Source: Veillonella sp. T11011-6 (GTDB lineage: Bacteria > Bacillota > Negativicutes > Veillonellales > Veillonellaceae). From it: a stretch of 64,000 bases of DNA. The DNA lies in the NCBI RefSeq assembly GCF_002959755.1, contig NZ_PPCW01000001.1:620001-684000 (forward strand), given 5' to 3'. Below, piece after piece: positions 1 to 64,000 of this stretch (position 1 is the first letter of the stretch; each line of letters starts with the position of its first letter). Below the pieces are notes generated by a model. It ran no database searches, was not told the origin of the DNA, and saw only the letters and a list, made by a program, of their open reading frames with translations. A program made the translations under genes and the position numbers.

Positions 1-447
1 AATATGATAATTTGCTATATCAGCATGGTCTATATTAAGGTTTACTAACTTAAAAGCTTTCTCTAATTTACTATAAGCATTCCAAGGTTTCTTATTTTTA
101 AAAACATCCTCAAGAGACTCTCTATAAAATTTAATTTGATTCCCATGCTCACTAGTACTTGTTTTATCTTCTATGATAATAGCTAACTTATATTGAGGAA
201 TTATAGCTAATACATCAATATTTAACACTTGCTGAACTAAAATAATTTTATCTATTGAATTAATATCTACATTTGTTAATTGATTTTTTTCTGACAAGTT
301 ATCTATTAGCTTAGCTAGTAAATCTAAACCAAGTTGACGATATCTATGTGTAGTTACATTGTCTGGTTCATTAATCCAATTAATACACCAGCAAATAAAA
401 GCATCTTGAGATAACTCACATGTGGCAAAAGAAAAAATATTATTCAT
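1..447 (-). CDS. PD-(D/E)XK nuclease superfamily protein (3' end outside the window)
   Basis: Partial gene: 149 codons are visible and the reading frame is open to the window edge. The start is ATG at 447, preceded by a TTGGAG ribosome site. The N-terminus has the pattern FATCELSQDAFICW, which I recognise from the PD-(D/E)XK nuclease family often annotated PDDEXK_4. A candidate active site follows: Asp78 in NIDVLAI, then Glu93 and Lys95 in IIEDKT (an E-x-K motif after a hydrophobic strand). Family members are putative nucleases, often found among accessory or defence genes; substrate and role are unknown. It is transcribed divergently from the DUF2075 nuclease-helicase at 581, with about 130 bp between them. 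Seen: motif and layout. Inferred: nuclease activity. Confidence 0.75.
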   Translation of the reverse strand, partial: MNNIFSFATCELSQDAFICWCINWINEPDNVTTHRYRQLGLDLLAKLIDNLSEKNQLTNVDINSIDKIILVQQVLNIDVLAIIPQYKLAIIIEDKTSTSEHGNQIKFYRESLEDVFKNKKPWNAYSKLEKAFKLVNLNIDHADIANYHI

Positions 448-491
448 AAATTTATTGCAACTCCAATTTAATTTTTTTAGTAATTATACGC

Positions 492-509
492 TATAATAAT
501 ATTATTATA
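492..509. promoter_or_regulatory. Perfect 18-bp palindrome in the divergent promoter region
   Basis: TATAATAATATTATTATA reads the same on both strands. It contains a TATAAT -10-like hexamer in each orientation, so it could serve as overlapping divergent -10 boxes or as an operator shared by the nuclease gene (minus) and the DUF2075 gene (plus). AT-rich palindromes also arise by chance, so function is uncertain. Confidence 0.4.
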
Positions 510-580
510 CTATTGATTTTCTTAAAATGAAAACTAAGTGAATCATCCATGAAATTAAGAATGTAAGGCTAACAATAAAT

Positions 581-2560
581 ATGATTATTTACTCTTCTAC
601 AAAACAATCTTTTATCCAAGATTTTGAGCAAGGTGTCTTGGTAAAAAAGCTACATCAAACATTAACAGAAAAATATCGCCGTGTTGGCGAATCTGAAATT
701 CATTCATGGCAAACTTCTTTATCTTATATGGCTAATGTTATGCGTGATTTTGCTATACCGGACTTAGCTGGTGTTGCCATCGAATATATTGTTCCAAATA
801 CTCAAAAACGAGTGGACTTTATTATTACAGGATTAGATCAACAAGATAAAGAACATGTAGTTATTGTTGAGCTTAAACAATGGGGCGAAGCTTTCAAGGT
901 AACAGATAAAGATAATATTGTATCAACCTACCTTGGCGGTGGAATCCATGAAGTAACCCACCCTTCTTATCAAGCTTGGTCCTATTGTAGTCTTATTGAA
1001 AACTTCAATGAGGATGTGCAAAATCGACCTATTAAGTTACATCCATGTGCTTTTTTACATAATTTTGACGAAAGCATCTCCCCTGAGCTCCGTGATCCTA
1101 TCTATAATGATATCTTAAATATCTCTCCGATGTTCACACTAGGCCAAATGGATAGCTTACGTAACTTTATCAAAACCTATATTCCAAAGCCTGATACTAC
1201 AAATATCATGGAGTCCATTGAACATGGTAAGTTGAGACCATCAAAATCACTTCAAGATTCTATTTTAAATATGCTAAAAGGCAATAAGGAGTTTGTACTT
1301 ATTGATGATCAAAAGGTTGAGTTTGAACAAATAAAAAAAGCAGCGCTTGATGCTATTAAAAATAATCAAAAAACGGTGTATATAGTTCGTGGTGGTCCTG
1401 GTACTGGTAAAAGTGTAGTAGCGATCAACTTATTAGCAGAGTGTATTCATAATGGTTATATGGCACAGTATATTACTTCAAATGCTACTCCACGAAATGT
1501 ATATAGCACCATGCTACAAAAAGGATTTAAGAAAACAGATATTAAAGCATTATTCCAAAGTAGTGGCACCTTCCATACACGGAAAAAGAACGAACTTCAA
1601 ATTGCAATTGTAGACGAAGCCCATCGATTACGTAAAAAATCTGGTATGTTCCAAAATCAAGGTGAAGATCAAATCAAGGAAATCATTAATGCCTCTATTT
1701 TTAGTGTATTCTTTATCGATAGAAACCAACGTGTTACCTTTAATGATGCTGGTACAATTGATAAAATCCGAAACTTTGCACAAGAGCAAAATTCACTAAT
1801 ATATGAAGGTGTACTAGAATCTCAATTCCGTTGTAATGGCTCAGATGGCTATTTAGCATGGCTTGATAATGTACTACAAATTGCTGAAACAGCTAACTAC
1901 GACGGATTTGAAAGTGATTATGATTTTAAAATCTTTGATAACCCTCATGAAATGTATGATGCTATAAAAGCAAAAAATGAAATAAACAATAAATCTCGAG
2001 TTCTAGCAGGTTATTGTTGGGATTGGCCTAAAGAGGGTCGAATGACATCGCTTATAAAAGATATCCAAATACCAGAACATAATTTTGGAATCAGTTGGAA
2101 TCTAGGTAACTCTGATACATATGCTATTGATCCTGACTCTATCAATGAAGCAGGATGTATTCATACTACTCAAGGCCTTGAATTTGAATACGTAGGTGTG
2201 ATTATTGGTGATGATTTACGTTATAAAAATGGCAAACTCATCGTAGATATTAATAAACGTGCTAAAACAGATCAATCTATCAAAGGTATCAAAAAACTTT
2301 TAAAGGAAAATCCTGAAGAAGCACAACGTATTGCTAATGAGATTGTGAAAAATACCTACCGAACATTAATGACACGAGGCCAAAAGGGCTGTTATATTTA
2401 CTGTACAAATAAAGAGCTATCTAACTATTTTAAACTAGCATATAATCATCAATTAAGCTATACTTACAACGAATCTCAAGTTGTTCTATCAGAACAACCA
2501 CTAGCGGCAGATAAAACAAATTCGAATATAGATAAACTTAATCTCAAGCTAGATAAATAA
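581..2560 (+). CDS. DUF2075 family protein: PD-(D/E)XK nuclease fused to SF1-like helicase/ATPase
   Basis: 659 residues. The N-terminal part carries a PD-(D/E)XK-like site: Asp79 in KRVDFIITG, then Glu97 and Lys99 in VIVELKQW. A Walker A motif (GGPGTGKS, about residues 271-278) follows, with Walker B DEAH in IAIVDEAHRL (about 341-350). Helicase-like motifs HTTQGLEFEYVGVI and TLMTRGQKG lie near the C-terminus. This order matches the DUF2075 (COG3410) family, a little-studied predicted nuclease-helicase group related to Schlafen-type ATPases. It probably acts on nucleic acid in the cytoplasm; the target is unknown. The ribosome site (AAGG) is weak. It is a single gene ending at a strong hairpin and diverges from a second nuclease-like gene. 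That pairing suggests an accessory or defence cassette, but this is inference. Confidence 0.85.
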   Translation: MIIYSSTKQSFIQDFEQGVLVKKLHQTLTEKYRRVGESEIHSWQTSLSYMANVMRDFAIPDLAGVAIEYIVPNTQKRVDFIITGLDQQDKEHVVIVELKQWGEAFKVTDKDNIVSTYLGGGIHEVTHPSYQAWSYCSLIENFNEDVQNRPIKLHPCAFLHNFDESISPELRDPIYNDILNISPMFTLGQMDSLRNFIKTYIPKPDTTNIMESIEHGKLRPSKSLQDSILNMLKGNKEFVLIDDQKVEFEQIKKAALDAIKNNQKTVYIVRGGPGTGKSVVAINLLAECIHNGYMAQYITSNATPRNVYSTMLQKGFKKTDIKALFQSSGTFHTRKKNELQIAIVDEAHRLRKKSGMFQNQGEDQIKEIINASIFSVFFIDRNQRVTFNDAGTIDKIRNFAQEQNSLIYEGVLESQFRCNGSDGYLAWLDNVLQIAETANYDGFESDYDFKIFDNPHEMYDAIKAKNEINNKSRVLAGYCWDWPKEGRMTSLIKDIQIPEHNFGISWNLGNSDTYAIDPDSINEAGCIHTTQGLEFEYVGVIIGDDLRYKNGKLIVDINKRAKTDQSIKGIKKLLKENPEEAQRIANEIVKNTYRTLMTRGQKGCYIYCTNKELSNYFKLAYNHQLSYTYNESQVVLSEQPLAADKTNSNIDKLNLKLDK

Positions 2561-2566
2561 CAAAAC

Positions 2567-2608
2567 AGAGAGCCAGTAGTGCTATTTCTATAGCACTACT
2601 GGCTCTCT
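2567..2608. terminator. Strong bidirectional terminator
   Basis: A perfect 19-bp inverted repeat (left arm begins AGAGAGCCAGTAG) encloses a TTCT loop. It lies between the convergent DUF2075 and MmcQ/YjbR genes and has A-rich sequence on the left and T-rich sequence on the right, so it can stop transcription in both directions. Confidence 0.9.
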
Positions 2609-2646
2609 TATATTTAAAACAAATTTAATCTACATACATTAACGAG

Positions 2647-3006
2647 TTACTTCTTCCCCACCAACTGATAGCTCATATCCACTAGCATTTTAAGTTTCTC
2701 TATATCTTCATATCTTTCTATATCCACCGAGATCCAGTGTTGTTTATTCATATGATAGGCAGGATAGATTCCGCTTTCATGGATTAGATTGGGAATCAAA
2801 TCAGGTTCACATTTTAGATTAACTACATCTATAGGTCTATTTGTATCTAAACCTACTTGATTCCCTCTAATAGTAAAGATACCAGCAAACCATTTTTGAT
2901 TATCTCTACATCGGATTACTACATAGTCAGGATATTTTTCCCATGGATAATCGATATCACAGATGTATTCTTGTTGTAGATATTTAATGAGGTCATTGCG
3001 TTTCAT
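2647..3006 (-). CDS. MmcQ/YjbR family protein
   Basis: 119 residues, the usual length for the MmcQ/YjbR (CyaY-like fold) family. The pattern YPDYVVIRCRDNQKWFAGI near the N-terminus, followed by VNLKCEPDLIPNLI and YHMNKQHWISVDI, is typical. These are small cytoplasmic proteins described as DNA-binding, with no firm biological role. The gene starts 6 bp after the stop of the secreted protein at 3013, so the two are probably co-transcribed, and it ends at the bidirectional hairpin at 2567. Confidence 0.85.
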   Translation of the reverse strand: MKRNDLIKYLQQEYICDIDYPWEKYPDYVVIRCRDNQKWFAGIFTIRGNQVGLDTNRPIDVVNLKCEPDLIPNLIHESGIYPAYHMNKQHWISVDIERYEDIEKLKMLVDMSYQLVGKK

Positions 3007-3012
3007 AATTAT

Positions 3013-4239
3013 TTACTGCTTTTTGGGAAATAAAGTCATATCAAATACACCTTTTGGTATAGCTGACATACCTGCTAAACTTTTTGAGTATTTGTCTTTA
3101 TCATTTGCATTATCTACATACTGGACCACATCACGCAAGTCTTTTGATGGTACTTTATAATCTAAATCTGCCATGACAAAGTGCGTATACAAGTACTTAT
3201 CATCATATAACGATTGAATATACATTTTTGATGTGGATCGTTCTACTTCCATATAAATAGCTGGGGTAGCATCATTCCAAACGGTTGCATATTGAATCGG
3301 TCTATACTCAGAGTAAGGCTTATACATAGCAAAGTATTGTATCAATTTAGCATTTATTGTATGTGGTTTAGCTAATTCTTCTGGCTGTAATTCTCGTACC
3401 ATAATGCCTTCACGATAGCTTTTACCATCATAAATGTAAATAGCATCATTATCAGGACCGTTATACGTTAAATCGCTAGATTTCAACGTTTGGAATGTAA
3501 ATCCATTAATTGTGATAGGTTTAGTTTTTGAAAGAAATTGCTTAGCTGGCTCAATAGACGGCAACACATAATTAACCAAAGGAGACATGAGCTGTTTATA
3601 TACATACTCTTGATCATGTGTTTTCAACAGCTCCACCTCTTTCTTTTTAGTCAAATCAAAAGCAATCCGATACGATACCGAAGGCTCTGCCTTAACTTTA
3701 AAATTAATAGCCCCCTCTAATGAACCCGTTTTTGTGGGGCTAATCTCCCATGTTGCATTTTTAACAGTTGGATAGAAAAATGAATTACCTGTAGATGTGC
3801 TTTGATTTTCTTTGCGTATGTTATAATTTAGATTTCCATCAATTAAAAGAAAGTTTCCGTGCTTAATCTCTGTAGTTAATGGGTCTCCCTTAATGGTTTT
3901 ACCAAACTGAGTCCCTTCAGGAAAAGTAAATTTTAAATTAGCTCCATTATCTTTAAGAATAAAAACAGAAGATGAGAAGTTAACTGAATGATTTAATTCT
4001 TGAGTTAAATATACTAATTCATCTATCGTCCATTTTTTAGGCATATTATTTGCATATTTAGCCCTCACCTTATCGCCTACATCGACTTCCATTTTCTTCG
4101 CGGTCGTATCTACCTTTCGATAGTTTTGATATGCATCCTTTGAAATTGTAGGATCTGCACCTGGTATATTAATATCAATTGCTTGGCTACCTAATGTCAC
4201 AAAACTAAAACATAGTGCAGCCATTAACGTACGTTTCAT
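3013..4239 (-). CDS. Secreted protein of unknown function
   Basis: About 408 residues. The N-terminus (MKRTLMAALCFSFVTLGSQA) is a clear Sec signal peptide with probable cleavage after SQA. The mature part is hydrophilic with many beta-type stretches and no domain I recognise, so it is presumably periplasmic or surface located. The start is ambiguous: a GTG at 4242 and an ATG at 4239 are adjacent, and an AAAGGATGAG ribosome site lies upstream; ATG was chosen. It is divergent from the small Asn-rich peptide gene at 4354 and probably heads a two-gene unit with the MmcQ/YjbR gene. Confidence 0.7.
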   Translation of the reverse strand: MKRTLMAALCFSFVTLGSQAIDINIPGADPTISKDAYQNYRKVDTTAKKMEVDVGDKVRAKYANNMPKKWTIDELVYLTQELNHSVNFSSSVFILKDNGANLKFTFPEGTQFGKTIKGDPLTTEIKHGNFLLIDGNLNYNIRKENQSTSTGNSFFYPTVKNATWEISPTKTGSLEGAINFKVKAEPSVSYRIAFDLTKKKEVELLKTHDQEYVYKQLMSPLVNYVLPSIEPAKQFLSKTKPITINGFTFQTLKSSDLTYNGPDNDAIYIYDGKSYREGIMVRELQPEELAKPHTINAKLIQYFAMYKPYSEYRPIQYATVWNDATPAIYMEVERSTSKMYIQSLYDDKYLYTHFVMADLDYKVPSKDLRDVVQYVDNANDKDKYSKSLAGMSAIPKGVFDMTLFPKKQ

Positions 4240-4353
4240 CACAAACTCTCATCCTTTCACATAATGTCTCCCCAATATTATATATATAGAATATCATATT
4301 TTATTTGACTCATAGTAGTATAATATAAATATAGGATCAAGGAGGTAATTACT

Positions 4354-4590
4354 ATGAAATTTACAAAACGTATACTTGTCATGACTGCTTTAGCCGTAAC
4401 CGCTGTTGTATCTACTGGATTTGCTTACGATTATGTATGCAATAACTCTCAGTACAATTGCAACACTAACACACAATACAACTCCGATAACAATACGAAC
4501 AATACTAACTATGCAACATCCAACAATAACAACCAAAATTATTGTGGTCCAAACTCAAATTTTAGAGGATGCGGCGGATATAGAAAATAA
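4354..4590 (+). CDS. Small secreted Asn-rich peptide with four cysteines
   Basis: 78 residues behind an excellent ribosome site (AAGGAGG, 9 bases before ATG). Residues 1-24 form a Sec signal peptide (MKFTKRILVMTALAVTAVVS then TGFA). The mature peptide of about 54 residues is dominated by Asn, Tyr, Thr and Ser, and has cysteines at 29, 36, 64 and 73, which could form two disulfides. It ends in a Gly-rich basic tail (GCGGYRK). No family was recognised. Strong translation signals and its own terminator argue that it is a real, well-expressed gene. It might be a surface, adhesive or toxic peptide; nothing in the sequence decides. Confidence 0.75.
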   Translation: MKFTKRILVMTALAVTAVVSTGFAYDYVCNNSQYNCNTNTQYNSDNNTNNTNYATSNNNNQNYCGPNSNFRGCGGYRK

Positions 4591-4604
4591 TATTATAAAT
4601 ACAC

Positions 4605-4641
4605 CAAAAGCCTATAGTACAAAATGTACTATAGGCTTTTG
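4605..4641. terminator. Bidirectional terminator
   Basis: A perfect 16-bp stem (CAAAAGCCTATAGTAC and its complement) with an AAAAT loop, flanked by A/T tracts, sits between the small peptide gene and the convergent DUF3298-type gene. Confidence 0.85.
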
Positions 4642-4710
4642 TCGTATATTACAAGAATACTATTTAATTCATCAAAATACAGTTAGGATTAATATGACAA
4701 CATACTTTTA

Positions 4711-5352
4711 TCAGGAGTTCATTCTGTTAAAGTATTCAATGGCTTTTGGTGAGAATTCAACGAATGTATTCCCATAAGAGAATGGTCCCAATTCATATGG
4801 TTGGTATACAAGGCCTATAGCGCCTTTACCTTTCAAGTAGTAGTTGTCAGAAACATATTCTACATTCCAGTTAGGTAGTAAGTCTGCTTTTTTATGACCT
4901 TCACTGTAGAAGCGTAAAATACCAGAGTTAATGCCTCCTTCTATTTGTTGTGGATTAGCAATTTTTACATAGTTATATAATGGAATTCTTTGGCCAGTTA
5001 TCTTGTTATATACTAGACCTTTGGTGTTATACATACCATGTGCACTACCAGCATGGTAATGATAGGTAGTTAACAAAATAGATACAACTTGAGCGTCTTC
5101 ATAGGTAACTTTATAGTTTTGCTTTACTTGATATGCATGTTGATCGTAATAAACTGATTTTGCGTATAAAACATAGTTAGCAATGTCTGTATTAATTGCC
5201 TTTTGTGCAAACATATTATTGGTATATACCAATGGATATTTTAATTCCATGTTTACATCGGACTGACTACCTGTAACAACAGTTGCATAGGTAGGCACCG
5301 CCAACATAATACCTAACATAGAGGTCATACATAGCTTTTTAAAGATTCCCAT
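4711..5352 (-). CDS. Secreted DUF4163/DUF3298 (RsiV-like) domain protein
   Basis: 213 residues from the ATG at 5352, which has an AAAGGAG site at good spacing; a longer upstream reading (to 5373) lacks such support. The N-terminus (MGIFKKLCMTSMLGIMLAVP) is a signal peptide. The mature part shows the DUF4163 then DUF3298 arrangement seen in the RsiV/PdaC C-terminal region, including YHYHAGSAHGMYNTKGLVYN and a final segment FVEFSPKAIEYFN. In RsiV this fold binds lysozyme; in many secreted proteins it has no known ligand. It may be an envelope protein. It appears to be a single gene. Confidence 0.75.
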   Translation of the reverse strand: MGIFKKLCMTSMLGIMLAVPTYATVVTGSQSDVNMELKYPLVYTNNMFAQKAINTDIANYVLYAKSVYYDQHAYQVKQNYKVTYEDAQVVSILLTTYHYHAGSAHGMYNTKGLVYNKITGQRIPLYNYVKIANPQQIEGGINSGILRFYSEGHKKADLLPNWNVEYVSDNYYLKGKGAIGLVYQPYELGPFSYGNTFVEFSPKAIEYFNRMNS

Positions 5353-5476
5353 AATACTGTCTCCTTTTAACAAACACCTTTAAATAGGTCATTACTGTGT
5401 TAGTTCTACAAGCTATAATAAAAGTCCTCTTTTTATATTTCATTTTTCTGATAATTTATTCATTATATAAAATAAC

Positions 5477-5492
5477 AAGACTATCTAGTCTT
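5477..5492 (-). terminator. Possible short terminator
   Basis: A 7-bp stem (AAGACTA/TAGTCTT, 2-base loop) followed on the minus strand by GTTATTTT lies just after the membrane protein gene. Short and weak. Confidence 0.45.
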
Positions 5493-5497
5493 TCACA

Positions 5498-6043
5498 CTA
5501 AATGTTAGGAAGAATGCCCCCTAATACAGCACTAAGAAGCCCAAGTACAATCATCCAAATTGATATAAACATTAAAACAAAGGATGTATGTGTATAGATT
5601 TGTATAGTAAATTGATTATAGTTGATATCACCTTTAATCACCTTATCGCCTACTTTTTTCATAACTGCATCTAGTACAAAGGGATCTTCTGTAACGGATA
5701 GTCTATAGGTGCCTGGACCCGCATCAAAGGTATATAATTCCATTCTAGAGTGAGTAATGCCATTGACTCGGGCGCGCATAATAGATAGAAATAAAGGAAT
5801 TGTCCTTCCCGTTTTTTCATCAACTATATTGAATCCAAATTCACCAACAGGTGCCTTTGTAAACATTTTTCCACTCAGCCATAGGCCATACGTACCTGCT
5901 CGCTCTAAGGTAAAGGTTCCTTCTTTGTCTACGTAGGGCATTTCATATAACATTTTAGCCCTGCCAAAGCGAATCGTATTTTTAATACCTAAATAGAACA
6001 AATAAAGTCCTAAGGGTATCAATAGATAAAATAATTGTTCCAT
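5498..6043 (-). CDS. Two-helix membrane protein of unknown function
   Basis: 181 residues with a GAGGAGG ribosome site. One hydrophobic helix is at the N-terminus (LFYLLIPLGLYLFYLGI) and one at the C-terminus (LMFISIWMIVLGLLSAVLGG). Between them is a soluble domain of about 120 residues rich in beta-type sequence (GTFTLERAGTYGLWLSGK, GPGTYRLSV), which would sit outside the membrane. No family was recognised. It appears monocistronic, between the rplT operon and the DUF3298 gene. Confidence 0.65.
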   Translation of the reverse strand: MEQLFYLLIPLGLYLFYLGIKNTIRFGRAKMLYEMPYVDKEGTFTLERAGTYGLWLSGKMFTKAPVGEFGFNIVDEKTGRTIPLFLSIMRARVNGITHSRMELYTFDAGPGTYRLSVTEDPFVLDAVMKKVGDKVIKGDINYNQFTIQIYTHTSFVLMFISIWMIVLGLLSAVLGGILPNI

Positions 6044-6121
6044 TATCTACGCCTCCTCTATGCATCCTCTTTTACACAACACGATATGTATTTTCAATAT
6101 ATCATATTTCCACCATACAAA

Positions 6122-6145
6122 AAAGGACCCTCCAAAGAGAGTCCT
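6122..6145 (-). terminator. Terminator of the infC-rpmI-rplT operon
   Basis: The stem AAGGACTCTC / GAGGGTCCTT (one mismatch) is followed on the minus strand by a T run and lies 20 bp past the rplT stop. Confidence 0.8.
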
Positions 6146-6165
6146 TAATCTGTATTGTTATGCTA

Positions 6166-6516
6166 TTAAGCGTTTTTAGCTACTTCAACAAGTTTAGCGA
6201 ATGCTGCTGCATCGTTAACTGCCAAGTCAGCCAACATTTTACGGTTAACTTCAACGCCTGCTTTAGCTAAACCAGCGATGAAACGGCTGTAAGTTGTGCC
6301 ATTGATGCGAGCCGCTGCGTTGATACGAGCGATCCACAATTGACGGAATTCGCGTTTTTTCGCACGACGGTCACGACGAGCATAGTACAACGCTTTCATT
6401 ACTGTTTCGTTAGCTTTTTTGAACAAACGGGAACGTGTACCACGGTAACCTTTAGCTAATTTTAAAATCTTTTTATGACGTGCATGAGCTGTAACGCCTT
6501 TTTTCACTCTTGCCAT
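6166..6516 (-). CDS. rplT: 50S ribosomal protein L20
   Basis: 116 residues, the normal length for L20, with the typical highly basic N-terminus ([20 protein letters not shown]) and [15 protein letters not shown] further on. It binds 23S rRNA early in 50S assembly. In several bacteria L20 also represses its own operon through the infC leader, which fits the attenuator upstream. It is the last gene of infC-rpmI-rplT, with a strong AGGAGG site and a terminator directly after it. Confidence 0.97.
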
Positions 6517-6562
6517 TGTATATTCCTCCTAAATTACGATGTATCGATCTAATAGTTAACGA

Positions 6563-6760
6563 TTAAGCGTATGGTAAGCATTTAGCTACACGTTTGTGGT
6601 CAGCTTTTGCAACCAATGTAGCTTTACGCAAATTACGTTTACGAGCTGGAGATTTTTTCTCAAGAATGTGGCTTTTGAAAGCTTTTGCACGCTTGAATTC
6701 ACCAGTACCAGTTACTGCGAAACGTTTAGCCGCTGCGCGACGAGTTTTAATTTTTGGCAT
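6563..6760 (-). CDS. rpmI: 50S ribosomal protein L35
   Basis: 65 residues, the normal length, starting [20 protein letters not shown], which is characteristic of L35. A large-subunit protein, encoded between infC and rplT as in most bacteria, with a GGGAGG ribosome site. Confidence 0.97.
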
Positions 6761-6781
6761 AATTATAATCCTCCCAAAACA

Positions 6782-7291
6782 TTATTTACTTACTAAAATC
6801 ATGGTCATGTTACGACCTTCTAATTTAGCTGCTTTTTCAATAGACGCTGTTTCTTTGAGTTCTTCAGCGAAACGTGTCAACACTGCCATGCCTAGTTCTG
6901 GATGTGAAAGTTCACGACCGCGGAACATGATGGTTACTTTTACTTTGTTACCTTCACCCAAGAATTTGGATGCGTTTTTCATTTTTACGTAAAAGTCATG
7001 GTCTTCAATATGTGGACGTAACTTAACTTCTTTTAAAGTTACGATTTTTTGTTTCTTCTTCGCTTCTTTCTCGCGTTTTTGTTGTTCATAACGATATTTA
7101 CCGTAGTTCATAATGCGAGCTACTGGTGGTTTAGCGTTAGGTGCAATTTCCACAAGATCAAGATGCTTTTCTTCAGCCAAAGCCAACGCTTCACGGCCAG
7201 ACATGATGCCGATTTGTTCGTTTTCAGGACCTACGACACGAAGTTCACGAGCACGAATCTCTTCATTAATGCGTGGTGTATCCTTGCTAAT
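6782..7291 (-). CDS. infC: Translation initiation factor IF-3 (AUU start)
   Basis: 169 residues from the proposed start. The reading frame continues upstream, but the conserved N-terminus SKDTPRINEEIRAREL begins right after an ATT codon at 7291-7289, 8 bases after a near-perfect GGAGGTGA ribosome site; no ATG, GTG or TTG lies at a suitable distance. Use of AUU is the known autoregulatory device of infC in E. coli and others, because IF-3 discriminates against its own start codon. Both IF-3 domains are present (linker MNYGKYRYEQQKREKEAKKK; C-domain VKLRPHIEDHDF). It is the first gene of the operon with rpmI and rplT. Confidence 0.93.
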   Translation of the reverse strand: MSKDTPRINEEIRARELRVVGPENEQIGIMSGREALALAEEKHLDLVEIAPNAKPPVARIMNYGKYRYEQQKREKEAKKKQKIVTLKEVKLRPHIEDHDFYVKMKNASKFLGEGNKVKVTIMFRGRELSHPELGMAVLTRFAEELKETASIEKAAKLEGRNMTMILVSK

Positions 7292-7414
7292 AGCGTTCAC
7301 CTCCAAGAGAATAAAAAAAACGGACGGCAAACACCATCCGAATAGAGTTCTCTATATTAACCTCATACTTCTTGGTATTAGGTGAGTGGCGGATGGCCTC
7401 TGCTTCATAAATTA
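7292..7414 (-). ncRNA. infC operon leader with candidate antiterminator/terminator switch
   Basis: The leader of about 120 nt runs from the predicted transcription start to infC. A hairpin (CGGATGG, loop TGTTTG, CCGTCCG) followed by eight T residues at 7340-7313 on the minus strand looks like an intrinsic terminator just before the infC ribosome site. An upstream CCATCCG (7390-7396) is the exact complement of the terminator's CGGATGG arm and could form an antiterminator. A small hairpin ATAGAG-AA-CTCTAT lies between. This resembles L20-controlled infC leaders by position and logic; identity with the known L20 leader family was not tested. Confidence 0.7.
7313..7340 (-). terminator. Attenuator terminator in the infC leader
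   Basis: A 7-bp GC-rich stem with one G-U pair and eight T residues, ending about 20 bases before the infC start codon and directly upstream of its ribosome site. Confidence 0.75.
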
Positions 7415-7421
7415 CTTAATT

Positions 7422-7450
7422 ATAATAACAAATCGAATGGTGAAAGTCAA
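7422..7450 (-). promoter_or_regulatory. Promoter of the infC operon
   Basis: On the minus strand, TTGACT and TATTAT are separated by exactly 17 bp, a good match to a vegetative sigma-70 promoter, about 130 bp before infC. Confidence 0.75.
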
Positions 7451-7618
7451 CAATAATATTGAGCTTTCAACAATAAATTTATTATCACAACTCTTATAGT
7501 ATAACAGACATTACAAGTTCTGTATATAGGTATACTTACTGACACCGCTCTCTCTTTATGTATACAATATTCTTATAAATTATACAACTAATTCTATAGA
7601 AAATACGATACAATAATA

Positions 7619-7732
7619 TTTATAAAATAGTCTAGCTTATATAGTGTGCTTTATAGAATAGCGTATATTATAGGATAGTGTACTTTATAGAATAGTATAC
7701 TTTATAGGATAGTCTAGTTTATATAGTTTACC
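7619..7732. repeat. Array of seven imperfect 17-bp tandem repeats
   Basis: Units resemble TTTATAGRATAGTNTAC. Start positions are 7619, 7636, 7650, 7667, 7684, 7701 and 7718. Units two and seven lack three bases in the middle (14-15 bp). GAATAG and GGATAG versions alternate in units three to six. The array ends about 50 bp before the DASS transporter start, so it overlaps its probable promoter region. Too short and uninterrupted for CRISPR. It could be a multi-site operator or a variable promoter repeat. Confidence 0.85.
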
Positions 7733-7785
7733 TTATTTATTATTATACAGTAATAGTTATGATACAAATTGAAAGGAGTTTTATT

Positions 7786-9279
7786 ATGAGTGTAACAACC
7801 ACTGCCCCTCCACAAAAGGCGCGTACAACTGCTCAAAATATTGGACTTATTTTATCCTTCATTGTTTTAGGTGGCATTTTATTATTACCTACACCAGAGA
7901 CATTATCTACCGGTGGTCATCGTATGATTGGTGTGCTTGCTTTTGCCATCATCTTGTGGATGACCTCAGCAGTGTCCTATCCAGTAAGCGCCACCATGAT
8001 TACTGCACTTACCGCTTTACTATTAGGGTTCTCACCGAATCCCGAAGCACCTGCTAAGGCGATGGGCACAGCCAATGCTTTGAAGCTTATCATTTCTGGT
8101 TATTCTTCACCAGCCATGATTCTCGTAGGTGCTGCTATGTTTATCTCTGTAGCCATGCGTAAAACGGGTCTCGATCGTCGTATCGCCATGTTAGTACTAT
8201 CTAGCGTTGGTACTAAGGTAAGTCGTATTTATTTAGGTGTTATTATTACAGGACTTATCCTCGCCTTCTTCGTACCAAGTGCAACGGCTCGTATTGCTTG
8301 CTTAGCACCGATTATCATTGGTATTGTTGAGAACTTAGGTATTGAACGTAAGAGCCGCGTAGCCGCTCTAATCATGGTAGGCGCCGTACAGGCCGATACG
8401 TTCTGGAATATTATGATCCAAACAGCTGCCGCACAAAATCTTGTGGCTGTAGGCTTTATACAAACTCAGATGAATACCTCTATTAGCTGGATAGATTGGC
8501 TCTCAGCAGCGGCTCCATTCTCCATCATTATGGTTATCATCGCCTATTTCTTAACACAAGCATTAATTAAGCCGGAGTTTAAAGAACTTGTAGGTGGCGA
8601 TGTACAACTCGCTAAAATGCGCCAAGAAATCGGTCCTATGAGTACTGATGAAAAGAAATTGTTATGTATTTCTATCGGTCTTCTCGCATTGTGGGCTACC
8701 GCTGGCAAGCTACATTCTATCGATACAACAACTACAACAATTGTAGCTATCGCATTGTTCTTCTTCCCTAAGATTGGCATTATGGATTGGAAATTTGCAC
8801 AGCCAAACATCGACTGGGGTTCCATCGTTATGTTTGGTGCTGGTATCGGTCTTGGATCTGTATTACTGAAAACAAAGGCAGCCACTTGGCTGGCTCAAGT
8901 ATTCGTAAATGCCTTCTCCCTTGAAAGTGCCAGCGTATTCATCCTAATTGCTGTAATGGCGGCCTTCCTCATTGTCATTCATCTAGGCTTTGCATCTGCT
9001 ACAGCCCTCTCCTCTGCTATGATTCCTATTGTAATTTCTATTGTAGTTGGACATAACGCAGAAGGTCTCAACCCAATCGGCGTAACAATGCTTATGCAAT
9101 ATGCGATCTGCTTTGGTCTAGTACTACCAGTAAACTCCCCTCAAGGCATGGTGGCTTATGGTACAGATACATTTGATGTAAAAACATTTATGACTACAGG
9201 CATTCCATTAACGATTATTGGCTATATCATGATGCTCGTATTCGCTCTTACATACTGGCACTGGATTGGAATTGCCTAA
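7786..9279 (+). CDS. DASS-family (SLC13-like) sodium-coupled anion transporter
   Basis: 497 residues from the ATG at 7786, which has an AAAGGAG site 8 bases upstream; an in-frame ATG at 7759 lacks one. It is very hydrophobic with about 12 predicted helices. The conserved late segment (LPVNSPQGMVAYGTDTFDVKTFMTTGIPLT) matches the second substrate/sodium-binding region of divalent anion:Na+ symporters. Substrates of this family are di- and tricarboxylates or sulfate; the exact one cannot be read here. In a lactate- and dicarboxylate-using anaerobe, a C4-dicarboxylate or citrate is plausible. A cupin gene follows 80 bp downstream, and a 17-bp repeat array precedes it. Confidence 0.85.
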   Translation: MSVTTTAPPQKARTTAQNIGLILSFIVLGGILLLPTPETLSTGGHRMIGVLAFAIILWMTSAVSYPVSATMITALTALLLGFSPNPEAPAKAMGTANALKLIISGYSSPAMILVGAAMFISVAMRKTGLDRRIAMLVLSSVGTKVSRIYLGVIITGLILAFFVPSATARIACLAPIIIGIVENLGIERKSRVAALIMVGAVQADTFWNIMIQTAAAQNLVAVGFIQTQMNTSISWIDWLSAAAPFSIIMVIIAYFLTQALIKPEFKELVGGDVQLAKMRQEIGPMSTDEKKLLCISIGLLALWATAGKLHSIDTTTTTIVAIALFFFPKIGIMDWKFAQPNIDWGSIVMFGAGIGLGSVLLKTKAATWLAQVFVNAFSLESASVFILIAVMAAFLIVIHLGFASATALSSAMIPIVISIVVGHNAEGLNPIGVTMLMQYAICFGLVLPVNSPQGMVAYGTDTFDVKTFMTTGIPLTIIGYIMMLVFALTYWHWIGIA

Positions 9280-9359
9280 AATTACATAATGATTATATAC
9301 TATTATCATCAATAAAAATGCTTTATATTTAACTTGTAATATTAATAAGGAGTAAAAGT

Positions 9360-9686
9360 ATGGCCTTTAAATCTAGTTTTTCGAAAATTATTCATGAAAT
9401 GCCCAAACGCGATTATGGAATCCCAGGGTTACATGTATATGTCGACCATACTGCACAAGCAACTATTTACTATGTAGAAACAGAACAGGAGTTAACATTC
9501 CCTGAACACAAACATGCAGAACAATTTACAGTAGTAGTTAATGGTTTCTGTGAATTAACAATTGATGGCAAATCAACACGATATGAAAAAGGAGATTCCT
9601 ACACTATTCCAGCGGATACTTTACATACAATTTACTTATCTGCAGGTTATGCAGAAATTGATTATGTAGATGATCCAAATGATTAA
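9360..9686 (+). CDS. Small cupin-domain protein
   Basis: 108 residues forming a single cupin_2 barrel. Motif 1 is HKHAEQFTVVVNGFCELTIDG (metal-type His and Glu residues) and motif 2 is GDSYTIPADTLHTIYL. The ribosome site is AAGGAG. Such proteins bind a metal or small ligand; the role is unknown. It is co-directional with the DASS transporter and may share its transcript, ending at the hairpin at 9779. Confidence 0.8.
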   Translation: MAFKSSFSKIIHEMPKRDYGIPGLHVYVDHTAQATIYYVETEQELTFPEHKHAEQFTVVVNGFCELTIDGKSTRYEKGDSYTIPADTLHTIYLSAGYAEIDYVDDPND

Positions 9687-9722
9687 CTTTTAATACTTAC
9701 CTTGCCGCACCCACATAGCAAG

Positions 9723-9756
9723 TGGTTCTATAATATGCGACTACGTCGCGAACCAG
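9723..9756. repeat. Nested inverted repeat
   Basis: An outer stem TGGTTC/GAACCA encloses an inner hairpin GCGAC-TAC-GTCGC. It lies in the 180-bp gap between the convergent cupin and MFS genes. It could be a folded 3' UTR element or a dispersed intergenic palindrome. Confidence 0.5.
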
Positions 9757-9778
9757 TCTAAAGACAATAATAAGATAT

Positions 9779-9812
9779 GAAAAAGGCGCCGTCTTACGAC
9801 AGCGCCTTTTCA
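9779..9812. terminator. Bidirectional terminator
   Basis: A long stem GAAAAGGCGC(C/T)GTC with loop TTAC, one mismatch, with A and T tracts on both flanks, between the convergent cupin and MFS genes. Confidence 0.88.
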
Positions 9813-9865
9813 TTTTATATTTCTTAATTATAAATCTACTATTTAAATGCTTTTACAATAAACTA

Positions 9866-11071
9866 TTATTCTAACTCTTTGCCCTTTAGTTCAGGGATTA
9901 AGAATATAGTTGCTAAAATATCTAGTACGTAGATAATAGCTAGAAATGCAATCGCTACTTGGTAGGAGTACATAGAGATGATCATGCCTACTACCATTGG
10001 GCTAAAGCCGCCTACAGCACGACCAATATTAAATAGTACGTTTTGAGCCGTTGCACGGGCAGTTGTTGGGTAGGCTTCTGCCATCAAGGCACCGTAGCCA
10101 CCCATCATACCATTTACAGAGGCGCCTAAGATAGCACCGGCAAATAGCATGGCAGTTGGATCAGATAGTTGAGAATAGATTAAAATAGATGCTACAGCAC
10201 ATACTTGGAATAGGATGAATGTAGGTTTACGACCGATTTTATCTGCCAAGCGACCAAATAGCCAAATACCAACCATCATGCCACATACAGTAACAGCTGT
10301 CCATAAACCGGATTTTGTAAGGGAGAAACCTAATTGCTTACTTAAGAAATTAGGTAACCAAATCATAATACCGTAATACCCAAAGTTTTGAACAGATGTT
10401 AAAATAGCAACACCAATAGATGTCTTTGTAGTTCTTACATCTTTTACTAATAACTTGAAAGAGTTTGTATGTGAATGCTCTTTATCTTCTTTACTTTGTA
10501 CAAAGATTTCTGGTTCATGTAGTTTCGCACGGAATCCCCAAGCAACTAGTGCTGGAATAATGCCAACCATAAACATACCACGCCATCCAATGATAGGAAT
10601 AAGTAATGGTGTTAACAAAGCAGCAGCCAACACACCTAATTGCCAACCAAGGGCAACATAGCTTGTCGCTTTTGCACGATGCTGTGCAGGCCAAGCTTCA
10701 GCAGCAAGTGCCATACCAATACCAAATTCACCACCTAAACCAATACCTGCGATTGTGCGGTAAATAAGAAGATCCCAATAGCCTTGAGCAAAGGCACAAA
10801 GGCCAGTAAATACTGCAAATAGCACGATAGTCCAAGTCAATACGCGAACGCGACCAAATTTATCTGACAAGGTACCGAAGATGAAACCACCAAGTACGGC
10901 ACCAACCAAGGTCCACGTCACCAATGAACCTGCTTGGCCAGTGGTCAAGCCTAAATCTCCAGAAATCAAGGTTAGCATAAAGCCTAAAATCAAGAGATCA
11001 AAACCATCCATAGCATAACCAATGGAGGAACCAATAACGGCTTTCCAGCCATATGAATTTACTTCTTTCAT
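9866..11071 (-). CDS. MFS transporter (metabolite:H+ symporter type)
   Basis: 401 residues, about 12 helices. Both MFS signature loops are present: GTLSDKFGRVRV after helix 2 and GRLADKIGRKPT after helix 8. The N-terminal SSIGYAMDGFDLLILGFML and YRTIAGIGLGGEFGIGMALAAEAWP match the sialate/aromatic-acid/lactate symporter branches of the superfamily (SHS/AAHS type). The substrate is not determinable; an organic acid such as lactate is plausible. An AAAGGA ribosome site precedes it. It is a single gene between two terminators. Confidence 0.85.
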   Translation of the reverse strand: MKEVNSYGWKAVIGSSIGYAMDGFDLLILGFMLTLISGDLGLTTGQAGSLVTWTLVGAVLGGFIFGTLSDKFGRVRVLTWTIVLFAVFTGLCAFAQGYWDLLIYRTIAGIGLGGEFGIGMALAAEAWPAQHRAKATSYVALGWQLGVLAAALLTPLLIPIIGWRGMFMVGIIPALVAWGFRAKLHEPEIFVQSKEDKEHSHTNSFKLLVKDVRTTKTSIGVAILTSVQNFGYYGIMIWLPNFLSKQLGFSLTKSGLWTAVTVCGMMVGIWLFGRLADKIGRKPTFILFQVCAVASILIYSQLSDPTAMLFAGAILGASVNGMMGGYGALMAEAYPTTARATAQNVLFNIGRAVGGFSPMVVGMIISMYSYQVAIAFLAIIYVLDILATIFLIPELKGKELE

Positions 11072-11112
11072 AGTATTTCCTTTCGCTACTCACAGGTAAC
11101 AATTAAAGAGAT

Positions 11113-11180
11113 AGCCCCCACTATACAAATGACCAACTCCTAGACTTAAGTCTAATGAAAGGCTTTAGTATATGGGGGCT
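11113..11180 (-). terminator. Terminator of thrS
   Basis: A long stem AGCCCCCA-TATAC / GTATAGTGGGGGCT with an inner TAGACTTAAGTCTA palindrome starts 6 bp after the thrS stop; a TATCTCTTT tract follows on the minus strand. Confidence 0.75.
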
Positions 11181-11186
11181 AAGTAA

Positions 11187-13097
11187 TTAGTTACGTTCTT
11201 TGATTTCAATTTTAATGGAATTGAAGAATTCTTCAAATGGTACGGAACCTAATTCGTCACCACCGTGTTTACGAACGTTAACTGTACCTTCTTCAACTTC
11301 TTTATCGCCTACGACAAGCATGTATGGAACTTTTGCCATTTGTGCTTGGCGGATTTTGTAGCCAATTTTTTCGCTACGATCATCCACTTCTACACGTACA
11401 TAGTCGCGATGCATTTGTTTTGCCAATTCTTTAGCATATTCAACATGTTTTTCAGAGATAGGCAAGATTTTAACTTGTACAGGAGCCATCCAAGTTGGGA
11501 ATGCACCTGCATAGTGTTCAGTTAAGATACCGATGAAACGTTCCATGGAGCCGAAGCATGCACGGTGAATCATGATAGGACGATGTTTTTGACCATCTTC
11601 ACCAACATATTCAATTTGGAAACGTTCAGGCAAGTTCATATCCAATTGGATAGTACCACATTGCCATGTACGACCTAAGGAGTCTTCGATATGGTAGTCA
11701 AGTTTAGGACCATAGAATGCACCATCGCCAGGGTTGATTACGTAAGGAATACCTTTTGCTTCAATGGCATTGCGCAATGCTTCTGTAGCTGCTTCCCAGA
11801 TTGCATCATCACCCATTGCATTGTCTGGTTTAGTAGACAATTCAACATGGTATTTCAAGCCGAATTGGCTATAAATACGGTCGAACAATTCGATAACTTT
11901 CATCAATTCAGATTGCATTTGATCTGGCAACATGAATACGTGAGCATCATCTTGTGTAAATGCACGTACACGGAATAAGCCGTGTAAAGCACCGGACAAT
12001 TCATGACGGTGTACTAAACCAAGTTCAGCGTAACGCAATGGGAAGTCACGGTAAGAATGCATTTCGTTTTGGTAAACCAAGATACCGCCTGGGCAGTTCA
12101 TTGGTTTAATTGCATATTCTTCATCATCAATGATTGTAGTGTACATATTTTCACGGTAATGGAACCAGTGACCAGATGTTTCCCACAATTGTTTATTTAA
12201 GATGATTGGTGTACGAATTTCTTCGTAATCAAATTCATGGTGAACTTCACGCCAGAAGTTTTCCAATTCGTTGCGAAGTGCCATACCTTTTGGTAAGAAG
12301 AATGGGAAGCCAGGTCCTTCTTCTTTGATAACGAACAAGCCAAGTTCTTTACCAAGTTTACGATGGTCGCGTTTAGCTGCTTCTTCAAGTAAGTGAAGGT
12401 ATGCATCAAGTTCTTCTTTCTTTTCAAATGCTGTACCGTAAATACGTTGCAACATTTTGTTCTTTTCATCGCCGCGCCAGTATGCACCTGCAATGCTTTG
12501 TAATTTGAAAGCTTTCACCTTACCAGTGGATGCTACGTGAGGACCTGCACAAAGATCGATGAAATCGCCTTGAGCGTAGCAAGAGATAACTGCATCTTCG
12601 GGAAGATCTTCGATCAATTCTACCTTGTAGTCTTCGTTTTTAGATTTGAAGAACTCGATAGCTTCTTGACGAGACATTACGGATTTAGTGATAGGCAAGT
12701 TTTCTTTTACAATACGGCTCATTTCCTTTTCGATTTTGCCCAAATCTTCAGGAGTCAAAGTATGTTCCATATCGATATCATAGTAGAAACCTTTATCGAT
12801 AGCAGGACCGATAGCTAATTTAGCTTCAGGCCATAAGCGTTTAACCGCTTGAGCCAAGATATGAGAAGCTGTGTGGCGCAAAGTATGTTTACCACCATCT
12901 TCTTCGAATGTTAAGAATGCTACTTCAGAACCATCAACGAGTTCTTCGCGAAGGTCTGTTAATTCGCCATTTACATTTGCAGCTAGTACTTTTTTAGCCA
13001 AGCTGTTAGATAATTGTTTTACTGCTTCCCCAAGAGTAGTGCCAGCAGCGTATTCCTTAGCACTACCATCAGGTAAAATGATTTTTACATCTGCCAT
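11187..13097 (-). CDS. thrS: Threonine--tRNA ligase
   Basis: 636 residues, the standard length. The start is the ATG at 13097, 8 bases after GGAGG; the longer frame would start inside that ribosome site. Domain order: TGS (VKIILPDGSAKEY), the editing domain with HTASHILAQAVKRLWP and a later HVAS (zinc-type HxxxH editing site), the class II catalytic core (motif 2 RYAELGLVHRHELSGALHGLFRVR; motif 3 GSMERFIGILTEHYAG) and an anticodon-binding domain. Charges tRNA-Thr with threonine. Its expression is predicted to be controlled by the T-box just upstream. Confidence 0.97.
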   Translation of the reverse strand: MADVKIILPDGSAKEYAAGTTLGEAVKQLSNSLAKKVLAANVNGELTDLREELVDGSEVAFLTFEEDGGKHTLRHTASHILAQAVKRLWPEAKLAIGPAIDKGFYYDIDMEHTLTPEDLGKIEKEMSRIVKENLPITKSVMSRQEAIEFFKSKNEDYKVELIEDLPEDAVISCYAQGDFIDLCAGPHVASTGKVKAFKLQSIAGAYWRGDEKNKMLQRIYGTAFEKKEELDAYLHLLEEAAKRDHRKLGKELGLFVIKEEGPGFPFFLPKGMALRNELENFWREVHHEFDYEEIRTPIILNKQLWETSGHWFHYRENMYTTIIDDEEYAIKPMNCPGGILVYQNEMHSYRDFPLRYAELGLVHRHELSGALHGLFRVRAFTQDDAHVFMLPDQMQSELMKVIELFDRIYSQFGLKYHVELSTKPDNAMGDDAIWEAATEALRNAIEAKGIPYVINPGDGAFYGPKLDYHIEDSLGRTWQCGTIQLDMNLPERFQIEYVGEDGQKHRPIMIHRACFGSMERFIGILTEHYAGAFPTWMAPVQVKILPISEKHVEYAKELAKQMHRDYVRVEVDDRSEKIGYKIRQAQMAKVPYMLVVGDKEVEEGTVNVRKHGGDELGSVPFEEFFNSIKIEIKERN

Positions 13098-13144
13098 TTT
13101 AATTTCCTCCAATTATTATCTAGGATAGACTGGATTTTTGTAAT

Positions 13145-13403
13145 AAAAAAAGACCCTCTATCCCTACAAAACAAGGGACGAAGATCATTCGCGGTTCCAC
13201 CCTAGTTAACTACCTATACGAATATATGTGTATAGTTAATTCACTTCATTAAGCCCGATAACGGTGGCGGCCGTATTTGCCTACTTAGGTTCGACAAATC
13301 AGTTTAAAGGGGGTAACTCTGATATATGTGTAAGGCATTTCCAGCATCAGCCTCTCTCTGGTACACAGGGATATGAGAATCATGTCCTTTGCATAACTTT
13401 TAC
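13145..13403 (-). ncRNA. T-box leader (threonyl-tRNA sensing)
   Basis: The hallmark T-box sequence GGTGGAACCGCG is present on the minus strand (13201-13190). Downstream is a terminator stem ending in seven T residues (13151-13145). An AGAGAGAGGCTGATGC segment typical of stem I lies upstream, and ACC in GAGTTACCCCC (about 13320-13310) is a plausible threonine specifier codon. Uncharged tRNA-Thr would stabilise the antiterminator and allow thrS transcription. The T-box identity is direct from sequence; the specifier is inferred from position and the downstream gene. Confidence 0.93.
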
Positions 13404-13409
13404 TAGATT

Positions 13410-13438
13410 ATAGTATCACAGGGAATTAAAAAATTCAA
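13410..13438 (-). promoter_or_regulatory. Promoter of the T-box/thrS unit
   Basis: TTGAAT and TACTAT on the minus strand, 17 bp apart, placing the transcript start near 13403 at the head of the T-box. Confidence 0.7.
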
Positions 13439-13508
13439 TACGGTTCAATAGTAAATTTCATAAATTCTATAAATTCAACATAACACTCTTACTTCCTAAA
13501 ACAAAAAG

Positions 13509-13535
13509 AAAACGGCCCGTATATCGAGCCGTTTT
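13509..13535 (-). terminator. Terminator after the secreted protein
   Basis: The stem AAAACGGCTCG / CGGGCCGTTTT (one mismatch, 5-base loop) ends in a T run on the minus strand, 40 bp past the stop at 13574. It closes the long alaS-trhP gene series or a sub-unit of it. Confidence 0.85.
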
Positions 13536-13573
13536 GTAAGACCTATTAAACTTTGAAGATTTTATTAGATCTA

Positions 13574-14563
13574 TTAGCGTTTAAAGTTTGTAGATAACAT
13601 AGCGCCAATTACTTTTTCCAATTTGCTATTGGAAAGATCTGGGCCTTTGTAAAGTGTTAAGAGTACATCATTAGAGTTATCTTGTTTAGATACCATCATA
13701 ACACCGCTACCACGAGCACCATTATCGTCGTAATCTTTTGCTACGATAACGAGGTTCAAATAATGGTCTTTCATGTATGTATACACTTTGCTTGTACGAG
13801 CAGAGGAACCAATCATTTTCGCCATGCTCATGCCACGGTTAAATACGATTGCATTAGCATTATGAGGATTTGCCGCTAATTGTTGTTTTTCGTCATCATT
13901 TAGAGGCATAAGGTTTACCATGAGAGAGTCACCCATTTTACCACGGAACATGGCTGGCATTGTTTCCCGTACGTCTTCAGGAATACCTGTATCCGCAGTT
14001 AATTTCAATTCCTTAGGAACTGTCATATATAGAATGCCCTTGCTATTGCGGCCTACCTCTGTTGTACTGAGGTCTACAGCGCTAAGCATAATGGAGTCTT
14101 TAATAGTTGCTACTTGGTTTGCCAATGGTTTTTCTGGAACACCACGGCTTGCCAATTGTACATCACCGGACTTAATTTTCTTCAACGTTTCTACATTCCA
14201 GTTAGCCCCTTTTTTGTCGGCGTCGCTAGCTTCTGTGAAAGCATTCGCCCCATCTTTTGTACCTACATACACGTAAGTTTGAGCTGGGATAATTGTATCT
14301 GGTGCACCAGTTTTATTGAAAGCAGCACCATATACTACATTAGGGATCACAGTGGAGCCAATTTGTAAGTTGTTATTAGTTTGGCTTTCCACATCAAAGT
14401 TGATATTGCCAGTGAAGGTCATATCAGGACCATGATTGATGACTACTACATCCCCTGCTTGAGGGATGATAACAGGACCTACAGGGCCCGCCATAGCTAC
14501 GCCGGCCATAGATACACTAAGGCAAGCTGTTAATAATGCACGTTTCAAAATAGATTGTTTCAT
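13574..14563 (-). CDS. Secreted protein of unknown function
   Basis: 329 residues. The signal peptide MKQSILKRALLTACLSVSMA ends in AMAG. The mature part begins with Gly/Pro/Val/Ile-rich sequence and shows alternating beta-type stretches; the C-terminal half contains RGSGVMMVSKQDNSNDVLLTL. No known domain was recognised. It starts 10 bp after the DUF4911 gene and has its own terminator downstream, so it may be read with that operon. Probably periplasmic or attached to the outer envelope. Confidence 0.7.
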   Translation of the reverse strand: MKQSILKRALLTACLSVSMAGVAMAGPVGPVIIPQAGDVVVINHGPDMTFTGNINFDVESQTNNNLQIGSTVIPNVVYGAAFNKTGAPDTIIPAQTYVYVGTKDGANAFTEASDADKKGANWNVETLKKIKSGDVQLASRGVPEKPLANQVATIKDSIMLSAVDLSTTEVGRNSKGILYMTVPKELKLTADTGIPEDVRETMPAMFRGKMGDSLMVNLMPLNDDEKQQLAANPHNANAIVFNRGMSMAKMIGSSARTSKVYTYMKDHYLNLVIVAKDYDDNGARGSGVMMVSKQDNSNDVLLTLYKGPDLSNSKLEKVIGAMLSTNFKR

Positions 14564-14573
14564 AGATATACTC

Positions 14574-14849
14574 TCATTTCTCTATAGTGACATAATCAGA
14601 TAAGCTAGTTAATACTTCAATGGCTAATGGCTTTGTAGATGGTGTGCAGCGCAACATGCACCGCCCACTCGTATCTACAGAGGTCATAACACCTAAATAT
14701 TCATAGCCTTCAATGATGCGATTGATATAGTTTGTATGCTTCGGTGCAAGATGAAAGAACACATACGCTTCTTCTCCAGAGGTCTCTAAATCTGGTACAT
14801 CGGGAAATGCACCGATAGATTTACTCGGTTCTAATGGCGTACCACGCAT
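14574..14849 (-). CDS. DUF4911 domain protein
   Basis: 91 residues matching the small DUF4911 family by my recognition: YVFFHLAPKHTNYINRIIEGYEYLGVMTSVD followed by GRCMLRCTPSTKPLAIEVL. Function unknown. It starts 2 bp after the stop of the U32 peptidase (TrhP-like) gene. In anaerobic Firmicutes this family is commonly next to U32 peptidase genes, so a link to tRNA hydroxylation or its regulation can be proposed but is not shown. The ribosome site is GCGGAG. Confidence 0.75.
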   Translation of the reverse strand: MRGTPLEPSKSIGAFPDVPDLETSGEEAYVFFHLAPKHTNYINRIIEGYEYLGVMTSVDTSGRCMLRCTPSTKPLAIEVLTSLSDYVTIEK

Positions 14850-14851
14850 AA

Positions 14852-16093
14852 TTACTCCGCTTTAGGTTTGCACTCACGACGCATCATGGAGTACGGTTCA
14901 AGTGGTGTATCCATGTAAATACGCACTTTCATTTGAGCATGTGGTGCTACATCGATTGGATTACCATCTTCGTCTGTCATTTTTTCAATTACAGTTTCCA
15001 CAAGTTCACCTTTAGGTTGGCAGAATTCTACTTTATCGCCTACCTTGAAGTTATTACGTTGTTCAAGATCAACGTATTTTTCTTCTTCGTTGTAGCCCAT
15101 AACTAAACCGATGAAGTCATGGCTTTGTGTATTGGTAGATTTACCATAGTTTTGAGCCGTTTCATCAGGACGACCTTCTGCAAAGCCATCAGTATATGGA
15201 CGGTGAGAAATTTTTTCTAATTCTGCAATCCATTCTGGACGAACATACCAATCTTTACCTTCTTTAAGATACGTATCGATAGCTGTACGGTATACCTTTG
15301 CTACTGTTGCACAATAGTGAACAGATTTCATACGGCCTTCAATTTTAAGGCTATCAATACCAGCTTCATATAAATCAGGAATGCGATGAATCAAACACAA
15401 GTCTTTAGAGTTAAAGATATATGTGCCATGTTCATCTTCTTCAATTGGATAATATTCACCAGGTCGGTTGGATTCGACAAGGGAATATTTCCAACGGCAA
15501 GATTGAGAACATTGACCGCGGTTCGCATCACGGTTACCTGTCATGTAATTAGACAATAGACAACGACCAGAGTAAGAAATACACATAGAGCCATGTACGA
15601 AGGATTCGATTTCAATATCTACATTATCCTTCATTTCTTTAAGGTCTGCTAAGGATACTTCGCGAGCCGCTACGACGCGTGTAGCACCCAGTTCTTTCCA
15701 CATTTGCACTGTATGCCAGTTTGTTGTAGATGCTTGTGTACTTACGTGAAGTTCAAGGCCTGGAGCCACGCGTTTAGCAAGGCTAAAGATACCCATATCA
15801 GCAACGATAATTGCATCAACACCGATACTTTCAAGGAATTTCAAATAATCCTCTAAACCTTCAAAATCCTCATTGTGAGGAATGATATTACATGTAACAT
15901 GGATTTTTTTACCATGAGCATGTACGAATTCTACAGCTTCCTTTAATTCCTCATCGGAGAAATTAGAGTTACCTGCGCGCAAGCCAAAACGTTTGCCTGC
16001 ACAATATACAGCATCCGCACCATAGCGAATAGCCATTTTGAGCTTGTCCATATTACCGGCTGGACAAAGCAATTCCATAAAATGTTCTGCCAT
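14852..16093 (-). CDS. trhP: U32 family peptidase, probable tRNA hydroxylation protein TrhP
   Basis: 413 residues from an ATG that overlaps the upstream trmR stop (TAATG at 16093). N-terminal barrel features MELLCPAGNMDKLKMAIRYGADAVY and LHVSTQASTTNWHTV are typical of peptidase U32. The conserved cysteine cluster is present (GSMCISYSGRCLLSNYM, RGQCSQSCRWKY, and a later Cys), which binds an iron-sulfur cluster in this family. In B. subtilis the YrrN/YrrO and in E. coli the YegQ proteins carry out prephenate-dependent hydroxylation of wobble U34 in tRNA. Linkage to trmR, whose product methylates that hydroxyl, strongly supports this role over proteolysis. Only one U32 gene is present here. Confidence 0.88.
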   Translation of the reverse strand: MAEHFMELLCPAGNMDKLKMAIRYGADAVYCAGKRFGLRAGNSNFSDEELKEAVEFVHAHGKKIHVTCNIIPHNEDFEGLEDYLKFLESIGVDAIIVADMGIFSLAKRVAPGLELHVSTQASTTNWHTVQMWKELGATRVVAAREVSLADLKEMKDNVDIEIESFVHGSMCISYSGRCLLSNYMTGNRDANRGQCSQSCRWKYSLVESNRPGEYYPIEEDEHGTYIFNSKDLCLIHRIPDLYEAGIDSLKIEGRMKSVHYCATVAKVYRTAIDTYLKEGKDWYVRPEWIAELEKISHRPYTDGFAEGRPDETAQNYGKSTNTQSHDFIGLVMGYNEEEKYVDLEQRNNFKVGDKVEFCQPKGELVETVIEKMTDEDGNPIDVAPHAQMKVRIYMDTPLEPYSMMRRECKPKAE

Positions 16094-16701
16094 TATTTGT
16101 TGTGCCCTTTCCACACACTCACACTCATACCATCCCCCATTGGATAGATGGTGGTGTTAAACAATTCTTTATTTTCAACATACGTTAAGTATTCTTTTAA
16201 CCGTTTTACGATAGTTTTAAACCGTTTTGGCGGCTCCTTATCGCCTCTTACATAGCCTCTAAAAAGTACATTGTCTGCAAGGATAACGCCTCCTTCTTTC
16301 ACATGAGGCAAAATGAGTTCTAATTGTTTAAGATATTGCCCTTTGGGACCATCTAAAAATACTAGATCATATTCATCGGTGAGTTCCGTTAAGACTTGAG
16401 ACGCATCGCCTTTCAGCAATGTAATTGTATCGGCATAATCAGATTGGTTAATATAATATTTCGCCATTTCGTAACGCACATCATCTAATTCAATAGATGT
16501 AATATGTCCCTCCTCTTCGTCGAGTAGCGGAGCCATCAACAAAGCAGAGTAACCAATGGCGGTGCCCACCTCTAACACAGAGGTGGGCCGGTACAAACCT
16601 ATTAATTCTTCAAAGAGATGAACCTCAGATTCTCGTAGAATCGGTACATCATTAATCATCGCGTAAATACGCTGTTCATTTAAAATATCATTTAATGTCA
16701 T
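16093..16701 (-). CDS. trmR: tRNA 5-hydroxyuridine methyltransferase (O-methyltransferase family)
   Basis: 202 residues with a class I SAM-dependent fold: motif I VLEVGTAIGYSALLMA, an acidic IELD after strand 2, LVFLDGPKGQY (metal/substrate loop) and GGVILADNVLFRG. This is the catechol-O-methyltransferase-like family of B. subtilis YrrM (TrmR), which makes 5-methoxyuridine at position 34 of several tRNAs. Its neighbours are mltG upstream and the U32 hydroxylase downstream, the same order as yrrL-yrrM-yrrO in B. subtilis. The ribosome site GGAG is rather distant (about 15 bases). Confidence 0.88.
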   Translation of the reverse strand: MTLNDILNEQRIYAMINDVPILRESEVHLFEELIGLYRPTSVLEVGTAIGYSALLMAPLLDEEEGHITSIELDDVRYEMAKYYINQSDYADTITLLKGDASQVLTELTDEYDLVFLDGPKGQYLKQLELILPHVKEGGVILADNVLFRGYVRGDKEPPKRFKTIVKRLKEYLTYVENKELFNTTIYPMGDGMSVSVWKGHNK

Positions 16702-16724
16702 GAAAGTAGATTCAATCTCCTACA

Positions 16725-18131
16725 TTATTTATTGCTATTACCACTAGGAATTACCAACGTAGAACGATCCACAGATTCAGCTGGCTTTACTTCAATATGA
16801 GGTAGTTGTTGTGTACTTGGTACAACATTTTGCATAGATTCTGGAGCAGGTGTTGTAGTTGGCACATAAGAGTTAGAACTAGATGATTGAGTTGCTGGTG
16901 CAGATTGAGCTGGTGCTTGTGGAGCTGGTGTTGGTGCTGGAATTTCAGCAGCTGGAACCGTTGTTGGTGTATATTTGTACGTAGGTTCCACATTAACATA
17001 TTGAGAATCTGCTTCCACCGCTTCTTCAGAGCTGTAATTGTAGTTAGGCTCTGTCGTTGCCACAGCCACGTCATAGTTAGGACCTGCTTGTACGGCTGCT
17101 CCTGTATTAGAGGAGGTAGCTGTATCATTACCATAGATTTTATGAATTTCCGCTAAATGTTCTTCATATGTTTTAGAGAAGTGGTTATGTCCATCTTTAT
17201 CTGCTACAAAGTATAAATAATCTGTATCTTCAGAATGTAAAACTGCATCTAATGCTTTTTTACCAGGGTTCGCAATTGGACCAGGTGGCAAGCCTTTAGA
17301 TACGTATGTATTATACGGGCTTTGTAATTGCGTATCACCAATAGTTACATCTTCTTTTGCATAACCAAGTACATAGGAAATTGTCGCATCAGATTGCAAT
17401 GGAATACCATGGGCTAACCGTTTTTTAAATACCCCTGCAATTGTTGGACGATCTGCATCAAATAAAGATTCACGTTCAACAATGGATGCCAATGTTACAA
17501 AGTCATGAATACTCATGTGTTGAGCTTGAATTTGTTTCTTTACAGCCGGTGTGAGGTAACGATTCATTTCGTCAGCCATCATTTGAATCACTTCACGTGG
17601 CGTTGCCCCTACTGGAATTTCATAAGTACTTGGGAATAAGAAGCCTTCCACAGGATATGTAGCTGGTCTTGTACCCTTCATGTATGGGTATGGTACAAAG
17701 GTTTTAGCTTCCGCTAAGAAGTCCTTTGCTTTCATGATTTGATTTTTTTCTAGAACGATAGCAATATCCCCAACGGTATATCCTTCAGGAATGGTAACAC
17801 GAATAGATTCTACATGACCTTCTTGTAATAAAGAAATGAGTTCGCGCACAGTTACCTTATTAGGAATTTGGTAGTGACCAGTTTGAAGTTTATCATTAGT
17901 ACCGCTCAAATATAACCAAAGCTTAAAACCTTGCGTAGTTCGAATGAGACCTCGTTCATAGAGCATATCTGCAATTTCAGTACCAGTCTGTCCCTTTTCA
18001 ATGACAAGCACCTGTGTACCATCATCTTGAGCAAAGGTATTTGGTACCAAGTAAATTGCACCAAGGCCACCTGCGATGATTAATACGCCTACAATAATAA
18101 GGATTAAAATATATCTTAAGGCTTTTCTCAC
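16725..18131 (-). CDS. mltG: Endolytic murein transglycosylase MltG
   Basis: 468 residues, starting at GTG with an AAAGGA site. One N-terminal membrane helix (LILIIVGVLIIAGGLGAIYLV) anchors a periplasmic YceG domain. The catalytic region is FVTLASIVERESLF, with the conserved Glu, followed by RPTIAGVFKKRLAHGIPLQSD. The enzyme cuts nascent glycan strands and so sets their length. Residues from about 345 to the end form an unusual low-complexity tail rich in Pro, Ala, Ser and Thr, with repeated PNYD/PNYN/PTYK-type motifs, absent from typical MltG proteins of about 340-360 residues. It lies in the alaS-ireB-ruvX-yrzB-mltG series. Confidence 0.93.
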   Translation of the reverse strand: MRKALRYILILIIVGVLIIAGGLGAIYLVPNTFAQDDGTQVLVIEKGQTGTEIADMLYERGLIRTTQGFKLWLYLSGTNDKLQTGHYQIPNKVTVRELISLLQEGHVESIRVTIPEGYTVGDIAIVLEKNQIMKAKDFLAEAKTFVPYPYMKGTRPATYPVEGFLFPSTYEIPVGATPREVIQMMADEMNRYLTPAVKKQIQAQHMSIHDFVTLASIVERESLFDADRPTIAGVFKKRLAHGIPLQSDATISYVLGYAKEDVTIGDTQLQSPYNTYVSKGLPPGPIANPGKKALDAVLHSEDTDYLYFVADKDGHNHFSKTYEEHLAEIHKIYGNDTATSSNTGAAVQAGPNYDVAVATTEPNYNYSSEEAVEADSQYVNVEPTYKYTPTTVPAAEIPAPTPAPQAPAQSAPATQSSSSNSYVPTTTPAPESMQNVVPSTQQLPHIEVKPAESVDRSTLVIPSGNSNK

Positions 18132-18255
18132 GACGTTGAGTTCCTTTCTGTAACATAATAGTATTTATCATCTTATTATACCATAAAGTCCATATTTCCC
18201 CTATATAAAAGGACATTATCATATTATGGGCATCTTAATATATAACAAATAAAAA

Positions 18256-18283
18256 TAGCGTATTGCCCAAAGACAACACGCTA
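18256..18283 (-). terminator. Terminator after the DUF1292 gene
   Basis: The stem TAGCGTGTTG / CAATACGCTA (one G-U) is followed by TTTTTA on the minus strand, 20 bp past the DUF1292 stop. It separates the alaS-ruvX unit from mltG. Confidence 0.85.
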
Positions 18284-18301
18284 GATTTATAAAGAAAACA
18301 A

Positions 18302-18598
18302 CTACTCGCCATCTTCCATTTCTTCATACAATTTTACTAGAGTCTCAAAAACTTCATCTTCTTCATCTAAAGGTACGTATACTTCTACGCCTTCTTCATT
18401 TTTTTCGATGCTAGCCAAGATCATGTATGTGTCATCTTGACCTTCGTGGTCTGCCTCTTCGTCTTGTACATGTACAAGAACTGCATACTCACGACCTTCA
18501 TGGTTTAGAACAACATCTTCTGTGAAGTATTGTTTATTGCCGTTTTCGTCTTCGAATTCTAAATAATACACTTCACCTTCAAAGTTTTGGTCAACCAT
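18302..18598 (-). CDS. DUF1292 domain protein (YrzB-like)
   Basis: 98 residues, very acidic, ending EEDEVFETLVKLYEEMEDGE, with YYLEFEDENGNKQYF near the start. This is the DUF1292 family, which regularly follows ruvX in Firmicutes (B. subtilis yrzB). Function unknown. The AAGGAGG ribosome site is strong. It is the last gene before the terminator at 18256. Confidence 0.9.
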   Translation of the reverse strand: MVDQNFEGEVYYLEFEDENGNKQYFTEDVVLNHEGREYAVLVHVQDEEADHEGQDDTYMILASIEKNEEGVEVYVPLDEEDEVFETLVKLYEEMEDGE

Positions 18599-18626
18599 TG
18601 GAAACCCTCCTTGTGGAAAAAAAGAT

Positions 18627-19046
18627 TTATTTATTGAACTGCAAGCGATCTAAGTATCCTTGCAAAATTACAACCGCTGCCATTTTATCAATAACGGATT
18701 TACGCTTTTTACGACTTACGTCAGCTGCAATGAGTTGGCGTTCAGCCATAACCGTAGATAACCGCTCATCCCAATATGAAACAGGTAAATCGATGACTTC
18801 TTTCATCTTTTCAACGAATTCTTCAGTCTTTTCAGCTCGTTCACCTTTTGTACCATTCATATTCTTCGGCATACCTACTACAAGCTCATGTACTTCATAT
18901 TCAGCAATGAGTTCTTGTAAGCGATTAAAATCTTTTTCAAGAGATGTTCTACGAATGGTTTCAATACCTTGTGCTGTCATGAGCAGTGCATCACTACAGG
19001 CAATACCGATAGTACGGCTGCCCACATCTAATGACATAATTCTCAT
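18627..19046 (-). CDS. ruvX: Holliday junction resolvase-like / pre-16S rRNA nuclease
   Basis: 139 residues, the usual YqgF/RuvX length. [19 protein letters not shown] gives the RNase H-like first strand with catalytic Asp; [18 protein letters not shown] and [15 protein letters not shown] complete the site. The E. coli homologue processes the 16S rRNA 5' end; the name also reflects a resolvase fold. The start overlaps the ireB stop (TAATG), so translation is probably coupled. Confidence 0.95.
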
Positions 19047-19306
19047 TATAGTTGTTTTGCCTTTGCGTATTCTTTCAACAATTCCTCAATCAAGTCATCC
19101 CGCTCTAAACGACGGATATCAGAACGTGCATTATTATAGCTTGTAATGTACGCTGGATCTCCAGAAATAAGATACCCTAAGATTTGATTGATTGGATTGT
19201 AACCTTTTTCTTGAATAGATTGATAAACACGAGTAAGAACCTCTTCAGCTGTCATCGGTTCATCGTCTACTTTACGGAATAACATAGTTTCATCAGAAAC
19301 CTTCAT
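19046..19306 (-). CDS. ireB: IreB family regulatory phosphoprotein
   Basis: 86 residues from the ATG at 19306, which follows AAGGAGG; a longer frame upstream lacks such a site. The start [15 protein letters not shown] and [36 protein letters not shown] are characteristic of the IreB (UPF0297, YrzL) family. In Enterococcus IreB is a target of the PASTA kinase IreK and affects cephalosporin tolerance. It sits between alaS and ruvX, its usual place. Confidence 0.95.
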
Positions 19307-19460
19307 CGTATCCCTCCTTTTTATTACATTGGCAAGCTTCACTGTAAAAGTAAAACCTCGCCTCCTATTATACTTGAATTAAAGCTACAAAGTCAGTAAC
19401 TTTTTATGCATTATAAAATTTTTCTATAACAGATACAAGTATAATTATAAAATTATATGC

Positions 19461-22076
19461 CTATTGTAACATAGATGTTAAAGCTTCACCACCAGCTTTT
19501 AATGCATCCATCAATTTAGCTGGTTCTTTACCGCCTGCTTGAGCCATATCTGGACGGCCACCGCCATTACCACCAGCTACTTGAGCTGCGGCTTTTACGA
19601 TGTTACCCGCTTTAGCACCTTTAGCTACTACATCTTTGGAGACTTTACATACAAAGTTAACTTTGTCATCACCCATAGCAGCGCCTACGAGCACTACGCC
19701 AGAACCATCTAATTTATCAAGGCCCATATCAGCTAGATCACGTAATTCATCAACAGAGGAAGCTTTTACAGAAGCCGCTACAAATGCTACATCGCCAATC
19801 ATAACCTTACCAGCAATGATATCAGCTGCTCCCGCTGCAGAAAGCTCTTTACGAATTTGTTCTAATTCTTTTGCAGTTTCTTTTGCTTCTGCCAAGACTT
19901 GATGTAAGCGTTCTTCTACTTGAGGAGCTTTAGTTTTAAGTTCCCCTGCCATGCGTTCGATAGTCAAACGATCATGTTTTGCTGCATCAAGAGCTGCACG
20001 ACCTGTAATCGCTTCAATACGACGTACACCAGAACCGATACCAGCTTCAGAAGTTAAGCGGAAGGAACTAATGAAAGCAGTATTGCCTACATGAGAACCA
20101 CCACATAATTCAACGGAGAAACCAGGAACCTCTACAACGCGAACTACATCGCCATATTTATCGCCAAAGAGTGCCATTGCACCTTTCGCTTTTGCTTCGT
20201 CCATGGACATTTCAGCAATAGCTAGGTCTGTAGCTTTTAAAATCTCTTCATTTACAAGAGCTTCGATTTGATCAAGTTCCTCTTGTGTTACAGGGGAGAA
20301 ATGAGTGAAGTCAAAGCGCAAGTAATCCGGAGTTACTAGAGAACCAGCTTGGTTAACATGCTCGCCAAGAACCTTTTTCAATGCTGCATGTAACAAATGT
20401 GTTGCTGTATGGTTGCGAGCCATTGCTGCGCGACGATTTGTATCCACTTCAAGTGTTACATCATCACCTTCAGAGATAGAACCTTCTACAACAGTACCGA
20501 TATGATATACAGTGCCTTCAGGTAAACGTTTTGTATTATGAACCTCTACCTTACCCATTGGGCCAACGATAAAGCCTGTATCACCTAATTGACCGCCCCC
20601 TTCAGCATGGAATGGAGTAGTGCGTACGATAACAGTAATTTCATCGCCATCAGCTGCTGTTTGCAAGCGTTCAGAACCTTTACCAAGCATCAATACGGAG
20701 GATGCAGTTTCTGCTTCATCTTCAACAAGTTCTTCGTCTTTCAAGAACGTAATGTCTGGTGTTGCTACCTTCGCATCTTCTTTTACACGAGCTTCACGAG
20801 CGCGTTCACGTTGTTCCTTCATAGCTGCTTCAAAACCTTCATGGTCAATTGTAAAGCCGCGTTCAGAAGCGATTTCTTCTGTTAATTCCCAAGGGAATCC
20901 ATATGTATCATAGAGTTTAAATACTTCTGTGCCAGGAACTACAGTAGCTTTTTCAGCTGCAAGTGTATCGATTAAGGAGTTTAATAACTCAAGACCTTGT
21001 TCCAATGTTTGGTTGAAGCGTTCTTCTTCATTTTGTACAACACGTTTAACGAAGTCTTGTTTTTCTGCAATGGATTTAATACCAGGGCCAAGGATGTCTA
21101 CGACTACATCAATAAGTGGTGTTAAGAAGATACCCTCAATACCAAGCAAACGACCATGACGTACAGCACGACGTAAAATACGACGCAATACGTAACCGCG
21201 ACCTTCGTTGGATGGCAATACACCATCGGAAATCAATGCAGTAACAGCACGAGCGTGGTCAGCAATAACCTTCAAAGAAACATCTGTATTTGGATCTTCG
21301 TTATACTTAACACCAGCGCGTTTTGCAGTCGCTTCGATGATTGGGAAAATTAAATCTGTTTCAAAGTTTGTTTTACAACCTTGTAATACGGAAGCCAATC
21401 GTTCAAGACCAGCGCCAGTATCGATGTTTTTATGTTGCAATGGTTCGTAGGAACCATCTGGCATTTTATTGAATTGTGTAAATACTAAGTTCCAGATTTC
21501 AAGATATCGATCGCAGTCACAACCTGGTGCACAGTTAGGATCATCACAACCATGTTCAGGACCTTGGTCGAAGAAGATTTCACTATCAGGACCGCATGGA
21601 CCTTCACCAATTTCCCAGAAGTTATCTTCAAGACGTGTAATGTGGCTTTCTTCTACACCACAATCATTATGCCAAGTATCATATGCTTCTTGGTCATCTG
21701 GATATACAGTTACATATAATCTATTTTTATCGAGTTTAATAACTTCAGTTAAGAACTCCCATGCCCAGTGAATCGCTTCTTTTTTGAAGTAATCACCGAA
21801 GGAGAAGTTACCAAGCATTTCAAAGAATGTATGGTGACGAGCTGTGCGACCTACGTTTTCAAGGTCACCAGTACGCATACATTTTTGGCTTGTTGTAATA
21901 CGATGACAAGGAGGTACCAATTTACCTGTAAAGAAAGGCTTCAATGGCGCCATACCTGCCCCGATCAATAATAGAGACGGATCGTTTTCTGGAATAAGAG
22001 AAAAACTATCTAATTTTAAATGTCCTTTGCTTTCAAAAAACTGCAAGTATGCTTGACGCAGTTCATTACCCTTCAT
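19461..22076 (-). CDS. alaS: Alanine--tRNA ligase
   Basis: 871 residues, the standard length. N-terminal class II core with RITTSQKCMRTGDLENVGRTARHHTFFEMLGNFSFGDYFK, the editing domain with HTATHLLHAALKKVLG and later CGGSHV (zinc-binding HxxxH...CxxxH), and a C-terminal C-Ala domain ending in a Gly-rich GGNGGGRPDMAQAGG. Charges tRNA-Ala. Unlike thrS, no T-box sequence is visible in its leader. It heads the ireB-ruvX-DUF1292 series. Confidence 0.97.
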   Translation of the reverse strand: MKGNELRQAYLQFFESKGHLKLDSFSLIPENDPSLLLIGAGMAPLKPFFTGKLVPPCHRITTSQKCMRTGDLENVGRTARHHTFFEMLGNFSFGDYFKKEAIHWAWEFLTEVIKLDKNRLYVTVYPDDQEAYDTWHNDCGVEESHITRLEDNFWEIGEGPCGPDSEIFFDQGPEHGCDDPNCAPGCDCDRYLEIWNLVFTQFNKMPDGSYEPLQHKNIDTGAGLERLASVLQGCKTNFETDLIFPIIEATAKRAGVKYNEDPNTDVSLKVIADHARAVTALISDGVLPSNEGRGYVLRRILRRAVRHGRLLGIEGIFLTPLIDVVVDILGPGIKSIAEKQDFVKRVVQNEEERFNQTLEQGLELLNSLIDTLAAEKATVVPGTEVFKLYDTYGFPWELTEEIASERGFTIDHEGFEAAMKEQRERAREARVKEDAKVATPDITFLKDEELVEDEAETASSVLMLGKGSERLQTAADGDEITVIVRTTPFHAEGGGQLGDTGFIVGPMGKVEVHNTKRLPEGTVYHIGTVVEGSISEGDDVTLEVDTNRRAAMARNHTATHLLHAALKKVLGEHVNQAGSLVTPDYLRFDFTHFSPVTQEELDQIEALVNEEILKATDLAIAEMSMDEAKAKGAMALFGDKYGDVVRVVEVPGFSVELCGGSHVGNTAFISSFRLTSEAGIGSGVRRIEAITGRAALDAAKHDRLTIERMAGELKTKAPQVEERLHQVLAEAKETAKELEQIRKELSAAGAADIIAGKVMIGDVAFVAASVKASSVDELRDLADMGLDKLDGSGVVLVGAAMGDDKVNFVCKVSKDVVAKGAKAGNIVKAAAQVAGGNGGGRPDMAQAGGKEPAKLMDALKAGGEALTSMLQ

Positions 22077-22218
22077 GTGTATATTCCTCCTAAAATTATT
22101 TACTCTTCATTATAACGTAAAACCGATATAAAATCTATCAAAAACATTGAGGTCATGCGGAGTTCCTATACTTTTACAATGAGAAAAGTTAGGATAAAAT
22201 TCAAGTTTTACATAAACG

Positions 22219-22270
22219 AAAAAGAGGTTATACAAATCAACAGAACATAATTGATTCGTATAGCCTCTTT
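22219..22270 (-). terminator. Strong terminator after the NlpC/P60 gene
   Basis: A 21-bp stem beginning AAAAGAGGCTATACGAATCAA with two wobble-type differences and a 10-base loop ends in T residues on the minus strand, just past the stop at 22292. Confidence 0.9.
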
Positions 22271-22291
22271 TAAAGCTAGTTATATATTAGC

Positions 22292-23101
22292 TTAGATAAC
22301 GCGTTTTGCGCCGATATAGCGTTCACCCCAATAGCCAGTATCAAGATCTGCTACTGCAACACCACGACTGGAAGTGGCGCTGATGAACTTGCCATCGCCA
22401 ATATAAATACCAGAGTGAGACGGACCTGGTTCATATGTTTCAAAGAATACCAAATCCCCGGCTTTCAAGTTTGCACGAGAAACTTCAACACCTACGTTAT
22501 ATTGTTCATCTGCCAAACGTGGTAAAGAGATACCTTGTTTCGCAAATACATATTTAACATAACCAGAGCAGTCAAAACCACTTGGAGTAGTGCCACCAAA
22601 TACATATGGTACACCGCGGTATTTGTCCGCTTCTGCCAAGATAGCGTGAATGCTATTTGGTGTTTCGCTTTTCGTAATATTATTTAATTTAATATTTTTG
22701 CCAGTAATGGATTGACCTGCAATACGACGAGACGTCGCATTGTTGTTTGTGAAAGCGGATTTTGTCGCTACTGCTTTTGTCGCTGCATTTTGAGTCAATA
22801 CTGCCTTCGTAGAACGAGGAGCACTCATCAATGCATTATACGTAGCAGGACCTACGATACCGTCCACTGGTAAGCCACGATCTTGTTGGAACAGACGAAC
22901 TGCCCATTTCGTTTCTTTACCATATACACCATTTTTATCTGTAGCATTATAACCGTGTTTAATTAGTTGTTGTTGAACCGCTGTAACACTTTTGCCCTTA
23001 TCACCATATTGTAATGTTGTTGCACCTACCATGGCTGTTGTGGCACACACAAAAGTTAATGTTAATGCCGTTATTTTAACCTTACTATATTTTGACTTCA
23101 T
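22292..23101 (-). CDS. Secreted NlpC/P60 endopeptidase with peptidoglycan-binding domain
   Basis: 269 residues from the ATG at 23101, which follows AAAGGA; the longer frame would begin inside that site. Order: signal peptide (ITALTLTFVCATTAMVGA), a peptidoglycan-binding domain (about 30-90; DKGKSVTAVQQQLIKHGYNA ... VDGIVGPATYNAL), a Thr/Ala linker, and a C-terminal NlpC/P60 domain with catalytic Cys in PSGFDCSGYVKYVF and His in GPSHSGIYIGDGKF. Such enzymes cut gamma-D-Glu-diaminopimelate bonds in wall peptides. It is a single gene with its own terminator. Confidence 0.92.
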   Translation of the reverse strand: MKSKYSKVKITALTLTFVCATTAMVGATTLQYGDKGKSVTAVQQQLIKHGYNATDKNGVYGKETKWAVRLFQQDRGLPVDGIVGPATYNALMSAPRSTKAVLTQNAATKAVATKSAFTNNNATSRRIAGQSITGKNIKLNNITKSETPNSIHAILAEADKYRGVPYVFGGTTPSGFDCSGYVKYVFAKQGISLPRLADEQYNVGVEVSRANLKAGDLVFFETYEPGPSHSGIYIGDGKFISATSSRGVAVADLDTGYWGERYIGAKRVI

Positions 23102-23184
23102 ATGCTTCCTTTCCAAAAACTTTTAAAGTAAGTTATTTATTCAAAATATACTAACCGTCTATTTATTTGCATTCACAAATACAG

Positions 23185-24195
23185 CTAGTCTTCTTTGCTT
23201 TTGTGAGTATAAGTCTCAGGTGCCATAAACACATCTGCACTACTAGGTCCAAGTAATGGAGCCTCTTCATGCTCATCAAAGTTTATGGCTGACTTAACCC
23301 AATACAAAGGCCGTTGCTTCACCTCTTCAAAAATACGACCTACATACTCGCCAATAATTCCCAGTCCGACGAGTTGAATCCCACCAATGAACAAAATTGA
23401 TACGCCCAAGGTAGTCCATCCATTCAAGGCTTGACCCGTAAGATATACATACAAGAGGTGCAATATAAGCAAGAAGCTTAACCCACCACATAGTACACCG
23501 ACGTACAAAGCAGCCCGTAAAGGAACTCTTGAAAAGGCTGTTACCCCATCGAGAGCAAATCGTATCATTTTGCGCACACTAAACTTTGAGACCCCTGCAA
23601 AACGAGGTGGCGCCACAAAGTGCAACTCAGCTTGTCTATACCCTAAGGCACCAACAATACCGCGCAAGAAACGACCATGTTCTCTAAACCGTTTCAATGT
23701 GCCCAATGCTTTACTATTCATGAGGCGGAAATCAGATCCACCTTCAACAATAGGAACATCGGCCATTTTGTTCATTAGTTTGTAATAATACTTAGACGTG
23801 AAAGATTTAGCCCAACTAGCATCTTCAGTTGAATCGCGTATGGTGCGCACCACATCATACCCCGATTCCCACAACCGAACAAGTTCAGGAATCAAAGCTG
23901 GTGGATGCTGCATGTCACCGTCCATTGTAATAACTGCATCTCCATGAGCATAATCAAGACCACAAGTAAGCGCAGTCTGATGCCCAAAATTACGAGCAAG
24001 CAATAACACTTTGACATGTTTATCATTGTAAGCAATTTCACGCAATATCATAGATGACGAATCACTAGAACCGTCGTCTACGAAGATCAGTTCATAATCG
24101 TACGTGAGTCCTGACATAACATCAGTTACAGCTTTATAAAAATTCGCTATGTTCTCTTCTTCGTTATATACAGGCACTACAATAGAAAGTAACAT
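23185..24195 (-). CDS. GT2 family glycosyltransferase (GtrB/DPM1-like, membrane anchored)
   Basis: 336 residues. The GT-A domain begins MLLSIVVPVYNEEENI, with FVDDGSSDSS and VITMDGDMQHPPALIPEL giving the nucleotide-sugar and DxD-type metal sites. Two C-terminal helices (AALYVGVLCGGLSFLLILHLLYVYL and LFIGGIQLVGLGIIGEYVG) are followed by a GRIFEEVKQRPLYWV tail typical of bactoprenol sugar transferases of the GtrB/CsbB type. It would move a sugar from a nucleotide donor to undecaprenyl phosphate for envelope glycan decoration. No flippase gene is next to it. Confidence 0.88.
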   Translation of the reverse strand: MLLSIVVPVYNEEENIANFYKAVTDVMSGLTYDYELIFVDDGSSDSSSMILREIAYNDKHVKVLLLARNFGHQTALTCGLDYAHGDAVITMDGDMQHPPALIPELVRLWESGYDVVRTIRDSTEDASWAKSFTSKYYYKLMNKMADVPIVEGGSDFRLMNSKALGTLKRFREHGRFLRGIVGALGYRQAELHFVAPPRFAGVSKFSVRKMIRFALDGVTAFSRVPLRAALYVGVLCGGLSFLLILHLLYVYLTGQALNGWTTLGVSILFIGGIQLVGLGIIGEYVGRIFEEVKQRPLYWVKSAINFDEHEEAPLLGPSSADVFMAPETYTHKSKED

Positions 24196-24692
24196 AAATC
24201 CTCCAAAGTATTTTACTCACATATTTTAAGTTAATTAGTAAATTAAGGCAAATCATCAAGGTTAACAATAGGCAGATTTATATCTATAAACTCAGTGAAT
24301 AAGCGATTTCTTCACACTCTACCGCTTTTCCTCTTCATTTACCTTATATATAAGTATTACAAATAAGTAAAATGACATTTTATATACGAAACTACTTAAT
24401 AAACCGTATTATAAAATAAATTTATATCGGTAAAAAGATAATAAATACTGTTATTAACTAACTAAACTAATAATTAATCAAAAAATAAAATATATTTTTT
24501 ACATCAAATACAAGAAATTTAATTAATTTCATTTAATTTTCATGAAACCCATCGTAATTTTACAAATTTTTCTTTATATAAACCAATTATATATACTTAA
24601 AATATGAATAAAATACTAACATTATAAAAAAACAAAGCTAATTTAATGATTCTAACTAACTAAATCACCAAAATATTCTCCTACAGAGAAGA
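24196..24692. other. Gene-free AT-rich gap
   Basis: About 500 bp with no credible coding frame, no tRNA and no riboswitch I recognise. It is markedly more AT-rich than its flanks and contains long A and T runs and an approximate AACTAACTAA duplication. It probably holds the glycosyltransferase promoter; a decayed gene cannot be excluded. Confidence 0.5.
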
Positions 24693-24716
24693 AAGAGACC
24701 CTGATAAGGGTCTCTT
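24693..24716 (-). terminator. Terminator of the hydrogenase operon
   Basis: A perfect 10-bp stem AAGAGACCCT / AGGGTCTCTT with loop TATC follows directly after the HupH-like gene; T-rich sequence follows on the minus strand. Confidence 0.85.
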
Positions 24717-24719
24717 ATA

Positions 24720-25097
24720 TTATAGGCCAGCAGCATCAATCCAAGATTGTAAATCTGCCTCTGCTAGTTCCATATCCTCTTCATATGCACCAGCTACGAC
24801 TGGATACTTAGCAACCTCTACAGTGTGCAAAATCGAATCATCTCGGCCATTTTTAAAGGTGCCAATCCAAATTCCAGAGAATTGAGATTCATACCACTCT
24901 ACAGGCTGATCTGTTTCATTGAAGTTAATCGTAATATGACCACGACCAAGTGTTTCTAATACCTCCACTTGCTCTTCTTCTGCAAGACCTGTTTTCTCTA
25001 TATAAATAGAATAAGTCTCACCTGTTTCACGCAAATTTTTAAGTGCTAAACGCAACTCATTTAAAACGGCGCGAACATTACCATAATTCTCAATCAT
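24720..25097 (-). CDS. HupH/HyaF-like hydrogenase expression protein (C-terminal domain only)
   Basis: 125 residues. The segment VEVLETLGRGHITINFNETDQPVEWYESQFSGIWIGTF and the following LHTVEVAKYP match the conserved C-terminal region of HupH/HyaF, accessory proteins of uptake [NiFe]-hydrogenases thought to help the small subunit mature or protect its clusters. It is about half the length of full HupH/HyaF, so the N-terminal half is missing or was never present. Its position as the last gene of the hydrogenase operon supports the assignment. The ribosome site is AGGAG. Confidence 0.75.
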   Translation of the reverse strand: MIENYGNVRAVLNELRLALKNLRETGETYSIYIEKTGLAEEEQVEVLETLGRGHITINFNETDQPVEWYESQFSGIWIGTFKNGRDDSILHTVEVAKYPVVAGAYEEDMELAEADLQSWIDAAGL

Positions 25098-25143
25098 AAA
25101 TACTCCTATTAGAGATAAATTTACATCTTATAAACCTATTAGT

Positions 25144-25722
25144 TTAAGTGTTAGGTTCTGCAGTTACGCCCCATTCTCGTAACACATTGAGTACACGCTC
25201 TTTCACCTCTGGTAAAGCTCGTTGTACAGGTGCACTAGGTTCAAAACCAATCTCTAACGATTCTGGTTCCACCCCAATAACAACAGCATCCTCTAAGGGA
25301 TCTTCTTGAATGGCGCGGATACGTAAAATATCTTGCATTCCTACTTCGTGTACAGAAATATGTTCTGTGAAATATTGTTCTAATTCCTTATGAGGGAACT
25401 CATATATAGTTCCTGGAGCTTCCCCACCATTAATAGCGTCTACGAGCAGAATTTTCTTCATACCACGCATATACGTAAGCAGCTCCATCCCCATCGTTCC
25501 ACCATCAATAATAGAAATAGACGGTTTAAATGTGAAAGACTCTTTCAACTCTTTTACTACATGAACCCCTAACCCCTCGTCAGTAAGTAATATATTACCT
25601 ACACCGAGGAGGACGATTTCATTATTACCATCATCATAAAGGCTATTTAAATCAATACGCGGACCCTCTGAGTCCGCGTATTTTTCCAAGCCACTGATGA
25701 TTTCAGTACTTGTATTAGTCAT
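25144..25722 (-). CDS. hyaD: [NiFe]-hydrogenase maturation protease
   Basis: 192 residues from the ATG at 25722; the upstream extension of the frame only reads through the cytochrome b gene. The HyaD/HybD motifs are visible: IVLLGVGNILLTDEGLGVHVV (nickel-sensing acidic residue), IIDGGTMGMELL and ISVHEVGMQDIL (metal-site His). The enzyme removes the C-terminal tail of the large subunit after nickel insertion. The start overlaps the cytochrome b stop by 8 bp. The leading residues up to about 35 are an extension with no obvious function. Confidence 0.92.
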   Translation of the reverse strand: MTNTSTEIISGLEKYADSEGPRIDLNSLYDDGNNEIVLLGVGNILLTDEGLGVHVVKELKESFTFKPSISIIDGGTMGMELLTYMRGMKKILLVDAINGGEAPGTIYEFPHKELEQYFTEHISVHEVGMQDILRIRAIQEDPLEDAVVIGVEPESLEIGFEPSAPVQRALPEVKERVLNVLREWGVTAEPNT

Positions 25723-26524
25723 TTTCTTGTAATTCTCTTTCTCTAGGATCGTTAGGATCACTTGGACGATATGTTGTACCAGATGGTTTATCGATACGTT
25801 CACCACGACGGCGTTTGCCATTGAGGTCTTCAATATCGATTGGATCATGCGCATAATACTTCATACCGGAAACCATGGCAGATACTTCACCAGATTCTTC
25901 CATAACGTCTTCTCGGAATGCCATGTACACATGAACAATAGTAAAGAACAAGAAGCCCCAAGCAATATAGTGATGGATAATATGAACCTTGTATTCACCA
26001 CCAAATAATGTAACAACTGGAGCAAATAAAGTTCCTAAAATACCATTAGGATTAACCATTGAAAACATGGCAAAACCCGTTAAGATTTCAAAGAAGAACA
26101 TAATGTACACCATCATGTACGCAGTTCTCGCTAAGGAGTTACGAAGCCAATGATGTTCATGCTTTTGAGGAATCATCAAATAGTGCAATGTAGTTTCTTT
26201 AAGACCGTACCAATACCGTTTTTGACGGAATTTAGGTAATAATCTGTCCCCTCGATTCCAAAGAGCACCAGCAAATCGGAAGATAAAGGAGAATGTTAAG
26301 ATAACACCCGCAATGAAATGGATACGACGCATAGTTTCCATAGAGAACCAGCCGTCAATTGCAAAGGTTGGTTCTGGATTACCTGTAATAGCTGCAAATC
26401 CTGGATCACCAATATATAGGCCAGTCCAGAATAAAGCCGTTACACTAAGCACCATAGTCCAGTGGAATATGCGCAGCCATAAACTAAATACGACATACGC
26501 CTTTTTGTCAGTATGTATTAACAT
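25715..26524 (-). CDS. hyaC: Ni/Fe-hydrogenase b-type cytochrome subunit
   Basis: 269 residues with four to five membrane helices and the expected heme-ligand histidines in FHWTMVLSVTALFWTGLYIGD, RRIHFIAGVILTFSFIFRF and HIIHHYIAWGFLFFTIVHVYMAF. This is the HyaC/CybH family, which anchors the periplasmic hydrogenase and passes electrons from H2 to the quinone pool. It lies 14 bp after the large subunit gene and overlaps the protease gene. The C-terminal tail is hydrophilic and charged. Confidence 0.94.
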   Translation of the reverse strand: MLIHTDKKAYVVFSLWLRIFHWTMVLSVTALFWTGLYIGDPGFAAITGNPEPTFAIDGWFSMETMRRIHFIAGVILTFSFIFRFAGALWNRGDRLLPKFRQKRYWYGLKETTLHYLMIPQKHEHHWLRNSLARTAYMMVYIMFFFEILTGFAMFSMVNPNGILGTLFAPVVTLFGGEYKVHIIHHYIAWGFLFFTIVHVYMAFREDVMEESGEVSAMVSGMKYYAHDPIDIEDLNGKRRRGERIDKPSGTTYRPSDPNDPRERELQEND

Positions 26525-26538
26525 AAGCCCACCACCCT

Positions 26539-28440
26539 TTATTTACACAATGCATCTGTATTGACGGAAACAATTTTTTCGCCTTTTTTATTGTATAAAT
26601 GGGTTGCACATGCGAGACATGGGTCGAAGGAGTGAATTACCTTCAAGATTTCAAGTGGTTTATCTGCAATTTTTACATGTGTATCAATCATGGAGTCTTC
26701 GTAGGCACCATGTTCGTTAGCTGCAGTCTTAGGACATGCATTCCATGTAGATGGTACGATACATTGATAGTTTGCAGAGCGACCATCTTTAATATGAATC
26801 CAGTGACCCAAACCACCACGAGGAGCATCTACAAGGCCAACACCTTTAGCATCTTTATCCCATGTATTTGGCTCAAATTTAGTCATATCAGCCACTGTAG
26901 TGTCACCATTTTTGATATTAGCAACGAGTTTATCAAAGAAGTATTGACTCATATTTGCTGCTACTTGTGCATCAAGGCCACGACATGCTGTACGACCAAC
27001 CATTGTAGTCATCCATACATGAGCAGGAACGCCAAGTACTTGAGATACTGTATCGATTTGACGAACAATCATGGATTCTGCCCAAGTTGGATCTTTAATG
27101 ATACCTTGTTTTACTTTTGTATATACAACGATATATTTTGCTAATGGGCCAACTTCTGCAGTTTTGCCTTTGAAAGTTGGGGATTTAATCCAAGAATATT
27201 TTTTATCTTCATCAAGGAATTCCCATTTTTCTTTTGTACCAGATTTAGGGCCTGTAAACTTAGGATCTGTAACACCTTCGATAGGATGAAGAGAGCTTTT
27301 ACCATCTGGATATGTGAACCAGGAGTGATCAACCTCTTCACTGAGGTATTGAGGATCCATGAAGTCTTTACCTTCTAATGGAATAAATGTAGCTTTATCT
27401 ACGCCTAATGCAAAGTTTTCAACTACGCCATTAGAACGAACGACACATTTTTTATGGTAGTCACCATTAGAAATGCCAGAATATGTATCATCTGGATAGT
27501 CACCGTAGGACATAACGCGTTTTTTCGCAAGGCCACCGCCATCAATCATGCCTTTTTCTACATACATTTTGCCGATAGCTAATAGATCTGGCACGTAGAA
27601 ATTATTTACCAAATCTTTAGCCAATGCAATAGATTCTTCTACCGCAGCAAGACGTTGTGTATTAATAGGCGCATTCATATCATTCATAGAAATAGAACAT
27701 GGCATGCCACCTACAACATAGTGCGGATGAGGGTTTTTACCACCAAATACAACGTGAGGAATTACGATATCACGTTGACGATCAAGAATATTCAAGTAAT
27801 GGGATACGGCCATCAAATGAACCTCTGGTGGCAACAAATTATAATCAGGATGATCCCACCATTGAGCGGAGAAAATACCCAATTGACCAGATTCTACAAT
27901 TTTCTTAATCTTTTGTTGTATAGCTGTGAAATAAGCAGTTGTAGCTTTAGGGAACTCTTTAGGATATGCAGAGTCTTTAGACGCAGTTTCAGCAGGCGCT
28001 AAACCACTTACATTATAAGTAGCTAATACGTCATTTTGTAATTGTGCGGTTTTAGCTGGATCTGCACTAAGAGCTGCTACAGGGCTAACCCAGTCAAGAG
28101 CATGCAAATGATAGAAGTGAACAATATGGTCATGTACATCTAAACAACTATGCATGATATTACGAATGTAGTTTGCATTTTTAGGAATTGTAATGCCAAT
28201 CGCATCCTCCACAGCACGTAATGCTGCTAAGGCATGTGTTGAAGTACATACACCACAAATACGTTGTACGAACGCCCAAAGGTCACGAGGATCGCGATCT
28301 TTAGCAACAAGTTCGATACCGCGCCAAGCAGTACCAGAAGACAATGCATCCTCTACTTTACCACTCGCTTCATCAACTTTTATTTCTACCCGTAAATGAC
28401 CTTCAATACGGGAAATCGGATCTACTACTACGCGTTTCAT
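26539..28440 (-). CDS. hyaB: [NiFe]-hydrogenase large subunit
   Basis: 633 residues, somewhat longer than E. coli HyaB (597). The nickel ligands are present: Cys62 and Cys65 in RICGVCTSTHALA and Cys608 and Cys611 in DPCLACATH. The maturation protease should cut after His614, removing 19 residues. The subunit binds the Ni-Fe(CN)2CO site and oxidises H2. It is exported folded with the small subunit by the Tat route. The start overlaps the small subunit stop (TAATG). An insert around residues 330-420, rich in Lys, Asp and Gly, accounts for part of the extra length. Confidence 0.96.
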   Translation of the reverse strand: MKRVVVDPISRIEGHLRVEIKVDEASGKVEDALSSGTAWRGIELVAKDRDPRDLWAFVQRICGVCTSTHALAALRAVEDAIGITIPKNANYIRNIMHSCLDVHDHIVHFYHLHALDWVSPVAALSADPAKTAQLQNDVLATYNVSGLAPAETASKDSAYPKEFPKATTAYFTAIQQKIKKIVESGQLGIFSAQWWDHPDYNLLPPEVHLMAVSHYLNILDRQRDIVIPHVVFGGKNPHPHYVVGGMPCSISMNDMNAPINTQRLAAVEESIALAKDLVNNFYVPDLLAIGKMYVEKGMIDGGGLAKKRVMSYGDYPDDTYSGISNGDYHKKCVVRSNGVVENFALGVDKATFIPLEGKDFMDPQYLSEEVDHSWFTYPDGKSSLHPIEGVTDPKFTGPKSGTKEKWEFLDEDKKYSWIKSPTFKGKTAEVGPLAKYIVVYTKVKQGIIKDPTWAESMIVRQIDTVSQVLGVPAHVWMTTMVGRTACRGLDAQVAANMSQYFFDKLVANIKNGDTTVADMTKFEPNTWDKDAKGVGLVDAPRGGLGHWIHIKDGRSANYQCIVPSTWNACPKTAANEHGAYEDSMIDTHVKIADKPLEILKVIHSFDPCLACATHLYNKKGEKIVSVNTDALCK

Positions 28441-29579
28441 TAGTGACCTCCTCCATTATTATGTTTCTTTTCATCCCATAAGCCTTGTTCTTTTAAGCGT
28501 TTTTCTTCTTTCATATCAAGAATTTTATTACGCGTAAGAGTTGCAGCACCATGAACGATAACTGCTGCAGTAGCACCAACAGCAGCCACTGTACCGATTG
28601 TATCAGCAGTTGTGATGGTATTAGCTAATGGAATATCTGGTAAACGTTTGTAGAATACGTCATTATCCCAGAAGCCCTTTTCAGAGCAACCAATACAGCC
28701 GTGACCGGATTGAATTGGATAGGACAAACCATTCCACCAACGTAAGTTACCACAAGAATTATATGTTTGAGGTCCACGACAACCTACTTTATACAAGCAC
28801 CAACCAGATTTGGATGCATCGTCGTCGAATTTTTCAACGAAGAGACCAGAGTCAAAGAAGGCACGGCGGTAGCATGTGTCGTGAATACGATTGCCATAAA
28901 ATTGTTTAGGACGACCTTGAGAATCAAGAGGTGGAATTTGACCAAATAATGCATAGTGCATGATTACACCAGTCATAACCTCTGGAATTGGAGGACAACC
29001 CGGAACTTTGATAATAGGTTTACCAGATACAACAGAAGATACAGATACTGTATTTGTTGGATTTGGTTTAGCCGCTTGAATACCACCCCAAGCTGCGCAG
29101 GAACCATATTCAATGATTGCTGCTGCGCCTTTAGCCGCTTCTAATAAGGATTCTTTAAATGTGCGACCACCTACTGTACAGTAAACACCATTTTCATCAA
29201 GTGGCACACCACCTTCAACAGCCAAGATGTATTTGCCTGCTTTTTCTTTGATGATTTTCTCTAAATGTTCCTCTAATGGTGCACCAGATGCAGCCGCCAA
29301 AGTATCATCATATTCAAGAGAAATCATGTTTAAAATTACATCAGATGTAAACGGAGAAGATGAGCGAATGAATGATTCACTACAACCAGTACATTCATGA
29401 CCATGTAGCCAAATTACCGTAGGCAATTCAGTTGTTTCAGCTGCCTTAACAACAGTGTCTAACATCGTTGGTGGCAAGCCTAGAATAGCGGTGAGTGCTA
29501 CACAGGATTTCATAAATGTGCGTCGACTCAAACGTCGCTCTTGGAAGAGTGTCCATAAACTGTTTATACGATTCTTCAC
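28440..29579 (-). CDS. hyaA: [NiFe]-hydrogenase small subunit
   Basis: 379 residues from a GTG at 29579, which follows AAGGAGG at 9 bases; the longer frame would begin upstream of that site. The Tat signal is clear (ERRLSRRTFMKSCVALTAIL). Cluster ligands include WLHGHECTGCSESF (proximal), the Cys-rich CRGPQTYNSCGNLRWWNG and HGCIGCSEKGFWD (medial/distal). A C-terminal hydrophobic helix (TIGTVAAVGATAAVIVHGAAT) anchors it in the membrane. It transfers electrons from the large subunit to the cytochrome b. First gene of the hydrogenase operon. Confidence 0.96.
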   Translation of the reverse strand: MKNRINSLWTLFQERRLSRRTFMKSCVALTAILGLPPTMLDTVVKAAETTELPTVIWLHGHECTGCSESFIRSSSPFTSDVILNMISLEYDDTLAAASGAPLEEHLEKIIKEKAGKYILAVEGGVPLDENGVYCTVGGRTFKESLLEAAKGAAAIIEYGSCAAWGGIQAAKPNPTNTVSVSSVVSGKPIIKVPGCPPIPEVMTGVIMHYALFGQIPPLDSQGRPKQFYGNRIHDTCYRRAFFDSGLFVEKFDDDASKSGWCLYKVGCRGPQTYNSCGNLRWWNGLSYPIQSGHGCIGCSEKGFWDNDVFYKRLPDIPLANTITTADTIGTVAAVGATAAVIVHGAATLTRNKILDMKEEKRLKEQGLWDEKKHNNGGGH

Positions 29580-29644
29580 GGAATATAGCCTCCTTACAAC
29601 AACTTTGCGCAATATATCAATATTACTTAATGAACTACAACTAT

Positions 29645-29660
29645 TATGATAATAATCATA
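29645..29660. promoter_or_regulatory. Operator-like palindrome 1 upstream of the hydrogenase operon
   Basis: TATGATAATAATCATA is a near-perfect dyad inside a 22-bp block (CTATTATGATAAYAATCATAYT) that recurs 59 bp upstream. The half-sites resemble Fur (TGATAAT) and also FNR-type (TGAT-N4-ATCA) boxes. It lies 66 bp before the hyaA start codon. Confidence 0.6.
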
Positions 29661-29703
29661 CTATGAAAATTAAATAATGTACTATCTAATTCGTCACAGC
29701 TAT

Positions 29704-29719
29704 TATGATAACAATCATA
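29704..29719. promoter_or_regulatory. Operator-like palindrome 2 upstream of the hydrogenase operon
   Basis: TATGATAACAATCATA, one base different from the first site and 59 bp from it, close to five or six helical turns. Two conserved dyads in one leader strongly suggest a regulator binding site. Confidence 0.6.
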
Positions 29720-29779
29720 TTCTTACTACTTTATTATATCACTTAATATTTATGAAAACTATATAATTCAAATAAAAAA

Positions 29780-29816
29780 GCTGTATACAAGAAAATTTAT
29801 TTAACTTGCATACAGC
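29780..29816 (-). terminator. Terminator of trxA
   Basis: The stem GCTGTATGCAAG / CTTGTATACAGC (one G-U) with a 13-base loop is followed by TTTTTTATTTG on the minus strand. Confidence 0.88.
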
Positions 29817-29860
29817 CTTGTATTATATATTTTTTATAAAATTCATTAGTTATCAATAAA

Positions 29861-30190
29861 TTAGATAACTTCCTTGATTAGGGACTCAAGCACATCAGCT
29901 TTCTTGTAACCCACAAGGGAATCAAGCATTTTGCCATCACGGAAGAACACCATAGATGGAATACCATCGATATCTTCTTTCAACAAAATACCACGAAGAT
30001 TTTTATCTTCTGCATCAACACTAAAGAACTCTACTTGACCTTTTAAACGTTCAGCTACTGCTTCTACTTCTGGACGCATAACAGTGCAAGGTTCGCACCA
30101 GGCAGCCCAGAAATCAACAATAGCTAAACCTTTAGAGCCAAGTACTTTTTCATCAAATTCTTGTACACTAGTAATCGCTGTAATTGCCAT
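29861..30190 (-). CDS. trxA: Thioredoxin
   Basis: 109 residues, the standard length. VDFWAAWCEPCTVMRPEVEAVA holds the active site, with Glu replacing the usual Gly (WCEPC instead of WCGPC), and DIDGIPSMVFFRDGK holds the cis-Pro loop. It would reduce protein disulfides in the cytoplasm. The CEPC variant may shift its redox potential, so it could serve a specialised partner. A single gene with an AGGAG site and its own terminator, downstream of the RNase P RNA. Confidence 0.9.
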   Translation of the reverse strand: MAITAITSVQEFDEKVLGSKGLAIVDFWAAWCEPCTVMRPEVEAVAERLKGQVEFFSVDAEDKNLRGILLKEDIDGIPSMVFFRDGKMLDSLVGYKKADVLESLIKEVI

Positions 30191-30248
30191 GAAGTTCTCC
30201 TAACAAAGATCTACAATCTTATATACTATAAATTATATCTTAAATATG

Positions 30249-30602
30249 GAAGCAAGCAATCAATAAGCCGAGTTCTGTTCCGCTTGCGCGGTGACGATTA
30301 TCTTTCTAGGCGTACAGTCGCCTGCACGCTCGAGCGACACAACCCGGAAGGTAGGCGGGACCACCCTTAACCCTTCCCTATTCGGTCTTGCTCCGGATGG
30401 GGTTTACCGAGCCAGCCTGTTACCAGACTGCTGGTGAGCTCTTACCTCACCTTTCCACCCTTACCACTGACGTGGCGGTTTCCTTTTCTATGGCACTTTC
30501 CCTAAGGTTACCCTCGCCAGACGTTATCTGGCATCCTGCCCTATGGAGCTCGGACTTTCCTCGAGTCCTATGGACTCGCAACCGTCTTTCATACTTGCTT
30601 CA
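30249..30602 (-). ncRNA. rnpB: RNase P RNA
   Basis: On the minus strand the conserved GAGGAAAGTCCGAGCTCC near the 5' end, GGTAAACCCCATCCGGAGCAAGACC in the middle, and ACAGAACTCGGCTTAT near the 3' end are the universal blocks of bacterial RNase P RNA. The ends pair (GAAGCAAG with CTTGCTTC) to close the molecule at about 354 nt. It is the catalytic RNA that trims tRNA 5' leaders. Reading frames across this stretch are not genes. Confidence 0.97.
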
Positions 30603-30648
30603 ATTCAGTTTATCATAGCTAGCCTATTTGTTGCAAGAAAATGCAATA

Positions 30649-31752
30649 TTATAAGAAAAAGAAATCATTCTGTTCTGTAAAAGCTTTCACAGGAACAGGT
30701 ACATCTTGACTAAGTAAATAGTCACTTAAGCCTCTCGCAACAATAGATTCTGTGCCAAAATGTCCCGCATCAACTACGAGCAATCCCAGCTCTTTAGCCA
30801 ATTGGGCATCATGATATTTCACATCGCCTGTAATATATGCATCCACATGTAGCCGAGCTGCATCCTTAATAAATTCTGCGCCAGCACCAGAGCATAGTGC
30901 TATAGATTGTATTTCTTGAGGAGCTACCCCAGCAAAACGAATATTAGCCTCTGGCAATGCTTCCTGAACCCATTCACGGAGTGTATCTAAATTGAGTGCA
31001 TTTGGCAAACGACCAATACGACCTAAATATTGAATCGAACCTTTTAGCTCAACCAAGGATACTACTTCATAAGCCACCTCTTCATAAGGATGAGCTTCTT
31101 TCATCGACTCTACAACTTGACTTAAATGTGTACCATCAACGACAGCATTCACTTGTACCTCAGTTGCGACCGTTAAAGCACCGGCTTCACCGATAACAGG
31201 ATGAGAATCTTCGTTACCAATGAAGCGACCTTCACCATGAATACTAAAGCTACAGTACTCATAGTTACCAATTTTGCCAGCACCAGCAGCCCCCATAGCA
31301 TGACGAACCGCATCAGCTGCATTTTCAGGTACAAATGTAGTTATTTTATATAATGCATCTTCACCAGTTTTGATAAACCCCTTAACGTCTATAAGACCTA
31401 ATCGTTCTGCCAACATATCGTTTAAGCCACCCGGTGCAATATCAAGATTCGTATGGGCACTGTATACGGCAATCTTATGCTGAATCAATTTATGAATCAT
31501 GCGACCTTGAGTCGTATCACAAGATAATTGTTTTAATCCTTTAAAAATTAACGGGTGATGACTAACAATCAAATTACAGTCATGTTCAATGGCATACGAA
31601 ATGGTTTCCTCTGTTACATCTAATGTAGTTAATACACCTATAACCATAGCGTTTCGGTCCCCTACCATAAGGCCTACATTGTCCCAAGATTCGGCATAGG
31701 ATCGAGGTGCTAATTGTTCCATTAAGGCAATGACTTGTTGAACAGTTGTCAT
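30649..31752 (-). CDS. Nif3-like dinuclear metal centre protein
   Basis: 367 residues from the ATG at 31752, which has an AGAAG-type site; a GTG 9 bases upstream is the alternative. N-terminal IALMEQLAPRSYAESWDNVGLMVGD and LIVSHHPLIFKGLKQL, and C-terminal DAYITGDVKYHDAQLAKELGLLVVDAGHFGTE, carry the His/Asp/Glu ligands of the two-metal NIF3 site. The longer form, with an inserted PII-like middle domain (about 130-235), is that of B. subtilis YqfO. Annotated in places as GTP cyclohydrolase I type 2; true activity is uncertain. It follows trmK by 15 bp, as yqfN-yqfO do in Bacillus. Confidence 0.92.
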   Translation of the reverse strand: MTTVQQVIALMEQLAPRSYAESWDNVGLMVGDRNAMVIGVLTTLDVTEETISYAIEHDCNLIVSHHPLIFKGLKQLSCDTTQGRMIHKLIQHKIAVYSAHTNLDIAPGGLNDMLAERLGLIDVKGFIKTGEDALYKITTFVPENAADAVRHAMGAAGAGKIGNYEYCSFSIHGEGRFIGNEDSHPVIGEAGALTVATEVQVNAVVDGTHLSQVVESMKEAHPYEEVAYEVVSLVELKGSIQYLGRIGRLPNALNLDTLREWVQEALPEANIRFAGVAPQEIQSIALCSGAGAEFIKDAARLHVDAYITGDVKYHDAQLAKELGLLVVDAGHFGTESIVARGLSDYLLSQDVPVPVKAFTEQNDFFFL

Positions 31753-31767
31753 AAAACTCACTTCTTT

Positions 31768-32499
31768 CTATCTACTTTCTAAAAGGCTGCGAAGAAATTC
31801 GACTTCGCGCTCTAAATCCCGATATTTATCAGTATGACTCAATTTCTCTGTCATACCATCTAAGGCACATTGTCGTTGATATATTAAATATTCAATATAT
31901 TTCGTCCAAAGTTGTGGACGTTCTTGTTCAAGAAGAGCTCCTACTGACCATAGCAAGGATTCTTCAGGCAATGCGGCATACACATTTTCATGATTTGCTG
32001 TGCCCGTATAGTTTTCCAGGCAATCCTCGCGAATCGCTAAAAACGCAGTATATAATTTACCGGTATCTTCAACAATAATTTCAAGAACAATAACATAGCC
32101 TTTTTGCACCATATACTGACGCAATTCTTTTTGCCCATTTTGTGGTTGTAATACATAGAATTCCAACGGTTCAGGCCCGGCATCTACGATATCGCGCATC
32201 AAGAAGCCCCCCATACCACAGCAAATGGCACCATTTAATTCGCCCTTCTCCGTAACCTTGAGACCATCTCCTAAACGACAATCAATTTTAGAGCTTAATC
32301 CACAAGATTGAACATATTCCTTTGCAGACTCTAAAGGTCCTTTATGTACATCACCGGCTATAACAAAGTCAGCACGATTACGGTTGATAAGTTCTACTGC
32401 TAAATATCCATGATCAGTACCAATATCAGCTATCGCGCGAGCCTTTGGCACAATCGCAAACACCGCCTCTAAGCGATCCATCATAGGTCTAGGTTCCAT
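31768..32499 (-). CDS. trmK: tRNA (adenine(22)-N(1))-methyltransferase
   Basis: 243 residues. RLEAVFAIVPKARAIADIGTDHGYLAVELINR is the family signature with SAM motif I; DCRLGDGLKV and AICCGMGGFLMRDI follow, then VLQPQNGQKELRQYM. This is YqfN/TrmK, which makes m1A at position 22 in the D-loop of some tRNAs. A coiled-coil-like C-terminal segment is present. It forms a unit with the NIF3 gene. Confidence 0.93.
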   Translation of the reverse strand: MEPRPMMDRLEAVFAIVPKARAIADIGTDHGYLAVELINRNRADFVIAGDVHKGPLESAKEYVQSCGLSSKIDCRLGDGLKVTEKGELNGAICCGMGGFLMRDIVDAGPEPLEFYVLQPQNGQKELRQYMVQKGYVIVLEIIVEDTGKLYTAFLAIREDCLENYTGTANHENVYAALPEESLLWSVGALLEQERPQLWTKYIEYLIYQRQCALDGMTEKLSHTDKYRDLEREVEFLRSLLESR

Positions 32500-32546
32500 A
32501 ATTCCTCTATTTATTATTTATCTCTTAGTAACCTCTTAAATCAGAC

Positions 32547-32580
32547 GATGGATACTGTAGAGTATCATCTACTATCCATC
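32547..32580. repeat. Inverted repeat upstream of trmK
   Basis: The outer arms GATGGATA / TATCCATC pair perfectly and an inner GTAG/CTAC extends the hairpin. It lies about 50 bp before the trmK start with no T run, so it is more likely a leader structure or an operator than a terminator. Confidence 0.45.
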
Positions 32581-32630
32581 TTAGTAATGACTATTGTATC
32601 TAAGAAATAAATGGATTACATATAAAAATA

Positions 32631-32656
32631 ACCGCCCTTAAAATCTCAAGGACGGT
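32631..32656 (-). terminator. Terminator after tRNA-CAU
   Basis: The stem ACCGTCCTT / AAGGGCGGT (one wobble pair) is followed by TATTTTTA on the minus strand, 15 bp past the tRNA. Confidence 0.88.
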
Positions 32657-32671
32657 AGATATCAACATAAT

Positions 32672-32746
32672 TGGTGGGCCCACCTGGGATCGAACCAGGG
32701 ACCGACCGGTTATGAGCCGGTTGCTCTACCCCTGAGCTATAGGCCC
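32672..32746 (-). tRNA. tRNA-CAU, probably tRNA-Ile2 (lysidine type) rather than elongator Met
   Basis: A full cloverleaf is visible on the minus strand: acceptor GGGCCTA/TGGGCCC, D-arm GCTC-AGGGGTA-GAGC, anticodon arm ACCGG-CTCATAA-CCGGT, T-arm CCTGG-TTCGATC-CCAGG, and an encoded CCA. The anticodon is CAU. The CTCATAA loop and C-G pairs at 4-69 and 5-68 match tRNA-Ile2, whose C34 is converted to lysidine by TilS to read AUA. Elongator Met tRNAs more often have TTCATAC. It sits downstream of folE with a terminator after it. Confidence 0.95.
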
Positions 32747-32808
32747 ACAGTTAGTTTCTAGCTTATTAATTATACCGAATAGCCTAACTATTAGTCAAGA
32801 TATCTAGT

Positions 32809-33372
32809 CTATGACTGTTTCATCAACATAAACCGGTGAATCATATTATCTTCGTTAAATACACCCTTTGTAGCTAATGTAGTAGTCTGGCTATCTGTAG
32901 ATTTAATCCCTCTTGCACTCATACAACTATGAGAAGATGTAATATGAACAATAACATCCTCTGACCCTGTAGCCAGTGAAATAACTTCACCGATATCTTC
33001 TCCAATTTTCTCTTGTAATTGCAATCGTTTGCAACACATTTCAGCAATGCGAGGTATTTTAGATAATCCAATAACACGACCTTTAGGAATATAGCCAATG
33101 CTAATACTCATATCATACATCAAAGCCATATGGTGTTCGCAATGGGAAAAACATGTAATATCCTTTACTACAACCATTTGATTTGTATCAACTTCAAAGG
33201 TCTTACCATACATCTCTGCAATCTCAGCATTCGTATACTGAATTCCTTCGTATACCTCTGCCATCATTTGAGCTACGCGCTTAGGCGTTTCTACTAAACC
33301 TTCACGATTAGGGTCCTCCCCCAAGGCTTCTAGCAATTGATATACAAGTGATTCTATTTTTTCTGTATCCAT
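32809..33372 (-). CDS. folE: GTP cyclohydrolase I
   Basis: 187 residues, the usual length. EGLVETPKRVAQMMAEVYEGI, then ITCFSHCEHHMALMYDMSISIGYIPKGRVIGLSKIPRI with the zinc ligands Cys and His, and HITSSHSCMSARGIK with the third ligand. It converts GTP to dihydroneopterin triphosphate, feeding both folate and, through QueD, queuosine synthesis. Here it follows queE and queD, so the queuosine role is likely at least shared. Confidence 0.96.
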   Translation of the reverse strand: MDTEKIESLVYQLLEALGEDPNREGLVETPKRVAQMMAEVYEGIQYTNAEIAEMYGKTFEVDTNQMVVVKDITCFSHCEHHMALMYDMSISIGYIPKGRVIGLSKIPRIAEMCCKRLQLQEKIGEDIGEVISLATGSEDVIVHITSSHSCMSARGIKSTDSQTTTLATKGVFNEDNMIHRFMLMKQS

Positions 33373-33433
33373 ATGTTCCCCTTTATATCAAGGTGTCATC
33401 ATATCATAATGTATCATACTGCATAAAAAACAT

Positions 33434-33461
33434 TCGATACTCTACACTCGATACTCTACCT
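33434..33461. repeat. Tandem 14-bp direct repeat between queE and folE
   Basis: TCGATACTCTACAC is followed directly by TCGATACTCTACCT, i.e. two copies differing only at the last bases, 60 bp upstream of the folE start. Origin by replication slippage is likely; function unknown. Confidence 0.7.
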
Positions 33462-33475
33462 ACACCCTAACTATA

Positions 33476-34210
33476 CTATACACCTTTCGCATCAGGATCC
33501 CATACAAATTTATGAATCTGTAATTGGAATCGTACATTTTGTAGATTATGCTCTTTCAAATAATCAATAATGGCAGCCGCCTCAATCTTCCCCCACACTG
33601 GCGATACATAAATTTGAGCCTTTGTAGGATATTGATTAATCATATGACGCATACAGTCTAAATCCTCTACGGAACCTACTACAAATTTAATTAAATCCTG
33701 TTCCCTAGAAACTTTAAATATATCTAAATTCATAGATTCCTCAGCTAAAGAGGATGGTGTTTTATAATCGTAGGTAAACCACACATTTTCTCGGTGAAAG
33801 CTCGGTATAATCGTACCATTTGTTTCAATATTGAAATCGTAGGGACTTTCACTATCTAATACGTCTTGAGCGTCTTCAGATACGTTAGTCGATTGTTTAT
33901 CAACACACAGTTTATCCTCTAATTTAGCAGATTTACGACGATTTAATTCATCGATTAGCTCCAGCACAGCAGCTTCTTGTAATAGTGGCTCACCACCCGT
34001 AATGGTGATTCGATGATTTCCTAAACTTTCAATAGCATCAGCCACCTCTCGGACGGTCATGTCTGTGAAAGTACTATCAATACCATAGCTATAGGTAGTG
34101 TCACAATATGAACAGCGTATATTGCAATCATGAAGGCGTAAGAATGTGGTTAATAGCCCTTGCCGACTTCCTTCACCATCAATAGACCCGAAGATTTCAA
34201 TCACGTTCAT
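33476..34210 (-). CDS. queE: 7-carboxy-7-deazaguanine synthase
   Basis: 244 residues. The radical-SAM cluster motif is CNIRCSYCDTTYSYG, preceded by IFGSIDGEGSRQGLLTTFLRL (the QueE substrate/entry loop) and followed by ITITGGEPLLQE. It turns carboxytetrahydropterin into the deazaguanine base of queuosine precursors. It overlaps the end of queD by 14 bp, which indicates coupled translation. Residues about 95-120 form an insert (KLEDKLCVDKQSTNVSEDAQ) not seen in compact QueE proteins. Confidence 0.95.
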   Translation of the reverse strand: MNVIEIFGSIDGEGSRQGLLTTFLRLHDCNIRCSYCDTTYSYGIDSTFTDMTVREVADAIESLGNHRITITGGEPLLQEAAVLELIDELNRRKSAKLEDKLCVDKQSTNVSEDAQDVLDSESPYDFNIETNGTIIPSFHRENVWFTYDYKTPSSLAEESMNLDIFKVSREQDLIKFVVGSVEDLDCMRHMINQYPTKAQIYVSPVWGKIEAAAIIDYLKEHNLQNVRFQLQIHKFVWDPDAKGV

Positions 34211-34535
34211 AAATAGCTGTGTTCCCTTCAGACTCTTGAACCTCTACCTTGAAACATTTAGGGCCCAACTCATCAGCAATCCATTTTGCCATGTTTTCAG
34301 CAGTAGGATTGATATCGCCTAATACATCATTGATATGGCGATGATCTAAGCGGCCATGTATTTTTTCTTTAATAATGGTAAAGTCAATAACCATGCCATT
34401 ATGGTCTAACTCTTCAGAACGAGCATGAACCGTAATAATCCAATTATGCCCATGAAGATTTTGACATTTGCTTGGATAATCTAATTTCAATTGGTGAGAT
34501 GCACTCACCTCTAATCGTTTTGTAACTGTAAACAT
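34197..34535 (-). CDS. queD: 6-carboxytetrahydropterin synthase
   Basis: 112 residues. The zinc ligands are visible in VSASHQLKLDYPSKCQNLHGHNWIITV and the catalytic LDHRHINDVLGDINPTAENMAKWIADEL. It converts the FolE product into carboxytetrahydropterin, the QueE substrate. First gene of queD-queE-folE. No preQ1 riboswitch was recognised in its leader, which instead holds two tandem duplications. Confidence 0.95.
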   Translation of the reverse strand: MFTVTKRLEVSASHQLKLDYPSKCQNLHGHNWIITVHARSEELDHNGMVIDFTIIKEKIHGRLDHRHINDVLGDINPTAENMAKWIADELGPKCFKVEVQESEGNTAIYERD

Positions 34536-34547
34536 TATATCTCCTAA

Positions 34548-34641
34548 ATATTATATGAACTTTAATATATTATATGCACTTTAATATTTACTATTTATTA
34601 CATTAAAAGGCTTTAACGTACTTTTATCACGTACTTTTATC
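34548..34641. repeat. Two tandem duplications in the queD leader
   Basis: Two copies of a 19-bp unit (ATATTATATGMACTTTAAT, one mismatch) occupy 34548-34585, ending only 12 bp before the queD start, and two perfect copies of ACGTACTTTTATC occupy 34616-34641. They lie where promoter or leader elements are expected. Confidence 0.8.
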
Positions 34642-34674
34642 ACTTACGTTTACTATCTTTAATTATATCACAAA

Positions 34675-34714
34675 AGGGTTGCAACACAGCACAATAGCAC
34701 TGTATTACAACCCT
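34675..34714 (-). terminator. Terminator of rpoD
   Basis: An 18-bp stem (AGGGTTGTAATACAGTGC and GTGCTGTGTTGCAACCCT, mostly paired with several G-U pairs) and a short loop end in TTTTG on the minus strand, just past the rpoD stop. Confidence 0.9.
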
Positions 34715-34730
34715 CAAGAGATTCCACATC

Positions 34731-35894
34731 TTATAAGAAGTCTTTAATTTTATCGCGTTTACCACGATTGCGCAATTTAGTAAGCGCCTTACCTTCGATT
34801 TGACGGATACGTTCACGAGTTACATTGAAATGTTGACCTACTTCTTCCAATGTACGTGGTTTACCATCTTTCAAACCAAAACGCAAGATCAATACTTGTT
34901 GCTCACGGTCAGTTAAGCATGTAAATACATCTTCAATTTGTTCTTGTAATAAGATGTAGCTAGCTGCATCATCTGGAGCAATAGCATCTTGGTCTTCAAT
35001 GAAGTCTCCCAAGTGAGAGTCTTCCTCTTCACCAATTGGAGTTTCCAATGATACTGGTTCTTGTGCGATTTTTTGAATTTCACGCACACGCTCTACCGTA
35101 ATACCCATACCTTCTGCAATTTCCTCTGGTAATGGTTCACGACCTTTATCTTGCAACAATTGTCGGGAAATACGAATCAGTTTATTGATTGTTTCTACCA
35201 TATGTACTGGAATACGAATTGTACGAGCTTGGTCCGCAATAGCGCGAGTAATCGCTTGACGAATCCACCATGTAGCATATGTGGAGAATTTATAACCCTT
35301 TGTATAATCGAACTTATCTACAGCTTTAATAAGGCCCAAGTTACCTTCTTGAATCAAGTCCAAGAATAACATGCCGCGACCTACATAGCGTTTTGCAATA
35401 CTTACAACTAAGCGCAAGTTCGCATCTACCAATTTTTTCTTAGCCTTTTTGGCAAGTTGAATATCTTTATATGTAGCATCTTCTGCTGCGCCAGCTTCAA
35501 TTTGCTTTGCTAAAACGATTTCTTCATCTGCAGAAAGCAATGGGACACGACCAATTTCCTTGAGATACATACGTACAGGATCATCAATGTTAACACCAGA
35601 GTCTACACTTAAATCGATGGAGATATTCTTTTCATTAGAAGTATCTTCTTCATCCTCTTCTTCTGGTTCTATTGGATTAGCGTCCGCATCCTCACTGTCG
35701 ATATCAGCCACTACTTCAATGTTTAATTTACCAAATGTAGTATAAATATCATCTAATTGTTCTGCAGTAAGATCAGTCTGCTCATGAAGAGCATCTGAAA
35801 TCTCTGATTGTGTCAACACACCGTTTTTTCGGCCTTTTTCAAGAAGTTGTTCTACAATCTCCTCTATTTGACTTTTTTGTACTTTCTTAGCCAC
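34731..35894 (-). CDS. rpoD: RNA polymerase primary sigma factor (sigma-70/SigA)
   Basis: 387 residues starting at GTG behind AAGGAG. An acidic segment follows the N-terminal region 1.1-like part; region 1.2 is [18 protein letters not shown], region 2 holds [36 protein letters not shown], region 3 and region 4.2 [28 protein letters not shown]. It directs housekeeping promoter recognition, in keeping with the -35/-10 pairs noted in this window. It follows dnaG by 23 bp, the classical macromolecular synthesis order. Confidence 0.97.
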
Positions 35895-35917
35895 AGCGCT
35901 CTCCTTCTTACATTATA

Positions 35918-37690
35918 TTACTTAGACCATTCTCTAATTAAGTTCTGTATTTCCTGACACTTATGTAATTCGCTAATAAACGTCGAATCTCCTGCCCGTT
36001 TTAGTTGATCCGCCATAATTGAATGCGCTTTATACTGTTCACGCAATGAATGAAGCCTTATCTTGCGGATTAATCCAGGCACTTGCACCTTATATTCATC
36101 GTCACTCATAACAACCAATCTAGAGTAAATATCATACTCTGATGGTGATAAAACAGACTGAATGGTAGTATCATCTAGGCGACCTTCTCGTTTAAATAAG
36201 GTGAATATCTTTTCTATTATACCGCGATATTCAATTTTTTCAAAGTCCTCTAATGGCAAATAGCTCATCATATGTTGTAACACTTCACCATCTGTAAAGG
36301 CTAAGGACAGTAATTTTTCTGCATCACCTTTAGGTAAATCCTGTGTTGGCAAAGGTGCAGATGCAGTATCAACTAATTCTATTTGTCCTTTTTTTACATA
36401 GTCTCTAAAATATCTAAAGATACTACTATTATCAAGCCACAAAGGTAATGCCAATGTCTTTAATGCATCATCCCGTTGTGTTTGACTATCTATATTAGCA
36501 ATATATGGGAATACATCAGCCAATACAGCTTGCTTCCCTTCCGTATCATTTGTGTCGTGTTTAATTAGGGACTCACTCAATAAATAATCAAGAGGCTTAA
36601 CCGCTTTAGCCACTAAATCTTTAAATGCTTGTCCCCCATGATTGCGTACATAATCATCTGGATCTTTGCCATCTGGCATAGCGAGAACACGCACCTTGAA
36701 GTCCGTATTTTGCAATAATTCTATAGCTCTAGCCGCCGCTTGACGACCTGCTCCATCCATATCATAGGCCAGTACAATTTCATCAGCCTGCCGCATCAAG
36801 ATATGCCCATGGTCTCGTGTATAAGCCGTCCCCAAAGATGCTACCACATTAGTAACACCATGGTTATGGGCAGAGATAACGTCCATGTACCCTTCCACAA
36901 GGATAGCTTGTCGTTCTTGACGAATGGATTTATAAGCCTTATCAAAGGCAAATAGTAGTTTCCCCTTTTCAAAGATGGCCGATTCTGGTGAGTTCAAATA
37001 TTTTGGTGTACTATCATCCATGACACGTCCACCAAAGGCAACTACACGACCTTTGCCGTCCATGATAGGGAACATAATACGGTTTCTAAAGAAATCATAA
37101 AACTGCCCCTTTTGGTTTTTACGGACTAAATTCAATTCCAAGAGAATCGAATCATCGATCCCCCGTTCGTGAAAGGCACGATACAACTTATCCCAACCAT
37201 CTGGAGCAAAGCCTAATTTAAATTTTTCAATCGTCTCTTTTGTAAGGCCCCGTTTTTTTAAATAATCAAGGCCAACCTTACCAATGGATGTTTGAGTAAG
37301 GCAGTTATGGAAGAATGTAGCCGCTAATTCTGATGCTTCATATAGTTTTTTTCGTCGTTCATCTCGAGCTCGTTGTTCAGGTGAAAGTTTAGCCTCTGGC
37401 AATGGAATATTAGCGCGATTTGCAAGGCGTTCTAAAACCTCTACAAAGCTTAAATGCTCTAGTTCCATAAGGAATTTAATAACATTCCCCGACGCATGAC
37501 AACCAAAACAATAATAAAAGCCCTTTTCAGGGGCAACACTAAAGGACGGCGTCTTTTCATTATGAAATGGACAACAACCCCAATAGTTCTTGCCACGTTT
37601 CTTTAAGGCTACATGCTCAGATATTACTGATACAATATCATTTGCATCTTTGATTTGTTCAATCAATTCATTTTCAAAATATCGGCTCAT
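35918..37690 (-). CDS. dnaG: DNA primase
   Basis: 590 residues from the ATG at 37690; a TTG two codons earlier is closer to the AAGGAAG site and is the alternative. The zinc finger is CCPFHNEKTPSFSVAPEKGFYYCFGCHASGN (CHC2 type), the TOPRIM core includes AILVEGYMDVISAHNHG and VLAYDMDGAGRQAAARA, and a C-terminal helicase-binding domain follows. It makes RNA primers at the replication fork. Upstream of rpoD in the same operon. Confidence 0.96.
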   Translation of the reverse strand: MSRYFENELIEQIKDANDIVSVISEHVALKKRGKNYWGCCPFHNEKTPSFSVAPEKGFYYCFGCHASGNVIKFLMELEHLSFVEVLERLANRANIPLPEAKLSPEQRARDERRKKLYEASELAATFFHNCLTQTSIGKVGLDYLKKRGLTKETIEKFKLGFAPDGWDKLYRAFHERGIDDSILLELNLVRKNQKGQFYDFFRNRIMFPIMDGKGRVVAFGGRVMDDSTPKYLNSPESAIFEKGKLLFAFDKAYKSIRQERQAILVEGYMDVISAHNHGVTNVVASLGTAYTRDHGHILMRQADEIVLAYDMDGAGRQAAARAIELLQNTDFKVRVLAMPDGKDPDDYVRNHGGQAFKDLVAKAVKPLDYLLSESLIKHDTNDTEGKQAVLADVFPYIANIDSQTQRDDALKTLALPLWLDNSSIFRYFRDYVKKGQIELVDTASAPLPTQDLPKGDAEKLLSLAFTDGEVLQHMMSYLPLEDFEKIEYRGIIEKIFTLFKREGRLDDTTIQSVLSPSEYDIYSRLVVMSDDEYKVQVPGLIRKIRLHSLREQYKAHSIMADQLKRAGDSTFISELHKCQEIQNLIREWSK

Positions 37691-37804
37691 AGCCAACGCT
37701 TCCTTCCCTTATATATATTAATTCGATATACAAATAAAAAATCCTCTATTTGTAAAGTAATTTAATCAATTATCAAATCGACCTATTTAGTAACTAATAC
37801 GAAT

Positions 37805-37851
37805 TATAGGAATCACCATCTATTATGGATCAATACATGGTGATTCCTATA
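37805..37851. repeat. Perfect 15-bp inverted repeat between rny and dnaG
   Basis: Arms TATAGGAATCACCAT and ATGGTGATTCCTATA are separated by 17 bases. There is no T run on either side, and a separate terminator for rny lies 40 bp away. It may be an operator, a leader structure for dnaG-rpoD, or a mobile remnant. Confidence 0.7.
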
Positions 37852-37892
37852 CGCCGTATCCTTTTATAGTCTGCGAATAATATTTGATAATA

Positions 37893-37922
37893 ATAGGCTG
37901 CAATGAAATCATTGCAGCCTAT
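37893..37922 (-). terminator. Terminator of rny
   Basis: The stem ATAGGCTGCAATGA / TCATTGCAGCCTAT with a 2-base loop is followed by TATTA on the minus strand, 20 bp past the rny stop. A strong stem but a weak T tract. Confidence 0.75.
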
Positions 37923-37941
37923 ACTTATCGCTTATAGCATA

Positions 37942-39477
37942 TTATTTTGCGTAATCCACAACGCGAGTTTCACGAATAATTACGACCTTAATTTGGCCTG
38001 GATATTCGAGTTCAGACTCGATGCGTTTTACGATATTCCGAACGAGTAATGTAGACTCAGCTTCATCAATCTTATCCGGTTTTACTACAACGCGAATCTC
38101 ACGACCTGCTTGAATAGCAAAGCATTTTTCAACGCCTTCGAAGGATTCAGCGATTTCTTCCAATTTAGATAAACGTTTCAAGTAGTTTTCTAATGTTTCT
38201 CGACGTGCTCCAGGACGAGCCGCAGAGATAGCATCAGCAGCTGCAACTAATACAGCTTCTACAGATTGGAACTCTTCATCACCATGATGAGCGCCAATGC
38301 AGTTAATTACTGCTGCGCTTTCACGATATTTACGAGCCACATCAACACCGATTTGAACATGAGAACCCTCAAGTTCACGGTCCAATGCTTTACCAATATC
38401 ATGGATTAAACCACCTCGTTTAGCCAATGTCACATCACAGCCTAGTTCAGCTGCCATCAAACCTGCTAAATGAGATACTTCAATAGAATGTTTCAAAACG
38501 TTTTGACCGTAACTAGTACGATATTTCAAACGACCTAAGATCTTAACGATTTCAGGATGTAAGCCGTGAACATCAGCTTCAAATGTTGCTTGTTCACCAG
38601 CTTCTTTAATAGTTTGGTCAACCTCTTTACGAGCTTTACCAACCATTTCTTCAATACGAGCTGGATGGATACGACCGTCTACAATCAATTTTTCCAAAGC
38701 AATACGAGCCACTTCACGACGAATTGGATCGAAACCGGAAAGAATAACTGCTTCTGGTGTGTCATCGATAATCAAGTCAATACCTGTTAATGTTTCAAGT
38801 GCACGAATATTACGGCCCTCACGACCGATAATACGACCCTTCATTTCATCATTAGGCAATGCCACTACGGATACGGTAGTCTCCGCTACATGGTCAGCTG
38901 CGCAACGTTGGATAGCAGAGGAGATAATTTCTTTTGCTTTTTTCTCCGCGTCATCCTTAGCTTGCTGCTCCATTTCCTTAACCATAATCGCCGTTTCATG
39001 ACGAATTTCTTGTTCCACATTCGTTAACAAGATATTCTTAGCTTCTTCAAATGTCATACCAGAAATACGTTCCAATTCTGCCATTTGTTTTTCATACAAA
39101 GCTTCAATTTTTTCACGGCTTTGGGCTAAGTCAGCTTCTTTGCGATGTAAAGCTTCCTCTTTGTGCTCAATATTGTCTAATTTTTTATCCAAAGATTCTT
39201 CTTTTTGAAGAATACGACGTTCCATACGTTGAAGTTCAGAACGGCGATCTTTATTTTCTCGTTCTACATCAGAACGGAGCTTATGAATTTCTTCTTTCGC
39301 TTCTAATAAAGCTTCTTTCTTTTTAGACTCAGCTGTGCGTTCACCGTTAGCGATGATACGTGCAGCCTCTTGCTCAGCTTGATTCAGTTTTCCTTCAGCA
39401 ATATTTTTTCTTAAAAAATAGCCTACCCCTAGTCCAATCAGTACCATTACCACTGCAATTAGACTATACTCTAAAAT
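37942..39477 (-). CDS. rny: Ribonuclease Y (probable AUU start)
   Basis: About 511 residues. An N-terminal membrane helix ([19 protein letters not shown]) leads into a long coiled coil (about 30-190), then a KH domain ([27 protein letters not shown]) and an HD domain ([29 protein letters not shown]). It is an endonuclease that initiates mRNA decay at the membrane. No ATG is available near the N-terminus. A stop codon precedes a GTG that lies inside the AGGAGGTGAG ribosome site, so GTG cannot be used at normal spacing. The ATT at 39477 lies 8 bases after AGGAGG, exactly as in infC; CTG just before it is the other option. The far N-terminus is therefore uncertain by three residues. Confidence 0.9.
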
Positions 39478-39662
39478 CAGTCTCACCTCCTCTTAAATTC
39501 TCAAAATTGAGCTTTCATGCTCCTTTTTATGCCCTTCATGCATTAAAATTATCATTTAGCCATATCATCATATAAATAAATAAGGCTATTATTAATTTTA
39601 GACTTGAAAGCCCTTTCTGTCAAGATTTTACAAGCCTAGTAAGGCCTCTTAAAAAGCGCTAT

Positions 39663-40106
39663 CTATTCATAAAAATCATTGCATACAACTTGGATAGTAC
39701 TCGTTGAAAATCCTCTATATTTGAGAAAATTAAATACTTTTACACGAGGAGTGTGTTCTTCATTGAGAATGGAACCAAACTTTTTTTCCACTACGCGATA
39801 AGCGGCTTTCACTTCATCATAATTAGAGATTTCTTGAGGCACTGTAAGACCTCGCAGCTTCATCTTTTGCTTAATCATATACGCACCGTATTTTTGTTCT
39901 TTCATCAAGTACGTCAATACTTGCTCAGATAAGCGTTCATCATTGATGTAATCATAGTCTCTAAGGCGTTCAAAGACCCGCTCAATGATTGGGTCCTCGA
40001 TTTGTTTACGTCTCATTTTTTGTGTCAGTTCATAGGAACTAAGAAATCGTTGAGCTAGGAAGCGATACGCTTGATCCATAGCAGCTTGCATCGTTTCGTC
40101 ACTCAT
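39663..40106 (-). CDS. recX: Regulatory protein RecX
   Basis: 147 residues, three-helix repeats typical of RecX: AYRFLAQRFLSSYELTQKMRRKQ, RLRDYDYINDERLSEQVLTYL and FLKYRGFSTSTIQVVCNDF. It restrains RecA filaments. It begins 2 bp after the recA stop, so expression is tied to recA. Confidence 0.92.
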   Translation of the reverse strand: MSDETMQAAMDQAYRFLAQRFLSSYELTQKMRRKQIEDPIIERVFERLRDYDYINDERLSEQVLTYLMKEQKYGAYMIKQKMKLRGLTVPQEISNYDEVKAAYRVVEKKFGSILNEEHTPRVKVFNFLKYRGFSTSTIQVVCNDFYE

Positions 40107-40108
40107 GA

Positions 40109-41149
40109 TTATACTTCTTCAGTTACTTCTTCACCGATTACATCAATTTCTTCAGTGCCAACAGCTAATGTATCGCGAATAATACGATCGATTTCATCAG
40201 CGATTTGTGGATTATCTAATAAATATTGTTTAGCTGCTTCTTTACCTTGGCCCATGCGTTCACCATTATAGGAATACCATGCACCAGATTTATTGATGAT
40301 TTCCATATTTGTGCCGATATCGATAAGTGTACCAGCTTTGGAGATACCTTCACCGTACATCAAATCAAACTCAGCTGTTTTGAATGGAGGTGCCACCTTA
40401 TTTTTAACAACTTTAACTTTAGTGCGAGCACCAACATTTTCGTTATTAGCTTTAATTAATTCACCCTTACGAACATCAAGACGTACGGAGGAATAGAATT
40501 TCAACGCCCGACCACCTGTTGTAGTTTCAGGATTACCAAACATTACGCCTACTTTTTCACGCAATTGGTTGATAAAGATAACAACAGTTTTAGATTTGCT
40601 GATGATACCAGTCAATTTACGCAATGCTTTACTCATCAAACGAGCTTGGAGACCTACGTGAGCATCGCCCATTTCACCATCGATTTCGGCTTTAGGAACC
40701 AATGCTGCAACGGAGTCAACTACGACGATATCTACAGCACCACTGCGAACAAGGGCTTCTGTAATTTCAAGAGCTTGTTCACCATTATCTGGTTGAGAAA
40801 TCAACAAGTTATTGATATCTACGCCCAAGTTACGAGCATATACAGGATCCATCGCATGCTCCGCATCAATAAAAGCTGCAATGCCACCTTGTTTTTGCGC
40901 TTCTGCTACAGCGTGAAGAGCTACTGTTGTTTTACCAGAGGATTCTGGACCGTAGATTTCAATTACACGGCCACGAGGGAATCCACCTACACCAACAGCG
41001 ATATCGATTGCAAGAGAACCAGAGGAAATAACCTCTACGTTCATGCGATCTGCTGCTTCACCAAGACGCATAATAGCGCCTTTACCAAAGTCTTTTTCAA
41101 TTTGTTTTAACGCGTTATCCAACGCTGCTTGTCTGCCATCTACAGCCAT
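40109..41149 (-). CDS. recA: Recombinase RecA
   Basis: 346 residues. Walker [22 protein letters not shown], the conserved [23 protein letters not shown]2-type [31 protein letters not shown], and an acidic C-terminal tail. It catalyses strand exchange and triggers the SOS response where LexA is present; no SOS box was recognised here. Flanked by cinA (4 bp upstream) and recX (2 bp downstream), the common Firmicutes order. Confidence 0.98.
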
Positions 41150-41153
41150 TCTT

Positions 41154-42401
41154 TTATTTCCCCTTTTCTGTTATATAAGTATACACATAATATAGTGCTA
41201 GTTCTGCTGCACTTTGTCTTATATCTTCACGATTACCAATTAAATTAGCCTTATGAGCCACTGTTCCATGAGGTCCGGTAACCCCAAACCATACAAGACC
41301 AACTGGCTTTTCAGGACTACCGCCACCAGGACCAGCTATGCCAGTCGTAGACACAGCATACGTTGTTTGACCAACAGTTCGTGCTCCCTCTGCCATAGCC
41401 TTAGCGACTTGCTCACTTACGGCACCATACGTATCGAGCATATCTTGAGGTACACCTAATACACGATGTTTTACATCATTACTATAAGAGATAATACCGC
41501 CCATATAGTATTCACTGCTACCACTGACATTAGTCAATAACTTACCAACTAAGCCAGAAGTACAAGATTCAGCAGTACTAATCGTACTATGTTCCTCTAG
41601 TAAAGCACGCCCCAGAGTTTCCTCCATGGAAATAGATAAATCGCGACCTACCCGAGAGTCTAACCGTTCTCGAATGATAGCATCCCAAGGATTTAGAAGC
41701 TCATGTGCAGCCTCTAAGGTATCAGCCTTAGCCGTAATGCGCACCTCAATATAGCCTTTTTTGATTAATAACGCTATAGTCGGATTTGATTGATTCTTAA
41801 TGAGATCCATCAAGGTATTTTCCAAATCGATTTCGCGAATATCATATACACCATATCGATAAGAGGTAACCACACCTTGTGAACCAAAGCGATCATGCAA
41901 ATATGGAACTACACTATCTTGGAACATGCCTTTCATTTCACCAGGAGGTCCTGGCAAAAGTATGTATGTAGTATCTCCATCTTCCACTACAACACCAGGC
42001 GCTACGCCTACCGGATTATGTAATACGTTTGCGCCTTCAGGCAACTCAGATTCTCGACGACTTGCATCCGGCACGGTACGTTTTACACGGTCAAAGAATT
42101 TTTTAACCTCATCCATAGCCTCTTGATTAAATACAATAGGTCGTCCAATAGAATCGGCTAATACATTTCGTGTAATATCCCCTTGCGTTGGTCCTAATCC
42201 GCCAGTACTAATAACGATGTCCGCTCTAGTGCTAGCTAATTGAAAGACCTCTGCCATGCGCTTAGGATTATCCCCCACGACAGATTGATGAGCAATAGTA
42301 TATCCTAATTTATTTAATTCTTGTGCTAACCAAGATACATTAGTGTTAACTGTATCACCTAGCAATAACTCTGAACCTGTAGAAATGAGTTCTACAATCA
42401 T
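41154..42401 (-). CDS. cinA: CinA family protein (NMN deamidase / ADP-ribose pyrophosphatase type)
   Basis: 415 residues with both CinA domains: an N-terminal MoCF-like part ([57 protein letters not shown]) and a C-terminal CinA part ([50 protein letters not shown]). The C-domain deamidates nicotinamide mononucleotide in NAD recycling. It precedes recA, as in many Firmicutes, with a full AGGAGGTGATC ribosome site. Confidence 0.94.
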
Positions 42402-42438
42402 CAGATCACCTCCACAATCGAATGTATCGAGCTGTGTT

Positions 42439-43785
42439 TTATTCTACAACCGTAGCTACTACGTCGTAAGCAAAGCCCTGCTCTACTTGTACCTTAAGAA
42501 TATCTCCAGGTTGAATCTCTTCTCCGCAGTCTTCAATGTACATATTACCGTCTACATCAGGTGCTTGAGATTTTAAGCGTCCTTTAGCGAGTAATGTACC
42601 ATTCTCACCTTCCTCGATTTCTTCTACCATTGCATAGTCAATAGTACCTTCTAAATCGCGGTTATTTTCTTCAGAAATAGCGGCTTGGATGGACATGAGA
42701 ATATGATAACGGTCTTCTTTTACCTCTTCTGGCACTTGGTCTTCACGCGCACCAGCTGGTGTACCTTCCTCTTGAGAATAAGTAAATACGCCCATATTAT
42801 CAAATTTGATTTCTTTTACAAAGTCGCAAAGTTCCTCAAATTGCTCATCTGTTTCACCAGGGAAGCCAACAATAATAGATGTACGCAATGTAATATGTGT
42901 AGGAGCATTTCTAATTTTCTTAAGCAACCGTTCAATATCATTGCGATCATCTCGACGATTCATTTGTTTTAAAATATCGTTATTAACATGTTGTAATGGA
43001 ATATCTACATATTTACAAAGTTTTGGCTCATTAACGATAAGATCTAACAATTCATCAGAGAAGAATGTTGGATATAGGTATAACATGCGAATCCATTCGA
43101 TGCCTTCTACTGTAGTTAACTCCTTAAGCAATGTAGTCAACAAAGGCTTGCCATCGTTAAGGTCAATGCCATAACTAGTCGTATCTTGAGCAATAAGAAC
43201 AACCTCTTTAACACCTGCTGCAGCTAAGCGTTCCACTTCGGCCTTAATAGATTCGATAGTACGACTGCGGAATGCACCGCGCACCTTTGGAATAATGCAG
43301 AAGGTACAACCATTGTTACAGCCTTCCGCAATTTTTACATACGCACTGTAACGAGGTGTTGTTTGAATACGAGGCATGCGCTCATCATAGATATTTGTAA
43401 TATTTTCCATGATACAACTACGGTTGCCATGCTCAATAGCATCAACAGCTACCATGATTTGGTCCCATGCACCTGTACCGATCAAAGCATCAATTTCAGG
43501 AATTTCTTTGAATAGCTCATCTTGATATTGTTGGCTTAAGCAACCTGCTACAATAAGGCCTTTACATGTACCATCTTCTTTATATTGAGCTACCTCAAGA
43601 ATGGTATTGATAGACTCCGCTTTGGCTTTCTCAATAAAAGTACAGGTATTTACGACGATAAGATCTGCTTCGCTTAGGTCCTCTGTAATCGTATAGCCAT
43701 TATCTTTCAATAAGCCTAACATTACCTCTGTATCTACTAAGTTTTTAGCACAACCTAGGCTAACATATCCTAATTTCTTACCCAT
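42439..43785 (-). CDS. rimO: Ribosomal protein S12 methylthiotransferase
   Basis: 448 residues. UPF0004 domain (GYVSLGCAKNLVDTEVMLG with its Cys ligands, and NTCTFIEKAKAES), radical SAM motif EGCNNGCTFCIIPKVRGAFRSR and a C-terminal TRAM domain. The SLGCAKNLVD start is the RimO rather than MiaB signature, so it should add a methylthio group to an Asp of ribosomal protein S12. Two iron-sulfur clusters are expected. It lies 37 bp upstream of cinA on the same strand. Confidence 0.94.
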   Translation of the reverse strand: MGKKLGYVSLGCAKNLVDTEVMLGLLKDNGYTITEDLSEADLIVVNTCTFIEKAKAESINTILEVAQYKEDGTCKGLIVAGCLSQQYQDELFKEIPEIDALIGTGAWDQIMVAVDAIEHGNRSCIMENITNIYDERMPRIQTTPRYSAYVKIAEGCNNGCTFCIIPKVRGAFRSRTIESIKAEVERLAAAGVKEVVLIAQDTTSYGIDLNDGKPLLTTLLKELTTVEGIEWIRMLYLYPTFFSDELLDLIVNEPKLCKYVDIPLQHVNNDILKQMNRRDDRNDIERLLKKIRNAPTHITLRTSIIVGFPGETDEQFEELCDFVKEIKFDNMGVFTYSQEEGTPAGAREDQVPEEVKEDRYHILMSIQAAISEENNRDLEGTIDYAMVEEIEEGENGTLLAKGRLKSQAPDVDGNMYIEDCGEEIQPGDILKVQVEQGFAYDVVATVVE

Positions 43786-43849
43786 TCTATATCCTTTCTT
43801 AACAAGATTATTTTCAATTTACTACCTTAATAGGATCTATATAACTGAG

Positions 43850-44887
43850 TTATTCCTTACGGAAACGCACTTGGCTAACCCAGTGATTTAGTAATAATTT
43901 TTTACCATCAATGGTGTAACCGCCATTTACAGGCCATAAAATTAGCTCATGTCCCAATGAGTCTTTTGGCTCATCCATTTCTGGATTTGTAAATATATAG
44001 GTGAAGTTATTTTCAACCATATATTTTGCGGTCTTTGTAGATAACAACCAATTAATAAATTCGACGCTATCTGCTTTATGTTTTGAATTTTTTAATACGG
44101 CCGCCCCAGTTACATAATAAGAGGTCCCATCCGTTGGATAAATGACCTTAATTGGATATCCATGACGCGTATATTGGGCCGCATCAGATAAATTACCAAT
44201 GCCGATATTAGACTCTCCAAGCGCTGTTAAACGAACTGGGGTAGACAAGAACTTAGCATGTTGTATTACATGAGGTTTTAAGCTATATAGATAGTTTAAT
44301 GCTTCAGGCTCCCCTCTATATTCCACCATGTTATATAACAAGTTTGCCGCATTCTGAGAGGCTACAAAATCGGTCATTACAATGGTCCAATCACCTTGTT
44401 TTGCCAAGGTATCCCATGTAGTAATATATTTACCAACCCCATTGTAGAAGGTATCATTTTGAACAAATACGATAGGATCATACCAAAGGCCTACCCAATA
44501 TCCATTTGTATCCTTTAGATTGTCACGAACCTCGTCAATTTTCTCATTAACAATAGGTGCATATTTCCCAGTATTGGCGCCTACAACGAGGTTATCCTCA
44601 GAGGTAAGTACAATATCACCAGATGTATCAGCTACATTTGAGGCCGAACGTTGCGCCATTTGCTCTTCTGTAAGAGGCATAACTGTAACTTTTACATTCT
44701 TCTCATCTTCATAACGATCGGCAAGCAATGTAGTTATATTATTCGGTAAGTCTGTATAAACTATAATCTCACCACGAACAGGCTCTTTTTCATGTTCCAA
44801 TTGTTCTTGATGGTAAAAGTTTACGCCATAGGTCAACATCCCTACCACAAAAAGGGCTAAAATGCCCGGAGCAATCCATCGTTTCAT
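43850..44887 (-). CDS. Extracellular solute-binding protein (iron/organic-ligand type), membrane-tethered
   Basis: 345 residues. An N-terminal helix (IAPGILALFVVGMLTYGVNF) without a lipobox serves as a signal or tether. The rest resembles periplasmic binding proteins of the Fe3+/polyamine class (class II/III fold): EIIVYTDLPNNITTLLADRYEDEKNVKV, GDIVLTSEDNLVV, GLWYDPIVFVQN and DSVEFINWLLSTKTAKYMVENN. Ligand unknown. No permease or ATPase gene is adjacent, so it is an orphan. The AGGAGG site is good. Confidence 0.8.
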   Translation of the reverse strand: MKRWIAPGILALFVVGMLTYGVNFYHQEQLEHEKEPVRGEIIVYTDLPNNITTLLADRYEDEKNVKVTVMPLTEEQMAQRSASNVADTSGDIVLTSEDNLVVGANTGKYAPIVNEKIDEVRDNLKDTNGYWVGLWYDPIVFVQNDTFYNGVGKYITTWDTLAKQGDWTIVMTDFVASQNAANLLYNMVEYRGEPEALNYLYSLKPHVIQHAKFLSTPVRLTALGESNIGIGNLSDAAQYTRHGYPIKVIYPTDGTSYYVTGAAVLKNSKHKADSVEFINWLLSTKTAKYMVENNFTYIFTNPEMDEPKDSLGHELILWPVNGGYTIDGKKLLLNHWVSQVRFRKE

Positions 44888-44922
44888 ATATGCCTCCTAT
44901 AAGACATAAAGTATCCCCAAAT

Positions 44923-44944
44923 GAGATTAGATAAAACTAATCTC
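44923..44944 (-). terminator. Hairpin after the YgiQ gene
   Basis: Perfect 8-bp arms GAGATTAG / CTAATCTC with a 6-base loop lie 6 bp past the stop at 44950. There is no T run, so termination is doubtful; it may stabilise the 3' end. Confidence 0.35.
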
Positions 44945-44949
44945 TATAA

Positions 44950-46947
44950 TTAACGACCACCACGGCTTTTGTTAGAGGGACGACCTTTAGTCATACCACT
45001 GCGAGATGATCTCCCCTTACTAAGAGCAGCCTGTTGGTTAGAGCACGTGTTTCCCTTACTACGCTGCTCACCTGATTGACGTCCGCTGCGACGATTATTA
45101 GCTTGTACTCTATTACGGTTGCCAGTGCCCGCACCAGTACGATTACTATTGCGACCAATTGGGCGTGGTGGAATCAAACATTCTGGTCCAAATCCAATTA
45201 AATCACGCCGATTAGCTTCAATAAGTGCTTCTTTTACAAGATCATAATTTTCAATATTTTTATATTGCATTAAAGCACGTTGCTTAGCTTTATCTCTACC
45301 TTTTTTGGCTACGTATACAGGCTTTCCATCTAGAGGATTAATACCCGTATAGTACATACAAGTCGATAGGCTGCCCGGTGTTGGAATAAAATCCTGTACT
45401 TGTTCTGGATACATATGTTGATCACGCAAGAACTCTGCTAATTCAATAGCATCCTCCAAGGCACAACCAGGATGAGAACTCATAAAGTATGGCACTAAAT
45501 ATTGCTTCTTACCAAGCTTTTTATTAGCCTCTTCAAACCAAGATTTGAAGGTGAGGAATTCTTCCTTACCCGCTTTCCCCATCATATTTGTAACCCGTTT
45601 AGATACGTGTTCTGGTGCTACCTTCAATTGGCCACTAACGTGAAACTCACACAGCTCTCGTACGAAGTCTTTATTGTTATCTGCCAGCACATAGTCATAG
45701 CGCAAACCAGAGCGAACAAATACCTTTTTTACTCCTTTTAGCTTACGTAATTTACGGAGTAATGCAATATAATCATCGTGATTTGTATTAAGATTTTCAC
45801 AAGGCTCTGGAGCCGCACAGGTACGACCTTTACAAGCGCCATATACAGCTTGTTTATCACAGGCTAAATGACGGAAGTTTGCAGTAGGCCCCCCAACATC
45901 GTGAATATAACCCTTAAAATTGTCCATCTCAATCATAGTTTGGGCTTCGTCGATTAAAGACTCATGGCTACGATTTTGAATGATGCGACCTTGGTGATTG
46001 GTAATGGCACAGAATGAACAGCTACCAAAGCAGCCGCGTTGACTAACAAGGCTAAATTGTACTTCACTTAACGCTGGTACGCCACCTTTATCATCGTATT
46101 TAGGATGCCACTTACGTGTATATGGCAAGTTATATACACCATCCATTTCCTCCTGTGTCAAAGGCAAAGCAGGCGTATTTTGAATAAGATATCTGTCCCC
46201 ATGCTTTTGGACTACCATACGACCATAAAATGGGTCTTGTTCATCATATTGAATACGGAATGCATCAGCAAAGGCCATCTTATCGGCTTTAATTTCCTCA
46301 AAAGACGGGCATTCAACATAGTCTATAGTAGGAATTTCCTTTGCCATGTAACAAATACCGCGAATAGATGGCAAGGACTCTTTAAAGCGACCTTGATCTA
46401 GAGCATCTGCTAATTCCACAATTTGAAGTTCACCCATACCATAAACAAGTACATCTGCCTTAGAATCAACTAAGATAGAGCGACGTACGGTATCTGACCA
46501 ATAATCATAATGACCAAAGCGGCGCAAGGATGCCTCTATACCACCGATAATAAGCGGCACATCACTATATGCCTCTTTCATACGGTTCGCATATACCAAG
46601 GTAGCCCTATCTGGACGATGTCCAGATTCACCACCGGGAGAATAATCATCTTGACGGCGAATCTTCTTTGCCGCCGTAAATTTATTGAGCATTGAGTCTA
46701 AATTCCCTGCTGTAACAAGGGACGCTAGACGCGGTTTACCTAGTTTTTTGAAAGCCTCTACATCATTCCAATCTGGTTGATCTATAATGCCTACACGATA
46801 ACCTTTGGACTCTAGGTACCGGCCGATAACAGCAGGAGCAAAGGATGGGTGGTCTACATAGGCGTCCCCACTGATGAGAACGAAATCTAATTCGGCCCAG
46901 CCACGTTCCTTCATATCCGAAGGTTCTGTTACTAAAAATCTATCCAT
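44950..46947 (-). CDS. YgiQ family radical SAM protein
   Basis: 665 residues. The N-terminus DFVLISGDAYVDHPSFAPAVIGRYLESKGYRVGIIDQPDW is typical of YgiQ. The radical SAM motif is SQRGCFGSCSFCAITNHQGR. Extra cysteines occur in HLACDKQAVYGACKGRTCAAPEPC and at the C-side, so more than one cluster is likely. The last 60 residues form a very basic Arg/Gly/Ser/Asn-rich tail (for example NSNRTGAGTGNRNRVQANNR), suggesting RNA or nucleic-acid binding. The enzymatic reaction of this family is unknown. The ribosome site is distant and weak. Confidence 0.9.
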   Translation of the reverse strand: MDRFLVTEPSDMKERGWAELDFVLISGDAYVDHPSFAPAVIGRYLESKGYRVGIIDQPDWNDVEAFKKLGKPRLASLVTAGNLDSMLNKFTAAKKIRRQDDYSPGGESGHRPDRATLVYANRMKEAYSDVPLIIGGIEASLRRFGHYDYWSDTVRRSILVDSKADVLVYGMGELQIVELADALDQGRFKESLPSIRGICYMAKEIPTIDYVECPSFEEIKADKMAFADAFRIQYDEQDPFYGRMVVQKHGDRYLIQNTPALPLTQEEMDGVYNLPYTRKWHPKYDDKGGVPALSEVQFSLVSQRGCFGSCSFCAITNHQGRIIQNRSHESLIDEAQTMIEMDNFKGYIHDVGGPTANFRHLACDKQAVYGACKGRTCAAPEPCENLNTNHDDYIALLRKLRKLKGVKKVFVRSGLRYDYVLADNNKDFVRELCEFHVSGQLKVAPEHVSKRVTNMMGKAGKEEFLTFKSWFEEANKKLGKKQYLVPYFMSSHPGCALEDAIELAEFLRDQHMYPEQVQDFIPTPGSLSTCMYYTGINPLDGKPVYVAKKGRDKAKQRALMQYKNIENYDLVKEALIEANRRDLIGFGPECLIPPRPIGRNSNRTGAGTGNRNRVQANNRRSGRQSGEQRSKGNTCSNQQAALSKGRSSRSGMTKGRPSNKSRGGR

Positions 46948-46977
46948 CGATTGAGTAAATGCCTTTCTTTCCTTTTA

Positions 46978-47430
46978 TCAGAAAAGGAATAACCAAAGTA
47001 AAAATAATGCCATACAGAATAAAATTATGCCTAAAATAATACGTTCTTGAACGATAGAACGTTGACGTTTTCGTTGACGCGTTTCTAAGGACATTCGTTT
47101 CTTAGAGGTTTGGTATTCAACGAACTCGCTTTGCACTAAATTTGGTGTCGCTTGCGCTTTCTGTCTCGTCACAGAGCGTAAAGAAAAAGTATCAATATCC
47201 CCTACTTGGCTTTGGTAGGCTTTCACCAAGCGATCACCATCAAGATCTAAATAATTACCATAATTACGAATAAAGCCTTTCACGTAGACCTGACCAGGAA
47301 TGATGTCATATTTACCATCTTCGATAGCTTCCAAATAGGTTGTCTTAATGTGAAGTACTTGCTCCACATCTTTAAAGGTTAGATTACGTCTTACCCGTTC
47401 ACGTCGTAATTCTTCGCCTAATTCAGCCAT
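46978..47430 (-). CDS. RodZ-like HTH membrane protein
   Basis: 150 residues. The N-terminal helix-turn-helix (ELRRERVRRNLTFKDVEQVLHIKTTYLEAIEDG ... YVKGFIRNYGNYLDLD) is the RodZ domain, which in rods links MreB to the membrane. A basic stretch (ETRQRKRQRSIVQER) leads into a single helix (IILGIILFCMALFLLWLFLF) at the extreme C-terminus, so the periplasmic domain of full RodZ is missing. In coccoid Veillonella a shortened RodZ would be sensible, but this is inference. It lies between ftsK and the YgiQ gene. Confidence 0.85.
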   Translation of the reverse strand: MAELGEELRRERVRRNLTFKDVEQVLHIKTTYLEAIEDGKYDIIPGQVYVKGFIRNYGNYLDLDGDRLVKAYQSQVGDIDTFSLRSVTRQKAQATPNLVQSEFVEYQTSKKRMSLETRQRKRQRSIVQERIILGIILFCMALFLLWLFLF

Positions 47431-47478
47431 TTTCGTTCCTTTCTAACTCTACATACTACTCATATCGTAATCATTCAA

Positions 47479-50223
47479 TTATTGTTCATCATTGGAGTCC
47501 GAGAAATAGCGAGCCTTTGCTTGTTCAGGACTCATTAAAATTTCTCGAGCTTTACTGCCCATGCTAGGGCCAACGATTTTAAGATCTTCCATCGTATCTA
47601 CAAGACGAGCCGCGCGAGTGTAACCTATGCGGAAGCGCCGCTGCAACATGGATACAGAAGCTTGACCAGATTCCATTACAAGATTAACAGCACGCTCTAA
47701 TAATTCATCGCGGTAAATATCATTTTCTTCAGATGATTCTTTCTCTGTTTCCTTTTCAGCCTCTTGTGTAACAGTATCATCATATTCTGGTTCTCGTTGA
47801 GCTTTTACAAATTCCACAAGATGTTCAACTTCATCATCAGAGATGAATGCACCTTGTACACGAATTGGTTTATTCGCCCCGATTGGAGCAAACAGCATAT
47901 CACCTTTACCAAGTAATTTTTCTGCCCCCGCCATATCGAGGATAGTACGGGAGTCAATTTGAGAACCTACGGCAAAGGAAATACGGCTCGGTACATTGGC
48001 CTTAATAGAACCTGTAATAACGTTAACAGATGGACGTTGTGTAGCAAGTACCATATGAATACCCGCAGCACGCGCCATTTGTGCTAAGCGGCTAATAGAT
48101 TCTTCAATATCATCAGGAGCTGTCATCATAAGGTCAGCTAACTCATCGATGATTAATACAATCAACGGCATAGCCGCCTTAGGATGCGCTTCGTTATAAC
48201 TCTTAATATCTCGTTTACCAGATGCTGCAAAGGCTTTATAACGAGCCTCCATTTCACGAACGGCCCAACGCAATACAGCAGCTGCTTTTTTCATGTCTGT
48301 TACAACTGGCGCCATCAAGTGAGGAATGCCATTATAAATAGACAATTCAACCATCTTAGGATCGATTAATAATAACTTAACCTCTTCCGGTTTACGACTA
48401 AATAGAATACTGGAAATCAAGGTATTAACACATACAGACTTACCAGAACCCGTAGTACCTGCTACAAGCAAGTGAGGCATCTTCGCAAGGTCTGTAATAA
48501 CAGGTTTCCCTGCAATATCTTTACCAAGACCAACTGGAATGCCACCACGCGCATCCTTGAAGTCACTGCAATCAAGAACATCGCGCAAATGCACGGCCTC
48601 TGTTGTCTTATTAGGAACCTCAATACCAATAGCAGATTTACCAGGAATTGGAGCCTCCATACGAATATGTTGAGCCGCTAAATTAAGGGCAATATCATCT
48701 GTTAAATTAACGATACGGCTAACCTTTACACCCGGTGCAGGTTCAATTTCATAACGCGTAACAGTTGGACCTTGTGTTGCATTAACGACCTTAGCAGTGA
48801 TGCCAAAGTTGCTCAATACATTTTCAAGCATCATTGCATTTTGAGCTACTTCTTCACCATTGCTTTGACTCCCCTTCCCTTTCGCCAAAATATCAAGGCT
48901 TGGGAAATGATAAGGTCTATCATAGGTACGGTGAATTTGACCCTCTTTAGACACTGCTACTTGTGCTGTATCTTCTGTAGTACTAATGGTAGACGGTACT
49001 TGTAAGCTCATACCAGTCATACCTGCACCAGCACTTACAGAACTTGCAGCAGCACCTGTTCCAGGCACCGCAGACGCTATGGCAGCATGGTTAGTTTCCA
49101 ATGGACCCATCGTTGTATTTTGATAGGTAAACTCCGGTTGGTCCTCATGAGTATTGTCTCCTGATTCAGAATCATCGGAATATCCTTCATCTGGAGTATA
49201 TGTATAATCCTCATCTGGAACATACACATAATCATCACCAGTAGATCTACTAGTATCTAAGAATTGATCGAAATCATCCGCATCATAAGACTTCGCATCA
49301 CCAGAAGCTTCAGAAATATTCGCCAATTGTTCTGCTGCTCGATTGCGTGCCTCTATCTCGGCTAATTCTTTCCAAGATGTAGGAGCCTTTGGTGTTTCCA
49401 CAGTTGTGACTGTGTCTACCATAGGTTCATTCTCTACAATTGCACTAGGTTCAAAATTATCTCTATCAGCAATTATACCGCGTTTTTCCAATGTATCTAA
49501 CGCTTGATCTGCAGCATCTTCAAAGCGTGTATCCTTTTCCCGATTATAGGCTTTACGCTGTGCCGCCGCCTCTTTGCGTTGTTCATTCCAATCGTCAAAG
49601 ACCTCTTTCGCCACGGCTACCTTCTCAGCAGCTACCTCTTTTGCTACATCTAAACCTACTTGAGTTTTATCCGCTGCCTTTTGCAACCCACTGCGCAAAG
49701 ATAATCGAGTAATAAGAAGACCAAAGGCTAACAATAAGAATACATCAAGAATAATAGCACCTAAATTACCTAATAAAGTGCGCATGAATGTTGCAATAGC
49801 ACCACCTACAACACCGCCTTGATTAGCTAGTTGTGTAGTAATGAGTTCCTGCCCCTCAGGAACGCGCCACAACGGAACAAGAGCTAACAAGAATAAGAAA
49901 AACAAGGTCATTACAATGCCTCGTTTTGTAATGGAAATAAATGTCCCCTTATATAATAATCTCCAACCTACCCAGAAAACACACAAACAAGGAATAATCC
50001 CACCTAGGCCGAAGCCGTAGCGGAATATACCTGTTAAGATTTCACCGACAAGACCGAGTTCAAAGCCAAAGAACCCGAGCAGGGAAATAACTGCAAAGGC
50101 AATTACAATTAAGCCTTTAACTTCGCTACGCAAGGAAAATCCTTGAGACTTAGTTTGCTGTTTTGTACTTGTTCGCTTTCGTCGTGTATTGCGTTTTTTG
50201 GTGGAAGTTTTTTCTTCTGCCAT
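47479..50223 (-). CDS. ftsK: DNA translocase FtsK/SpoIIIE
   Basis: 914 residues from the ATG at 50223. A basic Lys/Arg/Thr-rich N-terminus is followed by four membrane helices (about 35-180), a long acidic/low-complexity linker (about 200-470, with DDYVYVPDEDYTYTPDEGY), and the motor: AGTTGSGKSVCVNTLISSILFS (Walker A), PLIVLIIDELADLMMTAP (Walker B). The C-terminal gamma winged helix is YTRAARLVDTMEDLKIVGPSMGSKAREIL. It pumps chromosome ends through the division septum. Confidence 0.95.
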   Translation of the reverse strand: MAEEKTSTKKRNTRRKRTSTKQQTKSQGFSLRSEVKGLIVIAFAVISLLGFFGFELGLVGEILTGIFRYGFGLGGIIPCLCVFWVGWRLLYKGTFISITKRGIVMTLFFLFLLALVPLWRVPEGQELITTQLANQGGVVGGAIATFMRTLLGNLGAIILDVFLLLAFGLLITRLSLRSGLQKAADKTQVGLDVAKEVAAEKVAVAKEVFDDWNEQRKEAAAQRKAYNREKDTRFEDAADQALDTLEKRGIIADRDNFEPSAIVENEPMVDTVTTVETPKAPTSWKELAEIEARNRAAEQLANISEASGDAKSYDADDFDQFLDTSRSTGDDYVYVPDEDYTYTPDEGYSDDSESGDNTHEDQPEFTYQNTTMGPLETNHAAIASAVPGTGAAASSVSAGAGMTGMSLQVPSTISTTEDTAQVAVSKEGQIHRTYDRPYHFPSLDILAKGKGSQSNGEEVAQNAMMLENVLSNFGITAKVVNATQGPTVTRYEIEPAPGVKVSRIVNLTDDIALNLAAQHIRMEAPIPGKSAIGIEVPNKTTEAVHLRDVLDCSDFKDARGGIPVGLGKDIAGKPVITDLAKMPHLLVAGTTGSGKSVCVNTLISSILFSRKPEEVKLLLIDPKMVELSIYNGIPHLMAPVVTDMKKAAAVLRWAVREMEARYKAFAASGKRDIKSYNEAHPKAAMPLIVLIIDELADLMMTAPDDIEESISRLAQMARAAGIHMVLATQRPSVNVITGSIKANVPSRISFAVGSQIDSRTILDMAGAEKLLGKGDMLFAPIGANKPIRVQGAFISDDEVEHLVEFVKAQREPEYDDTVTQEAEKETEKESSEENDIYRDELLERAVNLVMESGQASVSMLQRRFRIGYTRAARLVDTMEDLKIVGPSMGSKAREILMSPEQAKARYFSDSNDEQ

Positions 50224-50304
50224 AAATCTATACAAACCCCTTACTATATAACACTACTGTAAATTAACTTATCATTATATTATAGCATATATCGAAGTAT
50301 TTAG

Positions 50305-51606
50305 TTAGCTTTTACGCCGTTCCTCCCAGTCACGAAGTAACTGTTCTTCTTTCCCTCTCTTAATACCATTGTAGTATGTAGCATCTACAAGAGGTGTTGG
50401 TAAATACTGCTGCTGTACATAGCCATTTGGATAGTTATGAGCATATTTATAGGTGTTCCCATGGCCTAGTTTGCTAGCACCACTATAATGACTATCTTTT
50501 AAATGATCTGGCACCTGGCCACAATCCTTGTGGCGCACATCGGCAATGGCTGCATCGATTGCCATATAAGCAGAATTACTTTTCGGCGCTAATGCTACAT
50601 AGCAAGCCGCCTCAGATAATATAATGCGCGCTTCAGGGAAGCCTACCATATGAGCGGCTTGAGCGGCTGCATTGGCGAGAATCAAAGCTTGGGGATCTGC
50701 TAGACCTACATCCTCAGCAGCACAAATTACGATACGACGAGCGATAAAGTTTGGATCTTCGCCAGCTTCAATCATACGTGCCAAGTAGTGCATCGTCGCT
50801 TGTACATCAGAACCACGCATACTTTTAATAAACGCAGAAATCGTATCGTAGTGACTATCGCCTTTTTTGTCGTATGTATAAATACGGCGGCCTACGACCT
50901 TTTCAAGGACCTCTATAGTAATAGCCCCTTCATCAGGTACCATTGCTGAAGCTTGCTCTAGAATATTTAACGCCATACGCCCATCGCCATTGACGAAAAT
51001 CCCTACATCTTCAAGAACCTCATCTGTCACCTGTAGATGACGTTTACCAAGGCCTACCTCTTCATCTGTAATAGCACGGCGCAAAATTTGGCCTATAGCC
51101 TTTGGTGTAAGCGCTTCTAGGGTAATTAATCTTAGACGAGATAAAAGAGGTCTATTTACCTCAAAAAATGGATTTTCTGTGGTAGCGCCAATGAGGATGA
51201 TTGTGCCATCCTCTACACAAGGTAATAACACATCTTGTTGGCTTTTATTAAAGCGGTGAATTTCATCGAGGAATAAAATGGTTCGTTGTTGTAAAGATCG
51301 CACCCGCTTACGAGCATCCTCTATGATATTACGCAGCTCACCTATGCCCGCATTAGTAGCATTTAAATTTACAAAATGACTATTGCTAACCTTAGCAATA
51401 ATACCTGCTAGTGTAGTTTTACCCGTTCCACATGGGCCATAAAAAAGCATAGATGGAATTGTATCCTTTTCAACCATGGCGCGCAAGAAAGTCCCCTTCC
51501 CTACCGCTTTTTCTTGACCATATAAATGGTCTAATGTGGTAGGACGCATACGCACCGGTAACGGTTCATACATATTAGTGGGCGTCATATCAAATAAACT
51601 ATCCAT
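50305..51606 (-). CDS. rarA: Replication-associated recombination protein A
   Basis: 433 residues. AAA+ domain with Walker [21 protein letters not shown], Walker [17 protein letters not shown] and sensor [18 protein letters not shown], then the MgsA/RarA C-terminal part ([51 protein letters not shown]). It acts at stalled replication forks. It is immediately downstream (minus strand) of the 6S RNA, the same neighbourhood as B. subtilis yrvN-ssrSA-aspS. Confidence 0.95.
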
Positions 51607-51780
51607 TCTATCACCTCAATCCATAACATCTTATCTATTAACTCTAAAGTTCTATTAATCGTACAGGCCAGCAAATTGTATTCATTAAGAATAGAATTTA
51701 TATATCAATAGCCCATAATAACGATATTGACTGGTCTTTTCTATATATAGTATATGACATTACATGCCATTTTTACACGC

Positions 51781-51960
51781 AAAAAAGCCCCACCATGCCG
51801 TAATGTACCGCGTTTTGATCCTGCTTAGGGCAGGTGGGTGTCCTCCTCATCCTTCAGTTGTCCCGTAAGGGCGTAACGTTCAGACGAGAGTTCGGACTCC
51901 CGAAGTAAATGTGTTGGCTCAAAACTGCGATATCACACGCACATGGCAGGGATATCTTAT
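51781..51960 (-). ncRNA. ssrS: 6S RNA
   Basis: About 180 nt on the minus strand. The ends pair (CCCTGCCATG with CATGGTGGGG) to give a closing stem; the middle contains ATCGCAGTTTTGAGCCAACAC and GACACCCACCTGCCC, conserved blocks I recognise from Firmicutes 6S RNA. A T run follows the closing stem. 6S RNA mimics an open promoter and sequesters sigma-A RNA polymerase in stationary phase. Its place between rarA and aspS matches B. subtilis ssrSA, which supports the call. Confidence 0.9.
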
Positions 51961-51966
51961 ACATAA

Positions 51967-51995
51967 ATAGTATCAGAAAGATTCGTAATTAACAA
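51967..51995 (-). promoter_or_regulatory. Promoter of the 6S RNA
   Basis: TTGTTA and TACTAT on the minus strand with a 17-bp spacer, placing the start near 51960, exactly at the 5' end of the predicted closing stem. Confidence 0.75.
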
Positions 51996-52035
51996 GTCTT
52001 GACATTTCAAATTTAATCAATTCTTGCCTATGTTT

Positions 52036-53853
52036 TTACACCAAAGATTGCTCTTCTTCTTCCTCGATATCTGGTTTAATATGCAACTCTTTTAATTGCT
52101 TAGGTTCTACTTCAGATGGAGCTTGGCTCATTACATCAGAAGCAGATTGAGTTTTAGGGAATGCGATTACGTCGCGGATAGATTGACGTTTTGCCATCAA
52201 CATAACAAGACGATCAAGGCCGAATGCACAACCAGCATGAGGAGGTGCACCGTATTGGAATGCATCAAGCATGAAGCCGAATTTAGATTTAGCTTCTTCT
52301 TCAGATAAACCAATAGCTTTGAATACTTTTTCTTGTACATCGGATTGGTAAATACGCAAGGAACCGCCACCGATTTCAACACCGTTCAATACCATATCGT
52401 AAGCAATCGCTTTTACGCTGCCAGGATCAGATTCCAATTTATCAAGATCTTCATGACGAGGCATTGTGAACGGATGGTGCATTGCAACATAACGTTTTTC
52501 ATCTTCGTTATATTCGAACATAGGGAAATCAGTTACCCATGTGAATGCTAATTTATCTTGGTCAATCATGTTCATGCGGCGTGCCATTTCAAGGCGCAAT
52601 TCACCTAATGCACGTGCCACAGTGGCAGGTTTATCAGCAATCATCAATACAAGGTCGCCACCTTTAGCGCCCATTTTTTCACCGATATTGCGGATTGTAT
52701 CTTCACCTAAGAACTTCATGATTTGAGACTTGATGGAACCATCTTCATTGAAGCAAGCCCATGCAAGGCCTTTTGCACCGTAACGGTTTACATATTCAAC
52801 AAGGTCATCAAGTTCACGACGTGGAATACCAGCATCGCCAGGTACAACGATACCTTTAACTACACCACCATTGTCGATTACAGAGCGGAATACTTTGAAT
52901 TCTGTATCTTTTACAAGATCAGTTACATCAGTAAAGGCCATGTCGAAACGAAGGTCTGGTTTGTCAGAACCGTATTTATCCATTGCTTCATCCCATGTAA
53001 TACGAGGCATAGGCAATGGAATTTCTTTGCCCAATGTAGTTTTAAATACATGAGCAATCATTTCTTCAAGCATGGAGTAAATGTCTTCTTCATCTACGAA
53101 GGACATTTCCAAGTCGAGTTGAGTGAACTCAGGTTGACGGTCTGCACGCAAATCTTCATCGCGGAAGCAACGAACGATTTGGAAGTATTTTTCATAACCA
53201 GCAACCATCAAGATTTGTTTGAAAATTTGTGGAGATTGTGGCAATGCATAGAATGTACCAGCATTTACACGAGAAGGTACTAAATAGTCACGAGCGCCTT
53301 CTGGTGTAGATTTAGTAAGCATTGGAGTTTCAATTTCCAAGAAATCGCGGCTATCGAAGAAGTCGCGCATTGCTTTCGTTACTTTGTGACGCAAAATCAA
53401 GTTGCGTTGCATTTCTGGACGACGCAAGTCAAGGTAACGATATTTCAAACGAATATTTTCATCTACATCGATATCATCTTGGATATAGAATGGAGGAGTT
53501 TTAGCGGAGTTTAATACGCGCAACTCTTCACAGTACATTTCGTATGCACCTGTAGGAAGGTTTGGATTAATAGCTGCTTCATCACGTTTTGTAATTTTAC
53601 CACGTACGCAAAGTACATATTCATTACGAACATCTTCTGCTTTGTGGAAAGATTCTACGTTATGGTCTGGAGACGCTACTACTTGTACTACGCCAGAACG
53701 ATCGCGTAAATCCAAGAAAATCAAACCACCGTGGTCACGACGGCGTTCTACCCAACCACATAATACGACCTCTTTACCTACCTCTTGTTCAGAGATGGTG
53801 CCACAACCGTGCGTACGGTGTAAGCCTTGCATTGTTTCCATTCTAATTGTCAT
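52036..53853 (-). CDS. aspS: Aspartate--tRNA ligase
   Basis: 605 residues, bacterial type. N-terminal OB-fold (VVLCGWVERRRDHGGLIFLDLRDRSGVVQVV), class II core (motif 2 RCFRDEDLRADRQPEFTQLDLEMSF; motif 3 HAGCAFGLDRLVMLMAKRQSIRDVIAFPK) and a GAD insert. The start at 53853 overlaps the hisS stop (ATGA); an ATG four codons in is a possible alternative. Charges tRNA-Asp (whether also tRNA-Asn depends on GatCAB, not visible here). Followed by the 6S RNA. Confidence 0.96.
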   Translation of the reverse strand: MTIRMETMQGLHRTHGCGTISEQEVGKEVVLCGWVERRRDHGGLIFLDLRDRSGVVQVVASPDHNVESFHKAEDVRNEYVLCVRGKITKRDEAAINPNLPTGAYEMYCEELRVLNSAKTPPFYIQDDIDVDENIRLKYRYLDLRRPEMQRNLILRHKVTKAMRDFFDSRDFLEIETPMLTKSTPEGARDYLVPSRVNAGTFYALPQSPQIFKQILMVAGYEKYFQIVRCFRDEDLRADRQPEFTQLDLEMSFVDEEDIYSMLEEMIAHVFKTTLGKEIPLPMPRITWDEAMDKYGSDKPDLRFDMAFTDVTDLVKDTEFKVFRSVIDNGGVVKGIVVPGDAGIPRRELDDLVEYVNRYGAKGLAWACFNEDGSIKSQIMKFLGEDTIRNIGEKMGAKGGDLVLMIADKPATVARALGELRLEMARRMNMIDQDKLAFTWVTDFPMFEYNEDEKRYVAMHHPFTMPRHEDLDKLESDPGSVKAIAYDMVLNGVEIGGGSLRIYQSDVQEKVFKAIGLSEEEAKSKFGFMLDAFQYGAPPHAGCAFGLDRLVMLMAKRQSIRDVIAFPKTQSASDVMSQAPSEVEPKQLKELHIKPDIEEEEEQSLV

Positions 53854-55121
53854 CCTTTCACCAAAGAAGTTATACGTTCAGAAACTGTATCAAGTGGTAC
53901 AGTTTCTTGTTCACTAGTTTCCATGAATCGGATTATGGCTTCCCCACGAGCCAATTCATCATCACCCAATATGATAACATATTTTGCATTAATTTTGTTA
54001 GCATATTTTAATTGTGCCTTCATACTCTTGCCCTGTCCGTCCATTTCAACGGTTATATATGCATCATGTAATGCTTGGCAAATTTTGAAAGCCTCTACCT
54101 TAGCCGCATCACCAAGAGCCACTACAAATGCAGATGGTTCAACAGTTGGTTCAGGCAACAAGTTTTGTTTTTCAAGAGCTAATAGCAAACGCTCCATGCC
54201 CATGGCAAAGCCAATGGCTGGCGTATGAGGACCATCAAGTTCCTCTACAAGGCCATCGTAACGACCACCACCTGCAACGGCACTTTGCGCGCCTAATGGA
54301 GTGTATTGTACTTCGAATGCTGTCTTTGTGTAATAATCAAGACCACGTACAAGGCGAGGATTTAATGTATATTGCACATTTGCAGCCGTTAAATATGTCT
54401 TCAATTCTTCAAAGTGATCATGACACTCTTCACATAAATGTTCGTGAATTTCAGGAGCACCTACGGACAAGGCTTTACATGTTTCATTTTTGCAATCCAA
54501 GATACGCAAAGGATTTTTATATAAACGTTCTTGGCAATCACTGCATAATTGTTCTTTTTTAGGTTCAAAAAATTCAATTAATTTTTCACGATATACAGGG
54601 CGGCATGTTGGACAACCTACAGAGTTCACCTCTACATTGAGGTCTTTAAGGCCAAAGTCTTTCAACAATTGTACAACCATGCAGATAACTTCACTATCTA
54701 CAACTGGAGATTGAGAGCCTAGTACCTCTGCACCAAATTGATGGAATTGACGGTAACGACCTGCTTGTGGTTTATCATGACGGAACATAGGTCCCATGTA
54801 ATACCATTTTGTAAGGCCTTCTTTACCATATACTTTATTTTCTAAGTATGCACGTACAGCAGATGCGGTATTTTCAGGACGCAATGTGAAGCTAGAGCCA
54901 CCGTCATCGCCTGTAGTAAATGTATACATTTCCTTTTGTACTACATCTGTCGTTTCACCGATACCGCGCAAGAATAATTTAGTATCTTCAAAGGCAGGTG
55001 TGCGAATTTCATTGAACCCGTATACTTTACAAATTTCACGCATACGTTGTTCAATATAGTGCCAATTTATCATTTGCTCTGGCAAAAAGTCTTGTGTACC
55101 TCTTGGTTTTCTAATAGCCAT
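53850..55121 (-). CDS. hisS: Histidine--tRNA ligase
   Basis: 423 residues from the ATG at 55121; the longer frame starts inside the GGGAGG ribosome site. Motifs: RKPRGTQDFLPEQM, TLRPENTASAVRAYLE, PMFRHDKPQAGRYRQFHQFGAEVLG, LVRGLDYYTKTAFEVQY and GGRYDGLVEELDGPHTPAIGFAMGMERLLLAL, all HisRS signatures. It charges tRNA-His. It overlaps hemZ upstream (TAATG) and aspS downstream, so the three are coupled. Confidence 0.97.
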   Translation of the reverse strand: MAIRKPRGTQDFLPEQMINWHYIEQRMREICKVYGFNEIRTPAFEDTKLFLRGIGETTDVVQKEMYTFTTGDDGGSSFTLRPENTASAVRAYLENKVYGKEGLTKWYYMGPMFRHDKPQAGRYRQFHQFGAEVLGSQSPVVDSEVICMVVQLLKDFGLKDLNVEVNSVGCPTCRPVYREKLIEFFEPKKEQLCSDCQERLYKNPLRILDCKNETCKALSVGAPEIHEHLCEECHDHFEELKTYLTAANVQYTLNPRLVRGLDYYTKTAFEVQYTPLGAQSAVAGGGRYDGLVEELDGPHTPAIGFAMGMERLLLALEKQNLLPEPTVEPSAFVVALGDAAKVEAFKICQALHDAYITVEMDGQGKSMKAQLKYANKINAKYVIILGDDELARGEAIIRFMETSEQETVPLDTVSERITSLVKG

Positions 55122-56548
55122 TACACAACCTCCCAAAATTTCTCACAAATTCTATGTCGTTTCTCTAATAGTGCATCTATTGTTGCGTGGTAAACATCAA
55201 CATCCTTTGGCATGTGCTGTTTCAATTGACGATATTCAGGGGCGCGCATCCACTTAGATGAGCTGCCGGGCCCCATGGATAGAATACTTTGTCGCTCTTC
55301 CATGATCTGAATATTATATTCGCACGCTTTACCGGGCAAGGTATAGCCAATATTCTCTAACTGCCCTCTCATGTATTGTTGGCGATATAGATAATATGGC
55401 ACATAGCCAGCTGCCTCAAGACGCTCTTTACCATATTGTACCATTTCTGCTACGAGATGTTCCTCAGGAATATCATCTTGCATATTTAAATCATACAATG
55501 GGCTACCACGTTTTAATGCTAACGTATGAATTGTAACATTTTCCGGCAAATTTTGACATACGTAATCCATATTCTCTACCATGTTTTGCATCGTTTGATG
55601 CGGTAAGCCGGCAATAAAATCCATATTTACAGCAAATGGTGTATTAACTTTTACATATTGTAATAGTTCGTCAATATCTTGCGCACTATGCCCACGCCCT
55701 ATACGACGCAAAATATCATCTTGCATCGTTTGTGGATTAATACTGATACGATTTACACCAAAATCGAGCATAGATCGTATCTTTCGAGGATTAACAGAAT
55801 CCGGACGCCCCGCCTCTACAGTAAACTCATGTCCTTCTGGCACTAGTATAGATAACTGTTTTAGGACTTGGTGAAAGTCTTCCTCCCCTAATACCGTCGG
55901 TGTACCGCCTCCCATATAGAGGGTATCTACCATTAAGCCGTAAGACTGAGCAATAGCTTTCATATCCTCTATATCACGGCCTAAAGCTGTCAAGAATTGA
56001 CTTTTATCAGTGTAATCCTGATAGAGCCCATAAGGAAACGAGCAGTACACACAACGCGTATCACAGAAAGGAATGCCACAATAGAGACTCACCTTTTTAT
56101 GGTCTGTATCAGCTAAAAATGGCCGTTGATACTTACCGATAGCCCCCAACGTTGCAAGCTTTTCCATAGACACAGAAAACTCGTCCCTAATGTGACGAGT
56201 TGCTGCGTGGACAGAGCCATATGTATCTATATATTTATGTAGTAGCTTTGTAGGGCGCACACCGACCATAGTCCCCCATGGGGCATCGGCTGGTAAACCT
56301 TGATATTCACGCAAATAGCGCAATAAGGCTTGGCCAATTTGACGTCGGCCCATAGAGGAAATATCACCGTCAAAAGTTTTTACGGTCTCCCCAATAGTTA
56401 CAGTCAAGCGATATAAACCATCTACCTCTATAGCCTCTAGAAGAACCTCTGGATTAACCTTATCAGAGAATAAACCGGCAGCACCACAGTTATGGGCTAC
56501 TACGGAGCCAAGTGGCAATGGCCCCGTATATAGATATCCATTAAGCAT
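55121..56548 (-). CDS. hemZ: HemZ-type radical SAM oxidase (coproporphyrinogen dehydrogenase family)
   Basis: 475 residues. A radical SAM motif GIPFCDTRCVYCSFPYG, then TLYMGGGTPTVLGEEDF, EAGRPDSVNPRK and VNMDFIAGLPHQTMQNM, as in the HemN/HemZ family. An extra N-terminal domain of about 150 residues is characteristic of the HemZ branch. True HemN activity of this branch is uncertain; heme use fits the b-type cytochrome of the hydrogenase. It overlaps the fur gene end by 8 bp. Confidence 0.9.
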   Translation of the reverse strand: MLNGYLYTGPLPLGSVVAHNCGAAGLFSDKVNPEVLLEAIEVDGLYRLTVTIGETVKTFDGDISSMGRRQIGQALLRYLREYQGLPADAPWGTMVGVRPTKLLHKYIDTYGSVHAATRHIRDEFSVSMEKLATLGAIGKYQRPFLADTDHKKVSLYCGIPFCDTRCVYCSFPYGLYQDYTDKSQFLTALGRDIEDMKAIAQSYGLMVDTLYMGGGTPTVLGEEDFHQVLKQLSILVPEGHEFTVEAGRPDSVNPRKIRSMLDFGVNRISINPQTMQDDILRRIGRGHSAQDIDELLQYVKVNTPFAVNMDFIAGLPHQTMQNMVENMDYVCQNLPENVTIHTLALKRGSPLYDLNMQDDIPEEHLVAEMVQYGKERLEAAGYVPYYLYRQQYMRGQLENIGYTLPGKACEYNIQIMEERQSILSMGPGSSSKWMRAPEYRQLKQHMPKDVDVYHATIDALLEKRHRICEKFWEVV

Positions 56549-57032
56549 GGTGATGAGCCATACGTTCTAATTTTTCAAGTTCTGCTTCAGTCATATGATT
56601 TTGACAATCGCTGCAGTAACCATATACTTTCAATTGATGGTCAATAGTGCGGAAGTTCAATTTCTTAGCGATGATAGACTCTAATGTTTCAAGCATATCG
56701 TCTTCGAACTCGGATACTTTACCACATTTTACACAAATCAAATGATGATGGAAATGAGCGAACTCTTCATCATTTAATTCGTAACGGTTACGACCATCGC
56801 CGAAATCAAGACGTTTTAACAAATCAAGTTCAGTGAATAGATCAAGTGTTCTGTAAATAGTAGCTAAGCCGATATCAGGAGCTACTTCTTTTACAAGTAC
56901 ATATACGTCTTCAGCACTCAAATGATTTTCATCAGCATCGATGAAGGCTTGTAAAATTGTTTGACGTTGTGTAGTCAATTTGTATTTTTTATCTTTAATG
57001 CGTTCTTTTAATTTCTCTAATGTTGTGTTCAT
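56541..57032 (-). CDS. fur: Fur family transcriptional regulator
   Basis: 163 residues. N-terminal winged helix (YKLTTQRQTILQAFIDADENHLSAEDVYVLVKEVAPDIGLATIYRTLDLF), then the metal-binding FAHFHHHLICVKCGKVSEFED and the second CxxC (GYCSDCQNHM) for structural zinc. A His-rich C-terminus (MAHHHA) follows. Fur versus Zur or PerR cannot be settled from sequence. Its position with hemZ suggests iron/heme control, and its half-site would fit the two dyads before the hydrogenase operon. The AAGGGG site is good. Confidence 0.92.
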   Translation of the reverse strand: MNTTLEKLKERIKDKKYKLTTQRQTILQAFIDADENHLSAEDVYVLVKEVAPDIGLATIYRTLDLFTELDLLKRLDFGDGRNRYELNDEEFAHFHHHLICVKCGKVSEFEDDMLETLESIIAKKLNFRTIDHQLKVYGYCSDCQNHMTEAELEKLERMAHHHA

Positions 57033-57073
57033 GATAACTATCCCCTTTACTTCTTACAAAAGTTTTATAAAAC

Positions 57074-57709
57074 CTACGCCCCAACGAATGGGTTGTATTG
57101 TTTTTCATAACCTATATTTGTTTCTGGTCCATGACCAGGATATACCATTGTATTGTCAGGCAATTTATAAAGCTGAGTTTTAATGGATTCCATTAATGTC
57201 TCATAAGAGCCATTTGGAAAATCAGTACGACCTACGGAATCTCTAAAGAGAGTATCCCCTACAAATACAAGGCCTTCCATGTAATAACATACCCCACCTG
57301 GCGTATGACCCGGTGTTTCAAGTACTTCAAGATTAATAGCACCACAGGTAATGTGGTCACCTTGTTTAACCTCGATAATGTCAGCATTTACCTTGATTGG
57401 TGTTGGATTACTATAAGCGCTGAGATTGAGTTCAGGATCTGACAAATACGGTACATCGCCCTTTTGAATATATACAGGCACATGATATATATCTACAATC
57501 TCTTGAACGCCACCAATATGGTCGCCATGACCATGGGTTAATAAAATCGCCTTTGGTTTTAAATCATGTTTCTTTAGAGACTCTAATACTTCAGCAGTAG
57601 CAGGATCAATAATGAAAGCTTCGCCTACCGCTTTATCTCCAATAACATAGCAGTTAGTCCCTAATGGACCTAATGGCATGCGCATAAGCACTAATTGTTG
57701 TTCACTCAT
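57074..57709 (-). CDS. MBL-fold metallo-hydrolase (glyoxalase II-like)
   Basis: 211 residues. AILLTHGHGDHIGGVQEI is the metal-binding HxHxDH motif, with ETPGHTPGGVCYYME, VFVGDTLFRDSVGRTD and VYPGHGPETNI giving the remaining ligands. This is the YqgX/glyoxalase II-like subgroup, probably a thioester or persulfide hydrolase; the substrate is unknown. It begins on the relA stop (TAATG) and is followed by fur. Confidence 0.88.
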   Translation of the reverse strand: MSEQQLVLMRMPLGPLGTNCYVIGDKAVGEAFIIDPATAEVLESLKKHDLKPKAILLTHGHGDHIGGVQEIVDIYHVPVYIQKGDVPYLSDPELNLSAYSNPTPIKVNADIIEVKQGDHITCGAINLEVLETPGHTPGGVCYYMEGLVFVGDTLFRDSVGRTDFPNGSYETLMESIKTQLYKLPDNTMVYPGHGPETNIGYEKQYNPFVGA

Positions 57710-59949
57710 TAAGCCCCTCCTTTACTACGCTGTACTGTATATACTTCACGAATACGGCGCAACTTAGTCATAACAAAATCAAGTTGTGAAATATCACGGA
57801 TATCGACAACTACATTGATACTTACAGTTTTAGTATCTTCTTGAACCTTAGCATTGATGTTTGTAATGGTGATTTTCAATTCTGAAAGTACTGCCATAAC
57901 CTCCATCAACAGACCATTTCGATCGTATGCTTGAATATCGATACCTACATGGAAGGATTCACCAGAGGAACCATCCCAAGAGACTTCAATCATACGTTCT
58001 AAATCTTCTGGCGTATGGCCAAGGCTCGTACAATCGGAGCGATGGACAGATACACCACGACCACGCGTGATGTAACCGATGATATCATCACCAGGAACTG
58101 GGCTACAGCATTTCGCCATACGTACCATGACACCAGCTTCCCCTTTTACGAGAACGCCCGTACCATTCTTAGTCGTTTTTGGCCCTTGAGCTTTTAACTT
58201 CTCAATGATTTGTTCAGTGCTGTGTTTAGACTCTTCTGCTTCTTTAGATTTTTTATAGAGTTCAATCAACCGTAAGAGAACAGTGCTGACAGGAATGCCA
58301 CCATAGCCACAAGCGGCAAACATTTCCTCTTCAGTACCAGCTTTCAGTTGTTTTGTAACTTGTTGGAGGCGATTATCACCGATCAATTCTTTCCAACTAT
58401 AGTTTAATCGTTTTGCTTCTTTTTCAAGCGCTTCTAGGCCTTTTTCAATATTTTCAGCCTTATTTTCACGCTTGAACCAGTTGCGAATTTTGCTCTTACT
58501 TTCAGAAGAACCTACGATATTAAGCCAATCAAGACTTGGGCGACCTGTTTTAGATGTAATGATATCTACAATATCGCCATTTTGTAAGGTGTAATCTAGC
58601 GGTACAATTTTACCGTTTACCTTAGCCCCTACACAGCGATGACCAACATCAGTATGAACACGGTACGCAAAATCAAGTGGAACCGAACCGATTGGCAATT
58701 TAACAACATCGCCTTTTGGTGTGAATACAAATACCTCACCGGAGAAAACGTCTAGTTTTAACGCATTAACCAGTTCTGTTGGATTACTTGTATCTTGCCA
58801 TTCAAGAACTTGGCGCAACCACGCAACCTTTTGGTCGAAATCCTTATCGCCATTTTTATTGCCTTCTTTATAGCGCCAGTGAGCAGCAACACCATACTCA
58901 GATACACGGTGCATTTCCCATGTACGAATTTGGATTTCAACAGGTTGCCCCATGGTACCGATAACCGTTGTATGCAAGGATTGATACATATTCGATTTCG
59001 GCATGGAAATATAATCCTTGAAACGATATGGCAATGGTTTCCACAAGCTATGCGCAATACCTAGTACGGCGTAGCAATCTGGAATTGTATCAACGATAAC
59101 ACGAACAGCAAGCAAATCGTAAATTTGAGATAAATCACGGTTGTCCTTTTTCATCTTCTTGTAAATACTGTAGAAGTGTTTTGGACGACCTTTAATATCC
59201 GCCTTAATATGAGCTTCCCCTAACGCTTTTGTAAGTTGGCTCATCGTATCATTTACAATGTCCTCACGAGCTTGGCGTTTTTGTTTCATTTGATCTACAA
59301 GATCATAATATTTTTCCGGCTCTAAATAGCGGAATGATAAATCTTCTAGTTCCCATTTCACATTGAAGATACCAAGGCGATGTGCTAAAGGAGCAAAGAT
59401 TTCTAATGTTTCCTTTGCAATACGCTTTTGCTTGTCGCTACGCATATGCTTTAAAGTACGCATATTATGTAAGCGGTCACCTAGTTTAATAACAACGACG
59501 CGCACATCCTTCGCCATAGCCAAAATCATCTTCCGATAATTTTCCATTTGGCGATCTTCTTTTGTTTCATATTGGAACTGGTTTAGTTTCGTTACACCAT
59601 CAACGAGGAAAGCCACCTCAGAGCCAAACATGTTCTCCAAGTCTTCCTTTGAATACGATGTATCTTCCACCACATCATGCATAAGTGCAGCCATAAGCGT
59701 AATATGGTCGATTTGTAAGTGTGCCAAAATTTCAGCTACTGCTAGTGGATGCATAATATATGGCTCACCAGAAGCTCTTAATTGACCTTCATGAGCCTTA
59801 TCAGCAAGTTCAAAAGCCTTCAATACTTGGTTACACTCATCATCTGTTAAATAGGTATGGATATATTCCATAAATTCAGCTAAAGCTTTTTCTTTGTTAA
59901 ATGTACCTTGTTCCACCAAAGCTTTGCCTTCTTCATTTACAGTTGTCAT
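57709..59949 (-). CDS. relA: RelA/SpoT family (p)ppGpp synthetase/hydrolase
   Basis: 746 residues with all Rel domains: an intact HD hydrolase site (HPLAVAEILAHLQIDHITLMAALMHDVVEDT), the synthetase domain (KGRPKHFYSIYKKM, YDLLAVRVIVD), a TGS domain (VFTPKGDVVKLPIGSVPLDFAYRVHTDVGH), a zinc-finger/helical region and a C-terminal ACT domain. It makes and degrades (p)ppGpp in the stringent response. A full AGGAGGTGAC ribosome site; 12 bp after recJ. Confidence 0.96.
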   Translation of the reverse strand: MTTVNEEGKALVEQGTFNKEKALAEFMEYIHTYLTDDECNQVLKAFELADKAHEGQLRASGEPYIMHPLAVAEILAHLQIDHITLMAALMHDVVEDTSYSKEDLENMFGSEVAFLVDGVTKLNQFQYETKEDRQMENYRKMILAMAKDVRVVVIKLGDRLHNMRTLKHMRSDKQKRIAKETLEIFAPLAHRLGIFNVKWELEDLSFRYLEPEKYYDLVDQMKQKRQAREDIVNDTMSQLTKALGEAHIKADIKGRPKHFYSIYKKMKKDNRDLSQIYDLLAVRVIVDTIPDCYAVLGIAHSLWKPLPYRFKDYISMPKSNMYQSLHTTVIGTMGQPVEIQIRTWEMHRVSEYGVAAHWRYKEGNKNGDKDFDQKVAWLRQVLEWQDTSNPTELVNALKLDVFSGEVFVFTPKGDVVKLPIGSVPLDFAYRVHTDVGHRCVGAKVNGKIVPLDYTLQNGDIVDIITSKTGRPSLDWLNIVGSSESKSKIRNWFKRENKAENIEKGLEALEKEAKRLNYSWKELIGDNRLQQVTKQLKAGTEEEMFAACGYGGIPVSTVLLRLIELYKKSKEAEESKHSTEQIIEKLKAQGPKTTKNGTGVLVKGEAGVMVRMAKCCSPVPGDDIIGYITRGRGVSVHRSDCTSLGHTPEDLERMIEVSWDGSSGESFHVGIDIQAYDRNGLLMEVMAVLSELKITITNINAKVQEDTKTVSINVVVDIRDISQLDFVMTKLRRIREVYTVQRSKGGA

Positions 59950-59960
59950 GGTGTCACCTC

Positions 59961-61946
59961 CTATACACTATAGGTAAGAAATGTTACGGATGTGACAAGA
60001 TCTAATTTTCCTTCAACGGCATTCCATCTTAGCATTAATTGACCATCATCACTTGTATATTCTTCTATGATGCCCAACTCCTTAAAAACATCTAAGGATG
60101 TAAGGGCACTACGATTATTTTGATCTGCCGGTTTGCGGCGCAAAATTTCTTGTTCCACATGGTAAACCGATTGACTACGACCACGCATAGCTTGTTTTAC
60201 TATGACATACATTTGTCTAAGCCCTTCTGTTGAAAGTGTAATAGGCTCTTCACTCAACGGTTCAATAGCTTGAATCATAAGCTGTGGAGAAACCATCCCT
60301 TGCCATTCATTCTTTTGTAAGGAAAAGGCTACTTTTACCACAGTTCCAACAAATATAGTTTTAAACAAATCGGGACGATTCCAAGCAATAGCATCTAACG
60401 TACCACTTGAGGTTTCTAAAATCACCTTACAATGATTTTTTAACTGCCCCATAAGCATAATATCTTGTACCGTTGCTTCCATAACGGCAAAGACCGGCGT
60501 ACTATTAGCCATACCATAAGGTTCAAGGGCTGATACGCGGTCAATGATATCTACATCGATATCGTCAACGGGTAGTTCCGCATCAATAGCAACGACAGGA
60601 ATGTATTCTTCCGGTGTTACATGCTCTTTACAATACGCCGTTAATCGGTCTCGTAGTTCATCTATACGACTTGCATCTATACTAAAGCCAGCTGCTGCAG
60701 CATGACCACCAAACTGTAGCAACACATCTTCACAGGACTTGAGTGCATCATAGATGTTAAAGCCATCAATACTGCGGCAGGAACCTTTACCAACGCCATC
60801 ATGAATACTGATGACTAAGGTTGGTTTATAAAACTCCTCAACTAAACGAGAGGCCACAATACCGATAACACCAGGATGCCAGTCTTCACCAGCCACCACC
60901 GTTACATAATCCGCTTTATGACCTTGATTAGCCACATCGATGCGAGCAAGTTCATGAATATTCCGCTCCAGTTCTTGGCGTTCACGGTTAGTTTCATTTA
61001 ATTCCTCTGCAATAGCTTCTGCCGTATCAGCATCATCGGTAACAAGTAACTCAACAGCACGTGTTGCATGAGTTACGCGACCTGCTGCATTAAGGCGAGG
61101 TGCCAAAGTAAAACCGATATGTCCAGATGTTATAGTTCGTTCATGGAGGCCCGCCACATCGATAAGCTTTTTAATGCCCAAATTAGGATGACTATTCATC
61201 TTCTCTAGGCCTGCTTTTACAATGATGCGGTTCTCACCTACTAACGGTACTACGTCTGCCACAGTACCTAGTGCAACAATATCTAAATCATCTAAATACC
61301 ATTCACCATATTTTGTGAGCCATAAAGCTTGGCATAATTTAAAGGCAACCCCAACGCCGGACAAGTTTTTATCCTTATAAGGACAATCCTTTTGCTTGTG
61401 GTTAATAACAGCCTTAGCCCTCGGAATCATATCTGGTGCCGTATGATGATCGGTAATAATCATATCGATACGATCACGTACAGCCTCTACAATATCGTAA
61501 GAACTGATACCGCAGTCTACGGTAATTACTAAAGCTGTTCCCCGTTCTATAAGGTGCTCTAAAGCCTCTAAATTGAGGCCATACCCTTCGCTTTGACGTT
61601 CTGGTATGTAATAGGTAACATCGGCACCTAACTTCTTTAAAAATCGATATAGAACAGATGTGGCAGTAATACCATCTACATCATAATCGCCATAAATAAC
61701 GATTTGTTTATGTTTTTCAATTGTCTCCTGAACTAGCGAAACAGCTACATCCATATCTTTTAATGTGAATGGATCTAACAAATCTGACAAAGAGCCTTGT
61801 AAAAACTTCCGCCCTTCGTCAACATCTATGTGGCGATTTACCATTAATTTTGCCACAATAGGATTTACACCAAGTTCACGGATTAAGATATTTTCTTGTT
61901 CTTTGTCGCTTGTGGAAATGCGCCAACGTTTTTTCTTAATCATCAT
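59961..61946 (-). CDS. recJ: Single-stranded-DNA-specific exonuclease RecJ
   Basis: 661 residues. DHH motifs IVIYGDYDVDGITATSVLYRFL, LVITVDCGISSYDIVEA, MIITDHHTAPDMIPRAKAVINHK and the DHHA1 part VVAGEDWHPGVIGIVASRL ... GKGSCRSIDGFNIYDALKSCEDVLLQFGGHAAAAGFSI. A 5'-3' exonuclease in recombination and mismatch repair. Starts ATG-ATG; the second ATG (61943) is at better distance from GAGGG. It heads the recJ-relA-MBL series. Confidence 0.95.
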   Translation of the reverse strand: MMIKKKRWRISTSDKEQENILIRELGVNPIVAKLMVNRHIDVDEGRKFLQGSLSDLLDPFTLKDMDVAVSLVQETIEKHKQIVIYGDYDVDGITATSVLYRFLKKLGADVTYYIPERQSEGYGLNLEALEHLIERGTALVITVDCGISSYDIVEAVRDRIDMIITDHHTAPDMIPRAKAVINHKQKDCPYKDKNLSGVGVAFKLCQALWLTKYGEWYLDDLDIVALGTVADVVPLVGENRIIVKAGLEKMNSHPNLGIKKLIDVAGLHERTITSGHIGFTLAPRLNAAGRVTHATRAVELLVTDDADTAEAIAEELNETNRERQELERNIHELARIDVANQGHKADYVTVVAGEDWHPGVIGIVASRLVEEFYKPTLVISIHDGVGKGSCRSIDGFNIYDALKSCEDVLLQFGGHAAAAGFSIDASRIDELRDRLTAYCKEHVTPEEYIPVVAIDAELPVDDIDVDIIDRVSALEPYGMANSTPVFAVMEATVQDIMLMGQLKNHCKVILETSSGTLDAIAWNRPDLFKTIFVGTVVKVAFSLQKNEWQGMVSPQLMIQAIEPLSEEPITLSTEGLRQMYVIVKQAMRGRSQSVYHVEQEILRRKPADQNNRSALTSLDVFKELGIIEEYTSDDGQLMLRWNAVEGKLDLVTSVTFLTYSV

Positions 61947-62093
61947 ATCCCTCAGTAGTTTATAATCAATATTATTATAAATTTTAACGTATTATCATTA
62001 TCATTTTTATTTATTATACATCAAAAAGCGAATAAAATAAACTATTTTATATATTTTATTCTCATTTAAGCTTTGTCTTTTTCTCAACAAAAA

Positions 62094-62122
62094 AGAACCT
62101 CCTATTATCAATAGGAGGTTCT
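62094..62122 (-). terminator. Terminator of hydG
   Basis: A perfect 13-bp stem AGAACCTCCTATT / AATAGGAGGTTCT, 3-base loop, followed by TTTTTTG on the minus strand, 16 bp past the hydG stop. Confidence 0.92.
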
Positions 62123-62137
62123 AGATCAGTGAATTAC

Positions 62138-63556
62138 TTAGAACCGGAAGTCTCGTTCGCCGTCTTTCATCTGTGCAATATAAGCTTTCGCTTTATCTTT
62201 AACTAAGTCGTTTTTGATATTTTCTAACTGTTGTTCAATAACCTTAGCGCCATGAGCTTTAGTCTTTTCATCACCATAATCCATGATGTATTCGTTTAAT
62301 GTCATCAATGCATTTGGTTGGCAACAGTTGTGGATTTGACCGGATTTAGCAAGGGCCATGAATCTGTCCCCTGTTCTACCTGCACGATAGCATGCAGTAC
62401 AGAAACTTGGTACATATCCAAGGTCTAGTAACCAATCTACAATTTCATCTAATGTACGTGTATCACTGCGATCAAATTGAGCAGAATTATCTTCTGGTTT
62501 TTCTTCTTCTTTGTAGCCACCTACGCTAGTACGAGAGCCACCACTAATTTGGGAGATACCTAATGCCAAGCCACGTTCACGCATAGATTGGCTTTCACGG
62601 GTGGACATAATCATACCTGTATACGGTGTGGATACGCGAATAAGAGCAACGATTTTCTCAAAGATATCGTCAGGTACAGCATTACTGAAATCATCTACAT
62701 CGATATCATCAGCTGGACAAATACGAGGTACAGAAATTGTATGTGGACCTACACCAAATACAGCCTCTAAGTGTTCAGCATGCATTAATAAGCCTACAAA
62801 ATCGTATTTATAGTGTTCTAAACCATATAAAACACCGATGCCTACATCATCAATACCACCTTGCATAGCGCGGTCCATCGCCTCTGTATGGTAGGCGTAG
62901 TCGCTCTTAGGGCCTGTTGGATGTAATGCTTCGTAGTTTTCTTTATTGTACGTTTCTTGGAATAATGTATATGTACCAATGCCAGCTTCGTGTAATTTCT
63001 TGTAATCCTCAACAGAGCAAGCTGCAATATTTACGTTTACACGGCGAATTTCGCCATTTTTATTTTTAATACCGTAAATAGTTTTAATGGATTCCAAAAT
63101 ATACTCAAGCGGATTATTGAGTGGATCTTCACCAGACTCAATTACAATGCGCTTATGGCCCATCGCTTCTAAAGCGATAACCTCTTCTCTAATTTGGTCT
63201 TGAGTCAACTTTTTACGTTTAATATCGCGGTTTTTAGAATGGTAAGGACAATATACACAACCATTAATACAATAGTTAGACAAATATAATGGTGCAAACA
63301 GAACGATACGATCACCGTAAATGGCTTTCTTGATTTCTTTTGCTAAAGCATAAAGCTTTTCCTTATATTCAGGCAACGGACATTCTAATAGAACAGCTGC
63401 CTCTCTATGGTTTAACCCCTTAAATGTAGCAGCCTTTTCTAAAATAGCATCTAACAACTCCCGATTTTCCTTGTTTTCCTCTGCGTAAGCAAGAGTATCA
63501 AGGATTTCCTGATGGGAAATAAATTCCTCCGCCTTTGGAGATTTTACATCATACAT
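62138..63556 (-). CDS. hydG: [FeFe]-hydrogenase H-cluster maturase HydG
   Basis: 472 residues from the ATG at 63556, which follows GAGG; the longer frame to 63592 has no support. The radical SAM motif is YLSNYCINGCVYCPYHSKN, and the C-terminal second-cluster site is VPSFCTACYRAGRTGDRF with IHNCCQPNAL nearby. Other HydG blocks include ISVPRICPADDIDVDDF and GISQISGGSRTSVGGY. The enzyme splits tyrosine to give the CO and CN ligands of the [FeFe]-hydrogenase active site. No hydE, hydF or hydrogenase structural gene is in view, so those must lie elsewhere. Confidence 0.95.
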   Translation of the reverse strand: MYDVKSPKAEEFISHQEILDTLAYAEENKENRELLDAILEKAATFKGLNHREAAVLLECPLPEYKEKLYALAKEIKKAIYGDRIVLFAPLYLSNYCINGCVYCPYHSKNRDIKRKKLTQDQIREEVIALEAMGHKRIVIESGEDPLNNPLEYILESIKTIYGIKNKNGEIRRVNVNIAACSVEDYKKLHEAGIGTYTLFQETYNKENYEALHPTGPKSDYAYHTEAMDRAMQGGIDDVGIGVLYGLEHYKYDFVGLLMHAEHLEAVFGVGPHTISVPRICPADDIDVDDFSNAVPDDIFEKIVALIRVSTPYTGMIMSTRESQSMRERGLALGISQISGGSRTSVGGYKEEEKPEDNSAQFDRSDTRTLDEIVDWLLDLGYVPSFCTACYRAGRTGDRFMALAKSGQIHNCCQPNALMTLNEYIMDYGDEKTKAHGAKVIEQQLENIKNDLVKDKAKAYIAQMKDGERDFRF

Positions 63557-63704
63557 AGTACTTACCTCAAATCTTTCTAGTGGCAATGCCACCCCTCTTT
63601 AGGTTTATGAAAGTATATGACAACCAGTCTTCTGGTATTTCACTGATACTGTACTTAGTATACCACTATTCCTACTAAAAAACATAGGAATTTGACACAC
63701 AATA

Positions 63705-63738
63705 AAAGGTTGCTCCCTCACAAGAGGAAGCAACCTTT
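63705..63738 (-). terminator. Terminator-like hairpin upstream of hydG with no gene to end
   Basis: The stem AAAGGTTGCTTCCTC / GAGGGAGCAACCTTT (one mismatch, 4-base loop) is followed by TATTG on the minus strand. rpmA already has its own terminator about 100 bp upstream and no gene fits in between, so this may be a leader attenuator or short RNA of hydG. The whole 63557-63883 gap has no coding frame. Confidence 0.6.
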
Positions 63739-63840
63739 CTAGTATGGGTATTTCTAATTCATATCGATTATCTATATCGAATATGATTAAAATGTATATC
63801 AGTATTTCCCTTAATTAGATTCGCCTAGAAACGATAAAAA

Positions 63841-63866
63841 ATCCCTAGTGGAAAACCACTAGGGAT
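63841..63866 (-). terminator. Terminator of rpmA
   Basis: A perfect 11-bp stem ATCCCTAGTGG / CCACTAGGGAT with a TTTT loop and a T run on the minus strand, 18 bp past the rpmA stop. Confidence 0.92.
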
Positions 63867-63883
63867 TAATAGTCATTGTAAAA

Positions 63884-64000
63884 TTAAGCTTCTACAGGGT
63901 ATACGCTAACTTTACGGTTATAACGACCAGCACGTTCAAATGCTACTTTACCAGGCACAAGTGCGAATAAAGTGTCATCTTTACCGATACCTACGTTAGT
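63884..64000 (-). CDS. rpmA: 50S ribosomal protein L27 (3' end only)
   Basis: The last 38 codons are visible; the start is outside the window. The translated end ([20 protein letters not shown], then [17 protein letters not shown]) is the conserved C-terminus of L27. A large-subunit protein near the peptidyl transferase centre. It ends at its own terminator. Confidence 0.92.

Follow-up and report, generated by a model that had tools for sequence, protein, structure and literature searches.

We found that infC in the window (the whole 64,000-nucleotide stretch of Veillonella DNA analyzed here) is preceded by a genuine, conserved element that belongs to a known family and is not a new system. 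With high confidence, we identify it as an L20 leader that controls the infC-rpmI-rplT operon by transcription attenuation, as in Bacillus subtilis. The leader lies directly ahead of this operon, the infC of which has its closest named matches in V. tobetsuensis (99%) and V. denticariosi (98%). The analysis shows directly which elements are present and how they are arranged, that they are conserved and covary, and which operon follows; the parts are listed below (basis in brackets):

6123..6146, minus strand, terminator-like site 3′ of rplT (terminator search)
6166..6516, minus strand, rplT, encoding L20, the presumed ligand (TIGR01032)
6563..6760, minus strand, rpmI, encoding L35 (TIGR00001)
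6782..7291, minus strand, infC, encoding IF3, with AUU at 7291-7289 taken as the first codon (TIGR00168, E 1.1e-68)
7297..7304, minus strand, Shine-Dalgarno GGAGGUGA (sequence)
7306..7411, minus strand, L20 leader RNA (Rfam RF00558 match, model 1-127)
7313..7320, minus strand, U8 run (sequence)
7321..7340, minus strand, intrinsic terminator hairpin CGGAUGGU-GUUU-GCCGUCCG of 8 pairs (terminator search, covariation)
7340-7334, minus strand, antiterminator 3′ strand, which is the terminator 5′ arm CGGAUGG (sequence)
7342..7355, minus strand, optional hairpin H3 (predicted fold only; the region is gapped and variable in the leader alignment)
7360..7383, minus strand, hairpin H2, ACCU...AGGU (alignment, covariation, predicted fold)
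7385..7401, minus strand, hairpin H1, AGAGGC-CAUCC-GCCACU, the anti-antiterminator, with an A7399.A7387 mismatch (covariation, genus comparison)
7390..7396, minus strand, antiterminator 5′ strand CCAUCCG, spanning the H1 loop and inner stem (swap test, covariation, shuffles)
7422..7450, minus strand, promoter-like site TTGACT-17-TATTAT, its second hexamer preceded by TG (consensus match only)

We posit that H1 and H2 would fold first in the nascent transcript. When free L20 is scarce, CCAUCCG would base-pair with the terminator's 5′ arm and keep the terminator from forming, and RNA polymerase would continue into infC. L20 present beyond its 23S sites would bind the H1/H2 junction and keep H1 closed, whereupon the terminator would form and transcription would end upstream of the infC ribosome site. 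Most likely, then, surplus L20 would switch off its own operon. Both the binding of L20 and the direction of the response are modeled on B. subtilis, and the H1/H2 junction is presumed to be the L20 site by assignment from PMC6097659. The original prediction of an L20-controlled leader is borne out in part: the leader is of the L20 type and its antiterminator is conserved and covaries, and control by L20 is added by analogy.

The hairpin and the eight T residues of that prediction are present; they do not, as it had it, directly adjoin the ribosome site, eight other bases intervening before the Shine-Dalgarno. Its perfect complementarity between an upstream segment and one terminator arm can be read directly: CCAUCCG (7396-7390, minus strand) complements the 5′ arm of the terminator, CGGAUGG (7340-7334), at every position, and a perfect 7-nt complement of either arm arose in 34 of 20000 dinucleotide-preserving shuffles of the upstream 71 nt. 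The antiterminator of the window is predicted to extend beyond these 7 bp, through a helix between GCAGA (7403-7399) and UUUGC (7331-7327), the latter lying within and past the terminator loop. The leader fold is unremarkable by itself, with a whole-leader energy z-score of just -1.56 (13 of 200 shuffles are equally good), and the case is therefore built on comparison and not on folding energy. This z-score could be held to favor a constitutive intergenic terminator or a chance hairpin devoid of regulation, a reading to which we assign a negligible probability: both alternative pairings are conserved and covary class-wide, which excludes chance by comparison, and a constitutive terminator would stop an operon of translation factors on which cells presumably depend. 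As for the promoter-like site, such consensus matches are as frequent in the whole stretch as expected (6 found vs 6.2), and a TTGAC near this position is seen by eye in 14 of 14 loci of the genus. Between it and a divergent transporter gene at 7759 sits an AT-rich tandem repeat (7641-7723) of 17/34-bp units (ATAGTGTACTTTATAGA, 4.9 copies).

At the curated cut-off, an Rfam scan reported no L20 leader at the window locus. With the cut-off relaxed, the RF00558 (L20_leader) model aligns end to end to 7411-7306 (E 8.2e-6 in a 1-kb search), so the Rfam search proposed earlier returns a full-length match which, at 38.6 bits, stays below the gathering cut-off of 58.7; the H2 and spacer of the window are shorter than in the consensus. 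The same place is the best in the whole genome (E 3.7e-6; the runner-up reaches 23.0 bits). Of 150 genomes sampled from the class, which we take to be Negativicutes from the names of the infC matches, 144 have an RF00558 match at E<=1e-5. Among the six others, infC was not found in four (G006, G021, G103, G123), while G144 and G067 have infC and, when read, the leader. The loose threshold of E<=1 recovers 147 of 150, but also 6 of 14 control genomes, and the three class genomes with no match at all also yielded no infC. Since the Rfam cut-off overlooks 82 of the 150 class genomes, including 11 of 11 from the genus, annotation by the cut-off alone under-reports the L20 leader; of nine class loci given to Rfam, three pass it.

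Reading of individual loci placed infC downstream of the leader in 186 of 186 cases (161 distinct leaders), a figure that is not an independent rate because 142 of these loci were fetched through their RF00558 match, some represent one genome reached twice, and the leader anchor search was permissive (up to 10 edits). Loci chosen through infC, without RF00558, gave 39/39 (L038-L076) and 4/4 (L230-L233), several of them being already in the genome sample; one genome with a match, G085, has its locus outside those fetched. The distance from the stem end to the infC start has a median of 32 nt (range 14-124 across the 186 loci). Five loci (L037, L074, L121, L159, L174) have 78-125 nt between the leader terminator and infC, where ~32 nt is usual.

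Evidence for the switch comes from a MAFFT alignment, not fitted to a structure, of 95 of 96 representative leaders (L167, with a terminator mis-called by the script, was omitted; L077-L117, 41 loci of more distant relatives, and L001-L007 were set aside). The covariation across the class that had been put forward as a check is borne out: changes on both sides of a pair occur in 8/8 pairs of the terminator (95.3% of cells paired), 5/6 of H1 (98.4%), 4/6 of H2 (82.4%) and 6/8 of the antiterminator (87.8%). The alternative pairing, on whose conservation the prediction had been staked beforehand, is thus conserved, and none of 500 shuffles reaches any of five measures for the antiterminator. When its strands are slid by 1 to 3 columns, the paired cells drop from 87.8% to 37-52%, the cells changed on both sides from 18 to 3-10 and the covariation score from 0.177 to 0.029-0.072; the count of six pairs changed on both sides is equalled by one slid version. 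The two outermost antiterminator pairs are unpaired in 28 and 32 of the 95 rows. A concrete compensatory case is provided by Megasphaera and relatives, where the loop CUAUCCG is matched by the arm CGGAUAG. An alignment-free swap test, in which each H1 strand is paired either with the terminator arm of its own leader or with that of a different species, agrees: across the 161 distinct leaders the own terminator gives -14.80 and permuted ones -13.02 kcal/mol, and with the set reduced so that each distinct strand occurs once (n=36) the values are -13.51 vs -11.17 kcal/mol, with 0 of 10000 permutations as good in either set. The comparative support for the antiterminator thereby spans the whole presumed class.

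The same kind of test bears on a translational reading, in which UCACCU of the junction masks the Shine-Dalgarno GGAGGUGA. The minimum-energy fold does pair UCACCU and CCAAGA with UCUUGGAGGUGA, but own and permuted pairings are equivalent here (-9.93 vs -9.87 kcal/mol, with 688 of 5000 permutations equally good, or 830 of 5000 when each distinct junction is represented once, n=35), and the CCAAGA part varies within the genus while UCUUGG is constant. With no covariation signal in the swap test, we rejected masking by the H1/H2 junction and consider it very improbable as the mode of control.

Returning to attenuation by L20, the junction is conserved: A1, A2, G3, G6 and C22, C24, C25 of the CACC box are invariant in the 95 rows, with near-invariance for the A of CACC and for the G and U on the 3′ side of H2. 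The invariant AAG and C.CC boxes and these near-invariant A, G and U all recur in the RF00558 consensus, and H1, H2 and the terminator occur in the window in the RF00558 order. One could conceive of the same switch answering a signal other than L20 (e.g., transcription-translation coupling or another operon product), and the H1 change in Veillonella, three pairs away from the presumed L20 site, could be cited for it; the boxes kept in every row and in the family consensus, and the encoding of L20 within the operon, argue against such a signal, which we regard as a slim prospect. A motif search also indicates that the AAG, CACC and GGU boxes resemble the E. coli 23S pieces CAAAGU, CACCGAAG and CUAAGGU, which we take to be the L20 site; the 5′ piece was found in 5 of 8 loci. 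The organism's own 23S has AACC where the leader has CACC, and a local alignment of the leader to it, a procedure that misplaced L234 and L237, returned an unrelated stretch only. These likenesses are at most suggestive of a leader that mimics the 23S L20 site.

IF3 exerts feedback on its own synthesis through rare start codons of the AUU type. Across the 186 loci, the infC start codon picked was ATT in 141, ATA in 23 and ATC in 6 (170 of 186 together); in the other 16 the first pick was an ATG, GTG or TTG, in frame and closer to the Shine-Dalgarno, with ATT or ATA downstream in each. The AUU start read earlier in the window is supported as part of a conserved non-AUG start, of the kind through which IF3 autoregulates. 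Double feedback on the operon, transcriptional and translational, is plausible but would not be special, as B. subtilis, according to the available part of PMC6097659, likewise combines an L20 leader with an infC ATT start.

Predicted energies favor the antiterminator state in the window, both for the complete leader (-27.9 vs -23.3 kcal/mol for H1 plus terminator) and before the terminator 3′ arm is made (-16.5 vs -11.2 kcal/mol for H1), so read-through is the expected default and termination would require L20. In the class at large, H1 plus terminator is the lower state in 83 of 95 complete leaders, and the antiterminator is lower in 62 of 95 as long as the 3′ arm is still missing. All such figures give a rough balance, since the calculation imposes H1 together with the terminator on one state and the antiterminator alone on the other. 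H1 sets the genus apart from the family: it is AGAGGC...GCCACU with an A.A mismatch in 13 of 14 Veillonella genomes and AGAGGC...GCUUCU in the remaining one (G151). In the two sister genera the mismatch is absent, and one of these has a G-U pair. RF00558 scores run at 37.2-43.5 bits in the genus vs 51.3-56.5 in the two sister genera (leaving out G144, where the class search did not pick up the leader), and we infer that the mismatch is a main cause of the low score. More tentatively, and on balance doubtfully, the main Veillonella clade could have been re-tuned, the mismatch weakening H1 such that the leader would antiterminate by default and rely on L20 for termination more strictly than relatives do. 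The antiterminator is favored in 11 of 12 genus leaders computed vs 1 of 6 relatives; this comparison covers the loci in which the script found a 3′ arm (12 of 14 in the genus, 6 of 13 relatives), and the mismatch-free G151 lies outside the 12. Against re-tuning, many genus leaders are near-identical and hence not independent, one genus margin is only 0.4 kcal/mol, G136 is even (-20.9 vs -21.0, as L221 in the 95-leader energies), L255 favors the terminator despite its mismatch, and L165 favors the antiterminator without one.

The original suggestion that no L20 leader had been described in this lineage does not stand: PMC7160235 (2020), in the part available, names one in Veillonella sp. among expressed transcripts (Rfam 12.2, E<1e-4), and 68 of the 150 class genomes pass the Rfam cut-off. 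Sharing genus and family model, it is very probably the same element as that of the window, and in that part of the article it is listed only, with no coordinates, structure or mechanism. The consulted portions of PMC6097659, PMC10931766 and PMC3766115 make no mention of a Veillonella leader; the last reports the L20 motif in its five Firmicutes groups and Thermotogales, leaving Negativicutes unnamed in the main text excerpted. According to the excerpts, the B. subtilis leader has two alternative structures (PMC10931766), and its terminator is stabilized when L20 binds the H1/H2 junction (PMC6097659). That infC leader (RF00558), as far as these excerpts describe it, equals the window in the order of H1, H2 and terminator, in its site before infC, the operon, the alternative pairing and the non-AUG infC start. 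The E. coli rpmI-rplT operator is similar in that L20 represses its own operon via an mRNA copy of the rRNA site, but differs, in the portion of PMC10931766 at hand, in acting translationally, in using two sites, one of them a long-range pseudoknot, and in leaving infC outside L20 control.

Other RNA elements are also found on the minus strand of the window, namely a T-box leader (RF00230, 105.8 bits; 13171-13403) before thrS (11187-13112), which is not a neighbor of infC here, RNase P RNA class A (30248-30598) and 6S RNA (51783-51955).
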